The notes under the pieces were generated by a model. That model made no database searches. It was given only the letters and a program-made list of their open reading frames with translations, and was not told the DNA's origin. Of a stretch of DNA of 64,000 nt, positions 1 to 64,000 are shown one piece after another (the first letter of the stretch is position 1; each line of letters opens with the position of its first letter). A program made the translations under genes and the position numbers. The stretch lies in assembly GCA_020425085.1 (NCBI GenBank), contig JAGQRW010000007.1, positions 248,001 through 312,000 on the forward strand, read 5' to 3'. The stretch is from Paracoccaceae bacterium. GTDB lineage: Bacteria > Pseudomonadota > Alphaproteobacteria > Rhodobacterales > Rhodobacteraceae.

Positions 1-1011
1 ACCGATGTCAGCACCCTTGGAAAAATTGATCTTCAGGGACCGGATGCGGCGGAATTTCTGGATCGGGTATATTCCAACATGATGTCCAGCCTGCCGGTCG
101 GAAGAATCCGCTATGGTCTGATGCTGCGTGAAGACGGCATGGTGATGGATGACGGCACCGTGGCCCGGCTGGACAAGACCCATTTCCTGATCACCACCAC
201 CACCGCCGCCGCCGGCCAGGTGATGACGCATCTAGATTTCTGCGCCCAGGTGTTGTGGCCGGAGCTGGATGTTAATTTCATTTCGATCACCGACCATTGG
301 GCGCAATTCGCCGTTGCCGGGCCAAATTCGCGCGTGCTGCTGAACGACCTGTGCGCAGACAAGATCAGCAACGATACCTTCCCATATATGGCCGCAGGAG
401 AGGTCAGCATCGGCCATTTGAAGGCACGGCTGTTCCGACTGTCGTTTTCTGGCGAACATGCCTATGAAATCGCGGTTCCCGCGCGATATGGCGATGCGCT
501 GGCGCGGGAACTTGACCGGTTGGCGCAGCAACACCATGGTGGCTGGTACGGGATGGAGGCGCTGAACGTCCTCAGAATCGAAAAGGGTTTCGTCACCCAT
601 GCGGAAATCCATGGTCGCGTTACTGCCGACGATATCGGTCTTGGGCGAATGGTATCGGCCAAAAAGGATTGTATCGGCAAGGTTGCCAGCCAGCGACCGG
701 GCCTGTCAGGTCAGGATCGCGAACAACTGGTGGGTCTGAAACCGGTTGTGGCGGCTGGCAAGCTTTTGGGTGGTGCGCATCTGTTCAATCTGGGCGAAAA
801 CCCGGTGCGCACCAACGATCAGGGCTATATTACCAGCCAGTGCTTTTCCCCCACCCTTGGCCATTCGATCGCGCAGGCCTTCTTGCGAAACGGTCGCGCC
901 AGAACAGGTGAAATGGTCGATGTGGTTGATCTTCTGCGTGGGGTGAAAACCACCTGCGAGGTTTGCCCACCTGTGTTCATCGACCCTGAAGGGAGGCGCC
1001 TTCGTGGTTGA
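1..1011 (+). CDS. soxA: Sarcosine oxidase alpha subunit, C-terminal part (cut by window start)
   Basis: The frame is open from base 1, so the 5' end lies outside the window; 336 codons of a protein usually near 1000 residues remain. What is present is the GcvT/aminomethyltransferase-like folate-binding domain and its C-terminal barrel, recognisable from GKIDLQGPDAAEFL, RYGLMLREDGMVMDDG and the late GHSIAQAFLRNGRARTGE. In heterotetrameric sarcosine oxidase this domain accepts the methylene group of sarcosine onto tetrahydrofolate while the flavin subunits produce glycine and peroxide. It overlaps soxG by 8 bp, the normal soxBDAG order. A stand-alone GcvT-like protein or dimethylglycine dehydrogenase is less likely because soxG follows directly. 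Confidence 0.9.
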   Translation, partial: TDVSTLGKIDLQGPDAAEFLDRVYSNMMSSLPVGRIRYGLMLREDGMVMDDGTVARLDKTHFLITTTTAAAGQVMTHLDFCAQVLWPELDVNFISITDHWAQFAVAGPNSRVLLNDLCADKISNDTFPYMAAGEVSIGHLKARLFRLSFSGEHAYEIAVPARYGDALARELDRLAQQHHGGWYGMEALNVLRIEKGFVTHAEIHGRVTADDIGLGRMVSAKKDCIGKVASQRPGLSGQDREQLVGLKPVVAAGKLLGGAHLFNLGENPVRTNDQGYITSQCFSPTLGHSIAQAFLRNGRARTGEMVDVVDLLRGVKTTCEVCPPVFIDPEGRRLRG

Positions 1012-1561
1012 ACTTTCCCCCCAGTCCCCGTTCAGGGACCCACTGCCGTTCAAACAAGGCCGTGCCAGCCTGACCGAGAACCAGCCCGAATACATTTCGG
1101 CAATCATGCCCCATCAGGGTCAAGAGACAGCACTCTCGGCAGTGCTGAAAAAGGTGCATGACCTTTCGCTGCCACCGGCCGGGCAAAGCAGTGCCAACAA
1201 ACACCTGCGTCTGCTCTGGGCCGGTCGCGGCACCTATTTTCTGGTTGGCGAAAAACCACCGGACAGGGCCTTGGCGCGGGTTGCATCATTGGTCGATCAA
1301 AGCGATGGCTGGTGTTCTTTGTCGCTGGACGGCGAAGATGCAGCCGAAGTGCTTGCGCGGCTCAGCCCGCTTGACCTGCGCCTGAAGGTTTTCAAACCCG
1401 GCAACACCGCCCGCAGCGAGCTTCAGCACATGATGGCGCTGTATCTCAGAACCAGATCGGGGTTCGAGATCATGGTGATGCGATCCTTCGCGCATTCTGC
1501 TCTCCACCATCTGAAAGAAGCCATGACAAGCGTTGCCGCGCAAAACCGGATTGCCGGTTAG
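1004..1561 (+). CDS. soxG: Sarcosine oxidase gamma subunit
   Basis: A 185-residue protein with the usual size and pattern of SoxG, the small structural subunit of tetrameric sarcosine oxidase (central SLDGEDAAEVLARLSPLDLR, later FEIMVMRSFAHS). The GTG start at 1004 has GGGAGG at 991-996 at good spacing and overlaps the end of soxA by 8 bp, implying translational coupling. It is the last gene of the sox operon. The step it supports, sarcosine to glycine plus 5,10-methylene-THF, is the final demethylation of glycine betaine breakdown, which links it to the choline genes at 23-29 kb. Confidence 0.92.
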   Translation: MVELSPQSPFRDPLPFKQGRASLTENQPEYISAIMPHQGQETALSAVLKKVHDLSLPPAGQSSANKHLRLLWAGRGTYFLVGEKPPDRALARVASLVDQSDGWCSLSLDGEDAAEVLARLSPLDLRLKVFKPGNTARSELQHMMALYLRTRSGFEIMVMRSFAHSALHHLKEAMTSVAAQNRIAG

Positions 1562-1589
1562 GCAGCAACAATAATGCTGATCGAAAGAA

Positions 1590-1666
1590 TGGTACCAGCG
1601 CCCCGGCTCGAACGGGGGACCTCTTGATCCACAATCAAGCGCTCTAACCAACTGAGCTACGCCGGC
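1590..1666 (-). tRNA. tRNA-His (anticodon GTG)
   Basis: Read on the minus strand the cloverleaf is complete: acceptor GCCGGCG, D-arm GCTC/GAGC, anticodon arm CTTGA-TTGTGGA-TCAAG with anticodon GTG, T-arm CCCCG-TTCGAGC-CGGGG, acceptor CGCTGGT, discriminator A and an encoded CCA. The base before position 1 is T, so the G-1 typical of tRNA-His is not encoded, the discriminator is A73 instead of C73, and the first pair is G1-U72. This is the known peculiarity of one large alphaproteobacterial clade. Confidence 0.97.
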
Positions 1667-1692
1667 ACCTGCGGCCAAGGCCGTGGCTTGAC

Positions 1693-1721
1693 GACCTAAA
1701 ACACCCGTGCGGGCGGGTCAA
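1693..1721 (-). promoter_or_regulatory. Sigma-70-type promoter of tRNA-His
   Basis: On the minus strand TTGACC (1716-1721) is followed after exactly 17 bp by TAGGTC (1693-1698), about 27 bp before the mature tRNA 5' end at 1666. The -35 is near consensus and the -10 is weak. Spacing and position fit a tRNA promoter. Confidence 0.5.
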
Positions 1722-1811
1722 GTTGGAATCTGGCAAATCTCGCCGCATACTGCTTGCGAAATTTGAAAACCCAAGCTAGCCAGAAAGCGGTTTTCAGAAA
1801 CAGGATATGAC

Positions 1812-2000
1812 ATGAGCATCAACAAACAAAGCGACATCGCCGCAAATATCCAGATCGGCCCGACTTCGCTTGGTATGGTGCGGATCTATATCGAAGGCGA
1901 CAAGATCAGCCTGCCGCTAGATTTCGAACCGGAAGAAGCCGAAGAAATCGCTGAGGAACTCCGCGCCGCCGCGGCCGCTGCGCGCGTGAAATCCCGATAA
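1812..2000 (+). CDS. Small DUF6324-like protein
   Basis: A 62-residue soluble protein. It opens with SINKQSDIAANIQIGPTS, continues with GMVRIYIEGDKISLPLDFEP, and ends in an acidic then alanine-rich helix (EEAEEIAEELRAAAAAARVK). I recognise the pattern as a short conserved Rhodobacterales family, probably DUF6324. No catalytic motif, signal peptide or membrane segment is visible and the function is unknown. It stands alone, with convergent mmcB downstream and a hairpin element between them. Confidence 0.8.
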   Translation: MSINKQSDIAANIQIGPTSLGMVRIYIEGDKISLPLDFEPEEAEEIAEELRAAAAAARVKSR

Positions 2001-2010
2001 TCGGGCCCAT

Positions 2011-2090
2011 CATTGTTCTGAAAATACTCCGGGGGTTTCAAAGGGGGCAGCGCCCCCTTTGCCTCGGCCCTCGCGCCTGCGGGCGCGGGG
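2011..2090 (-). repeat. Dispersed hairpin/GGAGTATTT element, copy 1
   Basis: Read on the minus strand this is hairpins followed by CCCCCGGAGTATTTTCAG and AACAATG. On the plus strand a perfect 9-bp stem AAAGGGGGC-AGC-GCCCCCTTT spans 2040-2060, and a second hairpin CGCGCC-TGC-GGGCGCG lies near 2072-2087. It separates the convergent genes at 1812-2000 and mmcB, a place where a two-way terminator would be expected. Six related copies are listed separately. Confidence 0.75.
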
Positions 2091-2114
2091 CAGATGTGTC
2101 CGCTCCATCGCCAT

Positions 2115-2567
2115 TCAGTATGATGCGTAACGCAAGGCAGGCGAAGGATCGCGCAAACCCTGCAATCGGTCGGCAGCGTTGCGGGCAAATTTCAACATCA
2201 GCTTGTTGCGCCGGGCTGCTGGCAACCGGTCCTCGGGTGCCATACGCTGAATTTCGGCATCATATCGGTCGGCCAGGATTATCCCGGTCGACGCCGGCAG
2301 CAATGCAGAAGGGAATTTTGCGCCCACCGCCCAGAAATAGCGATCGCACCAATCGAGATATCCTTGCCACTTGCCATCGCTTTGAAAATCCGCAACCGAT
2401 GACTTGCATTCCACCACCCATAATTCGCCCTTGGGGCCAAGGGCCATGATATCCACCCTAAGGCCCGGGGTCGGAACGAACTCCTCCAGGGTCAGGAAAT
2501 CGTACTGGCGAAGATGGCGGCAGACGCCGCGTGCCAGTAGCTGGCCGGGATGCATGGAATCGCTCAT
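2115..2567 (-). CDS. mmcB: MmcB family DNA repair protein
   Basis: 150 residues with a compact restriction-endonuclease-like core: LTLEEFVPTPGLRVDIMALG followed by ELWVVECKSS, giving the D...ExK arrangement of PD-(D/E)xK nuclease folds, then QGYLDWCDRYFWAV. This matches MmcB, an alphaproteobacterial protein known in Caulobacter as part of the DNA-damage response. The ATG at 2567 is preferred over the upstream TTG at 2582. It is a single gene transcribed away from the 6S RNA gene. I did not find a clear LexA box by eye. Confidence 0.85.
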   Translation of the reverse strand: MSDSMHPGQLLARGVCRHLRQYDFLTLEEFVPTPGLRVDIMALGPKGELWVVECKSSVADFQSDGKWQGYLDWCDRYFWAVGAKFPSALLPASTGIILADRYDAEIQRMAPEDRLPAARRNKLMLKFARNAADRLQGLRDPSPALRYASY

Positions 2568-2615
2568 GACGCATTTGAACAATTCATGAACATCCGGTCA
2601 AGTGCCGGGATTGTC

Positions 2616-2644
2616 TTGAATGCGAAACCACGACGTTCTATATT
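2616..2644 (+). promoter_or_regulatory. Sigma-70-type promoter of 6S RNA
   Basis: TTGAAT (2616-2621), 17 bp spacer, TATATT (2639-2644). The predicted start is 7-8 bp further, exactly where the GGCGGG closing stem of the 6S RNA begins at 2652. Confidence 0.7.
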
Positions 2645-2651
2645 GTGTTTT

Positions 2652-2815
2652 GGCGGGTTCTGCCCTTCTCGTGAGAGGTCCTATTCCAGTGGCCTTAAAT
2701 TTTCTTGAGGGAGCTGGCTCTGCGACTGGTCCTGGCCTATCGCACCTGGCGCCCACCTGGTTGTACCAGGCTCTCGGGAATTACCCATCTCCACGGACGC
2801 GCATGCGGGCCCGCC
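2652..2815 (+). ncRNA. ssrS: 6S RNA
   Basis: A 164-nt segment whose ends GGCGGG (2652-2657) and CCCGCC (2810-2815) pair, with internal rod-like complementarity such as CACCTGG/CCAGG around the middle, as expected for the open-complex mimic that binds sigma-70 RNA polymerase. It has its own promoter and ends just before a T-rich stretch. It lies upstream of 5-formyl-THF cyclo-ligase, the conserved ssrS-ygfA arrangement. The identification rests on position, length and pairing; a covariance search would settle exact ends. Confidence 0.8.
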
Positions 2816-2902
2816 AGTTTTTCGCCGATTTGCCGCTTTTTTTGCGATCCGGTCGTTTTCGGAAAACTCTAGTGACCGGTTTTGGGGCCAGATTCTGGTT
2901 CT

Positions 2903-2945
2903 GCCGGCAGAGCCTCCGGCGGGAGTATTTTTTGGAACAATGAAA
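2903..2945 (+). repeat. Dispersed hairpin/GGAGTATTT element, copy 2
   Basis: GCCGGCAGAGCCTCCGGC followed by GGGAGTATTTTTTGG and AACAATGAAAG. CTCC and GGAG can pair around GGCG, and a T-run follows, so it can act as a terminator. It lies between 6S RNA and the cyclo-ligase gene, both on the plus strand, and ends 10 bp before the GTG start. Confidence 0.75.
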
Positions 2946-2954
2946 GGCTGATCG

Positions 2955-3554
2955 GTGCGTATGGAAGCCTTGAAATCCGCTGCGAGGACGGCGGCATTCA
3001 GTGCTCGCAAGATTTCACATCAGCATGGGCTGGACGCCCGCGCCTGTGATCACCTTGGTGCATTCCTGGCAGCATCCAGCCCATTTCGCGTGGTTTCTGC
3101 CTATATGCCCATCCGCACCGAAATCAGCCCGCTGCCGGTCATGGCGGCGCTGGTCGCCGCCGGGCATGAGGTGTGCATCCCGGTGGTGCAGGGCCACCAA
3201 ATGGCGTTGAAATTTGCCCGTTGGACGGCAGATTTGCCAATGATACCAGGGCCGTTCGGCGCGCGAATCCCTGAAGTGCCGGAATATTTGACGCCGGATA
3301 TCCTGATAACACCGCTCTTGGCATTTGACCGGCGTGGGTTTCGCCTTGGTTATGGTGGCGGGTTTTACGACCGGACCTTTGCCGAATTGCGGGCGACAGG
3401 GAAGATTCTGGCGGTGGGGTTCGCCTATGCGGCGCAGGAAATCCCCGAAGTGCCGACCGGACCCTTTGACGCCAGGCTTGATGCGGTTGTTACCGAAGCT
3501 GGCACACGCCGTTTTGCATACTTGCCCTCTGGCAGTGATGTCGCTAAGCCTTAG
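2955..3554 (+). CDS. 5-formyltetrahydrofolate cyclo-ligase
   Basis: 199 residues of the 5-FTHF cyclo-ligase (YgfA/MTHFS) family, which converts 5-formyl-THF to 5,10-methenyl-THF using ATP. Diagnostic is the C-terminal block LLAFDRRGFRLGYGGGFYDR, plus YMPIRTEIS near residue 50. The start is GTG 2955 or ATG 2961; both give a normal N-terminus beginning with a basic helix. It follows 6S RNA, the classic pairing, and its stop is 2 bp before the next gene, so the two are co-transcribed. Confidence 0.93.
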   Translation: MRMEALKSAARTAAFSARKISHQHGLDARACDHLGAFLAASSPFRVVSAYMPIRTEISPLPVMAALVAAGHEVCIPVVQGHQMALKFARWTADLPMIPGPFGARIPEVPEYLTPDILITPLLAFDRRGFRLGYGGGFYDRTFAELRATGKILAVGFAYAAQEIPEVPTGPFDARLDAVVTEAGTRRFAYLPSGSDVAKP

Positions 3555-3556
3555 CC

Positions 3557-4369
3557 ATGAAACTGCTATTTCTTGGCGATGTTATGGGCCGCACGGGCCG
3601 CAGCGCCATAGCCGACAACCTGCCGAGATTGCGCCGTGAATGGGCGCTGGATTTCGTCGTGGTCAACGGCGAGAACGCCACCGCAGGCATGGGATTGAGC
3701 GCAGAGCACGCCCAGGGAATACTGAAAGCAGGGGCGGATGTGATCACCCTTGGCGATCATGCGTTCGACCAGAAGGACATGCTGAAAGCGATCGAGGATG
3801 AACCGCGCATCTTAAGGCCGATCAACTATGCCAAGACAGCGCCCGGCAAGGGGTTTGACCTGTTCAGCCTTGCCGACGGGCGCAAGGTGCTGGTGATGCA
3901 GGCGCTCGGTCAGGTATTCATGAAGAAGCCGTTTGCCGACCCCTATTCGGCGGTTGATCAGGTGTTGAAGGCACATCCCATGGGCCGGGAACTGGCGGCT
4001 TGCATCGTCGATTTCCATGCCGAGGCGACGTCTGAGAAAATGGCCATGGGGCATTGGTGCGACGGTCGCGCCTCGCTGGTGGTGGGAACGCATACGCATG
4101 TGCCGACCGCAGACACCATGATCCTGTCGCGCGGAACCGCCTATCAGACCGATGCCGGCATGTGCGGTGACTATGACAGCGTCATCGGAATGGAAAAGAT
4201 GGAACCGATGCGCCGTTTCGTCACCGGCATGGCGCGTGACCGGTTTCAGCCCGCAACCGGTGCTGCAAGTCTTTCCGGTGTGTATGTGGAAACCGACGAC
4301 AAGACCGGACTTGCCAGCCGCATCGTGGCGGTGCGCGAGGGCGGTCGTCTGGTTGGGCAGGCACCATGA
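3557..4369 (+). CDS. YmdB-type metallophosphoesterase (TIGR00282 family)
   Basis: 270 residues, the normal length for the family. Metal-binding motifs are in order: LFLGDVMGRTGR at the N-terminus, VVNGENATAG near residue 36, TLGDHAFDQK near 65, then VDFHAEATSEK and VGTHTHVPTAD. Family members are cytosolic dimetal phosphodiesterases acting on 2',3'-cyclic nucleotides in tested cases. It starts 2 bp after the cyclo-ligase and ends directly against the start of the EamA transporter, so it sits in an operon with both. The physiological substrate here is unknown. Confidence 0.93.
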   Translation: MKLLFLGDVMGRTGRSAIADNLPRLRREWALDFVVVNGENATAGMGLSAEHAQGILKAGADVITLGDHAFDQKDMLKAIEDEPRILRPINYAKTAPGKGFDLFSLADGRKVLVMQALGQVFMKKPFADPYSAVDQVLKAHPMGRELAACIVDFHAEATSEKMAMGHWCDGRASLVVGTHTHVPTADTMILSRGTAYQTDAGMCGDYDSVIGMEKMEPMRRFVTGMARDRFQPATGAASLSGVYVETDDKTGLASRIVAVREGGRLVGQAP

Positions 4370-5353
4370 ATGCCGGTGATTGACGCTGTTGCCGGGAAAT
4401 CCCGACGGTTTCTGTTTGCAGCGCTATTGTTGATCGGCGCGATATGGGGGCTGACCGTTCCCTTGACCAAGTTGGCGGTCAGTACCGGCCATGGTGCATT
4501 CGGGCTGGTGGTGTGGGAGATGTTCTTTGGCGTTCTTGTGCTGGCATTTCTGGTTCGTATTCGCGGGCGTTTCCCGCGGATTCGGAGCGAAAATCTGGGG
4601 CTGATCCTGTTCATCTCGATATTCGGCACATTGATTCCAACCTCGTTATGGTTTTTGACGGCCAGGTATCTGCCCGCGGGAATCATGGCGATCATCATTT
4701 CGCTGGCACCGATGTTCACGCTGCCTGTGGCACTGATGATCGGGCTGGAGCGGTTCAGCCTGATGCGACTGACGGGCCTGATGCTGGGGGCGCTGTCAGT
4801 TGCATTGTTGACCCTGCCCGAAACCAGCCTGCCGGAAGCCTCGATGATCGGCTGGCTGCTGCTGGCACTTGGTTGCCCGCTTTGCTATGGCATCGAGGGG
4901 AACGGGGTTGCGCGTATGGGTCTTGGTGGGCTTGATCCGGTCGAGGCACTTTTGGGTGCATCCGTCATCAGCTTGCTGGCGGCCCTGCCGCTGGCGCTGG
5001 CAAGCGGGCAGTGGTTCGGTATGTGGCGGCCCTGGGGGCAGGCGGAATATGCCCTGCTGGCGTCCTCGGTTCTGACGGTGTTGGCTTATGCCGGTTATGT
5101 CTGGCTGGTTACCGAAGCCGGTTCGGTTTTTGCAGCGCAGGTCAGTTATCTGGTAACCGGTTTCGGTGTTTTCTGGTCGATCAGCCTGCTTGAAGAAAGT
5201 TATTCAGGCTGGGTCTGGCTGGCGCTGATGGCGATGCTGGCGGGATTGTTTCTGGTGGTTCCAAAACAGGCAGGAAACCCTTTGCTGGTGCAGCCTGATC
5301 CCCTTGCGCCTGCTGCACCGAACCATGACAATCGTTTCAGAGCCGGGGATTGA
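4370..5353 (+). CDS. DMT-superfamily (EamA) transporter
   Basis: 327 residues with about ten hydrophobic segments arranged as two EamA repeats: LLIGAIWGLTVPLTKLAV begins repeat one and the second half runs from GWLLLALGCPLCYGIEGNGV. Such inner-membrane carriers usually export amino acids or other small metabolites, but the substrate cannot be read from sequence. The ATG abuts the upstream stop codon with no gap. The C-terminal tail after about residue 305 is polar. It belongs to the same transcription unit as the genes on both sides. Confidence 0.88.
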   Translation: MPVIDAVAGKSRRFLFAALLLIGAIWGLTVPLTKLAVSTGHGAFGLVVWEMFFGVLVLAFLVRIRGRFPRIRSENLGLILFISIFGTLIPTSLWFLTARYLPAGIMAIIISLAPMFTLPVALMIGLERFSLMRLTGLMLGALSVALLTLPETSLPEASMIGWLLLALGCPLCYGIEGNGVARMGLGGLDPVEALLGASVISLLAALPLALASGQWFGMWRPWGQAEYALLASSVLTVLAYAGYVWLVTEAGSVFAAQVSYLVTGFGVFWSISLLEESYSGWVWLALMAMLAGLFLVVPKQAGNPLLVQPDPLAPAAPNHDNRFRAGD

Positions 5354-5360
5354 AGTAGAA

Positions 5361-7139
5361 ATGCCTGAATGGGACACCATTGCCGATTTGCATGCCATCG
5401 CCGCACTGGCGGTGGTGGTGGTGATGTTCGTGATGTTCCTGCGCGAGTCCTACCCGACCGAGGTGGTGGCGATTGCTGCCGCCGCCTTTCTGGTGGCAAC
5501 CGGCATCCTGCCCTATGATCGGGCAATTTCGGTATTTTCCAACCCCGCCCCATGGACCATTGCCGCGATGTTCATCGTGATGGGCGGTCTGGTCAGAACC
5601 GGTGCGCTGCAATGGTTTACCGTGCTGGCGGAACGGCGAGCTGCCGAACATCCGGTGATGGTGCTGGCGATGATGACGCTGTTCGTGGTAGTTTCATCGG
5701 CATTCGTTTCCAATACGCCGGTGGTGGTGGTGATGATTCCCGTAACCGTTCAGCTGGCGCGCAGTTTTGGATTTTCGGCGTCTAAGCTGCTGATTCCACT
5801 ATCTTATGCGGCAATTCTGGGCGGCACAATGACGCTGATCGGAACCTCGACCAACCTTCTGGTTGATGGTGTGGCGCGGGCGCAGGGGCTCAAGGCGTTC
5901 TCAATATTCGAAGTGACGCCGCTTGGCGTCATCCTGGTCATCTGGGGTCTGATCTACATGCGGATTTTTGCCCCGCGCCTGTTGCCTGATCGTCAATCCA
6001 TGGCGTCGCTGCTGGGGGAAAAGCGGGTGAGAAAGTTCTTTACCGAGGTGGCGGTGCCGGAAGGTTCGGAACTGGTCGGCCAGGAAGTGCTTGAGGTTGA
6101 TCTGTTCAAACGCGAGGGTGTGCGCCTGATCGACGTTCTGCGCGGCGACCTGTCACTAAGGCGCGATCTGGCCTCGGTGGTTCTTGAGGGCGGTGACCGG
6201 GTGGTTCTGCGCACCGAGATGGGCGAGGTTCTGGGCCTGCAACAGGATCGTTCGGTGCGCGATATCGACAAGCTGTCATCGGTGCAGACTACTACGGTCG
6301 AGGCGCTGATTTCACCTGGTTGCAAGATGATCGGCCGCTCGCTTGGCTCGTTGCGACTAAGGCGGCGATACGGCGTTTATCCGCTGGCGGTGCATCGCAG
6401 GAACCAGAATATCGGTCGCCAGCTTGACGATCTGGTGGTCAGGGTTGGCGATACCCTGCTGCTGGAGGGGGCAGCCGAGGATATTGCCCGCCTTGCGCGC
6501 GATATGGATATGGTGGATGTCACCCAGCCAAGCGATCAGCCCTACCGGCGAAGCCATGCGCCGATAGTGCTGGCAGCACTGGTCGGTCTGGTGGTTCTGG
6601 CGGCGGTCGGTGTGGCACCAATTCTGGCGCTGGCGGTGGTGGCGGTGGCGGTGATCCTGCTGACACGTTGCATCGATGCCGACGAGGCGTTTTCATTTGT
6701 TGACGGTAGATTGCTGGCGATGATCTTTGCCATGCTGGCCGTGGGTGCGGCGCTGGAAGAAGCGGGGGCGGTACGGCTGATCGTCAATGGCCTTAGCCCG
6801 TTTTTGCAATCTCTGCCGCCGTTTATGGTGATCTGGGCCATATATCTGTTGACTTCGGTGCTGACGGAACTGGTATCCAACAACGCGGTTGCAGTGGTGG
6901 TTACGCCGATTGCCATCGGTTTGGCAAGTGCGCTCGGGGTCGATCCACGGCCATTGGTGGTGGCGGTGATGATTGCCGCCTCAGCCTCGTTCGCAACGCC
7001 GATCGGCTATCAGACCAACATGCTGGTCTATGGGCCGGGGGGGTACAAATTCACCGATTTCATGCGCATCGGCATCCCCCTGAACCTGTCGGTCGGACTG
7101 ATCGCCAGTTTGCTTATCCCGCTGTTCTGGCCATTGTAG
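5361..7139 (+). CDS. SLC13-family permease with two TrkA-C (RCK_C) domains
   Basis: 592 residues from ATG 5361, 7 bp after the EamA stop; in-frame TTG 5304 and ATG 5325 would overlap that gene and are less likely. The layout is an N-terminal set of membrane segments (about residues 10-190), two cytoplasmic RCK_C domains in tandem (about 205-275 and 290-375, the second with GCKMIGRSLGSLRLRRRYGV), then a second membrane block. SNTPVVVVMIPV and SNNAVAVVVTPIAIG are the paired motifs typical of the SLC13/DASS fold. Members carry anions such as sulfate or dicarboxylates, often with sodium; the substrate here is open. Confidence 0.88.
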   Translation: MPEWDTIADLHAIAALAVVVVMFVMFLRESYPTEVVAIAAAAFLVATGILPYDRAISVFSNPAPWTIAAMFIVMGGLVRTGALQWFTVLAERRAAEHPVMVLAMMTLFVVVSSAFVSNTPVVVVMIPVTVQLARSFGFSASKLLIPLSYAAILGGTMTLIGTSTNLLVDGVARAQGLKAFSIFEVTPLGVILVIWGLIYMRIFAPRLLPDRQSMASLLGEKRVRKFFTEVAVPEGSELVGQEVLEVDLFKREGVRLIDVLRGDLSLRRDLASVVLEGGDRVVLRTEMGEVLGLQQDRSVRDIDKLSSVQTTTVEALISPGCKMIGRSLGSLRLRRRYGVYPLAVHRRNQNIGRQLDDLVVRVGDTLLLEGAAEDIARLARDMDMVDVTQPSDQPYRRSHAPIVLAALVGLVVLAAVGVAPILALAVVAVAVILLTRCIDADEAFSFVDGRLLAMIFAMLAVGAALEEAGAVRLIVNGLSPFLQSLPPFMVIWAIYLLTSVLTELVSNNAVAVVVTPIAIGLASALGVDPRPLVVAVMIAASASFATPIGYQTNMLVYGPGGYKFTDFMRIGIPLNLSVGLIASLLIPLFWPL

Positions 7140-7191
7140 CAGATGCCGGGAGTACTCGCGCCAAGGTTCGGGCGCAATCAGGTGGGCAAAT

Positions 7192-7213
7192 GAGTATTTT
7201 CGGAACGATGAAG
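7192..7213 (+). repeat. Dispersed element, copy 3 (3' part conserved)
   Basis: GAGTATTTTCGGAACGATGA matches the conserved tail of the other copies. Upstream (7141-7190) is a degenerate version of the hairpin part containing CCGGGAGTACTC and GGTTCGGGCGC. It lies between the convergent SLC13 and patB genes, 9 bp from the patB stop. Confidence 0.65.
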
Positions 7214-7221
7214 ATCACGGG

Positions 7222-8400
7222 TTATTGCAGATCCTGAAAGGCGGCTTGCAGTCTTTCGGTCGCTTCAACGACGCGCGAGCGTTGCGTGGCCAGGTTAAAA
7301 CGCAAGAAGGTTTCGCCGCCTTTACCGAAAGGGCTGCCGTGATTGGCGGCGATCCGGGCGATTTTCTGAACCCGGCTGGTGAATTCCTCTACCGCCATGC
7401 CGGTGCCCGAAAAATCGACCCAGGCAAGGTAGGTTGATTCAAGCGGCATGGATCTTAGGCCGGGGATGGCGTTGATCGCCTGATCAAAGATTTGCCGGTT
7501 GGTGTCGATATAGCTGATCGCCGCATCAAGCCATTCTGCACCTTCCGGCGAATAAGCGGCGGTTTGCATATGCAGGCCAAAGGCATTCGGGCTGATCCCG
7601 AGACCTTGCAGCGTTCCGGCAAATTCCGCGCGCAATCGGGGATTCTGGATGATGACATTGCCGTTATGCGCCCCGGCAATATTGAAGGTCTTGGTGGGGG
7701 CCGACATGGTCACCATGCGGTCGCTGTGTTTGGGGGCAGCCAGTGGCATGAGAATATGGCGGTGTGGCGCAAAAACAAGGTCGTGGTGGATTTCGTCACT
7801 GATCAGCAGCAGGTCATGTTCGGCGCAGAAATCGGCCACGGAACTTAGTTCGTCCTGCCGCCAGACCCGCCCGCCGGGGTTGTGCGGCGAGCAGAACAGC
7901 AGGATTTTTTCTCGTCCGGTCAGGCAGTCGGCGGCGGCCTTCAGATCGAGTTCATAGCGACCGTTGACGATTGGCATCGGGCATTCCCGAATTTCTCGTC
8001 CTGCGGCCTTCAGAAAGGTGGCGAAAGAATGGTAGATCGGGGTGAACATCACCACTGCATCGCCGGGTTCGGACCAGGTTTGCACGCAAAGGGCCGCGCC
8101 GTTGACCAACCCGGCGGTTGAAAATATCCAGTCTGCATCCACCTGCCAGCCGTGGCGGTTTTGCATCCACCAGATGATGGCGTTGTGATAGTCGCGGTAG
8201 TCGCCAAAATAGCCGAAAATGCCGTGATCGACCATCTTTTGTACCGAATTCGCGACGACGGCGGGCGGGCGGAAATCCATGTCGGCAACCCACATCGACA
8301 GGCCGTCGTCTGGTGAGACGCCGTAATAGGTCTCCATCATATCCCATTTTGCGCAATGGGTGTTGCGGCGATCTATGATCCGGTCGAAATCAAATTGCAT
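7222..8400 (-). CDS. patB: PatB/MalY-type PLP aminotransferase (cystathionine beta-lyase-like)
   Basis: 392 residues, fold-type I PLP enzyme. Visible are FDRIIDRRNTHCAKWD at the N-terminus, WVADMDFRPP (near 37), LLFCSPHNPGGRVW, the aspartate motif LLISDEIHHDLVF and the Schiff-base lysine in SAPTKTFNIAG (around residue 235). The family cleaves the C-S bond of cystathionine and related thioethers, giving homocysteine or thiols, pyruvate and ammonia; MalY-like members also act in regulation. The frame stays open upstream to 8823, but that part is antisense to def, so ATG 8400 is chosen. Convergent to the permease. Confidence 0.9.
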   Translation of the reverse strand: MQFDFDRIIDRRNTHCAKWDMMETYYGVSPDDGLSMWVADMDFRPPAVVANSVQKMVDHGIFGYFGDYRDYHNAIIWWMQNRHGWQVDADWIFSTAGLVNGAALCVQTWSEPGDAVVMFTPIYHSFATFLKAAGREIRECPMPIVNGRYELDLKAAADCLTGREKILLFCSPHNPGGRVWRQDELSSVADFCAEHDLLLISDEIHHDLVFAPHRHILMPLAAPKHSDRMVTMSAPTKTFNIAGAHNGNVIIQNPRLRAEFAGTLQGLGISPNAFGLHMQTAAYSPEGAEWLDAAISYIDTNRQIFDQAINAIPGLRSMPLESTYLAWVDFSGTGMAVEEFTSRVQKIARIAANHGSPFGKGGETFLRFNLATQRSRVVEATERLQAAFQDLQ

Positions 8401-8523
8401 GTTGCGAAACTCCGGCAAAGGCTGACGCCCGGAAGCTAACGCGATCACCGCTGATGGCAAGGGTGAATTGGCCGCAAATCGCAATACTTGCACTTGAGCA
8501 AAGCTTTGCTTAAGTCGTGCCCC

Positions 8524-9042
8524 ATGAGCCTGAGACCCATCCTGATTCATCCCGATCCACGCCTGAAAAAGGTCTGCGCCCCGTTTGAAGGGGTCGACAG
8601 CGCCGCCCGCAGGCTGGCCGACGACATGTTGGAAACCATGTATGATGCACCGGGGATCGGTCTTGCTGCGCCACAGATCGGCCAGTTGCAGCGGATGTTC
8701 GTGATGGATTGTTCCAGCCGCGAGGAAGATGCCGAACCTATGGTCCTGATCAACCCTGTGGTCACCTGGAAATCGGATGAGTTGAACGTTTATGAGGAAG
8801 GCTGTCTTTCGATCCCTGAACAATACGAGGAAGTGACTCGCCCGGCAGAAGTCAAGGTGCGGTTTCTTGATCTTGACGGGGTGATGGTGGAACGCAGGTT
8901 CTGCGGGCTTTCAGCCACCTGCGTGCAGCACGAGATCGACCATCTGGACGGGCGCCTGTTCATTGATTATCTCAGCCGGATCAAGCGTTCGATGATCACC
9001 AAGAAGATGAAGAAACTGAAGGCGGAAAGAGCGCTGCTTTGA
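8524..9042 (+). CDS. def: Peptide deformylase
   Basis: 172 residues with all three deformylase motifs intact: [17 protein letters not shown] (metal-ligand Cys) and QHEIDHLDG (two His ligands and the catalytic Glu). It removes the N-formyl group from nascent proteins. ATG 8524 is chosen over an in-frame upstream ATG at 8488 because the protein then starts MSLRPILIHPDPRL, the normal family N-terminus. Its stop overlaps the start of a second deformylase-like gene, and fmt follows, so formylation and deformylation genes form one operon. Confidence 0.96.
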   Translation: MSLRPILIHPDPRLKKVCAPFEGVDSAARRLADDMLETMYDAPGIGLAAPQIGQLQRMFVMDCSSREEDAEPMVLINPVVTWKSDELNVYEEGCLSIPEQYEEVTRPAEVKVRFLDLDGVMVERRFCGLSATCVQHEIDHLDGRLFIDYLSRIKRSMITKKMKKLKAERALL

Positions 9043-9551
9043 TGGCGGTGCGGCGGTTTCTGCCTTGGCCCGACCCCTGCTTGCGCCGGATTGCTTCGCC
9101 GGTGGCCGGCGTGGATGACCATATTCATTCGCTGTGGGATGACATGCTGGAAACCATGTATCTGATGCCGGGGATTGGTCTGGCGGCACCCCAGATCGGC
9201 CAATCGCTGCGGCTGGCGGTGGTGGATTGTTCCGCTGGCAAGGGTGAGGCGATCAGGTTGGCCAACCCGGAAATCCTGCATCAAAGCAGCCGGTTGAATG
9301 AAGAGGTCGAAGCTTCTCCCAATCTGCCGGGGGTCTCGGCGACGATTTCCCGGCCTCGGGCGGTGACAATCGGTTATCTCGATGAAACCGGTGTGCCGGT
9401 GGAAAAGGATTTTGTCGGGCTGTGGGCGACCTCGGTGCAGCATCAGATCGACCATCTGAACGGGCGGATGTATTTCGATCATCTCACTCAGGTGAAGCGG
9501 CGGATGTTGTTGGCGAAGGCGGCCAAGCTGGCCCGCCGGAAAGATCGGTGA
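9042..9551 (+). CDS. Degenerate peptide deformylase paralogue
   Basis: 169 residues clearly homologous to the upstream def ([10 protein letters not shown] is perfect). Motif II reads EASPNLPG instead of EGCLSLPG, so the metal-ligand cysteine is lost, and motif III reads QHQIDHLNG, replacing the catalytic glutamate with glutamine while keeping both histidines. As an ordinary deformylase it should be inactive or strongly altered. It is not decayed: the frame is intact, and TGATG overlaps join it to def and fmt. Possible roles are ribosome binding, a regulatory partner of Def, or a changed substrate; all are inference. Confidence 0.88.
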
Positions 9552-10459
9552 TGCGGATCGTTTTCATGGGAACGCCGGAATTCGCGGTGCCGCCGCTGAA
9601 CGCACTGGTTGCGGCGGGGCATGAGATTGCGGCAGTCTACTGTCAGCCTCAGCGCCCGGCGGGCCGAGGCAGAAAGCCGCGCCCTTCACCGGTGGAAATG
9701 CGTGCGCGTGACCTTGGGATCGAGGTTCGCAGCCCGGTCAGCTTCAGCAGCGAGTCCGATATCCTGGCGTTCAAATCGCTTGATGCCGCTGTGGCGGTGG
9801 TGGTTGCCTATGGGCTGATTCTGCCGCCCCGCCTGTTGTCGGCGCCACCTAGGGGCTGTCTGAATATCCATGCTTCGCTTTTGCCGCGCTGGCGCGGTGC
9901 GGCGCCGATTCACCGGGCGATCATGGCAGGTGATGAAGAAACCGGAATCTCGGTAATGCAGATGGAGGCAGGTTTGGATACCGGGCCGGTGTTGATGCAA
10001 ATGAAAACGGCGATTTCCCCTTCGGACACCACCGCCAGCTTACTTGATCGGCTGGCAGCCATGGGGGCCGAAGCCATCGTGCGGGTGTTGTCGGAACTTG
10101 CCGGTCTGGTGCCGGTGCCACAGCCTGAGGCGGGTGTCACCTATGCCAAAAAGATCGACAAGGCCGAGGCGCGGGTGGACTGGAAACGGCCAGCGGTCGA
10201 GATTGACCGCTTGATCCGCGCCCTTTCGCCATTTCCTGGCGCCTGGAGCGAGATCGGGGGTGAGCGGCTCAAGTTTCTTGACAGCCGTCTGAGCGAGGGC
10301 AAAGGCCAGCCGGGCGAGATCCTGTTGCCGGGGCCAAGGATTGCCTGCGGGACGGGCGCGATCGAATTGTTGCGGGTGCAGCGCGCCGGTCGGGCAGCAG
10401 TAACCGCAGCGGAATTTCTGCGCGGATTTGAACTGAAATCGGGGATGCGACTGGATTAA
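9551..10459 (+). CDS. fmt: Methionyl-tRNA formyltransferase
   Basis: 302 residues. The N-terminus [15 protein letters not shown], the folate-site block [17 protein letters not shown] and MEAGLDTGP are diagnostic; the C-terminal OB-like domain (about 205-302) binds initiator tRNA. It transfers formyl from 10-formyl-THF to Met-tRNAfMet. The ATG overlaps the previous stop by one base. An in-frame extension upstream to 9422 is an overlap artefact. It is the last gene of def-def2-fmt. Confidence 0.96.
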
Positions 10460-10519
10460 CCCTTCTCAACCACATGCCTGACCCCATATAATACGCAAGA
10501 AACATGCGAAAGGGCGACA

Positions 10520-10756
10520 ATGGGCGTATTATACCTGCTGATTATCGGCGCGGCGGCCGGATTCATCGCGACCCGGATCATGGATCTGGAAACCAGCGTG
10601 CCGGTTACCATCGCCATCGGGGTTATCGGTGCGCTGATTGGTGGTCTGGTTCTGGGTATGCTTCTTGCGGTCATGGGGATGGCAGCCGGGTTCATCGGCG
10701 CGATACTGGGTGCGCTGGTGTTGATCTGGGCCTATCAGACTTATTTCGGCAAGTAG
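10520..10756 (+). CDS. GlsB/YeaQ/YmgE-type small membrane protein
   Basis: 78 residues, almost entirely three glycine-rich hydrophobic helices (GVLYLLIIGAAAGFIATRIM, then two more), as in the transglycosylase-associated/GlsB-YeaQ-YmgE family of stress-related inner-membrane proteins. Molecular role is not established. It is monocistronic, starting 61 bp after fmt. Confidence 0.82.
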   Translation: MGVLYLLIIGAAAGFIATRIMDLETSVPVTIAIGVIGALIGGLVLGMLLAVMGMAAGFIGAILGALVLIWAYQTYFGK

Positions 10757-10776
10757 AAATGTGCGGGCGGCACTGA

Positions 10777-11241
10777 TCAGGCGGTGTTGATGCGTTCCTG
10801 AAGGGCGCGGCCGAATTGATTGAGCCGCTTGCTGAATTTCCTGTTCAATACCCCCTTGGTCAGGCGCGCCGATTGTACCGCCAACCGCGCCGGCAGTGTT
10901 CTCGGGCTGATATCCAGCGTAACCGAAGCGCGGGTCTGACGCGCCGACAACGGCACCAGTTCCACCAGAATCGACGCCTCCAGTGCGTTGGCGGCAGCGG
11001 CGAAGATCATGCTGCTTGGCGGGTTGAAATCCACCAGTTCCACCACCATTCGCCGCGCCTTGCCCTTGTAGTCGAGATTGACATCCCAGATCATGCCTGG
11101 GCCGGGCGACATCAGGTCATCGACCCGGCGAATATCGGCACCGGAACGCAGCGCGAAGCGTTCAAAGAACTGGAAATCCGCAAACTGGGAAAATGTGGCG
11201 TCGGCGGATGCCTCGATATCGGTTTTGCCGCTAAATCTCAT
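10777..11241 (-). CDS. SRPBCC-family protein
   Basis: 154 residues beginning MRFSGKTDIEASADATFSQF, the typical opening of a START/SRPBCC (polyketide cyclase or CoxG-like) helix-grip fold, with a long basic C-terminal helix. These proteins bind hydrophobic ligands in a central cavity; the ligand here is unknown. There is no signal peptide. It lies just downstream of nudC on the same strand, 39 bp away, and may be co-transcribed. The fold is fairly sure, the role unknown. Confidence 0.78.
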   Translation of the reverse strand: MRFSGKTDIEASADATFSQFADFQFFERFALRSGADIRRVDDLMSPGPGMIWDVNLDYKGKARRMVVELVDFNPPSSMIFAAAANALEASILVELVPLSARQTRASVTLDISPRTLPARLAVQSARLTKGVLNRKFSKRLNQFGRALQERINTA

Positions 11242-11280
11242 GCGTCGTATGGCTCAATCTCTTGTTCGCCTTCATCTGCC

Positions 11281-12249
11281 CTAAGTTAACGTGTCTGACA
11301 ACCAGTTCCTGATAAGAAAATTTGCGATTGCGCCTTTGCGGGCAGCCAGCAGGGTCGAAGACCGGGTGGCCCATGCTTCGAGGATTTCTTCGCGGCTGGT
11401 CCAGATGGCGTCTTCGATCTCTTTCGGGTCGATGGTGATTTCCTGGTTCTTGGCGCGACCCTCACAGCCGATCATCAGCGAAGAGGGGAAAGGCCAGGGT
11501 TGGCTGGCGAGATAGCCGACTTCGGAGATTTGGATGCGGGTTTCTTCATAAACCTCGCGGCGTACCGCCGTTTCGATGGTTTCGCCGGGTTCCATGAAAC
11601 CCGCCAGAAGCGAATACATCCCCTCGGGCCAACCGGGAGAGCGGCCCAGAAGTACCTTGTTGCCGCAGGTTATCAGCATGATCACCACTGGGTCGGTGCG
11701 CGGGAAATGGTGGGCCTTGCAACTCGGGCAGACGCGCTGCCAGCCACCGGGAGTGATCGCAGACCTTTCGCCGCAGCGTGCACAGAACCGGTGGGCGCGA
11801 TGCCAGGCGAACACCCCGACCGACATCGCCGCGAGTTCGGCGTCGTGGGCGTCTAGCCGTGTCATGTTGCGGCGAAGTTCGACAAAACGCTGGGTTTCGG
11901 GCAGCGCCGGGTGATGCTGTTCGCTGTCGTCGATGAAGGTGCCGATCGGCAAGGTGTCGGGTTCCGGTGCGTTCCAGGCGGAAACGTCCATTGCGAAATA
12001 AGGTGTAGCGCCTTCGATGCCAAGAAAGATCAGCCCCTCGTGCCCCTCGTTCAAAACCGGGTGGCCCGGTGAAACATAGGCCAGCCCGATCCGTTCTTTG
12101 CCTTCGATCAGGGGCTTGCCCCGCCAAACCGGCAAGACCCGTGCGTCGGCCTTTGCAAGCAATTCCGCCAGTTGCGCCTTGTCGGTACGAAATTCCGCTG
12201 CCCGCTGAAATCCAGCGCCACCAAAGGTAACCGATTCGGCGAGTTTCAT
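11281..12249 (-). CDS. nudC: NADH pyrophosphatase / NAD-cap hydrolase
   Basis: 322 residues with three parts: an N-terminal NudC-like domain, a zinc ribbon (FCARCGERS and CPSC near 140-165) and a Nudix domain with GFMEPGE...REVYEETRI. The family signature SQPWPFPSSLM follows the Nudix box and marks NAD(H) specificity. NudC hydrolyses NAD(H) and removes NAD caps from RNA. ATG 12249 is preferred to TTG 12255. All catalytic residues are present. Confidence 0.95.
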   Translation of the reverse strand: MKLAESVTFGGAGFQRAAEFRTDKAQLAELLAKADARVLPVWRGKPLIEGKERIGLAYVSPGHPVLNEGHEGLIFLGIEGATPYFAMDVSAWNAPEPDTLPIGTFIDDSEQHHPALPETQRFVELRRNMTRLDAHDAELAAMSVGVFAWHRAHRFCARCGERSAITPGGWQRVCPSCKAHHFPRTDPVVIMLITCGNKVLLGRSPGWPEGMYSLLAGFMEPGETIETAVRREVYEETRIQISEVGYLASQPWPFPSSLMIGCEGRAKNQEITIDPKEIEDAIWTSREEILEAWATRSSTLLAARKGAIANFLIRNWLSDTLT

Positions 12250-12383
12250 CGGCAAGACTTTCGGCAGGTCCGGGATGGATTGGCGTGTTGATGTCGTTGC
12301 GGTTTCACATTAACCTTCCCTAAATGTCGGGCTTTTCGGCACAATAAAAGCAAGTTCTTGTAAAAGACAATAATGTATCGGGC

Positions 12384-13685
12384 ATGAAAACACTGTTGAA
12401 ACTATGGTTGCTGGTGCTGGCGGTCTATCTGTTCGCCATGGCTTCGGTGATGTTTTCGATCCCGCCGGCCCCGGCATTGCTGAATCTATACCTTTATGTG
12501 ATGGACAACCGCTGGGAAACCCGCGGCGTCGTTGAGAGGGTCAAAAGCGATCTGGATATAGTACCCTACAGGGTTCTGACCCGCGATGCGGGAGGGGCGC
12601 CCCAGGCTAAGGGGTTCAGGCAAATCAAATTGCCGGGCAAGGCGGCGCGACGTGAAAATCCGCATGTGTTTCTGGCGCCCGAGCGCAAGGCAAAATTGAC
12701 CTTTCTGCACGGGGTGTTCGATTTTGAAGGCGCACTTCACGGTGCCATCCTGCTGGATGAAACCGGGCAAGTCAGCCACCGCTGGCTGCTGCCCGAACTT
12801 GCTGATTATCCGGGAAAGAAACGTGATGGCAGTCTGTATCCGCATGGCGTTCTGGTTGATCCCGATGGTTCTGTCACCTACATTTTCGATTTCGGCGGCA
12901 CCATCAACAAGGTCGATGCCTGTGGCCGGAAAATCTGGTCGCGGGCAGATGGCCACGACTACAACCATGTTCTGTCGCGTGCCGATGATGGCAGTATCTG
13001 GACGATCGACGGACAGATCCGTGCCTTTGTGCGCATTGATCCCGATAGCGGCGATGTGATCGGCGAAATCCCGATGGAAAAGATCGTCCGGGCCAATCTT
13101 GATCTTGGCATCTTTACCACGCGGTTCGATCATTTTGAAACCGGGCCAAAGGCCCTTGCCGATCCCTATCACGCCAACGATATCGAACCGCTGACGGCGG
13201 CGATGGCGGCGGCATTTCCAATGTTCAGGGCCGGTGATCTGCTGATCAGTCTCAGGGCGCTAAATCTGATTTTCGTGATGGACCCGGATACCGCCCGCGT
13301 GAAATGGTATTCGCAAGGCGAAACCCAGTTGCAGCACGACCCGGATTTCATGCCGAACGGGCGGATCGAGGTTCTGGACAATCATTGGTTCAAACCACCG
13401 TCGCGCATCCTGTCGCTGGATCCCGCCGGTGGGCCGAGCCAGGTGGTGCTGGACGGTGCCAGTCAGGACTTCTTTTCGCCCAATCGTGGCAAGTTCGAAG
13501 GATCTGACGGCGGGCGGCTGGTTACCTCATCCAAGCAGGGGCGGGTTTTTGAACTCGATGCGAACGGGCGCAAGGTGTTTGAATTCGTCAACACCTATGA
13601 CGACAAGGAAGGCCTGCGCGCACTGATTTCCGAGGCGATAGTGCTGCCGATGGATTATTTCACCGATCTGCCCGATTGTGACTGA
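12384..13685 (+). CDS. Arylsulfotransferase-like beta-propeller protein
   Basis: 433 residues. One N-terminal membrane anchor or signal segment (LLKLWLLVLAVYLFAMASVM) is followed by a large domain with repeated strands and His-rich motifs (SLYPHGVLVD, GHDYNHVLSR, YHANDIEP, LQHDPDFMPN), matching the arylsulfotransferase (ASST/PF14269-type) propeller. Bacterial ASSTs transfer sulfate between phenolic compounds in the periplasm without PAPS. The catalytic His cannot be assigned with certainty. Two small membrane proteins and a PAPS-type sulfotransferase follow. Confidence 0.8.
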   Translation: MKTLLKLWLLVLAVYLFAMASVMFSIPPAPALLNLYLYVMDNRWETRGVVERVKSDLDIVPYRVLTRDAGGAPQAKGFRQIKLPGKAARRENPHVFLAPERKAKLTFLHGVFDFEGALHGAILLDETGQVSHRWLLPELADYPGKKRDGSLYPHGVLVDPDGSVTYIFDFGGTINKVDACGRKIWSRADGHDYNHVLSRADDGSIWTIDGQIRAFVRIDPDSGDVIGEIPMEKIVRANLDLGIFTTRFDHFETGPKALADPYHANDIEPLTAAMAAAFPMFRAGDLLISLRALNLIFVMDPDTARVKWYSQGETQLQHDPDFMPNGRIEVLDNHWFKPPSRILSLDPAGGPSQVVLDGASQDFFSPNRGKFEGSDGGRLVTSSKQGRVFELDANGRKVFEFVNTYDDKEGLRALISEAIVLPMDYFTDLPDCD

Positions 13686-13920
13686 GTCCCACCTGCCACG
13701 CTGGCCATCCCGGTGCAAATATCCGCAATATCAAGGTTGATGTGATCGGGGTTTCGACCTAGTCATAATGAAATGCCGGGGCAGTCGGCCAAAAAGATGA
13801 CACCATCAGGTGCAAAAAAGATCAGGCAAGAAGAATCGGCTGATTTCGGGATTGCCGGGGCAGGGGGCTGCCCGGTGCAGTGCGTTACCCGAACTCGACC
13901 GTAACCAAGGAGTAGGCGAA

Positions 13921-14139
13921 ATGCGCATGAATATTCTCAGACTGGCGGCGATTGCCACCCTGTTCGCCCTGCCGGCGCAGGCTTATGTCGGCCCCGGTCT
14001 TGGGCTTGGGGCTATCGGGGTAGTCGCGGGATTGCTGTTGTCACTGGTAATGGCATTCATCGCCTTTGTCTGGCTGCCGATCAAAAAGCTGTTCAACCGC
14101 AACAAGTCGCTGGTGGAAGAGGGCGGGGATGAGGGTTGA
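13921..14139 (+). CDS. Small membrane protein
   Basis: 72 residues: a signal-like N-terminus ending LPAQAYVGPGLGLG, one glycine-rich hydrophobic helix (GVVAGLLLSLVMAFIAFVWL) and a short basic then acidic tail. AAGGAG sits 7-8 bp upstream of ATG 13921, which makes this start better than upstream codons in the frame. It overlaps the next gene by 11 bp. I do not know a function; its place between two sulfotransfer genes suggests a part in the same envelope process. Confidence 0.75.
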   Translation: MRMNILRLAAIATLFALPAQAYVGPGLGLGAIGVVAGLLLSLVMAFIAFVWLPIKKLFNRNKSLVEEGGDEG

Positions 14140-14518
14140 CACCTCATTGCTGCTGGGGTTGCCGGCAACCATCGTTGCGGTCGAACTGGTGCTTGTTCTC
14201 AGGTTCCGGTCGGTTCTGTCACGCTGGGGCAGGGTGATGGCGCAATCAACAGCGCTGATGCAGGACAAGAACCTCAGCGACAGCGATAAACAGTCAAGGC
14301 TGGCCAAGGCATCCGGCGCAACGCTGTCGGAATCGCTGAAACTGCTGGCAATCATTCTGGTGGCGTTGTTCGGCTATGCCATGGTGATCGGGGCGGGGGT
14401 TGAACTGTTCCGGCTGGATACCTCGATGCCACAGGTGCTGACGCGGGTTGATCTGCAAATCCTGTCGGTGATCGTCGCCATCGTCTGGATCTGGATCCGC
14501 ACCCGTGTCTTCGGCTGA
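14129..14518 (+). CDS. Hypothetical two-helix membrane protein
   Basis: 129 residues with an N-terminal hydrophobic helix, a polar middle (about 30-65) and two further hydrophobic stretches near 67-90 and 105-122. No known domain is recognised. It overlaps the gene before (11 bp) and the sulfotransferase after (14 bp), so translation is coupled and the four genes 12384-15536 probably function together. The role is unknown. Confidence 0.7.
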   Translation: MRVDTSLLLGLPATIVAVELVLVLRFRSVLSRWGRVMAQSTALMQDKNLSDSDKQSRLAKASGATLSESLKLLAIILVALFGYAMVIGAGVELFRLDTSMPQVLTRVDLQILSVIVAIVWIWIRTRVFG

Positions 14519-15536
14519 ATACGGGTTCTTCTCACGCTTGATGCACCGGGTTGCGCTGGGTTCTCCGGCGGTTCTGCGCGCGATGATGCAGATGGAACAG
14601 GGCAAGTGGAAATCCATCGCTTTCGATGCAGAGGCGGTATCGCCGGTATTCATAGCGGGACTCGCCCGATCGGGTTCCACCCTGCTGTTGAACCGATTGG
14701 CGGCGAGTGGTGAATTTTCCAGTTCCACCTATCGACATATGCCGTTTGTTCTGGCCCCAAACCTGTGGTCGGGAACCAGCCGCAGGCACCAACGGCAAAG
14801 TGCCTCGGTCGAACGCGCGCATGGCGATGGCATGAAACACAGCGCTGACAGCGAGGAAGCCTTTGAAGAGGTGTTCTGGCGTGCCGTCGAATCCAGGGTT
14901 GATGCGCCGATGCTGCCATGGCTGCCAGTGGTCAACAATGAAATGCTGGCGCAGTTTCGCCGCTTTCTGATCAGCGTTATCAAGGCTGAAGGCGCGCCAC
15001 GCTATCTGTCCAAGAACAACAACAATGTCGTCCGGATCCCGACCCTACTGAAGGTTGCAGATACGGCACAGGTCGTGGTTCCGTTTCGCGACCCCGCCGG
15101 GTTCGTCGGCTCGACCATGGCCCAGCATCGACGGTTTCTTGACGAAGCAAAAACCGATCCGTTCGCCCAACGTTATATGGCTTGGCTGGGTCATTTTGAA
15201 TTCGGCCCGCTGTTCAGACCGTTTGCCGCCCCGGGATTGCCGCCGCCGCCTGCCGATCTGACGTCGGAATACCTGTGGCGTTACTGGATCGCGGTCTACG
15301 GCGCATTGCTGAAATACGATGATCCCCGGGTGCATTTCTTTGATTACGACGCCTTTTGCAGCGATCCGGCTGGTCGTTTGGCGGCACTGGGGCCGGCGCT
15401 GGCGCTGCGCGAGGTGCCGTTACCGCCAGATAAGGTGCATCCGCCGCACCTATATGACCAGTCGGCCATTGCCAACGAAATTCACACCGCAGCAGCACAG
15501 GTGCATCAGGCGCTGAAGGTTCGCGCCCTGAAATAG
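14505..15536 (+). CDS. PAPS-dependent sulfotransferase family protein
   Basis: 343 residues. The 5'-phosphosulfate loop is plain: VFIAGLARSGSTLLLNRLAA near residue 50, and the 3'-phosphate motif region includes QVVVPFRDPAGFVGS near 185. This places it in the cytosolic sulfotransferase superfamily using PAPS. The acceptor is unknown. The GTG start at 14505 overlaps the upstream gene by 14 bp. The final gene of the sulfation-like cluster. Confidence 0.85.
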   Translation: MSSAEYGFFSRLMHRVALGSPAVLRAMMQMEQGKWKSIAFDAEAVSPVFIAGLARSGSTLLLNRLAASGEFSSSTYRHMPFVLAPNLWSGTSRRHQRQSASVERAHGDGMKHSADSEEAFEEVFWRAVESRVDAPMLPWLPVVNNEMLAQFRRFLISVIKAEGAPRYLSKNNNNVVRIPTLLKVADTAQVVVPFRDPAGFVGSTMAQHRRFLDEAKTDPFAQRYMAWLGHFEFGPLFRPFAAPGLPPPPADLTSEYLWRYWIAVYGALLKYDDPRVHFFDYDAFCSDPAGRLAALGPALALREVPLPPDKVHPPHLYDQSAIANEIHTAAAQVHQALKVRALK

Positions 15537-15548
15537 CCGCAACAGGTC

Positions 15549-15577
15549 TTGCATCCGGCCGTTACTGAGACTATTTT
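15549..15577 (+). promoter_or_regulatory. Sigma-70-type promoter of SRP RNA
   Basis: TTGCAT (15549-15554), 17 bp spacer, TATTTT (15572-15577), then 6 bp to the first base of the SRP RNA stem at 15584. The layout matches that of the 6S RNA promoter in this window. Confidence 0.65.
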
Positions 15578-15583
15578 GCCGTT

Positions 15584-15677
15584 GAGAGGTTGGCGCGGGC
15601 AGACGCCTCGCCAACCCGGTCAGATCCGGAAGGAAGCAGCCGTAACGAGCCTCGTTTGGGTCGATGTCCAGCCTCTC
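15584..15677 (+). ncRNA. ffs: Signal recognition particle RNA, small bacterial type
   Basis: The universal core GGTCAGATCCGGAAGGAAG followed by CAGCCGTAACGAG is present at 15618-15650, the Ffh-binding tetraloop region. Outer stem GAGAGGTTGG (15584-15593) pairs with CCAGCCTCTC (15668-15677). Length is about 94-96 nt. It works with Ffh and FtsY in co-translational membrane targeting. Confidence 0.96.
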
Positions 15678-15846
15678 ACCCCCCAATCCCCCTTGGTAAT
15701 CTGACGCGCCACTGGCCGGTTTGTCACTATTCTGGCGAAATCATGGCAATATTGCGTTTTACGTTGATTATGGCAAATTCTGCTGTCAGAAAAAGACCGA
15801 CATCGGGGCGCAAGACCCTGAGATTATTGAGTGTTCCGAGGCGGGA

Positions 15847-16842
15847 ATGGGCAAGATCAATATCACTTCCAACGGCACCTATGTCGTTGGCGACGATGAC
15901 AAGATCAGGATCGAGGTGCCGAATGGCGGCGATGTTGTTCTTGTGGCTGATCCGGATGATGAAGTTGAAGAGATCAGGGTCGAATTCAGAGGTGATGATC
16001 ACAGCGACAAAGTCACCATCGACCTTTCAACCTTCAGCGAAGACGACCTTGAAATCGAGATCAAGCACTACGATCCGTCGGATATCCTGAACCTTGTCGG
16101 TGCGTTCGATGCCCATGTCGATCCTGATGATGTCGATAAATATAACTTCAGCTATTACGGTTCAGATGGCAAACTGTATAGCGGCACGATCAAGGCCAAG
16201 GATGGTGGCGAAAAGGATTTTACCGACCCCAATCCGCCGATCACCCTGAATTTCGTGTGTTTCGGCCGGGGTACGCTGATCGCGGTGCCGGGCGGGCGTG
16301 TTCCGGTTGAGGAGTTGGCAATCGGTGATCTGGTGCTGACCCGTGATCACGGGCCACAACGTCTGCGCTGGATCGGCAGGCGGCAACTGGGCACGCTGGA
16401 ACTTATCCGCGCACCGCATCTGAGGCCGATAATCGTGCGAGCGGGCGCATTTGGCAAGGGAACGCCGGATCGTGATCTGTCCCTGTCGCCGCAGCACCGG
16501 GTGGTGATTGCCGACTGGCGGGCGCAACTGTTATTCGGCGAGGATGAATTGATGGTGCCGATCAAGGCGCTGGTCAATGATCGCGACATCCAGGTGGAAA
16601 GCAATGCTACCGAGGTCGAGTATTTCCATTTGCTGTTCGATCGCCATGAAATCGTTTTTGCCAACGACCTGCCGTCCGAAAGCCTGTTGCTGGGCAAAGA
16701 GGCTACCAAAGGGATCGGAGCCGAAGGAATGGCAGAAGTTGCCGAATTGTTCGGCGACCCGCTGAGCGGCGAAATCGCCGGGTTCAATGCCGCTTGCCCG
16801 ATTGTCCGGATGCGGGATGGGGTGGTTCTGGGCACACGGTGA
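15847..16842 (+). CDS. Hint-domain (Hint_2) protein with acidic N-terminal region
   Basis: 331 residues from ATG 15847 (MGKINITSNGTYVV); an open frame from 15721 lacks a sensible start. The first 130 residues are rich in Asp/Glu and beta-strand-like, similar to calcium-binding repeats. From about 134 a Hint domain begins with CFGRGTLIAVPGG, continues VEELAIGDLVLTRDHG, and includes SLSPQHRVVI, as in hedgehog/intein-type self-processing domains common in Rhodobacterales. No N-terminal signal peptide is seen, so secretion, if any, would need another route. Target and processing are unknown. Confidence 0.85.
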   Translation: MGKINITSNGTYVVGDDDKIRIEVPNGGDVVLVADPDDEVEEIRVEFRGDDHSDKVTIDLSTFSEDDLEIEIKHYDPSDILNLVGAFDAHVDPDDVDKYNFSYYGSDGKLYSGTIKAKDGGEKDFTDPNPPITLNFVCFGRGTLIAVPGGRVPVEELAIGDLVLTRDHGPQRLRWIGRRQLGTLELIRAPHLRPIIVRAGAFGKGTPDRDLSLSPQHRVVIADWRAQLLFGEDELMVPIKALVNDRDIQVESNATEVEYFHLLFDRHEIVFANDLPSESLLLGKEATKGIGAEGMAEVAELFGDPLSGEIAGFNAACPIVRMRDGVVLGTR

Positions 16843-16989
16843 AACAGCGTTATCAAAGGCGCTGGCCCAGTGGTTTTGTCGATTGGTTGAAGCATCGGAA
16901 AGGCAGGGTTCGGATTTGCCAGCGGGCGGGCTATGTTGTGGCCGCGCTATCCGGGATCCTTGCTGATGACAGGTGGATATGCCGCCGTA

Positions 16990-17826
16990 TTACAGGCGGT
17001 TGGCACGGAAAGTATCGCAATCACCGATTACGCCACTCTGATAGCCAAGCGAAAACCAGCGCACCCGCTGAGCAGCAGTTCCGTGGGTAAAAGTGTGGGG
17101 CTGCGGTATCTGTCCGGCGGCCTGTTGCAACCGGTCGTCGCCAATCTGTCTGGCGGCATTCAGCGCCTCTTCAAGATCGCCAGGTTCAAGCAGGCCATCG
17201 ACCGCCCGCGCCCAGACCCCGGCAAGACAGTCGGCCTGTAATTCCAGCTTTACGGTCAGGGCGTTTGCCTCGACCTGATTTAACTGTTGGCGGCGCTGAT
17301 CGACGGCGTGAAGAATGCCAAGCTGACCCTGGACATGATGCGCAACCTCATGCGCGATAACATAGGCAGCGGCGAAATCGCCACCCGCCCCCAGGCGATG
17401 CGCCAGAGTGGCAAAAAAAGCGGTGTCAAGATAGGCCTTTTGGTCCGCCGGGCAGTAGAACGGTCCGGTTGCGCCGGATGCCCCGCCACAAGGGCTGGCG
17501 GTCTGGCCGGAAAACAACACCAGAATCGGCGGTTGATAGGTCCGGTCAAGCTGGTCGCGGAAAACTGCAGTCCAGACGGTTTCCGTGGTACCAAGAACTG
17601 ATGCTGAAAAATCCGCCGCCCGTTGTTCCTCGGCGCTGATGGGGCGGGGCTGGCTTGATGTTGCCGGTCCATTTTCCAGCAGCTCGGTTACGTCAATCCC
17701 CGCGAAATAGCCGATGGCAAGCACGACCAAGAGGCCGACACCGCCCAGTTTCACGCCCGCGCCACGCGCAGAAACCTGGCGGCGATCCTCGATATTCCTG
17801 CTGCGGCCGATGCCTTTCAATTTCAT
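16990..17826 (-). CDS. YpfJ-type neutral zinc metallopeptidase
   Basis: 278 residues: a basic N-terminus, one membrane segment (VGLLVVLAIGYFAGI, 30-45), then a periplasmic metallopeptidase domain with AAYVIAHEVAHHVQGQLG (zinc-binding HExxH), SPCGGA/FYCPADQK upstream and ELQADCLAGVWA providing the third ligand region. This is the PF04228 family, usually annotated KPN_02809/YpfJ-type. Substrates are unknown. Convergent to the Hint gene and divergent from dnaX. Confidence 0.92.
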   Translation of the reverse strand: MKLKGIGRSRNIEDRRQVSARGAGVKLGGVGLLVVLAIGYFAGIDVTELLENGPATSSQPRPISAEEQRAADFSASVLGTTETVWTAVFRDQLDRTYQPPILVLFSGQTASPCGGASGATGPFYCPADQKAYLDTAFFATLAHRLGAGGDFAAAYVIAHEVAHHVQGQLGILHAVDQRRQQLNQVEANALTVKLELQADCLAGVWARAVDGLLEPGDLEEALNAARQIGDDRLQQAAGQIPQPHTFTHGTAAQRVRWFSLGYQSGVIGDCDTFRANRL

Positions 17827-17964
17827 GGTGAACCCCTTAACTTGCTACTTTACCCGTCACTTATACAACCTGGCATTGCAACGGCAAATACCTATTGCGG
17901 TGGACCTTGTTGCAGGTCCGGCTTAACCTTGGCGCGTTGAGCGAATCCAAAGGCAGCACCCAAC

Positions 17965-19749
17965 GTGACCAAAGGCAGCAACTATCAGGTACTGGCGCTG
18001 AAATACCGCCCGGCGACTTTTGCCGATCTGGTAGGGCAGGCCGCAATGGTCAGAACCCTCAGAAATGCATTTGAATCCGACCGCATCGCGCATGCCTTTG
18101 TTTTGACCGGGGTTCGCGGTGTCGGCAAGACCACCACCGCCAGAATCATTGCCAAGGGCATGAACTGCATCGGACCGGACGGCAAGGGCGGTGCCACGAT
18201 CGAGCCTTGCGGCGTTTGCGAGCCTTGCATCGCCATTGCCGAAGGTCGGCATGTGGATGTGATGGAAATGGATGCCGCCAGCCGCACAGGCGTGGATGAC
18301 ATCCGCGAGATCATCAGCAGCGTACATTACCGGGCTGCCTCGGCGCGTTACAAGATCTATATCATTGATGAAGTTCACATGCTTTCCACCAACGCCTTCA
18401 ACGCGCTGCTGAAGACGCTAGAAGAACCGCCCGAGCATGTGAAATTCATCTTTGCCACCACCGAGATCCGCAAGATCCCGGTGACGGTTCTGTCGCGTTG
18501 CCAGCGGTTCGATCTGAGACGGATGGAGCCTGAAGACACCATCGCCTATCTGAAAAAGCTGATCACAAAGGAAGGAGTCAGCGTTGCCGATGACGCGCTG
18601 GCACTGATCACCCGCGCAGCGGAAGGATCAATGCGCGATGCAATCTCGCTGCTGGATCAGGCGATTGCGCATGGGGCCGGGGAAACCAGCGCCGAACAGG
18701 TGCGCACGATGCTGGGCCTGGCGGATCGCGGGCGTATTCTGGATCTGTTTGAGCTGATCATGCAGGGCAAGGTGGCCGAGGCATTGGCGGAACTGTCCGG
18801 GCAATATGCCGATGGTGCCGACCCGATTGCAGTGCTGCGTGATCTGGCCGAGGTCACCCACTGGACCAGCGTGATCAAGATCACCCCCGAAGCGGCTGAG
18901 GAGCCGACGATTTCCCCTGGCGAACGCCTTCGCGGCGCCGATCTGGCCGAACGCCTGCCAATGCGGGCACTGACGCGCATGTGGCAGATGCTGCTGAAGG
19001 TGCTGGAAGAGGTGGCGCAGGCACCCAACGCCATGATGGCGGCGGAAATGGCAGTGATCCGCCTGACCCATGTGGCCGATCTGCCCAGCCCCGAAGATCT
19101 GGTGCGCCGGTTGCAGGATAGTCCCCCTCGGCCCGCCGGACCGGGTGGCGGGGGTGCGACGCCAGTGACAGGCGGGGGGGGCAGCAGCCCTGCCGGAGGT
19201 GCTCCGGGTCGGCAACCTTCAACGCCTGCCCCCGGGTCTTCTGGCGGAGTTTCGGCGATTGCCAATGGTGGCAGCAGCGGCAGGCAGGAACTATCGGTGA
19301 ATTCCGCATTGGCGCGATTTGTCGAGTTTGAACAGGTGGTGGACCTGATCCGCGCCAACCGCGACATGCAGTTGCTGGTCGAGGTTGAAGATAACCTCAG
19401 ACTGGCCAGATATTCCCCGGGTCGGATCGAATTCGAAATGACCGAAAACACCCCGCGCGATCTGGCAGCCCGACTGGCCAGCCGATTGCAAAGTTGGACC
19501 GGGGTACGTTGGGGGGTCAGCGTGGTCAGCAGCGGTGGGGCCGCAACCATCGCAGAAACCCGCGCACAGCATCGTTCGGATCTGCAAGGTCAGGCCCTCA
19601 GGCATCCGATGGTGCAGGCGGTACTGGCAAGGTTTCCCAATGCAGAAATCCGCGAAGTTAAATCGGATCTTGAACCGGTCGTTGACGACGTGGTGCCGAT
19701 CGACCCGGACGAAATGGATGATGACTGGGATCCGTTCGAAGTTGACTGA
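17965..19749 (+). CDS. dnaX: DNA polymerase III subunit tau/gamma
   Basis: 594 residues. AAA+ motifs run in order: Walker A GVRGVGKTTT, four-cysteine zinc site C-x(n)-CGVCEPC, Walker B region IYIIDEVHML, and the SRC arginine finger region LSRCQRFDLRRM. Domain III follows to about 385, then a Gly/Pro/Ser-rich linker (390-435), then the tau-specific C-terminal region. It loads the sliding clamp and bridges polymerase cores. GTG 17965 is the start. The linker is encoded in part by a run of eight G (19174-19181), a possible slippage point. First gene of dnaX-ybaB-recR. Confidence 0.96.
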   Translation: MTKGSNYQVLALKYRPATFADLVGQAAMVRTLRNAFESDRIAHAFVLTGVRGVGKTTTARIIAKGMNCIGPDGKGGATIEPCGVCEPCIAIAEGRHVDVMEMDAASRTGVDDIREIISSVHYRAASARYKIYIIDEVHMLSTNAFNALLKTLEEPPEHVKFIFATTEIRKIPVTVLSRCQRFDLRRMEPEDTIAYLKKLITKEGVSVADDALALITRAAEGSMRDAISLLDQAIAHGAGETSAEQVRTMLGLADRGRILDLFELIMQGKVAEALAELSGQYADGADPIAVLRDLAEVTHWTSVIKITPEAAEEPTISPGERLRGADLAERLPMRALTRMWQMLLKVLEEVAQAPNAMMAAEMAVIRLTHVADLPSPEDLVRRLQDSPPRPAGPGGGGATPVTGGGGSSPAGGAPGRQPSTPAPGSSGGVSAIANGGSSGRQELSVNSALARFVEFEQVVDLIRANRDMQLLVEVEDNLRLARYSPGRIEFEMTENTPRDLAARLASRLQSWTGVRWGVSVVSSGGAATIAETRAQHRSDLQGQALRHPMVQAVLARFPNAEIREVKSDLEPVVDDVVPIDPDEMDDDWDPFEVD

Positions 19750-19779
19750 GATAACCGAAGAAATAGCAGAGGATACGAA

Positions 19780-20124
19780 ATGCTGAAAGGTTTGGGCGGA
19801 CTTGGCGATATGGCCAAGATCATGAAACAGGCGCAGGAAATGCAATCCAAGATGGCCGAATTGCAGGCCGGGATGGACAAGATCAATGTCGTCGGCCAAT
19901 CAGGTGCCGGTATGGTGGTTGCCACCACCAGCGCCAAGGGTGAACTGAAATCGCTGGAGATCGACCAAAGCCTGTTTCGCCCCGAGGACAAGGAAGTGGT
20001 CGAGGATCTGATCGTCGCTGCAATCAAGGATGCTCAGGCCAAGGCGGCCGAGGCGCATCAGGCGGAAATGGCCAAACTGACCGAAGGGCTGGGCCTGCCG
20101 CCCGGCATGAAACTGCCGTTCTGA
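19780..20124 (+). CDS. YbaB/EbfC nucleoid-associated protein
   Basis: 114 residues beginning [20 protein letters not shown], with the long amphipathic helix and the [19 protein letters not shown] sheet typical of YbaB/EbfC dimers that bind DNA. The conserved dnaX-ybaB-recR order is present, with 30 bp before and 7 bp after the gene. Confidence 0.95.
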
Positions 20125-20131
20125 GTCGCCG

Positions 20132-20731
20132 ATGACCGGTCCGGACAGCGACATCGAACATCTGATCGCGCTGATGGCGCGGCTGCCGGGGTTGGGGCCA
20201 CGCTCGGCCAGGCGGGCGGTTCTTTACATGATCAAGAAACGCGGACAGGTGATGGAGCCGTTGCAACAGGCGCTGTCGCTGGTGTCTGCAACGGCGCAGG
20301 AATGCGTCAACTGCGGTAATATCGGGACCAGCCAGACCTGCCAGATCTGCCAAAGCGACAAGCGCGGTAACGGCCAGATCTGTGTGGTCGAGGATGTGGC
20401 GGATCTTTGGGCGATGGAACGCGCCTCGGTGTTTCACGGCCGCTATCATGTGCTGGGCGGGGTGTTGTCGGCGCTGGACAATATCGGCCCCGAGGAATTG
20501 CGCCTGCCCTTGTTGGTACAACGTATCCGCGATGAGGCGGTATCCGAGGTGATCCTGGCCCTTGGTGCTACCGTTGATGGGCAGACCACGGCGCATTATA
20601 TTTCGGATCAGTTACAGGGTGCCGGTGTCAGCGTTACCTCACTGGCACAAGGGGTGCCGATTGGCGGCGAGCTGGATTATCTGGATGACGGCACGATTTC
20701 CGCCGCGCTGAAGGCGCGCAAGGCGTTCTGA
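20132..20731 (+). CDS. recR: Recombination mediator RecR
   Basis: 199 residues: helix-hairpin-helix [12 protein letters not shown], zinc finger CVNCGN...CQIC (near 57-70), Toprim domain with [15 protein letters not shown], and the C-terminal [16 protein letters not shown]. RecR works with RecF/RecO to load RecA at single-strand gaps. Third gene of the conserved operon; no terminator is obvious directly after it. Confidence 0.96.
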
Positions 20732-20848
20732 TTTGGTGCGGATTGGTTAGTATTGATCGACATATTCGGTGATTTGGTCGAACTGTTTCCTGTTAGAAAA
20801 CAATGCCATTACCTGCCAAATCACGGCTGTCAGTGAGGTAATTGAGGT

Positions 20849-20877
20849 TGACATGATTTCGCCACAAAGATAAATTT
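20849..20877 (+). promoter_or_regulatory. Strong sigma-70-type promoter for the VPLPA-CTERM gene
   Basis: Perfect TTGACA (20849-20854), 17 bp, TAAATT (20872-20877), within a notably AT-rich 190-bp gap after recR. The gene downstream also has AAGGAG 9 bp before its ATG. Confidence 0.7.
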
Positions 20878-20921
20878 TTTGCGATGCGATCAATTTGTAA
20901 TATTTATAAGGAGTAGAGATA

Positions 20922-21665
20922 ATGAGCTTTGCAAATCTAACAGCCGTAACCATGGCCATCGGTCTTGCCGGTTCCGCAGCTTTTGCCGGGGCGGTCGATC
21001 TGACCACCTGGACCGGTGCCGAAGGCCCGGGGAACTGGACTATCGGCGGCGACAACAAGTCGGTGTTTCAGTCCCTTAACAACGATCCGACAGTGTTCTT
21101 CAACGGTGTCAACAGCCAGGGAAAAGCACTGAAGGGTGAAATTACCGTTGAAACCGCGGGCGACGACGATTTCATCGGCTTTGTTCTTGGCTATGACGCG
21201 GGTGATCTGACTTCGGCGTCGGCGGACTATATCCTGATCGACTGGAAGAAGCGCGATCAGTCCTATTATGGCGGTATGGGTGCGGCCGGTCTGGCGATCT
21301 CAAGGGTCGAGGGCGCAATCGGCCTGTCGGACGCCTGGAGACACATAGGCAATGTGACCGAGTTGCAGCGCGCGACCAATCTCGGCTCCACCGGGTGGGT
21401 CACCAACCAGACCTATTCGTTCGAGTTGACCTTCACCGCCGGCCTGATCGAGGTGTTCGTGGACGGCGTCAAGGAATTGAGTGTCAATGGTACGTTCGAG
21501 GATGGCTCCTTTGGCTTTTACAACTTTTCGCAGGCGGGCGTTCGCTACGCCGGACTGGAAGAGGATATCCTGCCGCCGGATGTCCCGTTGCCTGCTTCCC
21601 TGCCGTTGTTGTTGGGCGCATTTGGCGGGCTTGGCCTGTTGCGGCGCAAGCGGCGTCAAGTCTGA
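20922..21665 (+). CDS. VPLPA-CTERM sorting-signal surface/exported protein
   Basis: 247 residues. Signal peptide with cleavage near GSAAFA-GAV; a single beta-rich domain (about 25-220) with TVETAGDDDFIGFVLGYDAG and YILIDWKKRD, which resembles thrombospondin C-terminal or lectin-like jelly-roll folds; and a C-terminal tripartite tail DVPLPASLPLLLGAFGGLGL plus LRRKRRQV, the VPLPA-CTERM signal read by a dedicated exosortase. The protein should therefore be processed at the membrane and released or anchored. AAGGAG precedes the start. No exosortase gene is in the window. Confidence 0.88.
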   Translation: MSFANLTAVTMAIGLAGSAAFAGAVDLTTWTGAEGPGNWTIGGDNKSVFQSLNNDPTVFFNGVNSQGKALKGEITVETAGDDDFIGFVLGYDAGDLTSASADYILIDWKKRDQSYYGGMGAAGLAISRVEGAIGLSDAWRHIGNVTELQRATNLGSTGWVTNQTYSFELTFTAGLIEVFVDGVKELSVNGTFEDGSFGFYNFSQAGVRYAGLEEDILPPDVPLPASLPLLLGAFGGLGLLRRKRRQV

Positions 21666-21698
21666 AATCAGGCAGCTTTTGCTGAATACTGAAATTGC

Positions 21699-21727
21699 AA
21701 CGGCCTTTCGGGGCCGTTTGCTTTTGG
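21699..21727 (+). terminator. Rho-independent terminator of the VPLPA-CTERM gene
   Basis: Stem AACGGCC (21699-21705), loop TTTCGG, stem GGCCGTT (21712-21718), then TGCTTTT. It follows the stop codon by 33 bp. Confidence 0.75.
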
Positions 21728-21821
21728 CGGCGGTGTCTTGCAGATTCGATAATCCACGCCGTTGTAAAAGCCCGATTTGACCTTTATGGCCAATAGCGTC
21801 GACAAAGGTGGAGCAGGCGCG

Positions 21822-22712
21822 ATGACGGATCAGATTGGCGAAGAAAACAAAGCCCGCGCGGCGGCATGGTTTCGCGCCCTCAGGGATGAGATCGTGGCTG
21901 CGTTTGAGTCGCTGGAGGATGAACAAACACAGGCAGACCCCGTCCCGGCCGGGCGGTTTGAGGTATCGACGACCAAACGCGCCTCGGATGACGGTTCGGA
22001 TGCGGGCGGCGGGCTGATGTCGGTAATGCGGGGTGGGCGGGTGTTTGAAAAGGTCGGGGTCAACGTCTCGACCGTGCATGGTCAACTTGGCGAGCGCGCA
22101 CAGGCAGCGATGGCGGAACGCAAGGGGCTGGAGGGGATGCGGGATGATCCGCGGTTCTGGGCCAGTGGCATTTCACTGGTAGCGCATATGCAGAATCCGC
22201 ATGTGCCGTCGGTGCATATGAACACGCGGATGTTCTGGACTCCGCATGGCTGGTGGTTCGGCGGCGGGTCGGATTTGAACCCGTGCATCGAATATCCTGA
22301 TGACACGGCGGATTTTCACCGCGCGCAGAAGCTGCATTGCGACCGCCACGACAAGGATTACTATCCCAGGTTCAAGGCATGGGCCGATCGCTATTTCTAT
22401 GTGCCGCACCGTCATCGCGCCCGCGGGGTGGGCGGGATATTCTTTGACGATCTGAACAGCGGCGATTGGCAGGAGGATTTTGCCTTTGTTCAGGATGCCG
22501 GGCGGGCGTTTCTGGCGGCCTATCTGCCGCTGGTCAAACGGCGGCGCGACATGGCCTGGAATGAGGCCGACCGCGATGTGCAGTTGATTCATCGCGGGCT
22601 ATATGCGGAATATAATCTGGTTTACGACCGGGGAACCCGGTTCGGGCTGGAAACCGGGCATGATGCCAATGCGGTGTTGATGAGTTTGCCGCCTTTGGCA
22701 AAATGGGTTTGA
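21822..22712 (+). CDS. hemF: Oxygen-dependent coproporphyrinogen III oxidase
   Basis: 296 residues with the highly conserved block VHMNTRMFWTPHGWWFGGGS followed by DLNP, then RARGVGGIFFDDL and LVYDRGTRFGL, all diagnostic of HemF. It decarboxylates coproporphyrinogen III to protoporphyrinogen IX using oxygen, in heme and bacteriochlorophyll synthesis. ATG 21822 gives the family N-terminus; upstream TTG 21777 and ATG 21786 are also in frame. Monocistronic, ending at dispersed element copy 4. Confidence 0.95.
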   Translation: MTDQIGEENKARAAAWFRALRDEIVAAFESLEDEQTQADPVPAGRFEVSTTKRASDDGSDAGGGLMSVMRGGRVFEKVGVNVSTVHGQLGERAQAAMAERKGLEGMRDDPRFWASGISLVAHMQNPHVPSVHMNTRMFWTPHGWWFGGGSDLNPCIEYPDDTADFHRAQKLHCDRHDKDYYPRFKAWADRYFYVPHRHRARGVGGIFFDDLNSGDWQEDFAFVQDAGRAFLAAYLPLVKRRRDMAWNEADRDVQLIHRGLYAEYNLVYDRGTRFGLETGHDANAVLMSLPPLAKWV

Positions 22713-22727
22713 GGGTAGTTCCAATGA

Positions 22728-22808
22728 GGCCCCTTCGGGGCCACGTCGTTTAGCCCCATTCGGGGCGGTGCGCTCCGCGCGGGGATATTTTTACCGACAA
22801 GAAGATCA
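22728..22808 (+). repeat. Dispersed hairpin element, copy 4
   Basis: Perfect hairpin GGCCCC-TTC-GGGGCC (22728-22742), a second hairpin CCCCATTCGGGG (22754-22765), then GCGCTCCGCGCGGGGATATTT with a T-run and a diverged tail ACCGACAAGAAGATC. It lies between the convergent hemF and choV genes and reaches the choV stop. Confidence 0.75.
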
Positions 22809-23837
22809 GGCGTTGGGCTGGCGCAGTTTTGCCAGCAGGCTGGCCGGGGTGATCAGGCCAATCGGCTTGCCGTTTTCGGTAACGCCAACGGATGTTGCGC
22901 CTTCCTCGAATGCCTGCATTGCCGTCTGGACCCACTCATCGGCGTCGATGGTGTTGGTTGGGTTGTCGTCGCTGTCTGCGTCCATCACGTCGCGGGCGCA
23001 CAGGACGCCAAGGGGGTTCATGTGGGCCACAAAATCGGCGACATATGCGTTGATCGGGTTGGAAAAGATGTCGCGCGGTGTGCCGCACTGGACGATCCGC
23101 CCGCCTTCCATGATGGCGATGCGGTTGCCGAGCTTGAATGCTTCGTCAAGGTCATGACTGACAAAGATAATGGTGCGTTTAAGCTGTTTTTGCAGATCCA
23201 GCAGTTCATCCTGCAACCGGGTGCGGATCAAGGGATCAAGGGCCGAAAACGGCTCGTCCATCAACAGGATCGGTGCATCGGTGACAAAGGCGCGGGCCAG
23301 GCCGACGCGTTGTTGCATGCCGCCGGAAAGTTCGCCGACCTTGCGGTCTGCCCATTCGCTGAGACCGACCAGTGCCAGTTGTTTTTCCACCTTGGCGCTA
23401 CGTTCGGCAGCGGTCATTCCGCCGGCGAGTTCAAGGCCAAGCCCGACATTGTCGCTGACGCTGCGCCAAGGAAGCAGGCCGAATTGCTGAAATACCATGG
23501 CGATGGTATTCAGTCTGAGGCGGCGCAGGGTGTTCTTGTCGGCGCCGGTGACATCGACCATTTCTGTGCCGTCATTGACCAGTACCCGCCCGCGTGCCAC
23601 TTTGTTAAGGCCATTGACCGCCCGTAGCAGCGTTGATTTGCCGGAACCGGACAGGCCCATCAGCACCAGAATTTCACCCTCATCAACGCTGAGGTTGCAA
23701 TCGTGGACGCCAAGGATCTGGCCGGTGGCAGTCTGGATATCCTCGCGGCTTTGGTCTTGGTCCATCAGCGGCAGGGCCGTTTCGGGATTATCGCCGAAGA
23801 TGATGCTTACGGCCTGGAAATCGACGACAAGGCTCAT
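22806..23837 (-). CDS. choV: Choline ABC transporter, ATP-binding protein
   Basis: 343 residues of the ProV/ChoV type: Walker A MGLSGSGKST, Q-loop VFQQFGLLPWRSV, signature LSGGMQQRVGLARAF, Walker B LLMDEPFSALDP, H-loop SHD, and a C-terminal CBS-like extension (about 270-343). It energises import of choline with ChoW and ChoX. It overlaps choW by 4 bp and is last in the operon choX-flavodoxin-choW-choV. Glycine betaine transport is an alternative, but the betI/betA context favours choline. Confidence 0.9.
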   Translation of the reverse strand: MSLVVDFQAVSIIFGDNPETALPLMDQDQSREDIQTATGQILGVHDCNLSVDEGEILVLMGLSGSGKSTLLRAVNGLNKVARGRVLVNDGTEMVDVTGADKNTLRRLRLNTIAMVFQQFGLLPWRSVSDNVGLGLELAGGMTAAERSAKVEKQLALVGLSEWADRKVGELSGGMQQRVGLARAFVTDAPILLMDEPFSALDPLIRTRLQDELLDLQKQLKRTIIFVSHDLDEAFKLGNRIAIMEGGRIVQCGTPRDIFSNPINAYVADFVAHMNPLGVLCARDVMDADSDDNPTNTIDADEWVQTAMQAFEEGATSVGVTENGKPIGLITPASLLAKLRQPNA

Positions 23838-24673
23838 TCACCGCCGCCTTTCAGGCGCAGCATCCGATCCAGCATGATGGCGACCACGACAATGATGAAA
23901 CCGCTTTCAAAGCCAAGGGCGGTATTGACCGTGTTGAGTGCGCGTACCACCGGCACACCAAGGCCGTTTGCCCCCACCAGTGCCGCGATCACCACCATGG
24001 AGAGCGACAGCATGATGGTCTGGTTGAGGCCGGTCATGATCTGTGGCAGCGCATAGGGGAGTTCGACCTTCCAAAGGGTCTGGCGCGGGGTGGCGCCAAA
24101 GGCCTCGGCCGCTTCAAGCAGCGATTTCGGGGTCGAGGCGACGCCAAGATGGGTCAGGCGGATCGGGGCAGGCAGCACAAAGATCACGGTTGCCATCAGG
24201 CCCGGCACCATGCCGATGCCGAAAAACACGATGGCGGGGATCAGGTAGACGAAGGTTGGCAAGGTCTGCATCAGGTCCAGAACCGGGCGCATATAGCTAT
24301 ATAGCCGTGGGCGGTGGGCAGCGGCGATGCCGATCGGCACCCCGACCGCCATGCAGACAACGCATGCGGACAGAACCAGGGTAAGGCTTTCGGTGGTTTC
24401 CTCCCAATAACCCTGGTTGAGAATGAACAAGAACCCCAGAAGTATCAGCAGTGCGGTTTTCCATGACCGCTGGATCAGGTAGGTGATGGCGACAAAGGCG
24501 AGGATCACAAACATCGGGTGCGGGGTTTGCAAGATCCACAGAATGGCATTGATCAGCCATTCCAGGCCGTTGGCAAGGCCATCAAAGAACCAGTCCAGAT
24601 TGTCCTGCAACCAGTCAAAGGCCTGTTTGGCGGTTCTGCCGACCGGGATTTTGGTATCGGTAAGCCAGTTCAT
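23834..24673 (-). CDS. choW: Choline ABC transporter, permease
   Basis: 279 residues; about six hydrophobic segments and the EAA-type loop LEAAEAFGATPRQTLWKVEL, with the ProW-like stretch LPTFVYLIPAIVFFGIGMVPG. An N-terminal amphipathic region (1-50) precedes the first membrane helix, as in ChoW proteins. Overlap with choV couples translation. Confidence 0.9.
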   Translation of the reverse strand: MNWLTDTKIPVGRTAKQAFDWLQDNLDWFFDGLANGLEWLINAILWILQTPHPMFVILAFVAITYLIQRSWKTALLILLGFLFILNQGYWEETTESLTLVLSACVVCMAVGVPIGIAAAHRPRLYSYMRPVLDLMQTLPTFVYLIPAIVFFGIGMVPGLMATVIFVLPAPIRLTHLGVASTPKSLLEAAEAFGATPRQTLWKVELPYALPQIMTGLNQTIMLSLSMVVIAALVGANGLGVPVVRALNTVNTALGFESGFIIVVVAIMLDRMLRLKGGGE

Positions 24674-24701
24674 CGCCTATCCTTTTTTCGGGGGCGCGCG
24701 C

Positions 24702-25256
24702 TTATTGCCAGCGCCGTGCTGCCAGTGCGATACGCCGGCCAAAGGCGCGGGCGGTTTCGGCATCTTCCGGGTCGATCAGCATGGTTTTGTCGGTGGATGA
24801 GGTGGCGCCAAGGCCCAGCCATGAACCTGTCGGATCAACCGCCTCGCCGTCACGTCCGGGGGCCGCGCCGATCAGATTCTGGCCGATCCAGATCATGCCG
24901 TGCTGGGCGGTGAATACTGCAAGTTGTTGCAGGCTCGCCAGCTTGTCGCCGCTTGGATAGGTGGCGATGGTAAACCCGGCGGCAATCTTGTCAGCCCAAG
25001 ATTGTTCACGCCAGAAACTGCCGCTTTCATCCATGAACGCTTTGAACGGGGTAGCGACACTGCCCATATAGGTGGGAGCACCGAATACGATGGCGTCGGC
25101 CTCGTCCAATGCCTGCCAGTCAGGCGGGCCCAGGGTTTCGACATCAAAGATCACCGGCAGCACGTTTTCAATGGTTTCGGCGCCTTCAGCGATCAGTTCC
25201 GCCAGACGTTCGGTATGGCCGGCACCGCTGCAATAGGTGATTGCGATGGATTTCAT
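24702..25256 (-). CDS. Flavodoxin/NAD(P)H-quinone-reductase-like FMN protein
   Basis: 184 residues with a flavodoxin fold: the phosphate-binding loop CSGAGHTERLAE near residue 8, DAIVFGAPTYMGS near 67, and the C-terminal LGLGATSSTDK. This resembles WrbA-type or flavodoxin-family oxidoreductases. ATG 25256 is the start; the open frame extends upstream into choX only by chance. Its insertion between choX and choW is unusual. A role in electron transfer linked to choline or demethylation metabolism is only inference. Confidence 0.82.
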   Translation of the reverse strand: MKSIAITYCSGAGHTERLAELIAEGAETIENVLPVIFDVETLGPPDWQALDEADAIVFGAPTYMGSVATPFKAFMDESGSFWREQSWADKIAAGFTIATYPSGDKLASLQQLAVFTAQHGMIWIGQNLIGAAPGRDGEAVDPTGSWLGLGATSSTDKTMLIDPEDAETARAFGRRIALAARRWQ

Positions 25257-25273
25257 CGGGTTCGATCCGTTTT

Positions 25274-25297
25274 GCCCCCGGTGATCAAACCGGGGGC
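25274..25297 (-). promoter_or_regulatory. Intercistronic hairpin behind choX
   Basis: Minus-strand GCCCCCGGT-TTGATC-ACCGGGGGC, a 9-bp GC-rich stem with only AAAA after it, so not a full terminator. It sits directly after the substrate-binding-protein gene, where such stems often protect the upstream mRNA and give the binding protein higher expression than the permease genes. Confidence 0.65.
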
Positions 25298-25308
25298 GAT
25301 GCTGGGGA

Positions 25309-26241
25309 TCAGAGGCCAAGGGATGCCTTGACAGCGGCCATGGCGTCTTTGCCGTCGCGGGTCTTGACGCCGGCAAGCCAGTCGTTCAGTACGGCGGGAT
25401 GGGCCTTGAGCCAGGCGCTGGCGGCCTTGGCGGGTTCCACGCCTTCATCCAGGATCGCGCCCATGATCTCATTCTCCATCGCCAGAGAGAATTTGAGGTT
25501 TTTCAGCAGGTTGCCGACATTCGGGCATTCGGCCACATAACCGGCGCGGGTGTTGGTATAGACGGTGGCACCGCCCAGATCCGGGCCAAAATAGTCATCA
25601 CCTCCGGCAAGGTAGGACATCTGGAAATTGGCGTTCATCGGATGTGGTTCCCAGCCCAGAAACACGATTGGTTCATCTTTTTTGGAATTGCGGGCAACCT
25701 GTGCCAGCATTCCCTGTTCGGAACTTTCAACCAGTTCGAACCCCTTCAGGCCAAAGGCATTGCTGGTGATCATGTCAAGGATCAGCCGATTGCCGTCGTT
25801 GCCCGGCTCGATACCGTAAATCTTGCCGCCAAGCGCATCCTTGTGTTTGGCGATATCGGCAAAGCTCATGATGCCAAGATCGGCTGCGGCCTTGTTGACA
25901 GCCAGCGTATATTTCGCGCCTTCCAGGTTTTCGCGCACGGTGTCGACTGTGCCCGCGTCACGATAGGCGGCGATATCGCCTTCCATCGTCGGCATCCAGT
26001 TGCCAAGAAAAACGTCAACATCGCCACCCGCCATCGAGGCATAGGTGACCGGCACCGACAGCAGCTTGATATCGGTATCATATCCCAGTGCATCCAGAAC
26101 CACTGTGGTGGCGGCTGTGGTGGCGGTGATATCGGTCCATCCGACATCGGAAAAGACGACTTTTTCGCAGGCGGCAAAGGCGCCAGAGGTCATGATTGCG
26201 CCAAGTGCCAGGCTGGTGGCGGTCAGTTTCAGCAAGTTCAT
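25309..26241 (-). CDS. choX: Choline-binding periplasmic protein
   Basis: 310 residues with a clear signal peptide (cleavage after GAFA, mature start ACEKVVFSDVGW). The family pattern VGWTDITATTAATTVVLDALGY, FLGNWMPTMEGD and VFLGWEPHPMNANF matches ChoX/ProX-like binding proteins, whose aromatic residues cage the trimethylammonium group. First gene of the operon; transcription starts in the region carrying the BetI-type operator shared with betI. Confidence 0.92.
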   Translation of the reverse strand: MNLLKLTATSLALGAIMTSGAFAACEKVVFSDVGWTDITATTAATTVVLDALGYDTDIKLLSVPVTYASMAGGDVDVFLGNWMPTMEGDIAAYRDAGTVDTVRENLEGAKYTLAVNKAAADLGIMSFADIAKHKDALGGKIYGIEPGNDGNRLILDMITSNAFGLKGFELVESSEQGMLAQVARNSKKDEPIVFLGWEPHPMNANFQMSYLAGGDDYFGPDLGGATVYTNTRAGYVAECPNVGNLLKNLKFSLAMENEIMGAILDEGVEPAKAASAWLKAHPAVLNDWLAGVKTRDGKDAMAAVKASLGL

Positions 26242-26272
26242 TTTCAGGTTCTCCCGGTTTGCTGGTTTTTTA

Positions 26273-26292
26273 TTGATTGACGAGTCAATTAA
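26273..26292. promoter_or_regulatory. BetI-type operator between choX and betI
   Basis: TTGATTGAC-GA-GTCAATTAA, an inverted repeat matching at 8 of 9 arm positions, lies 31 bp upstream of choX and 43 bp upstream of the preferred betI start. It resembles known BetI boxes (TTGA...TCAA arms). BetI bound here could repress both divergent promoters until choline is present. Confidence 0.75.
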
Positions 26293-26334
26293 GAATCATT
26301 CATGAGTAATTGCAAGACAGGATTTGAGGGAATC

Positions 26335-26922
26335 GTGCCAAAGCTAGGAATGGAGCCTATCCGCAAAGCCGCCCTGATCAAAGCGGCGATCGCAGAAATC
26401 GGGGCTGCAGGGACGCTGGAGGTCACGGTCAGCCAGATCGCGCGGCGTGCTGGGGTATCAAGCGGTCTGGCGCATCACTATTTCGGCAGCAAGGACCAGA
26501 TCTTTCTGGCTGCGATGCGGCATATACAGACGCTGTTTCGCGACCGGGTGCGAAGTGAGCTGAAGGCGGCAAGGACCCCGCGCGAGCGGTTGAATGCCAT
26601 CATCGCGGCCAGTTTCGACCCTGAGGAATTCGCGCCTGAAATCATTTCATCCTGGCTGAGTTTTTACGTGCAGGCGCAGAACTCGGTCGAAGCCAAGCGG
26701 TTGCTGCGGATCTATACCAGGCGGCTGCACAGCAATCTTGTGTTCAATCTCAAACCTTTGACCAATGCCGCAAATGCCGAGTTGATCGCCGCCGGCGTGG
26801 CGGCACTTGTTGACGGTTTGTATATCCGCCAGGCGCTTGGGGAAAACCCTCTGGACCGGTTTCAGACCATGGGTCTGGTCTGGGACTATCTGGAACTGAA
26901 ACTGGGGCAGGGTGCAAAATGA
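26335..26922 (+). CDS. betI: TetR-family choline-responsive repressor BetI
   Basis: 195 residues from GTG 26335, giving [17 protein letters not shown], the standard BetI N-terminus, with GAGGG upstream; ATG 26302 is an in-frame alternative. The TetR helix-turn-helix is [20 protein letters not shown] near 35-55. BetI represses choline-to-betaine genes and is released by choline. It is divergent to choX and upstream of betA. Confidence 0.92.
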
Positions 26923-26988
26923 GCGATTCCGGTATGCCAGTTGGTTTGGTGAGACGGCTGAAAGATGTGCTGATTGCTGGTGTTATCA

Positions 26989-27049
26989 AGGGGGCTGGCT
27001 GCCCCCTCGCGTTGCTCACCCCCGCGAGTATTTCTCAACAAAGAAAACC
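26989..27049 (+). repeat. Dispersed hairpin element, copy 5
   Basis: Hairpin AGGGGGC-TGGCT-GCCCCCT (26989-27007), then CCCCCGCGAGTATTTCTCAA and CAAAGAAAACC. It lies between betI and betA, both on the plus strand, where many relatives carry betB or betC. Confidence 0.7.
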
Positions 27050-27061
27050 GGGGCAGAAGTG

Positions 27062-28723
27062 ATGGAGGCGGATTTCGTCATCGTTGGCGCTGGTTCGGCA
27101 GGTTGCGCAATGGCGTATCGGCTGTCCGAGGATGGTCGGTATTCCGTGCTGGTGGTGGAACATGGTGGCAGCGATGCCGGGCCGTTTATCCAGATGCCTG
27201 CGGCTTTGTCCTATCCGATGAACATGTCAATTTATGACTGGGGCTTTCGCAGCGAGCCAGAGCCGCATCTGGGTGGGCGGCGACTTGCGGTGCCACGCGG
27301 CAAGGTTATCGGAGGGTCGAGTTCGATCAACGGTATGGTCTATGTGCGCGGTCATGCGCGGGATTTCGATCATTGGGCCGAGATGGGCGCTGCTGGCTGG
27401 GCTTACCGGGATGTGTTGCCGTATTTCAGGCGTATGGAGAATTGGCACAGCGGCGGGCATGGTGGTGATGCCGCCTGGCGCGGGTCGGACGGGCCGCTGC
27501 ATGTGACGCGGGGGCCGCGAAAGAACCCGCTGTTTCGGGCCTTTGTCGAGGCCGGCAGACAAGCCGGATATCCGGTGACAGCGGATTACAATGGTCAGCA
27601 GCAGGAAGGATTCGGGCCGATGGAGCAGACGGTCTGGCGCGGCCGGCGCTGGTCGGCGGCGAACGCCTATCTGCGCCCGGCGCTAAGGCGCAGCAATGTT
27701 ACACTGGTGCAGGCGTTGGCGCAAAAAGTGGTGATCAGGGATGGTCACGCCATCGGGGTCGAGGTGAAACGCGCCGGCAGGGTTGAGGTCTTGCGGGCAA
27801 GGCGCGAAGTGGTGATCGCGGCAAGTTCGATCAATTCGCCGAAACTGCTGATGTTGTCGGGGATCGGACCGGCGCGGCATCTGGCGGAACACGGGATCGA
27901 GGTTTTGGCGGATCGCCCCGGAGTCGGGCAGAATTTGCAGGATCATCTTGAACTTTACATCCAGATGGCAAGCCTGGTGCCGATCACGCTGTATCGCTAC
28001 TGGAACCTCGTTTCCAAGGCCAGAATAGGCGCGCAATGGCTGTTTACCAAGACCGGGCTGGGGGCGTCCAATCAGTTTGAATCGGCGGGGTTTATCCGCT
28101 CGGATGCCGGGGTCGAGTATCCGGACATCCAATACCATTTCCTGCCGATTGCGGTTCGTTATGATGGCAAGGCGGCAGCCGAAGGGCACGGGTTCCAGGC
28201 GCATGTTGGACCGATGCGTTCAGCATCGCGAGGGGCGGTGATGCTGGCTTCGGCTGATCCGGCGGTGGCACCGGTGATCCGGTTCAACTACATGAGCAAG
28301 GACAGTGACTGGGCGGATTTTCGCAAAGCGATCCGGCTGACCCGCGAGGTGTTTGCACAAGAAGCGTTCCGGCCCTATGTGAAACACGAAATCCAGCCGG
28401 GGGCCGGGATTGCCAGCGATGGTGAACTGGACGATTTCATCCGCGAGCATGCTGAAAGCGCCTATCACCCTTGTGGCACCTGCCGCATGGGTTCTGCCAG
28501 CGATCCCACGTCTGTGGTGGATCCCGAATGCCGGGTGATTGGTGTTTCGGGGTTGCGGGTTGCGGACAGTTCGATATTTCCGCGCATCACCAACGGCAAT
28601 CTGAATGCACCTTCGATCATGGTTGGCGAAAAGGCGAGCGATCACATATTGGGGCGTGATCCCCTGGCGTGTTCCAACGCCGAGCCCTGGATTCATCCTG
28701 ACTGGGCGAACAGCCAGCGGTAG
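27062..28723 (+). CDS. betA: Choline dehydrogenase (GMC oxidoreductase)
   Basis: 553 residues. FAD-binding [16 protein letters not shown] at the N-terminus, GMC signature 1 [18 protein letters not shown], signature 2 [16 protein letters not shown], and the C-terminal catalytic region [10 protein letters not shown]. It oxidises choline to betaine aldehyde, and family members can continue slowly to glycine betaine, feeding the respiratory chain at the inner membrane. ATG 27062 is chosen; the open frame upstream to 26912 overlaps betI and the repeat. No betB lies in this window. Confidence 0.93.
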
Positions 28724-28883
28724 TTCCGGTTTGGTTTGCAATCTCTGGGATTGTTGCGTGGGATGCAATGCCGCATTGCAATAAAGTTATCATCATATAA
28801 CTTAATTGCGCCTGACGGCGAAACTGGTACGAACGGATCCCGTTTGCCGCGATCGGGCGGTTTGCAAGCAAGAGGTTTTACCG

Positions 28884-29291
28884 ATGAAACAATATGGCAA
28901 GGCGAATATCGTGGCCGGGCTTTGGGTCATGGCGTTTTTCATGGCTTACGGTTTTTTGCTGATCTATCTCAGGGATTTTGCCCCCGGCAAGGAAGCCTGG
29001 ATTGCCGGCAGCGCCAATGGCCCGCATTTTGAATCGCGTTTGGCGCATGTACATGGCAACCTGTTTTCCCTGCTCAATATCCTGATCGGATTTCTGCTTT
29101 TGAAACTGCCGCTGGCTGGCGGTTTTGCCCGTTGGTCGTCCTGGCTGGCGCTTGGGGGTTTGCTGATGCCGGCGGGGATATTGGGCGAGGTCTATCTTGG
29201 GTTGTCGCCGGTATTTGTGCTGATCGGTGCTGCGTCCATCCTGGCGGCGGCGGTCACGCTGGCACTTGGGGTTGGCCGGGCGAAGCTCTGA
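28884..29291 (+). CDS. Four-helix membrane protein of unknown function
   Basis: 135 residues, four hydrophobic helices. Between helices one and two is HFESRLAHVHGNLFSLLNIL, with three histidines; the AHxxG...N pattern recalls small haem-binding isomerase-like membrane proteins, but the similarity is weak. ATG 28884 follows AGAGG by 10 bp. It stands between betA and a PLP enzyme with its own short promoter region. Function unknown. Confidence 0.7.
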   Translation: MKQYGKANIVAGLWVMAFFMAYGFLLIYLRDFAPGKEAWIAGSANGPHFESRLAHVHGNLFSLLNILIGFLLLKLPLAGGFARWSSWLALGGLLMPAGILGEVYLGLSPVFVLIGAASILAAAVTLALGVGRAKL

Positions 29292-29373
29292 TTTGTCTGT
29301 ACGGAGGTCGGGAGAAACTTGTCGTTGAGGCGTTCCTGCAATACCGTCTAATTCAGATTTGATTGGGGGCCTT

Positions 29374-30399
29374 ATGGCAGATATCAGCGATGTGCCGGTT
29401 TCGGTGATTTCCCTGGCGGCGATCCGTCGCCGCCGGACGCTGCTGGCACCGCATGTTCTGGTAACGCCGACGGTCGAAGTTGACTCGGCGCGGTTGCTGC
29501 CGCGACTTGGTGGCGGGTCGCTGTTTCTGAAGCTGGAACTGTTGCAGCGCACCGGCACGTTCAAGGCACGGGGGGCCTTGTCGCGGGTGCTGGCGATTGC
29601 CGAAAATCAGCGGGCGGCAGGGATTACCGCCGCCAGCGCCGGCAACCATGCGATTGCCGCTGCCTGGGCGGCGCGGCATATTGGGGTATCCGCCAAGGTG
29701 GTGATGATGGCCAGCGCCAACCCGTTTCGCGTGGCGCGCGCGCGAATGCTGGGGGCCGATGTGGTGATCATCAAGGGCGCAGCCGAGGCGATGGCCGAAG
29801 CGGCACGGCTGGAACGCGATGAGGGACGGGTATTCGTGCATCCGTTCGAGGGGCCGTATACCTCGCTTGGTGCCGCCGGTGTGGGGCTTGAATTCATGGA
29901 ACAGGTGCCGGACCTGGAAGCGGTGGTGGTGGCGATCGGCGGTGGCGGTCTGATTTCCGGTGTAGCGGCGGCGATTAAGCAGATCAATCCGGCCTGCAAG
30001 ATCTATGGGGTGGAGCCTGAGGGGGCGGATTCGATGAGCCGGAGTTTGACGGCCGGTCGCCCAGTGGCAATCGAGGCGATCCGCACATTGGCGGATTCGC
30101 TTGGCGCGCCGTCGGCGATGCCGTTTTCCTTCGCCCTGTGCCAGGCATATCTTGACGATGTGGTGCGGGTGAATGACGATCAGATTTGTGCCGGCGTCGT
30201 GGTGTTTCAGGAAGAATGCAAATTGGCAGTGGAACCGGCGGCCGGTGCGGCAATGGCGGCGGTGTTCGGACCGTTGCGGCAGCGGCTGCTTGGCAAGCGG
30301 GTTGGCATTGTCGTCTGTGGTGCCAATATTGACGCAGAAAGCTATGGTTCGGTGCTGGCGCGCGGCCAGTCGCGGGTTGCGGAATTGCTGGGCGATTGA
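29374..30399 (+). CDS. Threonine-dehydratase-like PLP enzyme (fold type II)
   Basis: 341 residues. The PLP lysine is in QRTGTFKARGALSRV (near 65), the phosphate cradle is IGGGGLISGVAA (near 190), and SAGNHAIAAAWAARH holds the substrate-binding Ser/Asn region. This is the serine/threonine ammonia-lyase group. Relatives include biodegradative threonine dehydratase, serine racemase and hydroxyaspartate dehydratase, and sequence alone does not choose between them. No ACT domain is present, so no classical allosteric control by isoleucine. ATG 29374 has GGGGG upstream. Confidence 0.82.
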   Translation: MADISDVPVSVISLAAIRRRRTLLAPHVLVTPTVEVDSARLLPRLGGGSLFLKLELLQRTGTFKARGALSRVLAIAENQRAAGITAASAGNHAIAAAWAARHIGVSAKVVMMASANPFRVARARMLGADVVIIKGAAEAMAEAARLERDEGRVFVHPFEGPYTSLGAAGVGLEFMEQVPDLEAVVVAIGGGGLISGVAAAIKQINPACKIYGVEPEGADSMSRSLTAGRPVAIEAIRTLADSLGAPSAMPFSFALCQAYLDDVVRVNDDQICAGVVVFQEECKLAVEPAAGAAMAAVFGPLRQRLLGKRVGIVVCGANIDAESYGSVLARGQSRVAELLGD

Positions 30400-30465
30400 C
30401 CAAAATCAATGACGCGGGTGATCGGTTGCGCCAATGTGGATGGAACGCAGTTTCAGGAGAGAAAA

Positions 30466-30705
30466 ATGACGCATACACCACATGAACTGACTGAAGAATT
30501 TCCCGACAAGATCGAGACGATGCAACGACTGAAACAGTCGGACCCGCATTTTGCGCGGTTGTTTGATGACTATCACGAGATCAACCGCGCTGTGCATCGG
30601 GCCGAGACGGATATTGAGCCGACCGATGATTTCAACATGGTGGAGATGCGCAAGCGGCGACTGGCGCTGAAGGATGAAATCTGGTCGTTGGTTTCGGCCA
30701 ACTGA
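30466..30705 (+). CDS. YdcH/DUF465-family small protein
   Basis: 79 residues, helical and charged (HELTEEFPDKIETMQRLKQS, DYHEINRAVHRAE), typical of the DUF465/YdcH family, which is widespread but uncharacterised. AGGAGAG precedes ATG 30466. Monocistronic, followed by dispersed element copy 6. Confidence 0.88.
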   Translation: MTHTPHELTEEFPDKIETMQRLKQSDPHFARLFDDYHEINRAVHRAETDIEPTDDFNMVEMRKRRLALKDEIWSLVSAN

Positions 30706-30713
30706 TATGGCGA

Positions 30714-30792
30714 AGGCCCTTGCGGGCCACGACTTTTCAGCGCCTTCGGCGCGGTGCGCTCCGCGCCGGAGTATTTCTGGAACAATGAAACC
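30714..30792 (+). repeat. Dispersed hairpin element, copy 6
   Basis: Hairpins GGCCC-TTGC-GGGCC and GCGCC-TTC-GGCGC are followed by GCGCTCCGCGCCGGAGTATT then TCTGGAACAATGAAACC. It sits between the convergent YdcH and pccR-like genes. Confidence 0.8.
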
Positions 30793-30832
30793 GGGTGATC
30801 TTGGTGCCGTGAATGATGGCGGTGCTGCGGGG

Positions 30833-32236
30833 TTATCTGATGGCGTAAGGCAGGATGTCGCGCCGGTTGTGATTGATGTGGATCGGGCGTTCCAGTGGCG
30901 GGATGGATCGCTGATGGCAAGCGTCGCGTTCGCAGATGCGGCAGGAGATGCCGATCGGTTCAAACGCGGCCTCGTTTTCGGTGTCGAAATCGTCGGCATA
31001 GACCAGTTCGGCGGCGTGCTGGATTTCGCAGCCAAGACCGATGGCAAAGCGGCGCATCGGGGCGCGATAGGCACCGCCGGATTTTGATACATCGCGCGCC
31101 AGGCAGAAATATCGCACGCCATCCGGGGTTTGTGCCAGTTGCCTGAGGAAACGGCCTGGGGTTTCGAATGCCTGATGTACGTTCCAGAGCGGGCAGGCAC
31201 CGCCGAAACGCGCAAACTGCAGGCGGGTCGCGGAATGGCGTTTGGTGATGGTTCCCGCCTGATCGACGCGCACGAAAAAGAACGGCACGCCTTTGGCGCC
31301 GGGCCGCTGCAATGTCGACAGCCGGTGCGCCACTTGTTCCAGAGAGGCACCAAAGCGTTCGGACAGGCGTTCAAGGTCGTGCCGGGTCTCGCGGGCTTGT
31401 TCCAGAAAGGCGGAATACGGCAGAACGGCGGCCCCGGCAAAATAGTTCGCCAGGCCGATCTTGCAGATGGCGCGGGCGGTTTGCGACTGGAACCGGGCGA
31501 AATCGAGTGTTGCCTCCAGCAGATCATCATGAGCGATCAGGGCACATTGATGGACAATCTGGAATATCTGGGTTGCCGGGGTTGCCCGTGCTGAAATCGT
31601 CAGAAGGCCGTTTGGTTTGTCGTAGTGGCGAAGGGGCGCCTGTTTGGAAAGAACCACCCTGACCCCAAGTGTTTCCAGATGCTGTGTGACCCCTTGAAGG
31701 GCGTCACCACCATCGAGATCAAGGTGTTGCGAAAAACGTTCGGCGGCGCGATCCACCGCGTCGATGTAGTTGTCGCAGTAGTGAAAGAAATCGCGCACCT
31801 CTTCCCATGGAGATTGGGCGGTGCGTTGATCGTCGCGGCCCAGAACCTCATCCAGCGAGGCCAGGCGTTCATGGCTTTGACGGTATGCCTGATGCAATGC
31901 CAGAAAGGCGCGCGCCAGGCTGGGTGCGTTGGCGGCGGTCAGGCGAAGATCGGCCAGTTGCGGTGTTGCTTCGGCAAACAACGGATCGGCCAGCGCCTCG
32001 CGCAGGTCGGCGACGATGCGTTCGGAATCGCCCGATGAAAGTTCGGTCACGTCAAGTCCGAATTCCTGCGCCAGCGCCAGCACCACTTGGGTGGAGACCG
32101 GACGGCGGTTGTTCTCCATCTGGTTGAGATACGGCAGCGATACCTGAAGCTTTTCGGCGAACGCTTTTTGTGTGAGGCCAAGGCGGGTGCGGACCTCGCG
32201 CAGTTTTACCCCGGCATAGAGTTTTTGTGTGGCCAT
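30833..32236 (-). CDS. pccR: PccR-type short-chain-fatty-acyl-CoA regulator (XRE/ScfR family)
   Basis: 467 residues. The N-terminal XRE helix-turn-helix is GLTQKAFAEKLQVSLPYLNQ near 20-40. The middle resembles an IrrE/ImmA-like region but lacks a HExxH motif (reads IVHQCALIAHDD). The C-terminal DUF2083-like part has several Cys (SCRICERDACHQR). This is the ScfR family to which Rhodobacter PccR belongs; PccR activates propionyl-CoA assimilation. Its own upstream region and that of pccB both carry TTTGC/GCAAA half-sites. The assignment to PccR rather than another ScfR member rests on gene context. Confidence 0.87.
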   Translation of the reverse strand: MATQKLYAGVKLREVRTRLGLTQKAFAEKLQVSLPYLNQMENNRRPVSTQVVLALAQEFGLDVTELSSGDSERIVADLREALADPLFAEATPQLADLRLTAANAPSLARAFLALHQAYRQSHERLASLDEVLGRDDQRTAQSPWEEVRDFFHYCDNYIDAVDRAAERFSQHLDLDGGDALQGVTQHLETLGVRVVLSKQAPLRHYDKPNGLLTISARATPATQIFQIVHQCALIAHDDLLEATLDFARFQSQTARAICKIGLANYFAGAAVLPYSAFLEQARETRHDLERLSERFGASLEQVAHRLSTLQRPGAKGVPFFFVRVDQAGTITKRHSATRLQFARFGGACPLWNVHQAFETPGRFLRQLAQTPDGVRYFCLARDVSKSGGAYRAPMRRFAIGLGCEIQHAAELVYADDFDTENEAAFEPIGISCRICERDACHQRSIPPLERPIHINHNRRDILPYAIR

Positions 32237-32257
32237 GGCTGCTGTTCATCCCGTGAC

Positions 32258-32299
32258 TTTGCGAATTTGCCAAATCAAGATGTATCGCCTGCAAATCTG
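32258..32299. promoter_or_regulatory. Putative PccR half-sites upstream of pccR
   Basis: TTTGCGAATTTGCCAAA (32258-32274) followed by GCAAATCTGC (32291-32300). The TTTGC/GCAAA units match those upstream of pccB, which suggests autoregulation. Confidence 0.55.
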
Positions 32300-32312
32300 C
32301 ATAGCAAGGCCA

Positions 32313-33548
32313 TCAGTGATGTTCGCTGATATCCAGGGGACCGGCGCTGTTTTCTACCCGGATGACGAAATAAACCGCCACAGTGGCCAGAATTGAAGTT
32401 GCGATCATCAGCAGCAATAACGGATAGGCCCCCCATTCCGGCCTGAGTACCACACCGGTTATCGCCGCAAGCGATGCCCCGCCCGCCAGCATGATTGCCC
32501 CGCCCAGTCCGGATGCGGTACCTGCCAGATGCGGGCGCACCGACAACATGCCGGCATTGGAATTTGGCAGAACCATGCCATTGCCAAGGCCAACGGCGAT
32601 GGTAAATCCGAAAAACGCCAGAGGATGCGTCGCCCCGGCCAGCAGCACCACAAACGACAGACAAAGCCCCGCCAGCGAAATGATCGAGCCGTATAACATC
32701 ATGCGGTTGATGCCAAATCGAACCGAAAAGCGACCGGAAAAATAGTTGCCGCAGAGATAGCCGAAGGAAACGAACCCGAAATAGACGCCGAGCGTTGATG
32801 GTTCCAGCTTGAAGGTGTCGGTTCCCACCAAGGGTGCGCCGCCAAGAAAGGCAAAGAACGATCCTGAGGTGAATGCGGCCGCCAAGACATAGCCCCAGAA
32901 GCGTCGCGAAGCGAACAATTCAGGATAATCATGCAACTGCGCCATCAGGCTTTGCGATTTGTCGCGGTGGGTTTCGCCAAGATCAAGCCAGACGATCAAC
33001 CCGACCAGTATGCCCAGGATCAACATGATGGCAAAATTGGCCTGCCAGCCGAACAGCGCGTCCAGATAGCCGCCAAGTGTTGGTGCCAGCATCGGCACCA
33101 GCGACATTCCCATGGTGACATAGGCTATCATGCTGGCGGCCTGATTGGCCGGAACCATGTCGCGCACAACGGCGCGTGACAGTACCATACCGGTGGCGAT
33201 ACCGGCCTGAATCATGCGAAATACCAGAAATATTTCGATGCTTTGCGCCAGAAGGCAGCCAACGGTCGCAAGGTTGAAAATTACAAATCCCGCCAGAATC
33301 ACCGGTCGGCGGCCATAGCGGTCAGACAAGGGACCAATCGCCAGTTGCAGCACCCCGGTCAGCAACAGGTACAGCGAAACCGAAAGCTGTACCAATCCGT
33401 AATCGGCATCGAAATACGTTGCCATGCTGGGCAGCGACGGCAAGAACACGTTCATCGACAGCGCGGAAAGACCGGCCAGAAGGACAAGGGTAGTGATATG
33501 CGGTGGTGTGTTCCGGTCGAGATATTTGACACGAGGTTTTTCAGACAT
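32313..33548 (-). CDS. Bcr/CflA-family multidrug efflux MFS transporter
   Basis: 411 residues with 12 predicted helices and the major-facilitator motif A-like GPLSDRYGRRPVILAGF between helices two and three, plus VLSRAVVRDMVP (motif-D2-like, helix four-five), as in Bcr/CflA drug:proton antiporters. Substrate unknown. Upstream of pccR on the same strand, 76 bp apart, the gap holding putative PccR sites. Not obviously part of propionate metabolism. Confidence 0.9.
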   Translation of the reverse strand: MSEKPRVKYLDRNTPPHITTLVLLAGLSALSMNVFLPSLPSMATYFDADYGLVQLSVSLYLLLTGVLQLAIGPLSDRYGRRPVILAGFVIFNLATVGCLLAQSIEIFLVFRMIQAGIATGMVLSRAVVRDMVPANQAASMIAYVTMGMSLVPMLAPTLGGYLDALFGWQANFAIMLILGILVGLIVWLDLGETHRDKSQSLMAQLHDYPELFASRRFWGYVLAAAFTSGSFFAFLGGAPLVGTDTFKLEPSTLGVYFGFVSFGYLCGNYFSGRFSVRFGINRMMLYGSIISLAGLCLSFVVLLAGATHPLAFFGFTIAVGLGNGMVLPNSNAGMLSVRPHLAGTASGLGGAIMLAGGASLAAITGVVLRPEWGAYPLLLLMIATSILATVAVYFVIRVENSAGPLDISEHH

Positions 33549-33613
33549 GCGGCACGCTTATGCCCGTCCCTTGGCGATGTCCATTGTAATTGCACGCATG
33601 TTCCAGTGTATTC

Positions 33614-34651
33614 TCAAGCATCTCGACGGCGGTTTGGCCAGGTATCGCTGAGGCGGTATCCATCAGGCCAGGGGTCGTCCGGGTCGCGCAGAATCTGGCC
33701 GATACCAGTGATCCAGGCGCGGCCTTTGATCGTCGGGATGATGGCGGGTTTATCGCCAAGGCTGGTCAGCGATTTGATCCGGCATTCAAATCGCCCGCCG
33801 ATGATAGAACGGCCGATAAAGGTTTCACCCGGTGCGATTTCACCCCGCGCCTGCATCACCGCAAGGCGGGCTGAGCAGCCGGTGCCGCAAGGAGAACGGT
33901 CGATCTTGCCCGGCTCGATGACGACAGCACTCAGACCGCTTGGCACGCCGCCTTCCCGGTGAACCGGATCGGTAAACTGGCAAAACGATATGTAACCCCA
34001 TTCCTCGGTCGGGTGGCGAAAGCCCAGTTGCTGGTTGGCGGCATGGGTAATTTTTGCGCCGAGCGTGGCGATATCGGCCGCCTGATCCGGGGTGATCGTG
34101 ATGCCGGTATCGGCGGCCTTTACCAGTACGAAACTATCACCGCCATAGGCGATATCGACCTTTAGTGTCGGCAGGCCTTCGACCTCAAGCGGTTGATCCA
34201 GCCGGTCGGCGAACGAGGCAACATTGGTGATCTCGATCGCCTCGGCCTTGCCGCGCTGGCAGTCGGCGCGAACCTGCAAGGGGCCGGCAGCGGCTTCAAG
34301 AGTGAATTCGGTCACCGGTTCCTTCATCGGCACCATGCCGGTGTCAAGCAGCACCGTGGCGACGCAGATGGAATTGGAACCGGACATCGGCGGTGTGTGT
34401 TCCGGCTCCATCGTCAGAAAACCGAAGGCGGCATCGGGGTGGCGGGCTGGCACCAGCAGGTTGACATGGCAATAGACACCGCCGCGAGGTTCATTCAGAA
34501 CAAGATTGCGCAGTTTCTGGTCGCGTTGCAGATGATCGCGCATGCCCCAAAGAGTCGCGCCGGGCGGAGGAGCAACGCCGCCAGTGATGACATTGCCGAC
34601 CTCGCCCTCGCAATGGGCGGAAACCATATTTATGGCGATGTCGGAACGCAT
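33614..34651 (-). CDS. Proline racemase family enzyme with Ser/Cys catalytic pair
   Basis: 345 residues from ATG 34651 ([20 protein letters not shown]). In proline racemases and 4-hydroxyproline epimerases the first catalytic Cys sits in MCGHG; here the block is [19 protein letters not shown], so Ser replaces Cys. The second motif, [14 protein letters not shown], keeps its Cys. Classic trans-3-hydroxyproline dehydratases differ from both. A hydroxyproline epimerase or dehydratase is likely, but the exact reaction is open. Divergent to pccB. Confidence 0.85.
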
Positions 34652-34723
34652 GTTGAAACCCGTCAGATCAGTTATGGGCAGGTTCGGACAACGGCTATCT
34701 TCAGGCAAGGATATTCGGCATTA

Positions 34724-34776
34724 TTTGCATATTTGCAATTCGCAAAATGACTTGGCAAAGGTATTAGCAAATTTGC
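34724..34776 (+). promoter_or_regulatory. pccB promoter with PccR-like half-sites
   Basis: TTTGC at 34724 and 34732 (8 bp apart), GCAAA at 34742 making TTTGC-N5-GCAAA, and a perfect GCAAATTTGC palindrome at 34767-34776. A plausible promoter TTCGCA-17 bp-TATTAG (34739-34767) is interleaved with them. Such sites are expected for PccR, encoded 2.6 kb upstream. Confidence 0.65.
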
Positions 34777-34854
34777 CATGTTTCGCTTTTCTCGTGGCCT
34801 GAACCCCTGTAGGTTCGGTAACGGAAAATTGCCGATGCCAAGGGAGGGCGTGTG

Positions 34855-36387
34855 ATGAGGGATATCTTGGAGGAACTGGAAACCCGGCGGGGCGAGGCCC
34901 AGCTTGGCGGTGGCCAGGACCGGATCGACGCCCAGCATGCCAAGGGCAAGCTGACGGCACGCGAACGCATCGAACTGCTGCTGGATGAAGAAAGTTTCGA
35001 GGAATTCGACATGTTCAAGGCACACCGTTGTGCCGAGTTCGGCATGGAGGAAATTCATTATCCAGGTGATGGTGTGGTCACCGGTTGGGGCACCATCAAC
35101 GGGCGTCTGGTTTATGTGTTCAGTCAGGACTTTACCGTTTTCGGCGGCTCTTTGTCGGAAACCCATGCTGAAAAGATCTGCAAGATCATGGATATGGCGT
35201 TAAAGAACGGCGCGCCGGTGATTGGTCTGAACGATAGCGGCGGTGCGCGCATTCAGGAAGGGGTTGCCTCGCTTGCCGGTTATGCCGATGTGTTTCAGAA
35301 AAACATCATGGCCTCGGGCGTGGTGCCGCAGATCAGCGTGATCATGGGGCCTTGTGCGGGGGGGGCGGTCTATTCGCCCGCCATGACCGATTTCATATAC
35401 ATGGTGAAAGACAGCTCTTACATGTTCGTGACCGGCCCGGATGTGGTCAAGACCGTTACCAACGAGGTTGTGACCGCCGAAGAACTTGGCGGGGCCAAGA
35501 CCCATACCTCGAAATCCTCGGTCGCTGATGGTGCTTTCGAGAATGATATCGAAGCCCTGAGCGAAATTCGCCGTCTGTTCGATTTTCTACCGCTGAACAA
35601 CCGTGACAAGGCGCCGGTCAGACCGTTTTACGATAGCCAGGATCGGCTGGAACCGTCGCTGGATACGCTGATTCCTGAAAACCCGAACCAGCCATATGAC
35701 ATGAAGGAACTGGTCCGCAAGATCGCTGACGAAAGCGATTTCTTTGAAACCCAGGCGGATTTCGCCGGCAATATCCTGACCGGGTTCATTCGTATTGAAG
35801 GTTCCACCATTGGCGTGGTTGCCAACCAGCCGCTGGTGCTGGCCGGGTGTCTGGATAATGACGCCAGCCGCAAGGCGGCGCGGTTCGTTCGCTTTTGCGA
35901 TGCATTTGAAATCCCGATCCTGACGCTGGTTGATGTGCCGGGTTTCCTGCCGGGAACCTCGCAGGAATATGGCGGTATCATCAAGCAGGGGGCCAAACTG
36001 TTGTTCGCATACGGCGAAGCAACGGTGCCAAAGGTCACGGTCATTACCCGCAAGGCATATGGCGGGGCCTATGACGTGATGGCATCCAAGCACCTGCGGG
36101 GGGATTTCAACTATGCCTGGCCCACCGCGCAGATCGCGGTGATGGGTGCCAAGGGCGCGGTCGAGATTCTCTATCGTTCCGAACTTGGCGATGCCGACAA
36201 GATCGCGCAGCGAACCAGTGATTATGAAGACCGGTTTGCCAACCCGTTCGTAGCCGCGGAAAAAGGGTTCATCGACGATGTGATCATGCCGCATTCGACC
36301 CGCAAAAGGGTGGCCCGCTCATTCGCATCGCTGCGCAACAAGCGACTGAAAAACCTCTGGAAAAAACACGCCAACATGCCGCTTTGA
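34855..36387 (+). CDS. pccB: Propionyl-CoA carboxylase beta subunit
   Basis: 510 residues of the carboxyltransferase family: [16 protein letters not shown] at the N-terminus, GGARIQEGV (acyl-CoA site) near 128, [15 protein letters not shown], and in the second half [20 protein letters not shown] and [10 protein letters not shown]. It transfers carboxyl from biotin to propionyl-CoA, giving methylmalonyl-CoA. GGGAGG lies before the start; GTG 34852 is directly adjacent to ATG 34855. First gene of the pcc cluster. Confidence 0.96.
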
Positions 36388-36541
36388 TGGCAAGGCAGAA
36401 GTACCCGGCATTCGTATGCAATCAGACATGAAGAAAGAGGAACGAGGGTGATCAAGCGAATTCACAGCGCCGCAAGGGATGTCTGCGTTCATGCGTTTGA
36501 GCACGGTTGCGATGTCTCGAGGTTGGATCTAGTTTCAGGCG

Positions 36542-36793
36542 ATGAAACTGCCGAAACTGCCGAAACTGCCAAAACTCGTTCGCTTTCTGGCGCTCCACAT
36601 GCTGTGGGGTTTTGTGCTGGGATCGGGTTTCGTACTGGGGCTGATCTGGACCGACTTCATGGGGCTGGGTGCGATGCTGGCGCGCGACCAAAGCGGGCTG
36701 GCCACGTTTTTGCTGTTCTTTCAGTCCAGCCTGACCTTTGCCGGGGTGGCAATGGCCGTGGCGGTGATGAATTTGGGGCAGGACAAGGATTAG
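36542..36793 (+). CDS. Small membrane protein in pcc operon, KLP-repeat N-terminus
   Basis: 83 residues. The N-terminus MKLPKLPKLPKLVRF is coded by a 9-bp tandem repeat (AAACTGCCG-type units, 36544-36572), followed by two membrane helices (LHMLWGFVLGSGFVLGLI and the stretch around ATFLLFFQSS to AVAVMNL). I recall similar short proteins between pccB and pccA in Rhodobacterales. Function unknown. Confidence 0.7.
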   Translation: MKLPKLPKLPKLVRFLALHMLWGFVLGSGFVLGLIWTDFMGLGAMLARDQSGLATFLLFFQSSLTFAGVAMAVAVMNLGQDKD

Positions 36794-36857
36794 CTCAAGG
36801 TAGTCCAGTGCCACCCAGGCGCCGGTGCGAGGTGTCGATGATGGCAAGGGGGCAGGG

Positions 36858-37259
36858 ATGAAATGGCTGTTTCTGATCCTTTCGTTTATTGCCCTTCCCT
36901 GGCCAGTGGCGGCGGAAGGTCTGACAGTGCCGTCAGGCCAGCTTGTCCTGCCATACGAAGCGTTGTGGGAAGACCATTTGACCGAAGGGGCAAACGGCGA
37001 GACATGGTTGATCCTGAGGTTTCTGACGCCGGAAATCGCGCGTGCAGAAGGTCGGATCAGTTTTGGCGATGCCGAACCGGATATCATCTATTTGTGCCAG
37101 AAGGTCGGACTGCCTTTGGTGGCACTTACCGGCGGCGGTGTCGATCAGATCATCGTCAACCTGATGGATCGACCGGTTGTTCGCGGTCAGCGCGATCCTG
37201 CTTCGACCCAGTTCATGAATGCCTATCGGGTGGATCATGGGGACTGCATATGGGAATGA
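36858..37259 (+). CDS. Exported DUF6497-like protein
   Basis: 133 residues. Signal peptide MKWLFLILSFIALPWPVAA, mature start near EGLTVPSGQ. The mature domain is small with PSGQLVLPYEALWEDH and a conserved-looking C-terminus NAYRVDHGDCIWE, containing two cysteines (LCQKVG, DCIWE) that could pair. It matches my memory of DUF6497, a Rhodobacterales family found in the propionyl-CoA carboxylase operon. Role unknown. Confidence 0.72.
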   Translation: MKWLFLILSFIALPWPVAAEGLTVPSGQLVLPYEALWEDHLTEGANGETWLILRFLTPEIARAEGRISFGDAEPDIIYLCQKVGLPLVALTGGGVDQIIVNLMDRPVVRGQRDPASTQFMNAYRVDHGDCIWE

Positions 37260-37680
37260 TCTTTTGCCGTTTGCGCGGGATCAGGTGCCCGGTTGCATCC
37301 GGATGCCGGATGTGGAACCGGCCATGCTGAAACACCGGGGGTTTCCATCGCGGCTGCCGAGTTCTGATTTTCAGTTCACCATCCGTCGCGCTAATCCGAA
37401 AGGGGTGACGCCGATTGTCCGGCGCGAACGACATGCCGATCGCCGCCCGGCAGACCGCCGCGCCGATCTCGGATTCATGATGGCGCTGTGGGATCATTTC
37501 GGTGAGGAACCGTTTGTTCGCGGCAATCTGGATGCAGGCAGACTGAGCTGGCTGATCGGGCGCGAGGTGATTCCGGCAGAACAACCGTTCGATCCGGCAA
37601 GCTATGATGCGATGTTGAAAATCGACAAAAGCCGGACCATGGCGACATTTCCGGAAGTTTTCAGCGGGGAATCGGCATGA
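37219..37680 (+). CDS. Hypothetical protein in pcc operon
   Basis: Up to 153 residues, soluble and basic in the middle (RRERHADRRPADRRA). The C-terminal half looks conserved and globular (FGEEPFVRGNLDAGRLSWLI, EQPFDPASYDAMLK). The start is uncertain: ATG 37219 overlaps the previous gene by 41 bp; ATG 37237 and TTG 37264 are alternatives. Base composition matches neighbours. I do not recognise the family. Confidence 0.62.
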   Translation: MPIGWIMGTAYGNDLLPFARDQVPGCIRMPDVEPAMLKHRGFPSRLPSSDFQFTIRRANPKGVTPIVRRERHADRRPADRRADLGFMMALWDHFGEEPFVRGNLDAGRLSWLIGREVIPAEQPFDPASYDAMLKIDKSRTMATFPEVFSGESA

Positions 37681-37847
37681 TTTTGCTTATCCGGGCGATC
37701 ATTGGGCAGATTGTTGCCGACAATGCCGGGTGGCTGAAATCGCCGTTTGGCAATAGGCTGCGGCTGTCCTATGTTGAAGATGAAGCAGGAAACAGCGTCC
37801 CATCCCTGCTGAACGGTTACATTGAAATTACCCTTCCCCTCCTCAAG

Positions 37848-37881
37848 GGCCTGACTGCATCGCAGTCGGGCCTTTTCTTTT
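37848..37881 (+). terminator. Rho-independent terminator before pccA
   Basis: Stem GGCCTGACTGC (37848-37858), loop ATC, stem GCAGTCGGGCC (37862-37872; one mismatch), then TTTTCTTTT. It separates the pccB-hypothetical transcript from pccA, which must have its own start in 37882-37971 or depend on read-through. The rest of 37681-37971 holds no convincing gene. Confidence 0.85.
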
Positions 37882-37971
37882 GCCCGTGGTCGTTGCGGGC
37901 GTTTATTCCCATCTCCGTTAACCGAATAACCCGTGCCAGTATGGCACGTGGATGCATAAGGGCCGTCTAGC

Positions 37972-39972
<2,001 letters not shown>

Positions 39973-40072
39973 TCCTGATGCCAGCCAACGTCAAACATAT
40001 CAATAAGTGCGAGGAGGTCAGCCAACCGACTGAAATCCGGGGCAGGGGTATTCGCACTACCCCCACACGAAC

Positions 40073-40483
40073 CTATTTGCCCAGTTTTTCGGAAATCTCA
40101 TCCTGGCGCATCGGCGTCTTGTCGATGGCGCGGGAGATTTCGCGAACGCTCCAGGGGACAGGTTTGCGAAACAGAATGCTGCCGTCCTTGTCGTATATCA
40201 CCAGCATGAACCCACGAGGATGCAATGCCTGTCGCAGCGCAGTATTGGCCACGGGGTCGCTATCGGACAGTATGACGACATCCCGTTCTTCCAGTTCTTC
40301 GCGGTCTACCGGGTTTTTTTCCAGCAACTCCATCTGGCGGATATATCGTGGATCGTTCGGGGTATCGGCAAACACCACCAATGGACGTTTCAGCCACAAA
40401 TACTCAGACAACGGCGAAGCGTCTTGCGCTTGGGCCGCTAAGGAAAAGGCCAGGGCCCAGACAACTGCAATCAACGCGCGCAT
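40073..40483 (-). CDS. DUF4174 exported protein
   Basis: 136 residues with a signal peptide (cleavage near SLAAQA-QD). The mature domain has a thioredoxin-like look: SEYLWLKRPLVVFADTPND, EERDVVILSD, and RGFMLVIYDKDGSILFRKP, as in DUF4174. No CxxC is present. It is antisense-oriented between pccA and the next gene. Function unknown. Confidence 0.8.
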   Translation of the reverse strand: MRALIAVVWALAFSLAAQAQDASPLSEYLWLKRPLVVFADTPNDPRYIRQMELLEKNPVDREELEERDVVILSDSDPVANTALRQALHPRGFMLVIYDKDGSILFRKPVPWSVREISRAIDKTPMRQDEISEKLGK

Positions 40484-40579
40484 CGTTCCTCCGTATTTGA
40501 ACTATATTGGGGGTGTTTTGTTCCATTCCAAGGGGCAAAAACCGCTTGGTGTTAATCCTGCAGTCAGGGTGATGGGCTA

Positions 40580-41533
40580 ATGCTGCTTCCAATCCTAATT
40601 CTGGCGCAAAGGGCAAGACGACTTTTGGAGGTGATCCTGCATATTGGTGCACATCGCACCGGGACAACTTCACTACAACGCGCGCTGCAAAAGAACCATG
40701 AAAATTTGAAGAAAAACGGCGTCAGTTTCTGGGGGCCGCAGATAACCCGAAGCGGGCGATTCAACGGTTTGCTGCAACCCATTGAAAAGGCTGACCGTCA
40801 GACGCAAAAAACCATTGATCGCAATTACGGCGTAATCCGGATCGAGCTTGAGCGGCTGAAGGAACAGGCGCAAAGACGACTGATCATCAGCGAGGAAAAC
40901 ATGCTGGGTTCGATGCGCGCCAATCTGCGGGCTTCGCTGCTTTACCCGGATATTGTCGAGCGGCTGGGAAGGTTCGCGCATGTTTTCGCCCCGGTGGCAA
41001 CCCGTATCGGTATGGCTGTCCGCTCCTATGAGGATTACTGGTCCTCTAGCCTTGCCTATGCCATCGCCGCCGGGCACGACCTGCCGGATGAGGCTGCACT
41101 AGATCGCCTGGTCACCCAACCCCGCAACTGGCAGCGGGTAATAGCCGATGTGGAAAACGCATTTCCGGGTGCCGAAATTGCGGTCTGGGAACACGACCGC
41201 CTGATCGGCCGGCCCGAGGCGCAGTTCAGGGTGCTGACCGGAGGCAAGGGCTGGATCAGCGATGATGATGAACGCCACAATGCTTCGCCCGGGCGCGATG
41301 CGCTGCGCGAAATTCTGCTGGAACGCGGCGGCAGGGATACCGCCGCCGTCATTCCACCGGGCGCCGGGCGCTACATGCCGTTCCTTCTGCATCACCTGGA
41401 AACCTTCCGCGAGCAATATCAGGAGGATCTGGCATGGCTGCGCAATCGCAACCGGGATCGCCTGACTTTCGTTGAAAGTGTCGAAGACATCGCCCCAGCA
41501 CCCGACAGAATGTTGAAAAGAGGTATCGCATGA
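40580..41533 (+). CDS. Sulfotransferase-like protein in pcc/mcm cluster
   Basis: Up to 317 residues. A P-loop-like [19 protein letters not shown] near residue 18 is the PAPS 5'-phosphosulfate loop form seen in Rhodobacterales sulfotransferase-like proteins; [12 protein letters not shown] and [19 protein letters not shown] follow. The start is unclear: ATG 40580 or GTG 40631 right at the P-loop strand. It overlaps mcm by 4 bp (ATGA), so the two are translationally coupled. The acceptor is unknown, and it need not be metabolically linked to mcm. Confidence 0.75.
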
Positions 41534-43659
41534 ACGCGAAGAAACAATGGCAGGCAACCGCCGAAAGGGAAATGCGTGGCAAACCGCTAAGCGATCTTGA
41601 CTGGAACACCCCTGAGGGAATTGTCGTCAAACCGGTTTACGATGAAACGGATTTGGCCGGGATTGAACACCTTGGCGGCATGCCGGGGGTTGCGCCCTAT
41701 CTGCGTGGTCCCAAGGCGACGATGTATGCCGGCCGCCCCTGGACCATCCGCCAATATGCAGGCTTTTCCACCGCCGAGGAAAGCAACGCCTTTTACCGCC
41801 AAGGCCTGGCAGCCGGGCAGATGGGGGTCTCGGTCGCGTTCGATCTGGCGACCCACCGCGGCTATGACAGCGATCATCCGCGGGTGGTCGGCGATGTCGG
41901 CAAAGCGGGCGTCGCCATCGACAGCGTCGAGGACATGAAGATCCTGTTCGACGGCATCCCGCTCGACAAGATATCGGTCTCGATGACGATGAATGGTGCG
42001 GTGATCCCGATCCTCGCCAGTTTCATCGTCGCGGGCGAGGAACAGGGGGTTGACCGCTCGCTTTTGTCCGGCACCATCCAGAATGATATTCTAAAGGAAT
42101 TCATGGTCAGGAACACCTATATCTATCCGCCCGAACCGTCGATGCGGATTGTTTCTGACATCATTGAATACACTTCTAATCAAATGCCGCGTTTCAATTC
42201 GATCTCGATTTCCGGCTATCACATGCAGGAAGCCGGCGCCAATCTGGTGCAGGAACTGGCCTTTACCCTGGCCGATGGCAAGGAATATGTGAAAGCTGCG
42301 ATTGCACGCGGAATGGATGTCGATGCCTTCGCAGGAAGGTTGTCGTTCTTTTTCGCCATCGGCACCAATTTCTTCATGGAAATTGCCAAACTCAGGGCGG
42401 CGCGGCTGCTCTGGTCGCGGATCATGGCCGAATTCAATCCGAAAAAACCGCAAAGCTCGATGCTCAGAACCCATTGCCAGACCTCGGGCGTCAGTCTTGC
42501 GGAACAGGACCCCTATAACAATGTGGTGCGCACCGCCTATGAAGCAATGAGCGCGGTTCTGGGTGGCACCCAAAGCCTCCATACCAACAGCTTTGACGAA
42601 GCCATCGCGCTGCCGACCGAGGCCTCGGCGCGTTTGGCGCGAAATACCCAGTTGATCCTGCAAAACGAAACCGGCGTGACCCATGTGGTCGATCCACTTG
42701 CCGGGTCTTACTACGTCGAAAAACTGACCGCAAATCTGGCCGAAGCTGCCTGGGCGCTGATTGCCGAGGTGGATGAAATCGGTGGCATGACCAAAGCTGT
42801 GGCCAGCGGCATGCCGAAGCTAAGGATCGAAGAGGCCGCCGCCAAGCGTCAGGCCGCCGTTGATCGCGGTGACGAGGTGGTGGTCGGCGTCAATCGCTTC
42901 CGGCTGGAAACGGAACCCACGATCGAGGTCAGGGAAATCGACAACACCGCCGTGCGCGAAAGCCAGATCAAACGGCTGGCGCGCATCCGGCAAAGCCGTG
43001 ATGCGGCGGCATGTGAGGGTGCCCTTCGGGCACTTGAACAGGGCGCCACCACCGGCAAGGGGAACTTGCTTGAACTCGCCGTGGACGCCGCCCGCGCCCG
43101 CGCCACCGTAGGAGAGATATCGGACGCCATGGAAAAAACATTCGGGCGCCACCGCGCCGAAGTCAGGACACTGGCAGGCGTTTACGGCGCTGCCTATGAA
43201 GGCGATGAAGGTTTCGCCGCCATTCAGGCCGACGTGGAAAAATTTGCCGAAGAAGAAGGCCGTCGCCCGCGCATGCTGGTGGTCAAGATGGGCCAGGACG
43301 GCCATGATCGTGGTGCCAAGGTGATTGCCACCGCATTCGCCGATATCGGTTTTGATGTTGATGTCGGCCCCCTGTTCCAAACCCCGGAGGAGGCGGCGCA
43401 GGACGCCATAGACAATGATGTGCATGTGGTCGGCATCTCGTCCCAGGCGGCGGGGCACAAGACGCTGGCGCCAAAACTGATCGAGGCGCTAAATACCGCC
43501 GGCGCAGGTGAAATTCTGGTGATCTGCGGCGGTGTCATTCCGCAGCAGGATTACCAGTATCTTTATGATCGCGGGGTCAAGGCGATTTTTGGGCCGGGAA
43601 CCAATATTCCCGAGGCCGCCAGGAACATTCTTGCCCTGATCCGCAGCACAAGGAAATAG
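41530..43659 (+). CDS. mcm: Methylmalonyl-CoA mutase
   Basis: 709 residues, single-chain adenosylcobalamin mutase. The N-terminal barrel includes [20 protein letters not shown] and [20 protein letters not shown]. The C-terminal B12-binding domain has [13 protein letters not shown], with the DxHxxG-type lower-ligand motif (His), and GGVIPQQDY. It converts methylmalonyl-CoA to succinyl-CoA. Ethylmalonyl-CoA mutase is the main alternative; the length and the pcc/prpE context favour Mcm. Confidence 0.94.
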
Positions 43660-43672
43660 CATACTGGTCGAT

Positions 43673-43710
43673 TTCGAAAAATTAGTTTAAAGGTAAACCA
43701 AATTTTCGAA
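43673..43710. promoter_or_regulatory. 17-bp inverted repeat upstream of maeB
   Basis: Arms TTCGAAAAATTAGTTTA (43673-43689) and TAAACCAAATTTTCGAA (43694-43710) match at 15 of 17 positions around an AAGG centre, ending 17 bp before maeB ATG. There is no T-run, so a simple terminator is unlikely. It is best read as an operator for a dimeric regulator at the maeB-prpE promoter, or as a leader hairpin that controls maeB translation. Confidence 0.65.
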
Positions 43711-43727
43711 CCAGAAACGGACCGAAC

Positions 43728-46007
43728 ATGACCGACCGACCAAATGACAACCTGAGACAGGCGGCGTTGGACTACCACGAATTTCCGAAACCCGGAAAAC
43801 TGGAAATTCGCGCCACCAAGCCCCTAGCGAATGGCCGCGATCTGGCGCGCGCCTATTCGCCGGGTGTTGCCGAAGCATGTCTTGAGATCAAGGCCGATCC
43901 GGCAGCGGCTGCGAAATATACCGCACGCGGTAACATGGTGGCGGTGGTTAGCAACGGCACGGCGGTGCTGGGTCTTGGCAATATCGGTGCGCTGGCGTCC
44001 AAGCCGGTGATGGAAGGCAAGGCGGTCCTGTTCAAGAAATTCGCCAATATCGACTGTTTTGATATCGAGCTGAACCAATCCGATCCCTACAAACTGGCCG
44101 ACATCGTCACCGCCATGGAACCAGCATTCGGCGCCATCAACCTTGAGGATATCAAGGCACCGGACTGTTTCATCGTTGAAAAGCTGTGCCGCGAACGAAT
44201 GAATATTCCAGTATTTCACGACGATCAGCACGGCACCGCCATCGTGGTTGGGGCTGCTGCCACCAATGCACTGGAAATTGTCGGCAAGCGGTTTCAGGAT
44301 ATCAAGGTGGTTTCCACCGGCGGTGGGGCGGCGGGAATTGCCTGCCTCAATATGCTGTTGAAACTTGGTGTTCAACGCGAAAACGTCTGGCTTTGCGATA
44401 TCGCCGGGCTGGTCCATCAGGGTCGCGTTGATGAGATGACGCCGCAAAAGGCGGAATATGCCCAAGACAGCGACAAGCGCCAACTGGCCGAGGTGATCAA
44501 GGGGGCGGATTTGTTTCTGGGCCTGTCCGGGCCGGGTGTGCTCAGCCCGGAAATGGTCGCCCGGATGGCCGATGATCCAATTATTTTCGCGCTGGCCAAC
44601 CCGACTCCGGAAATCCTGCCGGATCTTGCGCGCGCGGTCTGGCCGAACGCGATCATCGCCACCGGGCGCTCGGATTTCCCCAATCAGGTCAACAACGTCC
44701 TGTGTTTTCCGTTCATTTTCCGTGGCGCGCTTGATGTCGGTGCCACCGAGATCAATGATGAAATGCAAATTGCCTGCATCAACGCCATCGCGGCCCTCGC
44801 CCGTGTCACCACCTCGGCCGAGGCTGCCGCCGCTTATCAGGGGGAAACCATGCGCTTCGGGCCCGACTACCTGATCCCGAAGCCGTTCGATCCCCGGCTG
44901 ATCGGCGTGGTGGCCAGTGCCGTTGCCAGGGCGGCGATGGAATCTGGTGTCGCAAGCAGGCCGATTGCCGACCTCAAGGCTTACAAGGCTGATCTTGACG
45001 GCTCGGTCTTTCGCTCGGCGATGATCATGCGCCCGGTGTTTGACGCTGCGCGTTTCAGTCAACGGCGCATCATTTTTGCCGAGGGTGAGGATGAGCGTGT
45101 GCTGCGTGCCGCCAATGCCATTGTCGAAGAAACTGAAAACCGCCCGATCCTGATAGGCCGCCCCGAAGTGGTAGAACACCGCCTTGATCGCTGTGGCCTG
45201 AAATTGCGTGAGGGCGCGGATTTTGAACTGATCAACCCGGAACGTGACGCAAGGTTTCGTGATTTCTGGGAAAGCTATCATCGTCTGACCGAAAGGCATG
45301 GCGTGACACCGGATCTGGCCAAGGCCATCCTCCGTACCAACACCACTGCGATTGCTGCCGTTGCCGTTCATCGTGGTGACGCCGACACAATGATTTGCGG
45401 CACGTTCGGGCAATATCTGTGGCATTTGAACTATGTGAATCAGGTGCTAGGCGGGCGTGAATTGCACCCGGTTGGCGCACTTTCGCTGATGATTCAGGAA
45501 AAAGGCCCGCTTTTTATCGCCGATACCCAAGTGAACCCCGAACCGAGTCCGCAACAGATGGCCGATAGTGTGATTGCGGCGGCCCGGCATGTGAAACGTT
45601 TTGGATTGCAACCGAAAATCGCACTTTGTTCGCATTCGCAATTCGGCAATCTTGAGACAGCTAGCGCCAGCCGTATGCGCGCAGCACTGGCGATTCTCGA
45701 CGCCGAAAAACGCGATTTTGCTTATGAAGGGGAAATGCACGCCGACAGCGCCCTTGACCCAGAACTGCGGGCGCGGATTTTCCCCAATTCGCGTTTTGAA
45801 GGTGCGGCGAACGTGCTTGTTTTCGCATCCGCGGATGCGGCAAGTGCGGTTCGCAATGTGCTGAAAATCACCGCCGGTGGGCTGGAGGTTGGACCAATCC
45901 TGATGGGGATGGGCAACAAGGCGCATATCGTGACCCCTTCGATCACGGCACGTGGGTTGTTGAATATCGCGGCGCTGGCAGGAACGCCAGTGCAAACCTA
46001 TGGATGA
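43728..46007 (+). CDS. maeB: NADP-type malic enzyme with phosphotransacetylase-like domain
   Basis: 759 residues, the fusion form. The N-terminal malic domain has [15 protein letters not shown] and [18 protein letters not shown], then the dinucleotide fold [17 protein letters not shown]. From about 435 the PTA-like domain starts ([20 protein letters not shown]) and continues to the C-terminus ([14 protein letters not shown]). It decarboxylates malate to pyruvate; the PTA part is usually non-catalytic and binds acetyl-CoA as an effector. Placed after mcm, it provides the C4-to-C3 exit of propionate carbon. 18 bp separate it from prpE. Confidence 0.94.
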
Positions 46008-46025
46008 ACAGAGGAGTGAACGTCG

Positions 46026-47918
46026 ATGACATACCGCGAAGTTTATGAAGGCTGGAAGGCCAACCCCGAAGCATTCTGGATGCAACAGGCCGAGGCGATT
46101 GATTGGGTGAAAAAACCCTCCAAGGCGCTGTTTGCCGATAATGCGCCGTTTTATGAGTGGTACAAGGATGCCGAGGTAAACACGTGTTACAACGCGGTAG
46201 ACCGGCATGTTCTGGCGGGCAATGGCAAGCGTCTGGCGATCATCTATGATAGCCCGGTTACCGGAGCAAAGGCCAAGATCACCTATCAGGAATTGCAGGA
46301 TAAGACCGCGCGTCTTGCCGGTGCTCTTCGCGCCAAAGGGGTGGAAAAAGGTGATCGGGTGATCATCTATATGCCCATGGTGCCCGAGGCATTGGTGGCG
46401 ATGTTGGCCTGCACGAGGATCGGTGCCATTCATTCGGTCGTGTTCGGCGGATTTGCCGCCAATGAGCTGGCAACCCGCATTGATGATGCCGCCCCAAAAG
46501 CCATCATCGCCGGGTCGTGCGGGGTCGAACCGGGCCGCGTGGTGGCTTATAAACCGCTATTGGACGGGGCGATTGATCTGGCAGTTCACAAGCCGGAATT
46601 CTGTGTGATCCTGCAACGCGAAATGGCAAAGGCCGATCTGATTGCGGGCCGCGATTTTGATTGGGACGAGGTGCAAGAAGGCGTTGAACCAGCCGAATGC
46701 GTACCGGTCAGCGGCGATCATCCCGCCTATGTTCTTTATACATCCGGCACCACCGGCAAACCCAAGGGGGTGATCCGCCCCACTGCCGGACATCTGGTGG
46801 CCCTCAACTGGTCGATGAAAAATGTCTATGACATCAATCCAGGCGAGGTATTCTGGGCCGCATCCGATGTCGGCTGGGTGGTTGGACACAGCTATATCTG
46901 CTATGCACCGCTGATTGCCGGCTGCACCACCGTGGTGTTTGAGGGTAAACCCGTGGGTACACCTGATGCCGGCACGTTCTGGCGGGTGATTTCCGAACAT
47001 AACGTCAAGGCACTGTTCACTGCACCGACGGCGTTTCGTGCCATCAAACGGGTGGATCAGAATGGCGAATTCATTGGCAAATACGATCTGAGTTGCATGA
47101 AAACCCTGTTTCTGGCCGGCGAACGGGCCGATCCCGACACCATCACCTGGGCGCAAAATCAACTGGGCATTCCGGTGATCGACCACTGGTGGCAGACCGA
47201 AACCGGTTGGGCGATTGCCGCAAATCCAATGGGAATCGAACATTTGCCGGTGAAACTCGGCTCTCCCTCGGTGGCGATGCCGGGGTATGATATCAGGATC
47301 ATGGATGAGGGCGGCAAAGAGATGGCAACAGGCGAACTTGGTGCCATCGCTGTCAAGTTACCGCTGCCGCCGGGTAACCTTTCGAACCTCTGGAATGCGA
47401 CGGACCGTTATCGGAAATCCTATCTGTCGACCTTTCCCGGTTATTATGAAACCGGCGATGCGGGATACGTTGATGCAGATGGCTATCTTTACATCATGGC
47501 GCGCACCGATGACGTGATCAATGTTGCGGGACATCGCCTGTCTACCGGCGGCATGGAGGAGGTGCTGGCAAGCCATCCCGATGTTGCGGAATGTGCGGTG
47601 ATCGGAGTTTCCGACAGTCTGAAGGGGCAGTTACCCATGGGGTTCCTGTGCCTGAATTCTACCACAGCGCGAGCCAGCGACCAGGTTGTGAAGGAATGCG
47701 TTCAACTGGTTCGCGAACGTATCGGCCCGGTGGCTGCGTTCAAGTTGGCGGTGGTGGTGGAACGGTTGCCCAAAACCCGCTCGGGCAAGATTTTGCGCGC
47801 AACCATGGTCAGCATTGCCGACGGCAAGGATTACAAGATGCCTGCAACCATTGATGATCCGGTGATTCTGGACGAGATAAAAGAGGCACTGGCAGGTCTT
47901 GGTTACCCCGCCGATTGA
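46026..47918 (+). CDS. prpE: Propionate-CoA ligase
   Basis: 630 residues of the acyl-CoA synthetase family. AMP-binding motif LYTSGTTGKPKGVIRP, ADVGWVVGHSY-type SDVGWVVGHSYICYAPL, WWQTETGWAI, hinge and the C-terminal acetylatable lysine in PKTRSGKILRATM. The Gly/Trp-site context (ASDVGWVVGHS) and length favour PrpE over acetyl-CoA synthetase. It makes propionyl-CoA, the substrate for PccAB. It forms an operon with maeB. The terminal Lys suggests control by acylation, as known in the family. Confidence 0.92.
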   Translation: MTYREVYEGWKANPEAFWMQQAEAIDWVKKPSKALFADNAPFYEWYKDAEVNTCYNAVDRHVLAGNGKRLAIIYDSPVTGAKAKITYQELQDKTARLAGALRAKGVEKGDRVIIYMPMVPEALVAMLACTRIGAIHSVVFGGFAANELATRIDDAAPKAIIAGSCGVEPGRVVAYKPLLDGAIDLAVHKPEFCVILQREMAKADLIAGRDFDWDEVQEGVEPAECVPVSGDHPAYVLYTSGTTGKPKGVIRPTAGHLVALNWSMKNVYDINPGEVFWAASDVGWVVGHSYICYAPLIAGCTTVVFEGKPVGTPDAGTFWRVISEHNVKALFTAPTAFRAIKRVDQNGEFIGKYDLSCMKTLFLAGERADPDTITWAQNQLGIPVIDHWWQTETGWAIAANPMGIEHLPVKLGSPSVAMPGYDIRIMDEGGKEMATGELGAIAVKLPLPPGNLSNLWNATDRYRKSYLSTFPGYYETGDAGYVDADGYLYIMARTDDVINVAGHRLSTGGMEEVLASHPDVAECAVIGVSDSLKGQLPMGFLCLNSTTARASDQVVKECVQLVRERIGPVAAFKLAVVVERLPKTRSGKILRATMVSIADGKDYKMPATIDDPVILDEIKEALAGLGYPAD

Positions 47919-48067
47919 AGGCAAAATCCGCTGCGTCGAGGTCGGCTGCATACCTGAAAAATTTGGCTAAAATGTCACACATCGCCTGTTTTACATAACC
48001 CGAGTTCTATACTAGGCTACCCGCATGAGTAGTATGCTCTGGATCAAAACAGCGAATGGCTAATTGC

Positions 48068-48544
48068 ATGAAACAGCATCTGGTTGGTCTTTTTGTACTG
48101 TTGTTCACGATTTTTACCGGTGGTCTGGCTCAGGCCGAAACGGCGCTTACTGTCGGCCCTGCTTCTGGTGGGGCTGAAACAACCTTTACCATAGAAGAGT
48201 TGCTGAAACTCGATCAGGTCGAGATCGTGACGGCGAACGAATTTGTCGATGGCAAGCGGGTGTTTTCCGGCCCGCTGATACGCGACGTGCTCGACATTTC
48301 CCATGCCAATGGTGCGCAACACATACGCATCACCGCCGCCAATGACTATCAAATCGAAATCGACGTGGAAGAGTTTCATAAGTACGATGTCATTCTTGCG
48401 CTCAGCATGGATGGTGTCGCGCTTTCGCGGCGCGACAAGGGGCCGATCTGGCTGATCTATCCGATGAGCGATTTCGTGGAATTGCAGGATCCGGTTTTCA
48501 ACAACCGCCTGATCTGGCAGGTCGTCAAAGTGGAATATTGGTGA
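48068..48544 (+). CDS. Periplasmic SUOX-like (molybdopterin-domain fold) protein lacking cysteine
   Basis: 158 residues: signal peptide (cleavage after LAQA), then a small domain with FTIEELLKLDQVEIVTANEF, VFSGPLIRDVLDI and the ending PIWLIYPMSDFVEL...VVKVEYW. This resembles the oxidoreductase molybdopterin-binding fold but is much shorter and has no Cys in the mature part, so a molybdenum cofactor cannot be bound in the sulfite-oxidase way. The stop overlaps the next kinase gene (GTGA), suggesting a role as its periplasmic sensor partner. An in-frame ATG at 48056 is an alternative start. Confidence 0.75.
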   Translation: MKQHLVGLFVLLFTIFTGGLAQAETALTVGPASGGAETTFTIEELLKLDQVEIVTANEFVDGKRVFSGPLIRDVLDISHANGAQHIRITAANDYQIEIDVEEFHKYDVILALSMDGVALSRRDKGPIWLIYPMSDFVELQDPVFNNRLIWQVVKVEYW

Positions 48545-50235
48545 ACAGATTTTCCAAATTCACCCGCCCCACAGTATTTGCGATCATCATCCTTACCGTT
48601 GCGGTCGCAGCGGTAGGGTTTTTTGTCGTCCGCAGCGATATCGAAAACATGCGCAGGGCAGGGCGGGAAAACCTGTTATGGGATGCCTCGCAGGTCGAGG
48701 TTGAACTGATGCGTCTGCAACGCCTGCTGGCGGATGTGGAACACAACGATCCGAACAGCGCCACGCCCGATCAGGTCAATGATCGGTTCGACATTCTCTG
48801 GAGTCGCGTCGCGCTGTTTCAACAAGGGGCAGTCGGTGCCCGACTGACCGCCTATGATTCCGCCAGCGGAACCGTGGCGCGATTGTTTGCCGCGATGATG
48901 GAGGTGGAGCCTTTGGTGGTTGGCCTGAAGGAAGGCGATCACGAAACCGCACAACAGGTACAGGCAGTGCTGGCACCGTTTTCCCCCGAGTTGCGCAACC
49001 TCATCCGAACGGTTCTGCACGGGGAAGAGGAAATCAATGCCGAGTTGCGGGAAAACCTGTCCAACAGTTCGACCGTATTGACCGCCCTCAGTATCGTTGC
49101 GGTATTTGCCAGTATGCTGATGATCTTCATGTTCGCCCGCGACAGCAACCGTTTTCGTGCGCTGGCAGAAGCAAACGCAAACCTTCTTGCCGCTTCGGAT
49201 CGTGCCAGTCAGGCCAAGTCACAGTTTCTGGCGATGATGAGCCATGAGCTGCGCACGCCGATGAACGGCGTTCTGGGGCATCTGGCGCTGGTCAAGCAGC
49301 GCGGGCTTAGCCCAAACCAGGACCGCCTGATCGAACAGGCCGAACGTTCCGGCCAGCAGATGATCAGCCTTCTGGCTGATATCCTGGATTTCTCGGCGTT
49401 GCAGGATGATCGCCTGAAACTTGAAAGCAAGCCGTTCGACCCGCGTGATCTGGTCGCCGCAGTCGGCGATACGTTCCGCCCTGTAGCATCGCGCGAAGGG
49501 ATCGAGTTCAGCGCCCATGCCAGTGACGATTGCCCATCTCGGGTGATCGGTGATTTTGGCCGTTTGCGCCAGGCGCTGACGCATCTGGCGACCTATCTTC
49601 TGGAAACCGCCGGCACCCGCAATCTTGCGCTGGAGGTCGGGTACAGGGATGGGTGGCTGAATGTGTCGCTGTCCTTTGCCTATAGTCAAAGTGGCGGCGA
49701 GTGGTATCCGGAGCTGATCATGGGTGAAACCCGAGAAGGCTCGGACGTTTTCGCCTCGGAGGCTTTGGGTCCGGCGGTATCGCGCGGGCTGATCAAACGT
49801 ATGGGCGGTTGCACCAAACTGGATACACCTTCGGACGACCGCATCGCCGTTCTGGTTGGCGTTCCCGCAAGGGAACTGGTGCTGGATGTGCTGTTGATCC
49901 GAACCATTTGCCAGTCAAGCGCGCTGGAAGCGATCTGCAAGGCATCGTTCCGGCGCGAGGATATCCGCTTTCTCGATGAAGACAGCACATTGCAGCCGCA
50001 TGTGGTGATGCTGGAAGCGGGCGGCGAGCAGGAGGTTGCGCAGGTTGCCAAGGCGGTCGCTGCCTACCCTGAGGCAATTCTGGTGGCATTGGGTCGGCCC
50101 AGGAACCCTGACGATTTCGATGATATCGTCGACGTTCCGATTGATGTTTCTTATGTGCGCACGGCCGGCTTCATGAACCTGACCAAAGGCATGACAAATG
50201 TTGCCTCGTCAGACAATTTGCGATATGCAAAGTAG
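48541..50235 (+). CDS. Membrane histidine kinase with degenerate ATPase and receiver domains
   Basis: 564 residues from GTG 48541. Two membrane helices (about 12-32 and 180-200) enclose a periplasmic sensor region. HisKA is intact, with FLAMMSHELRTPMNGVLGH near 235. The CA domain is not: the N-box reads RLRQALTHLATYLLETA without the Asn pair, and neither a DxGxG nor a GxGLGL box exists. The C-terminal receiver-like domain has VVMLEAGG, Glu in place of the phospho-Asp. It may thus be phosphorylated in trans by the kinase encoded 17 bp downstream. Confidence 0.88.
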   Translation: MNRFSKFTRPTVFAIIILTVAVAAVGFFVVRSDIENMRRAGRENLLWDASQVEVELMRLQRLLADVEHNDPNSATPDQVNDRFDILWSRVALFQQGAVGARLTAYDSASGTVARLFAAMMEVEPLVVGLKEGDHETAQQVQAVLAPFSPELRNLIRTVLHGEEEINAELRENLSNSSTVLTALSIVAVFASMLMIFMFARDSNRFRALAEANANLLAASDRASQAKSQFLAMMSHELRTPMNGVLGHLALVKQRGLSPNQDRLIEQAERSGQQMISLLADILDFSALQDDRLKLESKPFDPRDLVAAVGDTFRPVASREGIEFSAHASDDCPSRVIGDFGRLRQALTHLATYLLETAGTRNLALEVGYRDGWLNVSLSFAYSQSGGEWYPELIMGETREGSDVFASEALGPAVSRGLIKRMGGCTKLDTPSDDRIAVLVGVPARELVLDVLLIRTICQSSALEAICKASFRREDIRFLDEDSTLQPHVVMLEAGGEQEVAQVAKAVAAYPEAILVALGRPRNPDDFDDIVDVPIDVSYVRTAGFMNLTKGMTNVASSDNLRYAK

Positions 50236-50252
50236 ATAAATGCAACTTTAAG

Positions 50253-51872
<1,620 letters not shown>

Positions 51873-51891
51873 TGACGGACCGGACCAATCG

Positions 51892-53277
51892 ATGAACCCA
51901 CCGCTGCTATTGGTCGAGGATATGCCATCCTTGCAGATGGTATATAAGGCTGTGCTGCAAAAAGCCGGGTTTCAGGTGGAATGCGCCGGCACTGCCGAAG
52001 AAGGTCTGCGATTGTTTCGCGAACTTGATCCCCGGGTGGTGTTGCTTGATCTGATGCTGCCGGATCTGTGTGGTCTGAAGCTGATGGATCAGTTGCTGGC
52101 CATCAACCAGGATGCGCGCGTGATCGTGATCACCGCCAACGGTTCCATCAACAAGGCGGTCGAGGCGATGCGCGCCGGGGCGTTCGAATTTCTGGTAAAA
52201 CCGTTTGATGAGGCACGCCTGATCGGCGTCATCGAAAATGCCGAGATCGAGGTCAGGCCAAGGGCGCAGGCGCTGCCAGCGGTTGAAGGGGTTTCGCGCT
52301 ATCACGGCTTTATCGGTTCGTCACCGAAAATGCGCAAGGTCTACAACAAGATAAATTCGATCAGCGGGTCGATGGCGACGGTGTTCATCTCGGGCGAGAG
52401 CGGCACCGGTAAAGAGGTTTGCGCCCAGGCGGTGCATGATACTTCGATGCGCGCGCGCGGGCCGTTCGTGCCGCTAAATTGTGGTGCAATCCCTTCGGAT
52501 TTGCTGGAATCCGAGGTGTTCGGGCATCTGAAGGGCTCATTCACCGGTGCGATTGGCGACAAGACTGGTGCGGCAGGGGCGGCTGATGGCGGCACGCTGT
52601 TTCTGGATGAAATCTGCGAAATGGATCTGAACCTGCAAACCAAGCTGTTGCGGTTCTTGCAGACATCGACCATCCAACCGGTCGGTTCGGTCACGGCGCG
52701 AAAGGTGAATGTCAGGATCATCTGCGCCACCAACCGCGATCCATATAACGAGGTAAAGGCCGGAAGGTTTCGCGAGGATCTGTTCTACCGCCTGCATGTG
52801 GTGCCGATCCACCTGCCACCGTTGCGCGAACGTGGCGAAGACGTAATCGAAATCGCCGCCAGCCTGTTACAGGAATTCGCGTTGGAGGAAGGACGCGATT
52901 TCAGCGGTCTTTCGCCAGAAGTCGTTCAACTGTTTCGCAAACTGGCATGGCCCGGCAACGTGCGCCAACTGCTGAACGTGCTGCGCAATGTGGTGGTGCT
53001 TAATCCCGGCGGGTTGGTCACCTCGACCATGTTGCCGATGGAGATTTTGCATCTGAGCGAGGAGGATGACCAGGACACTGCGCCCAAGACCTGGACCAAA
53101 ACGGCGGTTGCAGGGCGCGAGTTGAACGGACTGATCGGCCACAGCCTGGCCGAGATCGAACGCCTGGTGATCGAGGAAACCATTGCCCGCAACGACGGTT
53201 CGGTGACAAGGGCAGCGCGCGTGCTGGATGTGTCGCCTTCAACGATCTATCGCAAGCGTGAGGCATGGCAAAACTGA
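51892..53277 (+). CDS. Sigma-54-dependent response regulator (NtrC/LuxO-like)
   Basis: 461 residues. Receiver domain LLLVEDMPSLQMVYKA with phospho-Asp in VVLLDLMLPDLCG (near 53); AAA+ domain with Walker A SGESGTGKE, the sigma-54 contact loop as GSFTGA, Walker B GTLFLDEICEM and arginine finger region; a C-terminal Fis-type HTH (RAARVLDVSPSTIYRKREA). It activates RpoN promoters after phosphorylation. It starts 19 bp after the hybrid kinase. Target genes are not evident here. Confidence 0.93.
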   Translation: MNPPLLLVEDMPSLQMVYKAVLQKAGFQVECAGTAEEGLRLFRELDPRVVLLDLMLPDLCGLKLMDQLLAINQDARVIVITANGSINKAVEAMRAGAFEFLVKPFDEARLIGVIENAEIEVRPRAQALPAVEGVSRYHGFIGSSPKMRKVYNKINSISGSMATVFISGESGTGKEVCAQAVHDTSMRARGPFVPLNCGAIPSDLLESEVFGHLKGSFTGAIGDKTGAAGAADGGTLFLDEICEMDLNLQTKLLRFLQTSTIQPVGSVTARKVNVRIICATNRDPYNEVKAGRFREDLFYRLHVVPIHLPPLRERGEDVIEIAASLLQEFALEEGRDFSGLSPEVVQLFRKLAWPGNVRQLLNVLRNVVVLNPGGLVTSTMLPMEILHLSEEDDQDTAPKTWTKTAVAGRELNGLIGHSLAEIERLVIEETIARNDGSVTRAARVLDVSPSTIYRKREAWQN

Positions 53278-53380
53278 TCAACGCCAGAATTGCCAGTCTG
53301 GGCCGACCACTTGCGTTCGGACCTTGCAAACTGTTCGGCTAATGCGCAGACTCAACCGGCAACAATCCGGAATTCCTGCC

Positions 53381-53773
53381 ATGACCCTGCTGAAAGCCGC
53401 GCAATCCGCACAAAAAAATGCCTATGCACCCTATTCCGGCTTTCGAGTCGGGGCGGCGATTCTGGGCCGATCGGGCGCGATATTTTCCGGCTGCAATGTC
53501 GAAAACGTTGCCTATCCCGAAGGCACCTGCGCCGAGGCGGGGGCGATTGCAGCGATGATCAATGCCGGTGAAAGACGCATCGCCGAGGTACTGGTGATCA
53601 GCGACAGCGCCAGTCCGGTTTCCCCCTGTGGCGGCTGCCGTCAGAAACTGGTGGAATTTGGTTCGACCGATGTGGTGGTAACGATGATTGGCCGAAACGG
53701 GGCCAGGCTGACGATGACGCTGGGCGACTTGCTGCCGGGCGCCTTTTCCGAAGAGCATCTGAAAGGTGTCTGA
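53381..53773 (+). CDS. cdd: Cytidine deaminase
   Basis: 130 residues, tetrameric type: AYAPYSGFRVGAAILG, zinc ligands and catalytic Glu in GTCAEAGAIAAM and SPCGGCRQKLVEF. It deaminates cytidine and deoxycytidine. ATG 53381 gives the family N-terminus. The Arg usual after CAE is Ala here, a mild variation. First gene of cdd-deoA-deoB-upp. Confidence 0.93.
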   Translation: MTLLKAAQSAQKNAYAPYSGFRVGAAILGRSGAIFSGCNVENVAYPEGTCAEAGAIAAMINAGERRIAEVLVISDSASPVSPCGGCRQKLVEFGSTDVVVTMIGRNGARLTMTLGDLLPGAFSEEHLKGV

Positions 53774-53774
53774 G

Positions 53775-55082
53775 ATGGATGCCCGTGCAATCATTGCCGC
53801 CAAACGCGACGGCAAGACATTGAGCGAGGCCGAGTTGCACTGGTTCGCGGATGGGCTGGCGCGAGGACAGGTTTCGGATGCCCAGGCCGGAGCATTCGCC
53901 ATGGCAGTACTGCTGAACGGCATGACCGAGACGGAACGGGTGGCCCTGACATTGGCGATGCGCGATAGCGGCGAGGTGCAGAAATGGGATCTGCCGGGGC
54001 CGGTGCTGGACAAGCATTCAACCGGCGGTGTTGGCGATAACGTGTCGCTGATGCTGGCCCCGGCACTGGCGGTCTGTGGTGCCTATGTGCCGATGATCTC
54101 AGGCCGCGGCCTTGGTCATACCGGTGGTACGCTGGACAAGCTGGAGTCGATTCCGGGTTATCGTTCCGAAATCGGCAAGGACGAGCTGCGATGGATGGTC
54201 AGGGAAATCGGTTGCGCCATCGTCGGCGCAGGCGGTGATATCGCACCTGCCGACAAGCGGCTTTACGCCGTGCGCGATGTCACCGGCACGGTCGAAAGCC
54301 GCGACTTGATCACCGCCTCGATCCTGTCAAAAAAGTTGGCGATGGGGCTGGAGGGGCTGGTTCTGGATGTCAAGGTCGGCTCGGGCGCGTTTCTGAGCGG
54401 GGCGGCGGCGGCCGAGGATTTGGCTGGGACGCTGGTTTCGGTGGCCAGAGGTGCCGGTTGCAAGGCGCGGGCGCTGATTACCGATATGAATGAACCGCTG
54501 GCCTCTGCGGCGGGAAATGCGCTTGAAGTTGCCAATGCCATGGCATTTCTGCGTGGCGACGCGGTCGACAGCCGTCTTTGGGATGTGACCGTGGCTCTGG
54601 GAGGCGCCTTGCTGAAAATCGGCGGCTTGTGCAAGGCCGCAGCCGAGGGGCAGGCGATGATTGCTGCGGCGTTTCAAAACGGGGCGGCGGCAGAGCGATT
54701 TGGGCAGATGATTTCAAGGCTGGGCGGGCCGGTCGATTTTATTGAGCGCAGCCATCACTACCTGCCGCAATCGCCGGTAGCGGGTGAAGTTCTGGCCCCG
54801 GCTGGCGGATTTGTGCAGGCGATTGATGTCAAGGCGTTGGGTCTGGCGGTTGTCAGCCTTGGCGGTGGGCGCCAAAACGAGGGTGACCGGTTGAACCTGG
54901 CGGTAGGGTTGCGTGACCTTGCCGGGCGTGGTGCGCATCTGGACGAGGGGGAGCCTTTGGCGGTCGTGCATGCGGCGGATCAGTCCGGGCTGGTGCGGGC
55001 GCGTGATTCGGTGCTGGCGGCCTATTCGATCGGGCCGGAAATCCCCGAGGATTTGCCCTTGATCCTGAAAAGGATCGGCTGA
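53775..55082 (+). CDS. deoA: Thymidine phosphorylase
   Basis: 435 residues, family II pyrimidine nucleoside phosphorylase: [18 protein letters not shown] signature near 78, and [21 protein letters not shown]. It splits thymidine into thymine and deoxyribose-1-phosphate. ATG 53775 lies 1 bp after the cdd stop; GTG 53766 is possible. It overlaps deoB by one base. Confidence 0.95.
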
Positions 55083-56287
55083 TGGCGCGGGTGTTCCTGA
55101 CGGTTCTGGATTCGGTTGGCTGCGGTGGTGCACCTGATGCGGCCGATTTTGGCGATCAGGGGTCGAACACCCTTGGCCACATCATCAAAGCCTGTGCCGA
55201 AGGCAAGGCCGAGGAAGACCGGAGCGGGCTGCTGCAAGTGCCCAATCTTGACCGGCTGGGGCTGGGTGCTGCCGTAAGACTGGCCAGCGGTATCGACACG
55301 CCCGGGCTGGTGGCGGAACCGGTCGGTCGCTGGGGGGCAGCAACCGAGGTATCGCGGGGCAAGGATACACCATCGGGCCACTGGGAAATCGCCGGTCTGC
55401 CGGTGCCATGGGACTGGCAATATTTTCCGGATCGGGTTCCGGCCTTTCCAGACCGGGTGGTGGCGCGCGTCTGTCAGTTGGCCAAAGTCGAAGGCATACT
55501 CGGGAATTGTCATGCGCCTGGTACTGCGATCATCGAGGAATTTGCAGCCGAGCACATCCGCACCGGTTGGCCAATCTGTTATACTTCCGCGGACAGCGTT
55601 TTTCAGATTGCCGCGCACGAACAGCATTTCGGGCTGGAACGACTGTTGACGCTGTGCCGCGAACTGGCGCCCTTGTTGCATGAAATGAAGGTCGGCAGGG
55701 TGATTGCGCGGCCGTTTGTCGGCGATCCGGTGCAGGGTTACACGCGAACACCGAACCGCCGGGATTTCGCCATCGAACCGCCGTCCGACACGCTGTGCGA
55801 TCATGTTTCCAGGGGCGGGGGCAAGGTGCATGCGCTGGGCAAGATCAGCGATATTTTTTCCGGGCGTGGCATTGACAGCCATTTCAAGGGCAAGGGTGAT
55901 GAATCGATCCTGAACCACCTGCTGACGCTGATGGGCGAGGCAAACGACGGCGCGCTGGTGTTCACCAACCTGGTCGAATTTGACACGCTTTACGGCCATC
56001 GGCGCGATGTTTCAGGCTATGCCAGAGCGCTGGAATGGTTTGACGGCAGATTGCCGGAACTGTTGGCGATGATGCGAGTGGGCGACCTTGTGATCTTTAC
56101 AGCCGATCATGGGAACGATCCGACCTGGCGAGGCACCGACCATACACGCGAACGGGTGCCGGTGCTGATGGCGGGTGCTGGTTCAGGGGGGATCGGCCTT
56201 TGTGCATTTGCCGATATCGGTGCCACTGCTGCGGCGCATCTGGGGGTTGGCTTCGGCCCGGCCGGGCGCGATCTGCTGAAGGCATGA
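55082..56287 (+). CDS. deoB: Phosphopentomutase
   Basis: 401 residues of the alkaline phosphatase-like metalloenzyme superfamily: [65 protein letters not shown]. It converts deoxyribose-1-phosphate to the 5-phosphate for aldolase cleavage. deoC is not in the window. Confidence 0.96.
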
Positions 56288-56305
56288 AAGGCTGAAGGAT
56301 GCCCT

Positions 56306-56410
56306 CCCGCCTGAAATACGACCTTTGGTCGATTTCAGGCGGGCCCGGCGCGCCCGGCTGGCGCCGGGCGCGCTGCCTCCGGCGGGAGTTCTTGCTGAAC
56401 GATGACAATG
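56306..56410 (+). repeat. Dispersed hairpin element, copy 7 (longest)
   Basis: A long hairpin CCCGCCTGAAATACGACC (56306-56323) / GGTCGATTTCAGGCGGG (56327-56343), one bulge, then GCGCGCCCGGC / GCCGGGCGCGC, then GCCTCCGGCGGGAGTTCTTG with a diverged tail CTGAACGATGACAATG. It sits between deoB and upp, same strand. The remaining gap to upp (56411-56520) shows nothing else clear. Confidence 0.75.
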
Positions 56411-56520
56411 CCTACGAATAATTCGTGGCGGGTCCGTATTTGCCGGTGATTGGCGGTTGGAACGCCGGCGGTGCTGGTTTAGGGTGGCGGGATTGACTTG
56501 CCGTTTTTCTGGGTTTGGCC

Positions 56521-57153
56521 ATGCAGAACCATCTGACCATCGTTGATCATCCACTGGTGCAGCACAAACTGACGCTGATGCGCGAGAAGGAGACTTCGAC
56601 GGCCGTGTTCCGGCAGTTGCTGCGGGAGATTTCGATGTTGCTGGCATATGAGATCACGCGTGGCTTGCCGATGACCACCCGGCGGATCGAAACGCCGCTG
56701 GTGGCGATGGATGCGCCGGTGCTGGAAGGCAAGAAGCTGGCGCTGGTGTCCATTCTACGAGCGGGAAACGGTCTGTTGGATGGTGTTCTGGAACTCATCC
56801 CGTCGGCCAGGGTCGGATTTGTCGGTCTTTACCGTGATGAAAAGACGCTGATGCCGGTGCAGTACTATTTCAAGGTGCCCGAGGGGCTGGACAACCGCAT
56901 GGTGATTGCTGTCGATCCGATGCTGGCGACCGGCAATTCCTCGGCGGCGGCGATTGATCTTTTGAAAAAGGCCGGAGCAACCGATATCCGTTTCTTGTGT
57001 CTGTTGGCGGCACCCGAAGGGGTGGCGCGAATGAAGGCGGCACATCCTGATGTACCGATCGTTACCGCCGCCCTGGATGAGCGGTTGAATGAGGCTGGAT
57101 ACATCCTTCCCGGTCTAGGTGATGCGGGTGATCGGATGTTTGGCACAAAATAA
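56521..57153 (+). CDS. upp: Uracil phosphoribosyltransferase
   Basis: 210 residues: [21 protein letters not shown] and the PRPP-binding [19 protein letters not shown] near 130, with the C-terminal uracil-site [16 protein letters not shown]. It makes UMP from uracil and PRPP, completing salvage of pyrimidines released by the deo genes. ATG 56521 is preferred to TTG 56515. Confidence 0.96.
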
Positions 57154-57229
57154 GCCGTTTTTCCGCCCTTCGGGTCTTTACTATTGTTTCGCTTTTGGGC
57201 ATTCTCTGTTTCAATAACAGGGGGTAAAA

Positions 57230-58489
57230 ATGCGGGCAGTAAACGCAATTCTCGTTGGGGTTTTTTTGGTGGTTCCGGGTTTCGGGGCCGAGGCACAGAC
57301 ACTCCGTTCCGCCCGCGGACCGGCCGAAGTTCCGCCAGCCAGCTATTCCCAATCCTATTATGTCGATAGCCGTGGGTGTGCCTATATTCGGGCCGGTTAT
57401 GGCGGCACGGTGACCTGGGTTCCGCGGGTAATGCGCAGCGGGCGGCTGGTTTGCAATGAGACCCCCTCGGTGCAGGCGGTAGCAGGCGGGCCAGCCCCCG
57501 AGAAAAGGCAACCGAGTGCTGCGCAAGGGTTGAAGGTTGTGACCCCGGCCAAGCCAGCGACGAGTAGAGTTGCCGCATCCAAACCGAGCGGCGCCACATG
57601 GCCCCGAATTGCGCCAGTATCGGTGTCGGATCCTGCGGCGGTTCCCACAGTAACGGCCAAACCCGCGACTGTGGCCAAACCTGTCGTTTGGGTGGCTGCG
57701 GCCCCGACAACGACCTTCAAGGCCCGGCAGCAGGATGCAACTCCGGGTATTTATGCTGTCCGCACCGGCCCGCAACCGATTCATCCCGGCGATTATGTCA
57801 ACGGCCGGCTTGGTGGTGGACCCGTAGTCGCGATGGCGACCGACAAGGTCTTGAAGGTTGAGGTAACGCGCTTTTCGCCGCCTCCAGTGCCCAAGGGCTA
57901 TATTAGCCTGCTGGCCGAGGACAAGGTCAACCCCCGCTACGGCATTGGTAGCGCAACCGGCAAGGCGCAGATGGATCTGGTCTGGACCGAAACCATGCCG
58001 CGGCGGCTGATAGATGTCACCACCGGACAGGATGTCACCACGGTCTATGCCACAATCCGCTATCCCGAAACCTCGACCACGCAGTCGAGCCGGTCTTATG
58101 TCACTGCCAGTGCCGATGGTGCGGCACAGAACCGCAAACAGGGCCGGTCGCCTTCGGGACGGGATGCGGCTTCGCCCCGGAACATGACGGCGATCGAGGA
58201 TGTTTCAGCGACGGTTGATGCCGTTGCCCCCATCAAACCGATTACCGGATCGCAGGTGGTTTCGCAGTCCTTTGTTCAGGTGGCGACCTTTGGCAATCCT
58301 GCCAGCGCGTTACAGACAGCCCGGCAATTCGCCGCCGCCGGAATCCCTGCCGGAACCCAGGCGATCCGGCGCAAAGGCAAGCAATATCGGGTTGTTCTGC
58401 TTGGCCCGTTCAGCGATACGCGCCGGTTGCAGGTGGCGTTGAATGCGGCGCACCGGGCCGGGTTCGGGGATGCGTTTTCGACCCGCTGA
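57230..58489 (+). CDS. Exported SPOR-domain protein
   Basis: 419 residues. Signal peptide (cleavage near FGAEAQ), a small N-terminal domain with SRGCAYIRAGYGGTVTWVPR, a long low-complexity Ala/Pro/Thr linker (about 80-150), an unrecognised middle region, and a C-terminal SPOR domain (about 343-419) with SFVQVATFGNPASALQTA and YRVVLLGPFSDTRRLQ. SPOR domains bind denuded septal peptidoglycan, so a periplasmic role at the division site is expected. Confidence 0.87.
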   Translation: MRAVNAILVGVFLVVPGFGAEAQTLRSARGPAEVPPASYSQSYYVDSRGCAYIRAGYGGTVTWVPRVMRSGRLVCNETPSVQAVAGGPAPEKRQPSAAQGLKVVTPAKPATSRVAASKPSGATWPRIAPVSVSDPAAVPTVTAKPATVAKPVVWVAAAPTTTFKARQQDATPGIYAVRTGPQPIHPGDYVNGRLGGGPVVAMATDKVLKVEVTRFSPPPVPKGYISLLAEDKVNPRYGIGSATGKAQMDLVWTETMPRRLIDVTTGQDVTTVYATIRYPETSTTQSSRSYVTASADGAAQNRKQGRSPSGRDAASPRNMTAIEDVSATVDAVAPIKPITGSQVVSQSFVQVATFGNPASALQTARQFAAAGIPAGTQAIRRKGKQYRVVLLGPFSDTRRLQVALNAAHRAGFGDAFSTR

Positions 58490-58561
58490 GGGTGGTGCGC
58501 TGAAACGCGGTCTTGCGCGATATCCAGATCGCAAACCCATTGCGGATTTCCTGTCATCGGT

Positions 58562-59572
58562 TCACCCGGTATAGGGCTGGCCCTTGAGTCGGGTCTGGCC
58601 AAGCTGGATGTCCTGGCCATTGATGATGTCGGTAAACCGCGTCATATCGACATTCCGCCCTGAGATCACGACTGCCACCGGCCCGGCAATATTTCTGATC
58701 TGGCCATTGACAAGGACTGCGATACCGGCGGCCGCGGCACCCTCGGCGATCAATCGGTCCTCATGATAAAGCCGTTGCATCGCCGCGTAGATTTGCGCCT
58801 CACTGACCAGAAGGGTGTCGTCAAGCAGGCGGCTGCAAAGATCAAGTGTCAGGCGATTGTCGGCCATGATGCCACCGCCAAGACTGTCGGCAAGCGAGTC
58901 TACCTCGACCACATCAACCGGGTGGCCGGCGCGGATCGAGGCGTGCATTGCGGCGCCGTTTTCCATGGTCACACCGATGACGCGGATATCGGGTTTCAGC
59001 GCCTTGGCCCCAACTGCGACGCCGGCGGCAAGACCGCCACCTGACAGCGGGACGATCAGGGTGGCAAGGTCAGGGCGCGCCGTCAGCAGTTCCAGCGCAA
59101 TGGTGCCCTGTCCGGCGATCACGTCGGCATGGTCAAACGGCGACACCTCGGTCAGGCCCTCGGTTGCAACCAGCCGTTCAACCTCGGCCTGGGCATCGTC
59201 TTGGCTATGGCCGATGATCCTGACCTCGGCACCAAGGTCGCGGATGGCGCTGACCTTGATTTTGGGCACCAGTTCCGACATGCAGATCACCGCGCGAAGG
59301 CCATATTTTTGTGCCGCAAAAGCAATACCGCGCCCATGATTGCCGCTGGAACAGCAGGTGACACCCCTGGTCGCTGTCGGCAGGTTCAGTACCGCATTAA
59401 CCGCGCCACGCAGTTTGAACGCGCCGGTCGGTTGCATGCATTCCAGTTTCAGCAACACCTCGACCCCGGTTTTCCGGCTGAGATGGGGCGACGGCACCAG
59501 CGGCGTTGGTTGCGCAATCGCATAAATCGATTTCGCAGCCGCGCGGATGGCGTTCAGATCAGGGTTCGACAT
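58562..59572 (-). CDS. eutB: Hydroxyectoine-utilisation dehydratase EutB-like (threonine-dehydratase fold)
   Basis: 336 residues, PLP fold type II: Schiff-base Lys in QPTGAFKLRGAVNAVL, CSSGNHGRGIAFAAQ, phosphate loop PLSGGGLAAGVAVG. General threonine/serine dehydratase is the fallback. The EutB assignment comes from close pattern match and the divergent neighbour doeA, an ectoine hydrolase. With EutA and EutC, not seen here, EutB takes part in converting hydroxyectoine to ectoine. Confidence 0.78.
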   Translation of the reverse strand: MSNPDLNAIRAAAKSIYAIAQPTPLVPSPHLSRKTGVEVLLKLECMQPTGAFKLRGAVNAVLNLPTATRGVTCCSSGNHGRGIAFAAQKYGLRAVICMSELVPKIKVSAIRDLGAEVRIIGHSQDDAQAEVERLVATEGLTEVSPFDHADVIAGQGTIALELLTARPDLATLIVPLSGGGLAAGVAVGAKALKPDIRVIGVTMENGAAMHASIRAGHPVDVVEVDSLADSLGGGIMADNRLTLDLCSRLLDDTLLVSEAQIYAAMQRLYHEDRLIAEGAAAAGIAVLVNGQIRNIAGPVAVVISGRNVDMTRFTDIINGQDIQLGQTRLKGQPYTG

Positions 59573-59691
59573 GCCGGCCAGCTATGCACAAGAGCGACAG
59601 AAGCGCAATCGAGAGGCGAAAAAATGCCGTTTTCGGGCGATCCGGGCGGTTCACACAGCAATAATCTGGTGCAAGAAAACAGGAGGGTTTC

Positions 59692-60885
59692 ATGCCAGAT
59701 GTCGAGCTTGATTTCAACAAAGAGGAGTACGCCGCACGCCTGAAGGCGGTCAGGACCGCCATGGACAAAGCCGGGGTCGAGGTGCTTTTTACCTGTGATC
59801 CCAGCAACATGGCCTGGTTGAGCGGCTATGACGGCTGGTCGTTTTATGTGCATCAGGGGGTGCTGATCGGCCCCGAAGGCGATCCGGTTTTCTGGGGCCG
59901 CAATATGGATGCGGTGGGGGCGGCGAAAACCTGTTACATGGAATTGGCCGATATCCACGGCTATTCCGACGATTATGTCATGTCCACTGAACGCCACCCA
60001 ATGCAGGATCTGGCGGGGCTGATCCGCAGCTATGGCTGGCAGGCAAGGCGACTCGGGGTTGAGTTGGAGAATTATTATTACTCCGCCAAGGCACATCAGG
60101 TGTTGCAGGCTGAACTTGGCGGTAACATTGCCGATGTAACGGCGCTGGTGAACTGGTGTCGCGCGATCAAGTCCGAAACCGAACTGGCCTATATGCGTCG
60201 GGCTGCGAAGATTTCCGATCTGGTACAGGCGAAAATTCTGGAAACCTTTGAACCTGGCAAGCGCAAGAATGAAGTGGTGGCCGAGATTTACCACACCGCC
60301 ATCTGGGGAGGGGAGGATACCCTGGGTCGTTTCGGTGGTGACTATGCCGCGATCTGCCCGCTATTACCCACGGGGGATGAGGCGGCAGCGGCGCATCTGA
60401 CCTGGAACGACAAACCAGTTCCCGACAATTCCGGTACGTTTTTTGAAATTTCAGGTTGTTATCGCCGATATCACGCGCCCCTGTGCCGCACCATCTGGCT
60501 TGGCAAGCCACCCGCCGATGTCGCCCGGACCGAGGCGATCGTGCTGGAAGGCATCGAGGCCGGGATTGATGCAGCCCGGCCCGGCAATACGGCGGGCGAT
60601 GTGGCGCGGGCTTTTTACGCTGTTTTGAACCGGCACGGTGTTGAACGCGAAGGGCGTTGCGGTTATCCCATCGGCCTTAGCTATCCGCCTGACTGGGGCG
60701 AACGTACCTATTCGATCCGCCCTTCTGACACCACCATCCTGAAACCGAACATGACGTTTCATTTCATGCCCGCCCTCTGGATGGCGGATTGGGGGCTGGA
60801 AATCACCGAAACATTGCTGATAGGCGCATCCGGTGCGGCAACGCCTTTGTCGGATTACCCGCGCAGACTGTTTGTGAAAAACTAG
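59692..60885 (+). CDS. doeA: Ectoine hydrolase (M24 peptidase family)
   Basis: 397 residues with a creatinase/prolidase-like N-terminal domain ([18 protein letters not shown]) and an M24 pita-bread domain. [20 protein letters not shown] is characteristic of DoeA/EutD. The M24 metal ligands are not all obvious, as is usual for non-peptidase members. It opens the ectoine ring to N-acetyl-diaminobutyrate. AGGAGG lies 5 bp before the ATG. It overlaps aroQ convergently by 4 bp. Confidence 0.9.
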
Positions 60886-61319
60886 GCCAGAAGTCTTGCC
60901 ATCCGCTGAACCGCAAGGCTGTAGCCCTGAACGCCGAAACCGGCGATCACCCCATCGGCCCGGCCCGAGACATAGGAATAGTGGCGAAACGCCTCGCGTT
61001 TGTGGATGTTGGAGATATGCACCTCCAGCACCGGGCCTTCAAAAGTGTTGAGCGCATCCAGCAGCGCGACCGAGGTATGGGTGAAGGCGGCCGGATTGAT
61101 GATGATTCCGGCGGCAACGCCACGCGCCTGATGGATCCAGTCGATCAGTTCGCCCTCGTGATTGGTCTGTTTCAGTTCGCAGGTCAACCCGAATTCGTTC
61201 GCTGTGACGGTGCATTCCCTGGCCACGTCATCAAGGCTGTCACGGCCATAGATGTCCGGCTCGCGCTTGCCCAGAAGGTTGAGGTTGGGGCCATTCAGGA
61301 TCAGTATGGTCTTGGTCAC
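60882..61319 (-). CDS. aroQ: 3-dehydroquinate dehydratase, type II
   Basis: 145 residues from GTG 61319 ([20 protein letters not shown]). Catalytic Tyr in [23 protein letters not shown], and [20 protein letters not shown] with the catalytic His. It dehydrates 3-dehydroquinate in the shikimate pathway. The upstream ATG 61349 would add ten atypical residues. Its end overlaps doeA. Confidence 0.95.
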
Positions 61320-61570
61320 GAGGTTTTGCCTGCCATTCACGTCCGGCAAAATCCGGACCTCAGGCGCAAGGATAGATCAAATCCCGGGTTCTGCAAGAAC
61401 CTCTGTATCGTCTGATCGCCCGGTCGGATGCCCGATCACTTGATGAAATGAATTCCGCTGTGAATTTGTTTGCTCCGTCCCATCGAATTTGTCAGTATCC
61501 CAACAGTTCCTGTCGGCGCGAAAATCTGCGCTGTAACAAGAAGAATAAATCGCAACAGAGGAAACAGAAA

Positions 61571-62650
61571 ATGAAACAGACATATCGAAGATTGCCGTTG
61601 GCCCTGTCGGTGGCCGCAGTTTCAATGATCGGCCTGACGGCCGGGGCCGGGGCCGATACCCTCAGGCTGCTGACCTGGGGTGGGTATGCACCGGAAAACG
61701 TTGTGGCGATGTTTGAATCGGAAACCGGCCATACGGTTGAGGTCACGCTTTCCAACAACGAGGAAATGATTGCCAAACTGCGCGCCACTGGCGGCAGCGG
61801 TTTTGATCTTGCCCAGCCCAGCCAGGATCGCATCGCCGGTCCGCAGGCCGAATTCGGCATCTACAAGCCGATAGATTTGTCCAAGATCGTCGCCTCGCAG
61901 TTCATCCCTTCGATGCTGGCTGCGACCAAGGGAAACACCACGGTCGGTGGCGAGGTTTATGGCCTGCCGCATATCTGGGGCACCAGCGGGCTGGTTCTGG
62001 ACACCGTCAAGGCGGGGATGGTGCATGACTATACCGATCTTTGCCTGCCGGAACTGACAGGCAAGGTTTCCTATCGTCTGAAACGCCCGACCCTGATCGG
62101 GTTTGCCTTTGCCATGGGCATGGATCCGTTTGCCGCATATGGCGATGAGACCGCCTACAAGGCGATCATGGACAAGGTCGAGGCCAAGCTGATTGCCTGC
62201 AAACCCGTGGTCAAGACCTATTGGAGCGGCGGCGATGAATTGCTGGGCCTGTTACGTTCGGGCGAGGTGACGGCGGCGATGGCCTGGGATACCGGCGGCT
62301 GGAAGCTGAACGCCGAAAACCCCGATATCACCTTTGTTGCGCCAAAATCGGGTGCGCTTGGTTGGATCGACACCTTTGCGTTGCCTGCCAAAGGCAAGGC
62401 CGATGCGGCCGCCTATGACTGGATCAACTTTGTGATGCGCCCGGAAATCGCCGCGATGATCACTGAGTCGGCGGGCAACTTTACCGCCTCTAAGGGTGCG
62501 GATGAATTTGCTTCGGCGGATCTCAAGGCGCGGTATCAGGCCAGTTTTCCGCCCGCAGCCGTGGACAACATCAAATGGTATCCGCCGGTTCCCGCCGGTC
62601 TTGAGGCGATTGAAGGCGGTGTTCTGGACCGGGTGAAAGCCGCAAAATAA
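61571..62650 (+). CDS. Polyamine-type ABC transporter substrate-binding protein
   Basis: 359 residues. Signal peptide with cleavage near GAGA-DTL, then TLRLLTWGGYAPENVVAMFE, the typical PotD/PotF-type opening, and AMAWDTGGWKLN near 240. These proteins bind spermidine, putrescine or other small cationic organics; the ligand is not certain. GAGGAAA lies 7 bp before the ATG. A hairpin separates it from the ATPase gene. The 250-bp gap before it (61320-61570) holds the promoter region, with nothing else recognised. Confidence 0.88.
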   Translation: MKQTYRRLPLALSVAAVSMIGLTAGAGADTLRLLTWGGYAPENVVAMFESETGHTVEVTLSNNEEMIAKLRATGGSGFDLAQPSQDRIAGPQAEFGIYKPIDLSKIVASQFIPSMLAATKGNTTVGGEVYGLPHIWGTSGLVLDTVKAGMVHDYTDLCLPELTGKVSYRLKRPTLIGFAFAMGMDPFAAYGDETAYKAIMDKVEAKLIACKPVVKTYWSGGDELLGLLRSGEVTAAMAWDTGGWKLNAENPDITFVAPKSGALGWIDTFALPAKGKADAAAYDWINFVMRPEIAAMITESAGNFTASKGADEFASADLKARYQASFPPAAVDNIKWYPPVPAGLEAIEGGVLDRVKAAK

Positions 62651-62664
62651 GTTTGGGAAAAACC

Positions 62665-62706
62665 AGGGCGGCGCTGGTGTCGTGCCGGTGCCGCCCTTTG
62701 ATTTTG
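62665..62706 (+). promoter_or_regulatory. Intercistronic hairpin behind the binding-protein gene
   Basis: AGGGCGGC (62665-62672) pairs with GCCGCCCT (62690-62697), with partial pairing inside the loop, followed by TTGATTTT. It sits 15 bp after the stop codon and likely limits read-through into the permease genes or protects the upstream mRNA, like the stem after choX. Confidence 0.65.
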
Positions 62707-62720
62707 AGGTTGTCTTCGCC

Positions 62721-63821
62721 ATGGTCCCAGATCTTGAATGCCGCGAACTGACCAAAAGGTTCGGTGACAATCTGGCGGTCGGAAATGTATCGTTTCAGGT
62801 GCCGCCCGGCAGTTTCTTTTCGATCCTTGGCCCTTCGGGCTGTGGCAAGACCACGATCATGCGCATGATCGCGGGATTTCTGGCACCCACCAGCGGTGAC
62901 ATTCTGATCAAGGGAAACACGGTTCTGAACGTCGCGCCGAACAAGCGCCCGGTCAACATGGTGTTTCAGCATCTGGCGCTGTTTCCGATGATGAACATCG
63001 CCGACAATATCGGTTACGGCCTGCGCCGTCAGGGCATGCCAAAGGCGGAAATCAAGCGCCGGGTGGCCGAGGTTCTGGAACGTATCGGCCTGCCGGATGT
63101 CGCAATGCGCCGGGTGGATGAACTGTCGGGCGGCCAGAAACAAAGGATCGCCATCGCCCGCTGCATGGTGCTGGAACCTGACGTTTTGCTTCTGGATGAG
63201 CCGCTTGGCGCGCTTGATCTGAAGTTGCGCGAGCATATGAAGATCGAACTCAAGGCGTTGCAGGCCGATTTTGACACCACCTTTGTCTACATCACCCACG
63301 ATCAATCCGAAGCACTGGTGATGTCCGACCAGATCGCCGTGATGAATGATGGCCGATTTGAACAGATCGGCACCGCGCGTGAACTTTACTATCGCCCCGA
63401 ATCCGCCTTTGTGGCGGGGTTTGTCGGTGATGCCAACCGCTGGTCTGGCCGGGTTGAACGCCTGAATGGTGTCGAGGTTGAACTGCTAAGCGACAGCGGC
63501 ATGCGGATCAAGGGCTCCGGCCACGGGCGGAACCTGGCCAAGGGTGACCCTGCGGTGATCTATGTGCGCCCAGAGGCGATTGAACTGGCACGAACCAAGG
63601 CAGACCTAAGCAACCCGGACACGATGATATCCGGCAGGGTAAGCAGCGTACTGTTCAACGGTGCCGACAGTCGCATTCTGGTGCGCGCCGATGATGGCGG
63701 GGTTGAGATCGAGGTGGCGCTGCCACAAACCGGCGATTGTTCCGACATGCGGCAGGGTGATGAGGTTCACCTGGGCTGGAACGCCAATCAGGGTAACTGT
63801 TTTCAGGGCGGGGGCGATTGA
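62721..63821 (+). CDS. PotA-like ABC transporter ATP-binding protein
   Basis: 366 residues: Walker A LGPSGCGKTT, Q-loop VFQHLALFPMMNI, signature LSGGQKQRIAIARCM, Walker B LLLDEPLGALDLKLREHM, H-loop ITHDQSEAL, and a C-terminal TOBE domain (about 285-366). It powers import with the binding protein and the permease that begins one base upstream of its stop. ATG 62721 gives the usual family N-terminus. Confidence 0.92.
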   Translation: MVPDLECRELTKRFGDNLAVGNVSFQVPPGSFFSILGPSGCGKTTIMRMIAGFLAPTSGDILIKGNTVLNVAPNKRPVNMVFQHLALFPMMNIADNIGYGLRRQGMPKAEIKRRVAEVLERIGLPDVAMRRVDELSGGQKQRIAIARCMVLEPDVLLLDEPLGALDLKLREHMKIELKALQADFDTTFVYITHDQSEALVMSDQIAVMNDGRFEQIGTARELYYRPESAFVAGFVGDANRWSGRVERLNGVEVELLSDSGMRIKGSGHGRNLAKGDPAVIYVRPEAIELARTKADLSNPDTMISGRVSSVLFNGADSRILVRADDGGVEIEVALPQTGDCSDMRQGDEVHLGWNANQGNCFQGGGD

Positions 63822-64000
63822 TGCGCACCGAATTGCGGCTGGGTTTCTTTCTGCTGCTGACCCCCTTGGTTCTGTGGCTGTCGCTGCTGATCATCATTCC
63901 GCATATCGACATGTTTCTGGTGTCGCTGCGCGAACGCATCGGTGTTGGCAAATATCAGCTAAGCCTTGCCAATTATCTGACTTTTCTGGAGGAACCGTTA
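63821..64000 (+). CDS. ABC transporter permease, N-terminus (cut by window end)
   Basis: The first 60 residues: one strong membrane helix (GFFLLLTPLVLWLSLLIIIP) followed by HIDMFLVSLRERIGVGKYQL and LANYLTFLEEP, as in PotB-like permeases. The ATG overlaps the ATPase stop (TGATG). The rest lies outside. Confidence 0.85.
   Translation, partial: MRTELRLGFFLLLTPLVLWLSLLIIIPHIDMFLVSLRERIGVGKYQLSLANYLTFLEEPL

What the first reader, a model, noticed from the sequence alone, without database searches (positions are those of the whole stretch)
48068..53277. Four-gene phosphorelay with a pseudokinase/pseudoreceiver membrane sensor paired with an intact soluble hybrid kinase
The membrane kinase (48541-50235) keeps the phosphoacceptor His (MMSHELRTPMN) but has lost both N-box Asn residues and both Gly boxes, and its receiver has Glu where the phospho-Asp should be. 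The next gene encodes every missing function plus Hpt, without a membrane anchor, and a sigma-54 regulator follows. The simplest reading is that the sensor and the soluble kinase work as a heteromer, the soluble partner phosphorylating in trans. I know of no named system with this exact order.
Basis: partly seen in the sequence, partly recalled or inferred. Interest (0 to 1): 0.75.

Follow-up and report, generated by a model that had tools for sequence, protein, structure and literature searches.

The report
Pterin-linked pseudokinase beside a phosphorelay
Four neighbouring bacterial genes look like a signalling chain in which a membrane sensor that seems unable to use ATP, paired with a likely pterin-binding protein, probably restrains a separate working kinase that switches genes on; the parts are of known kinds, but this combination did not turn up in the papers searched.

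Summary
Gene B (48541-50235) keeps its phospho-acceptor His, but its ATP-binding domain is degenerate and its receiver-like tail lacks the active site. Gene C (50253-51872) is an intact soluble HisKA-HATPase-REC-Hpt kinase. Gene D (51892-53277) is a LuxO-like sigma-54 regulator. So A-B is a known input module whose kinase has died.

All 21 pseudokinases examined fall on one side of a branch (91/88) and keep H-E/D-x-x-T/N; the DHp is their best conserved region. Nineteen lie beside C, 15 of these just after prpE.

Trans-phosphorylation of B by C fits less well than a RetS/GacS-like role: B keeps the motif RetS uses as a phosphatase, and in 4 of the 19 loci C has lost its kinase half while B's H-box is unchanged.

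Best reading (inferred): pterin-PruR gates B, and B drains or inhibits C's receiver, which feeds Hpt and D. Nothing was tested biochemically. New variant of a known kind; interest 0.5.

The parts
48056..48544 (+). Gene A: PruR-type periplasmic pterin-binding protein (SUOX-like family, signal peptide, no Moco Cys); start may be 48068
   Evidence: PDB pterin-binding proteins 7rkb E 6.5e-20, 7kos E 2.6e-18; Tyr98 Y/F and Trp154 W in 25 of 25 aligned homologues; PF00174 33.3 bits
48541..50235 (+). Gene B: membrane sensor pseudokinase, PruR-linked DTB type (start may be TTG 48538)
   Evidence: hydrophobic segments near aa 12-30 and 179-197, a weaker peak at 435; HisKA only in Pfam; 21-member pseudokinase set
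48679..48705 (+). WX7E motif (W47-E55) of the DcpA/DTB periplasmic domain
   Evidence: found in 19 of 21 pseudokinases (not in G248; the G162 piece used lacks the N-terminus); motif from PMC13259868
49201..49410 (+). DHp domain with H235 (49243-49245), E236, T239
   Evidence: H 21/21, E/D 21/21, T/N 21/21; lowest mean entropy of the regions compared, 1.26 bits over 18 sequences
49411..49869 (+). Degenerate CA (ATP-binding) domain
   Evidence: hhalign 99.0% to C's CA; N, G1, G2 boxes lost
49870..50196 (+). Pseudo-receiver; Glu492 (50014-50016) at phospho-Asp position
   Evidence: hhalign 85.8% to a mixed REC profile, 1.4% to C REC alone; E in 14 of 19
50253..51872 (+). Gene C: soluble HisKA-HATPase-REC-Hpt kinase (H40 at 50370-50372; start uncertain)
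   Evidence: Pfam HATPase_c 76.1, Response_reg 79.6 bits; no hydrophobic segment
50679..50999 (+). C HATPase_c with intact N, G1, G2 boxes
51093..51434 (+). C receiver
51576..51821 (+). C Hpt domain
   Evidence: PF01627 E 2.3e-4, below cut-off
51892..53277 (+). Gene D: LuxO-like NtrC-family sigma-54 response regulator (REC-AAA-Fis HTH)
   Evidence: PDB LuxO 5ep0 E 7.6e-123; NF041946 555.7 bits, cut-off 800; rpoN in genome

Best explanation
A pterin-gated negative input on a LuxO-like phosphorelay. C autophosphorylates and passes the phosphoryl group from His40 to its REC, its Hpt and the receiver of D, which activates sigma-54 promoters. A (PruR) binds a pterin in the periplasm and docks on B's periplasmic WX7E domain. 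B cannot use ATP. It applies its intact DHp (HExxT) to C's receiver, mainly as a transmitter phosphatase and perhaps also by blocking C, as RetS does to GacS. PruR-pterin switches this on or off. Shown here by sequence: domain make-up, loss of B's ATP site, retention and constraint of HExxT, co-occurrence and synteny, family identity of A. Inferred: pterin binding by this A, A-B and B-C contact, phosphatase direction, sign of the signal, D's targets.
For: (1) H, E/D and T/N are kept in 21 of 21 B homologues while the ATP site is lost (second N-box Asn kept only in G054; a DxGxG string only in G146; G2 in none). (2) Mean entropy is 1.26 in the DHp against 2.12 in the CA and 2.32 in the receiver tail, 18 sequences: selection is strongest on the part that in other kinases touches a receiver. 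(3) C mostly lacks the T/N phosphatase residue (8 of 38; 36 counted by script, G362 and G247 by eye), against 14 of 16 other resolved HisKA proteins of the genome and 21 of 21 B. T/N is reported as the one residue required exclusively for phosphatase activity in HisKA proteins (PMC3510030, passages). (4) RetS has a degenerate HATPase, keeps HExxT and dephosphorylates the GacS receiver, and a T428A change abolishes this (PMC5992135, passages); RetS chains rank 4 and 5 of 23 PDB matches to B (6dk8, 6dk7, E 3e-19). (5) B stays where C is only REC-Hpt (4 of 19 linked loci), so C's receiver-Hpt, not its kinase half, is the constant partner. (6) A is PruR-like and B has WX7E.
Against: C's lack of T/N is seen also without B (T/N in 4 of 23), and 4 of 15 C beside B do have T/N, so there is no clean division of labour. 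The His is said to contribute to, but not be essential for, HisKA phosphatase activity (PMC12632262 section 6), so its invariance may mean phosphotransfer instead. C's closest DHp in the genome is B, marginally, which would allow a heterodimer. In kinase-less loci the source of phosphate is unknown, and in three of those four D was not found beside C. No structure or interaction could be modelled (single-sequence model pLDDT 43.5).
Confidence: 0.45

Rival explanations
1. One reading: B and C form a heteromer, C's ATP domain phosphorylates B's His in trans, and B-phosphate feeds C's receiver.
For: C with its kinase half is adjacent in 15 of 19 linked loci; B's His and Glu/Asp are invariant; C's best DHp match in the genome is B (56 vs 51).
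Against: 4 of 19 linked loci have no C kinase half and no specific substitute was found, yet B is unchanged; B's best DHp match is another kinase (147).
Confidence: 0.2
2. B is a ChpT/Spo0B-like histidine phosphotransferase: a DHp bundle with a dead CA that shuttles phosphate between C's receiver (or receivers of other kinases) and another receiver such as D.
For: Invariant His; dead but retained CA fold; would explain loci in which B sits with REC-Hpt only.
Against: C carries its own Hpt in both full-length and short forms, so a second phosphotransferase is redundant. ChpT and Spo0B properties are recalled, not from a call.
Confidence: 0.17
3. B is a DivL-like scaffold that changes C's activity by binding only, without chemistry.
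For: Pseudokinase beside a hybrid kinase; DivL (4q20) is a weak sequence match (E 2.5e-8). A laboratory-evolved ChrS pseudokinase promotes phosphotransfer by its partner HrrS without using its own His (PMC9491836, passages).
Against: H, E/D and T/N are invariant in 21 of 21, hard to explain if only binding matters.
Confidence: 0.13
4. B is a decaying gene with no function.
For: Catalytic sites lost; one relative (G162) has a stop inside B; G101, G015, G211 and G120 fall in the B-associated group of C but have no B there.
Against: Probably one old origin, 21 relatives with a conserved DHp; no stop inside B was reported for the other B relatives listed.
Confidence: 0.03

Closest known systems
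PruR-DTB pterin-sensing pairs (review PMC13259868)
   Same: PruR-like periplasmic protein followed by a membrane sensor with WX7E and a TorS-like HisKA-CA-REC layout
   Different: In the review's text that I read, DTB partners are described as sensor kinases; here the CA and REC are dead, and the pair is joined to a soluble kinase and a sigma-54 regulator
RetS-GacS (Pseudomonas aeruginosa; PMC5992135)
   Same: Sensor with degenerate HATPase and intact HExxT acting on a kinase that carries REC and Hpt
   Different: RetS has two receivers, one a working phosphate sink; B's single receiver lacks the active site, B has a PruR input, C is soluble. That retS and gacS are not neighbours is recalled
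Vibrio LuxN/LuxQ-LuxU-LuxO relay (recalled)
   Same: Hybrid kinase to Hpt to LuxO-type sigma-54 regulator
   Different: Hpt is fused to C; D is below the LuxO cut-off; input is PruR-like, not an autoinducer receptor
DivL-CckA-ChpT-CtrA (partly recalled; PMC12189002 passage)
   Same: Pseudokinase beside a hybrid kinase
   Different: B keeps its His; the output here is a sigma-54 regulator
RcsC-RcsD-RcsB (recalled)
   Same: Two kinase-like proteins, one without kinase activity
   Different: RcsD carries the Hpt itself; here Hpt is on the active kinase

Membership tests
PruR (A) | Sequence relation to solved pterin-binding PruR-type proteins | tested here: met
   7kos E 2.6e-18, 7rkb E 6.5e-20
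PruR (A) | No molybdenum-ligating Cys; pterin Trp and Tyr/Phe kept | tested here: met
   Trp154 25/25, Tyr98 Y/F 25/25; window A has no Cys after residue 30; features from PMC13259868
PruR (A) | Binds pterin in vitro | not testable with these tools
   needs protein
DTB-type sensor (B) | Gene follows pruR; DcpA-type periplasmic domain with WX7E | tested here: met
   A-B overlap 4 nt; WX7E at 47-55, 19 of 21 homologues
DTB-type sensor (B) | Functional histidine kinase domain | tested here: not met
   N, G1, G2 boxes lost; 10 of 10 other PruR-linked kinases examined keep DxGxG
RetS-type pseudokinase phosphatase (B) | Degenerate HATPase with intact HExxT | tested here: met
   definition from PMC5992135
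RetS-type pseudokinase phosphatase (B) | Phospho-accepting REC that drains the partner's His | tested here: not met
   Asp replaced by Glu in the window; E 14, D 3, A 1, S 1 of 19
RetS-type pseudokinase phosphatase (B) | Dephosphorylates partner receiver | not testable with these tools
   needs assay
LuxO (D) | NCBIfam LuxO equivalog cut-off 800 bits | tested here: not met
   555.7 bits, though the best NCBIfam match of D
LuxO (D) | REC-AAA-Fis HTH with sigma-54 contact loop, rpoN in genome | tested here: met
   Pfam; GSFTGA in window D (canonical GAFTGA is recalled); rpoN 362 bits
DivL | Phospho-acceptor His lost (recalled) | tested here: not met
   H235 kept 21/21
ChpT/Spo0B phosphotransferase | DHp with dead CA accepting phosphate from a receiver (recalled) | tested here: inconclusive
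   Architecture fits; transfer not testable here

The most novel reading that the evidence does not exclude
A bifunctional sensor kinase has in effect been split between two genes: C supplies kinase and B, gated by periplasmic pterin through PruR, supplies only receiver-directed phosphatase chemistry. In one branch C's kinase half was then lost, leaving loci (for example G004) with a pseudokinase sensor, a REC-Hpt and a sigma-54 regulator but no histidine-kinase ATP domain: a sensor-gated drain fed by kinases encoded elsewhere.
Probability: 0.3. Interest if true: 0.68.

Novelty: new variant of a known kind. Interest (0 to 1): 0.5.

Why it matters
It would extend PruR-type pterin signalling, worked out for c-di-GMP control in Agrobacterium (PMC13259868), to gene expression through a sigma-54 phosphorelay. 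It offers a natural series, probably of one origin, in which a sensor lost ATP use but kept HExxT, while its partner kept or lost the kinase half. That makes it directly testable what a histidine pseudokinase is kept for. The four-protein set is small enough to rebuild in a test tube.

Tried and rejected
Structure prediction of B's cytoplasmic part: window sequence alone, mean pLDDT 43.5, not used further and no fold search was run. I did not submit relatives, because the tool's list of allowed sources does not name the tools that fetched mine.

The search for related loci in genome contigs with B found only two remote kinases; the genome search replaced it.

Gene A as a molybdenum enzyme: rejected, no Cys and a PruR match. 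Glu492 as a selected phospho-mimic: weakened, Glu in 14 of 19. Heteromer with trans-phosphorylation: demoted, not excluded. B as decaying gene: rejected on conservation. D as true LuxO: rejected at the curated cut-off.

Sigma-54 sites in the window: 13 with up to 2 mismatches, 15.6 expected by chance, so no target proposed.

Literature. I saw listings (titles and abstract starts; one search showed 20 of 2,625 papers, one search showed 10 of 91, one search found none); no title or abstract start shown names a PruR-linked pseudokinase with a soluble kinase. The primary PruR-DTB paper (Greenwich 2024, PNAS) is not held, so it or its supplement could list such loci. Papers opened: PMC13259868 abstract, section 8 and passages; PMC5992135, PMC3510030, PMC9491836, PMC12189002 passages; PMC12632262 abstract and section 6 (68, 71).

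Rows dropped before counts: entropy excludes G083, G527b, G162; the C tree excludes G162 and G122 (cut by contig ends) and G054 (its receiver was not found by my pattern); L115 unresolved. Of the 68 genomes with a REC-Hpt match, I fetched the neighbourhood in 44; for the other 24, absence of B rests only on the E<=1e-33 search, which missed the diverged B of G054.
Full report
What is there. Four co-directional genes lie at 48056-53277 between prpE and cdd (these two names are my reading of the ORFs, no family scan was run on them). A: 162 aa, signal peptide. B: 564 aa, two membrane segments, HisKA, degenerate CA, receiver-like tail. C: 539 aa, no membrane segment, HisKA-HATPase-REC-Hpt. D: 461 aa, REC-AAA-Fis HTH. 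Spacing (4 nt overlap, 17 nt, 19 nt) suggests one transcript; this is an inference.

B is a pseudokinase by sequence. Pfam sees only HisKA. The N-box Asn residues are His348 and Tyr352, and the G1 and G2 boxes are gone. Across 21 homologues the second N-box Asn survives only in G054, a DxGxG string only in G146, and the G2 box in none, while 10 of 10 other PruR-linked kinases examined keep DxGxG. In the host genome B is the only one of 18 resolved HisKA proteins (of 19 found) that lacks all three ATP motifs. The dead domain still aligns with C's live one (hhalign 99.0%). The tail aligns with a mixed receiver profile (85.8%) but not with C's receiver alone (1.4%), so 'pseudo-receiver' is probable, not proven. 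Glu at the phospho-Asp place is found in 14 of 19.

B is nevertheless under strong selection, above all in one place. H235, E/D236 and T/N239 are present in 21 of 21; mean column entropy is 1.26 bits in the DHp, 2.12 in the CA and 2.32 in the receiver tail over 18 sequences. A tree of 31 PruR-linked sensors puts all 21 pseudokinases on one side of a branch (91/88, not among the fully supported branches; one change in 90% of 200 bootstrap trees), so the ATP site was probably lost once.

The input looks like a pterin module. A matches solved pterin-binding proteins (7rkb, 7kos), lacks the molybdenum Cys and keeps the pterin Trp (25 of 25) and Tyr/Phe (25 of 25). B has the WX7E motif that a 2026 review gives as the mark of PruR partners (19 of 21; PMC13259868). 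The review calls kinase-type partners DTB; a text search of it found no 'pseudokinase'. PruR homologues are common in the family (96 of 198 genomes at E<=1e-12), so A alone is ordinary. A is beside B in 16 of 19 linked loci; not found at G004, G248, G054.

Distribution. At E<=1e-33 B matched 18 of 394 family genomes; 2 of these (G168, G258) are live kinases and 16 are pseudokinases. G054 was added from its C, and G573, G527, G493 from 390 order genomes, of which 9 matched. G527 holds a second pseudokinase away from C, and in G083 pseudokinase and C are unlinked. The other 19 lie next to C. Of these 19, prpE precedes the cluster in 15 (not G146, G265, G248, G054). Of the 17 whose contig reaches past C, D follows in 13 (not G338, G527, G248, G265) and cdd was seen downstream in 10. 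REC-Hpt of C matched 68 of 394 genomes, including the 17 with B (one of the 68, G311, is a different PruR-linked kinase). In the 26 fetched C loci without B, prpE directly precedes C in 23.

C's kinase half was lost only in the B-associated group. Eight C proteins are REC-Hpt only: G004, G338, G527, G248, G083 (with B, unlinked in G083) and G101, G015, G211 (no B found). In a 43-row tree of REC-Hpt all 17 B-genome rows and all 8 short forms fall in one 21-row group (82/99, moderate support); none of the other 22 rows is short. The short form needs four changes and B five on that tree, so events are few and rows are not independent. In G004, G338, G527 and G248 the best match to C's kinase half scores 65-91 bits, against 252 in G169, so no specific replacement was found. 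A locus of B, REC-Hpt and D without any histidine-kinase ATP domain (G004) cannot work by C phosphorylating B.

Mechanism. RetS is the nearest worked case that I read: degenerate HATPase, intact HExxT, dephosphorylates the GacS receiver, T428 needed (PMC5992135). B has the same set but no live receiver, so RetS's phosphate-sink route seems closed. C mostly lacks T/N at the phosphatase position (8 of 38; 36 counted by script, G362 and G247 by eye), unlike 14 of 16 other resolved host kinases. I therefore favour: C phosphorylates D through its own REC and Hpt; B, gated by pterin-PruR, removes phosphate from C's receiver. Against a neat split: C lacks T/N also without B (4 of 23 have it), and 4 of 15 C beside B have it. 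A phosphotransferase role for B remains open because its His is invariant, and a binding-only role has a precedent in a laboratory ChrS variant (PMC9491836).

Output. D is nearest to LuxO in PDB and NCBIfam, but under the LuxO cut-off. The genome has rpoN. Targets are unknown.

Verdict. Observation confirmed; interpretation partly supported; new variant of a known kind. 

Noticed in passing
L046 (G004), L081 (G338), L092 (G527), L083 (G248): B sits beside a C that is only REC-Hpt; no ATP-binding half in the locus and no specific substitute found in the genome. Source of phosphate unexplained.
   Followed up: partly
L041, L043, L044, L078, L093, within 450 nt after prpE: Sigma-54-like sites with at most 2 mismatches in 5 of 15 loci with B and 0 of 16 without B; the window itself has none. 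Plain shuffles only; could be autoregulation in some relatives.
   Followed up: partly
window 48591-48618: 12-pair stem-loop followed by TTTTTT inside the start of gene B; terminator-like hits in the region are no more than chance overall (3 found, 5.6 in shuffles).
   Followed up: no
L094 (G527), L064 and L129 (G083): Pseudokinase copies without a receiver tail, paired with PruR but not next to C; in G083 the REC-Hpt and D are on another contig.
   Followed up: partly
L055, L059, L060: C followed by cdd with no full D found beside it in L055 and L059, nor in L060; in L056 D is replaced by a short receiver protein.
   Followed up: no
L138 (G054): Most diverged B: keeps the second N-box Asn but lacks the rest of the ATP site; its C has a longer N-terminus that looks like a PAS domain by eye. 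Possible intermediate.
   Followed up: partly
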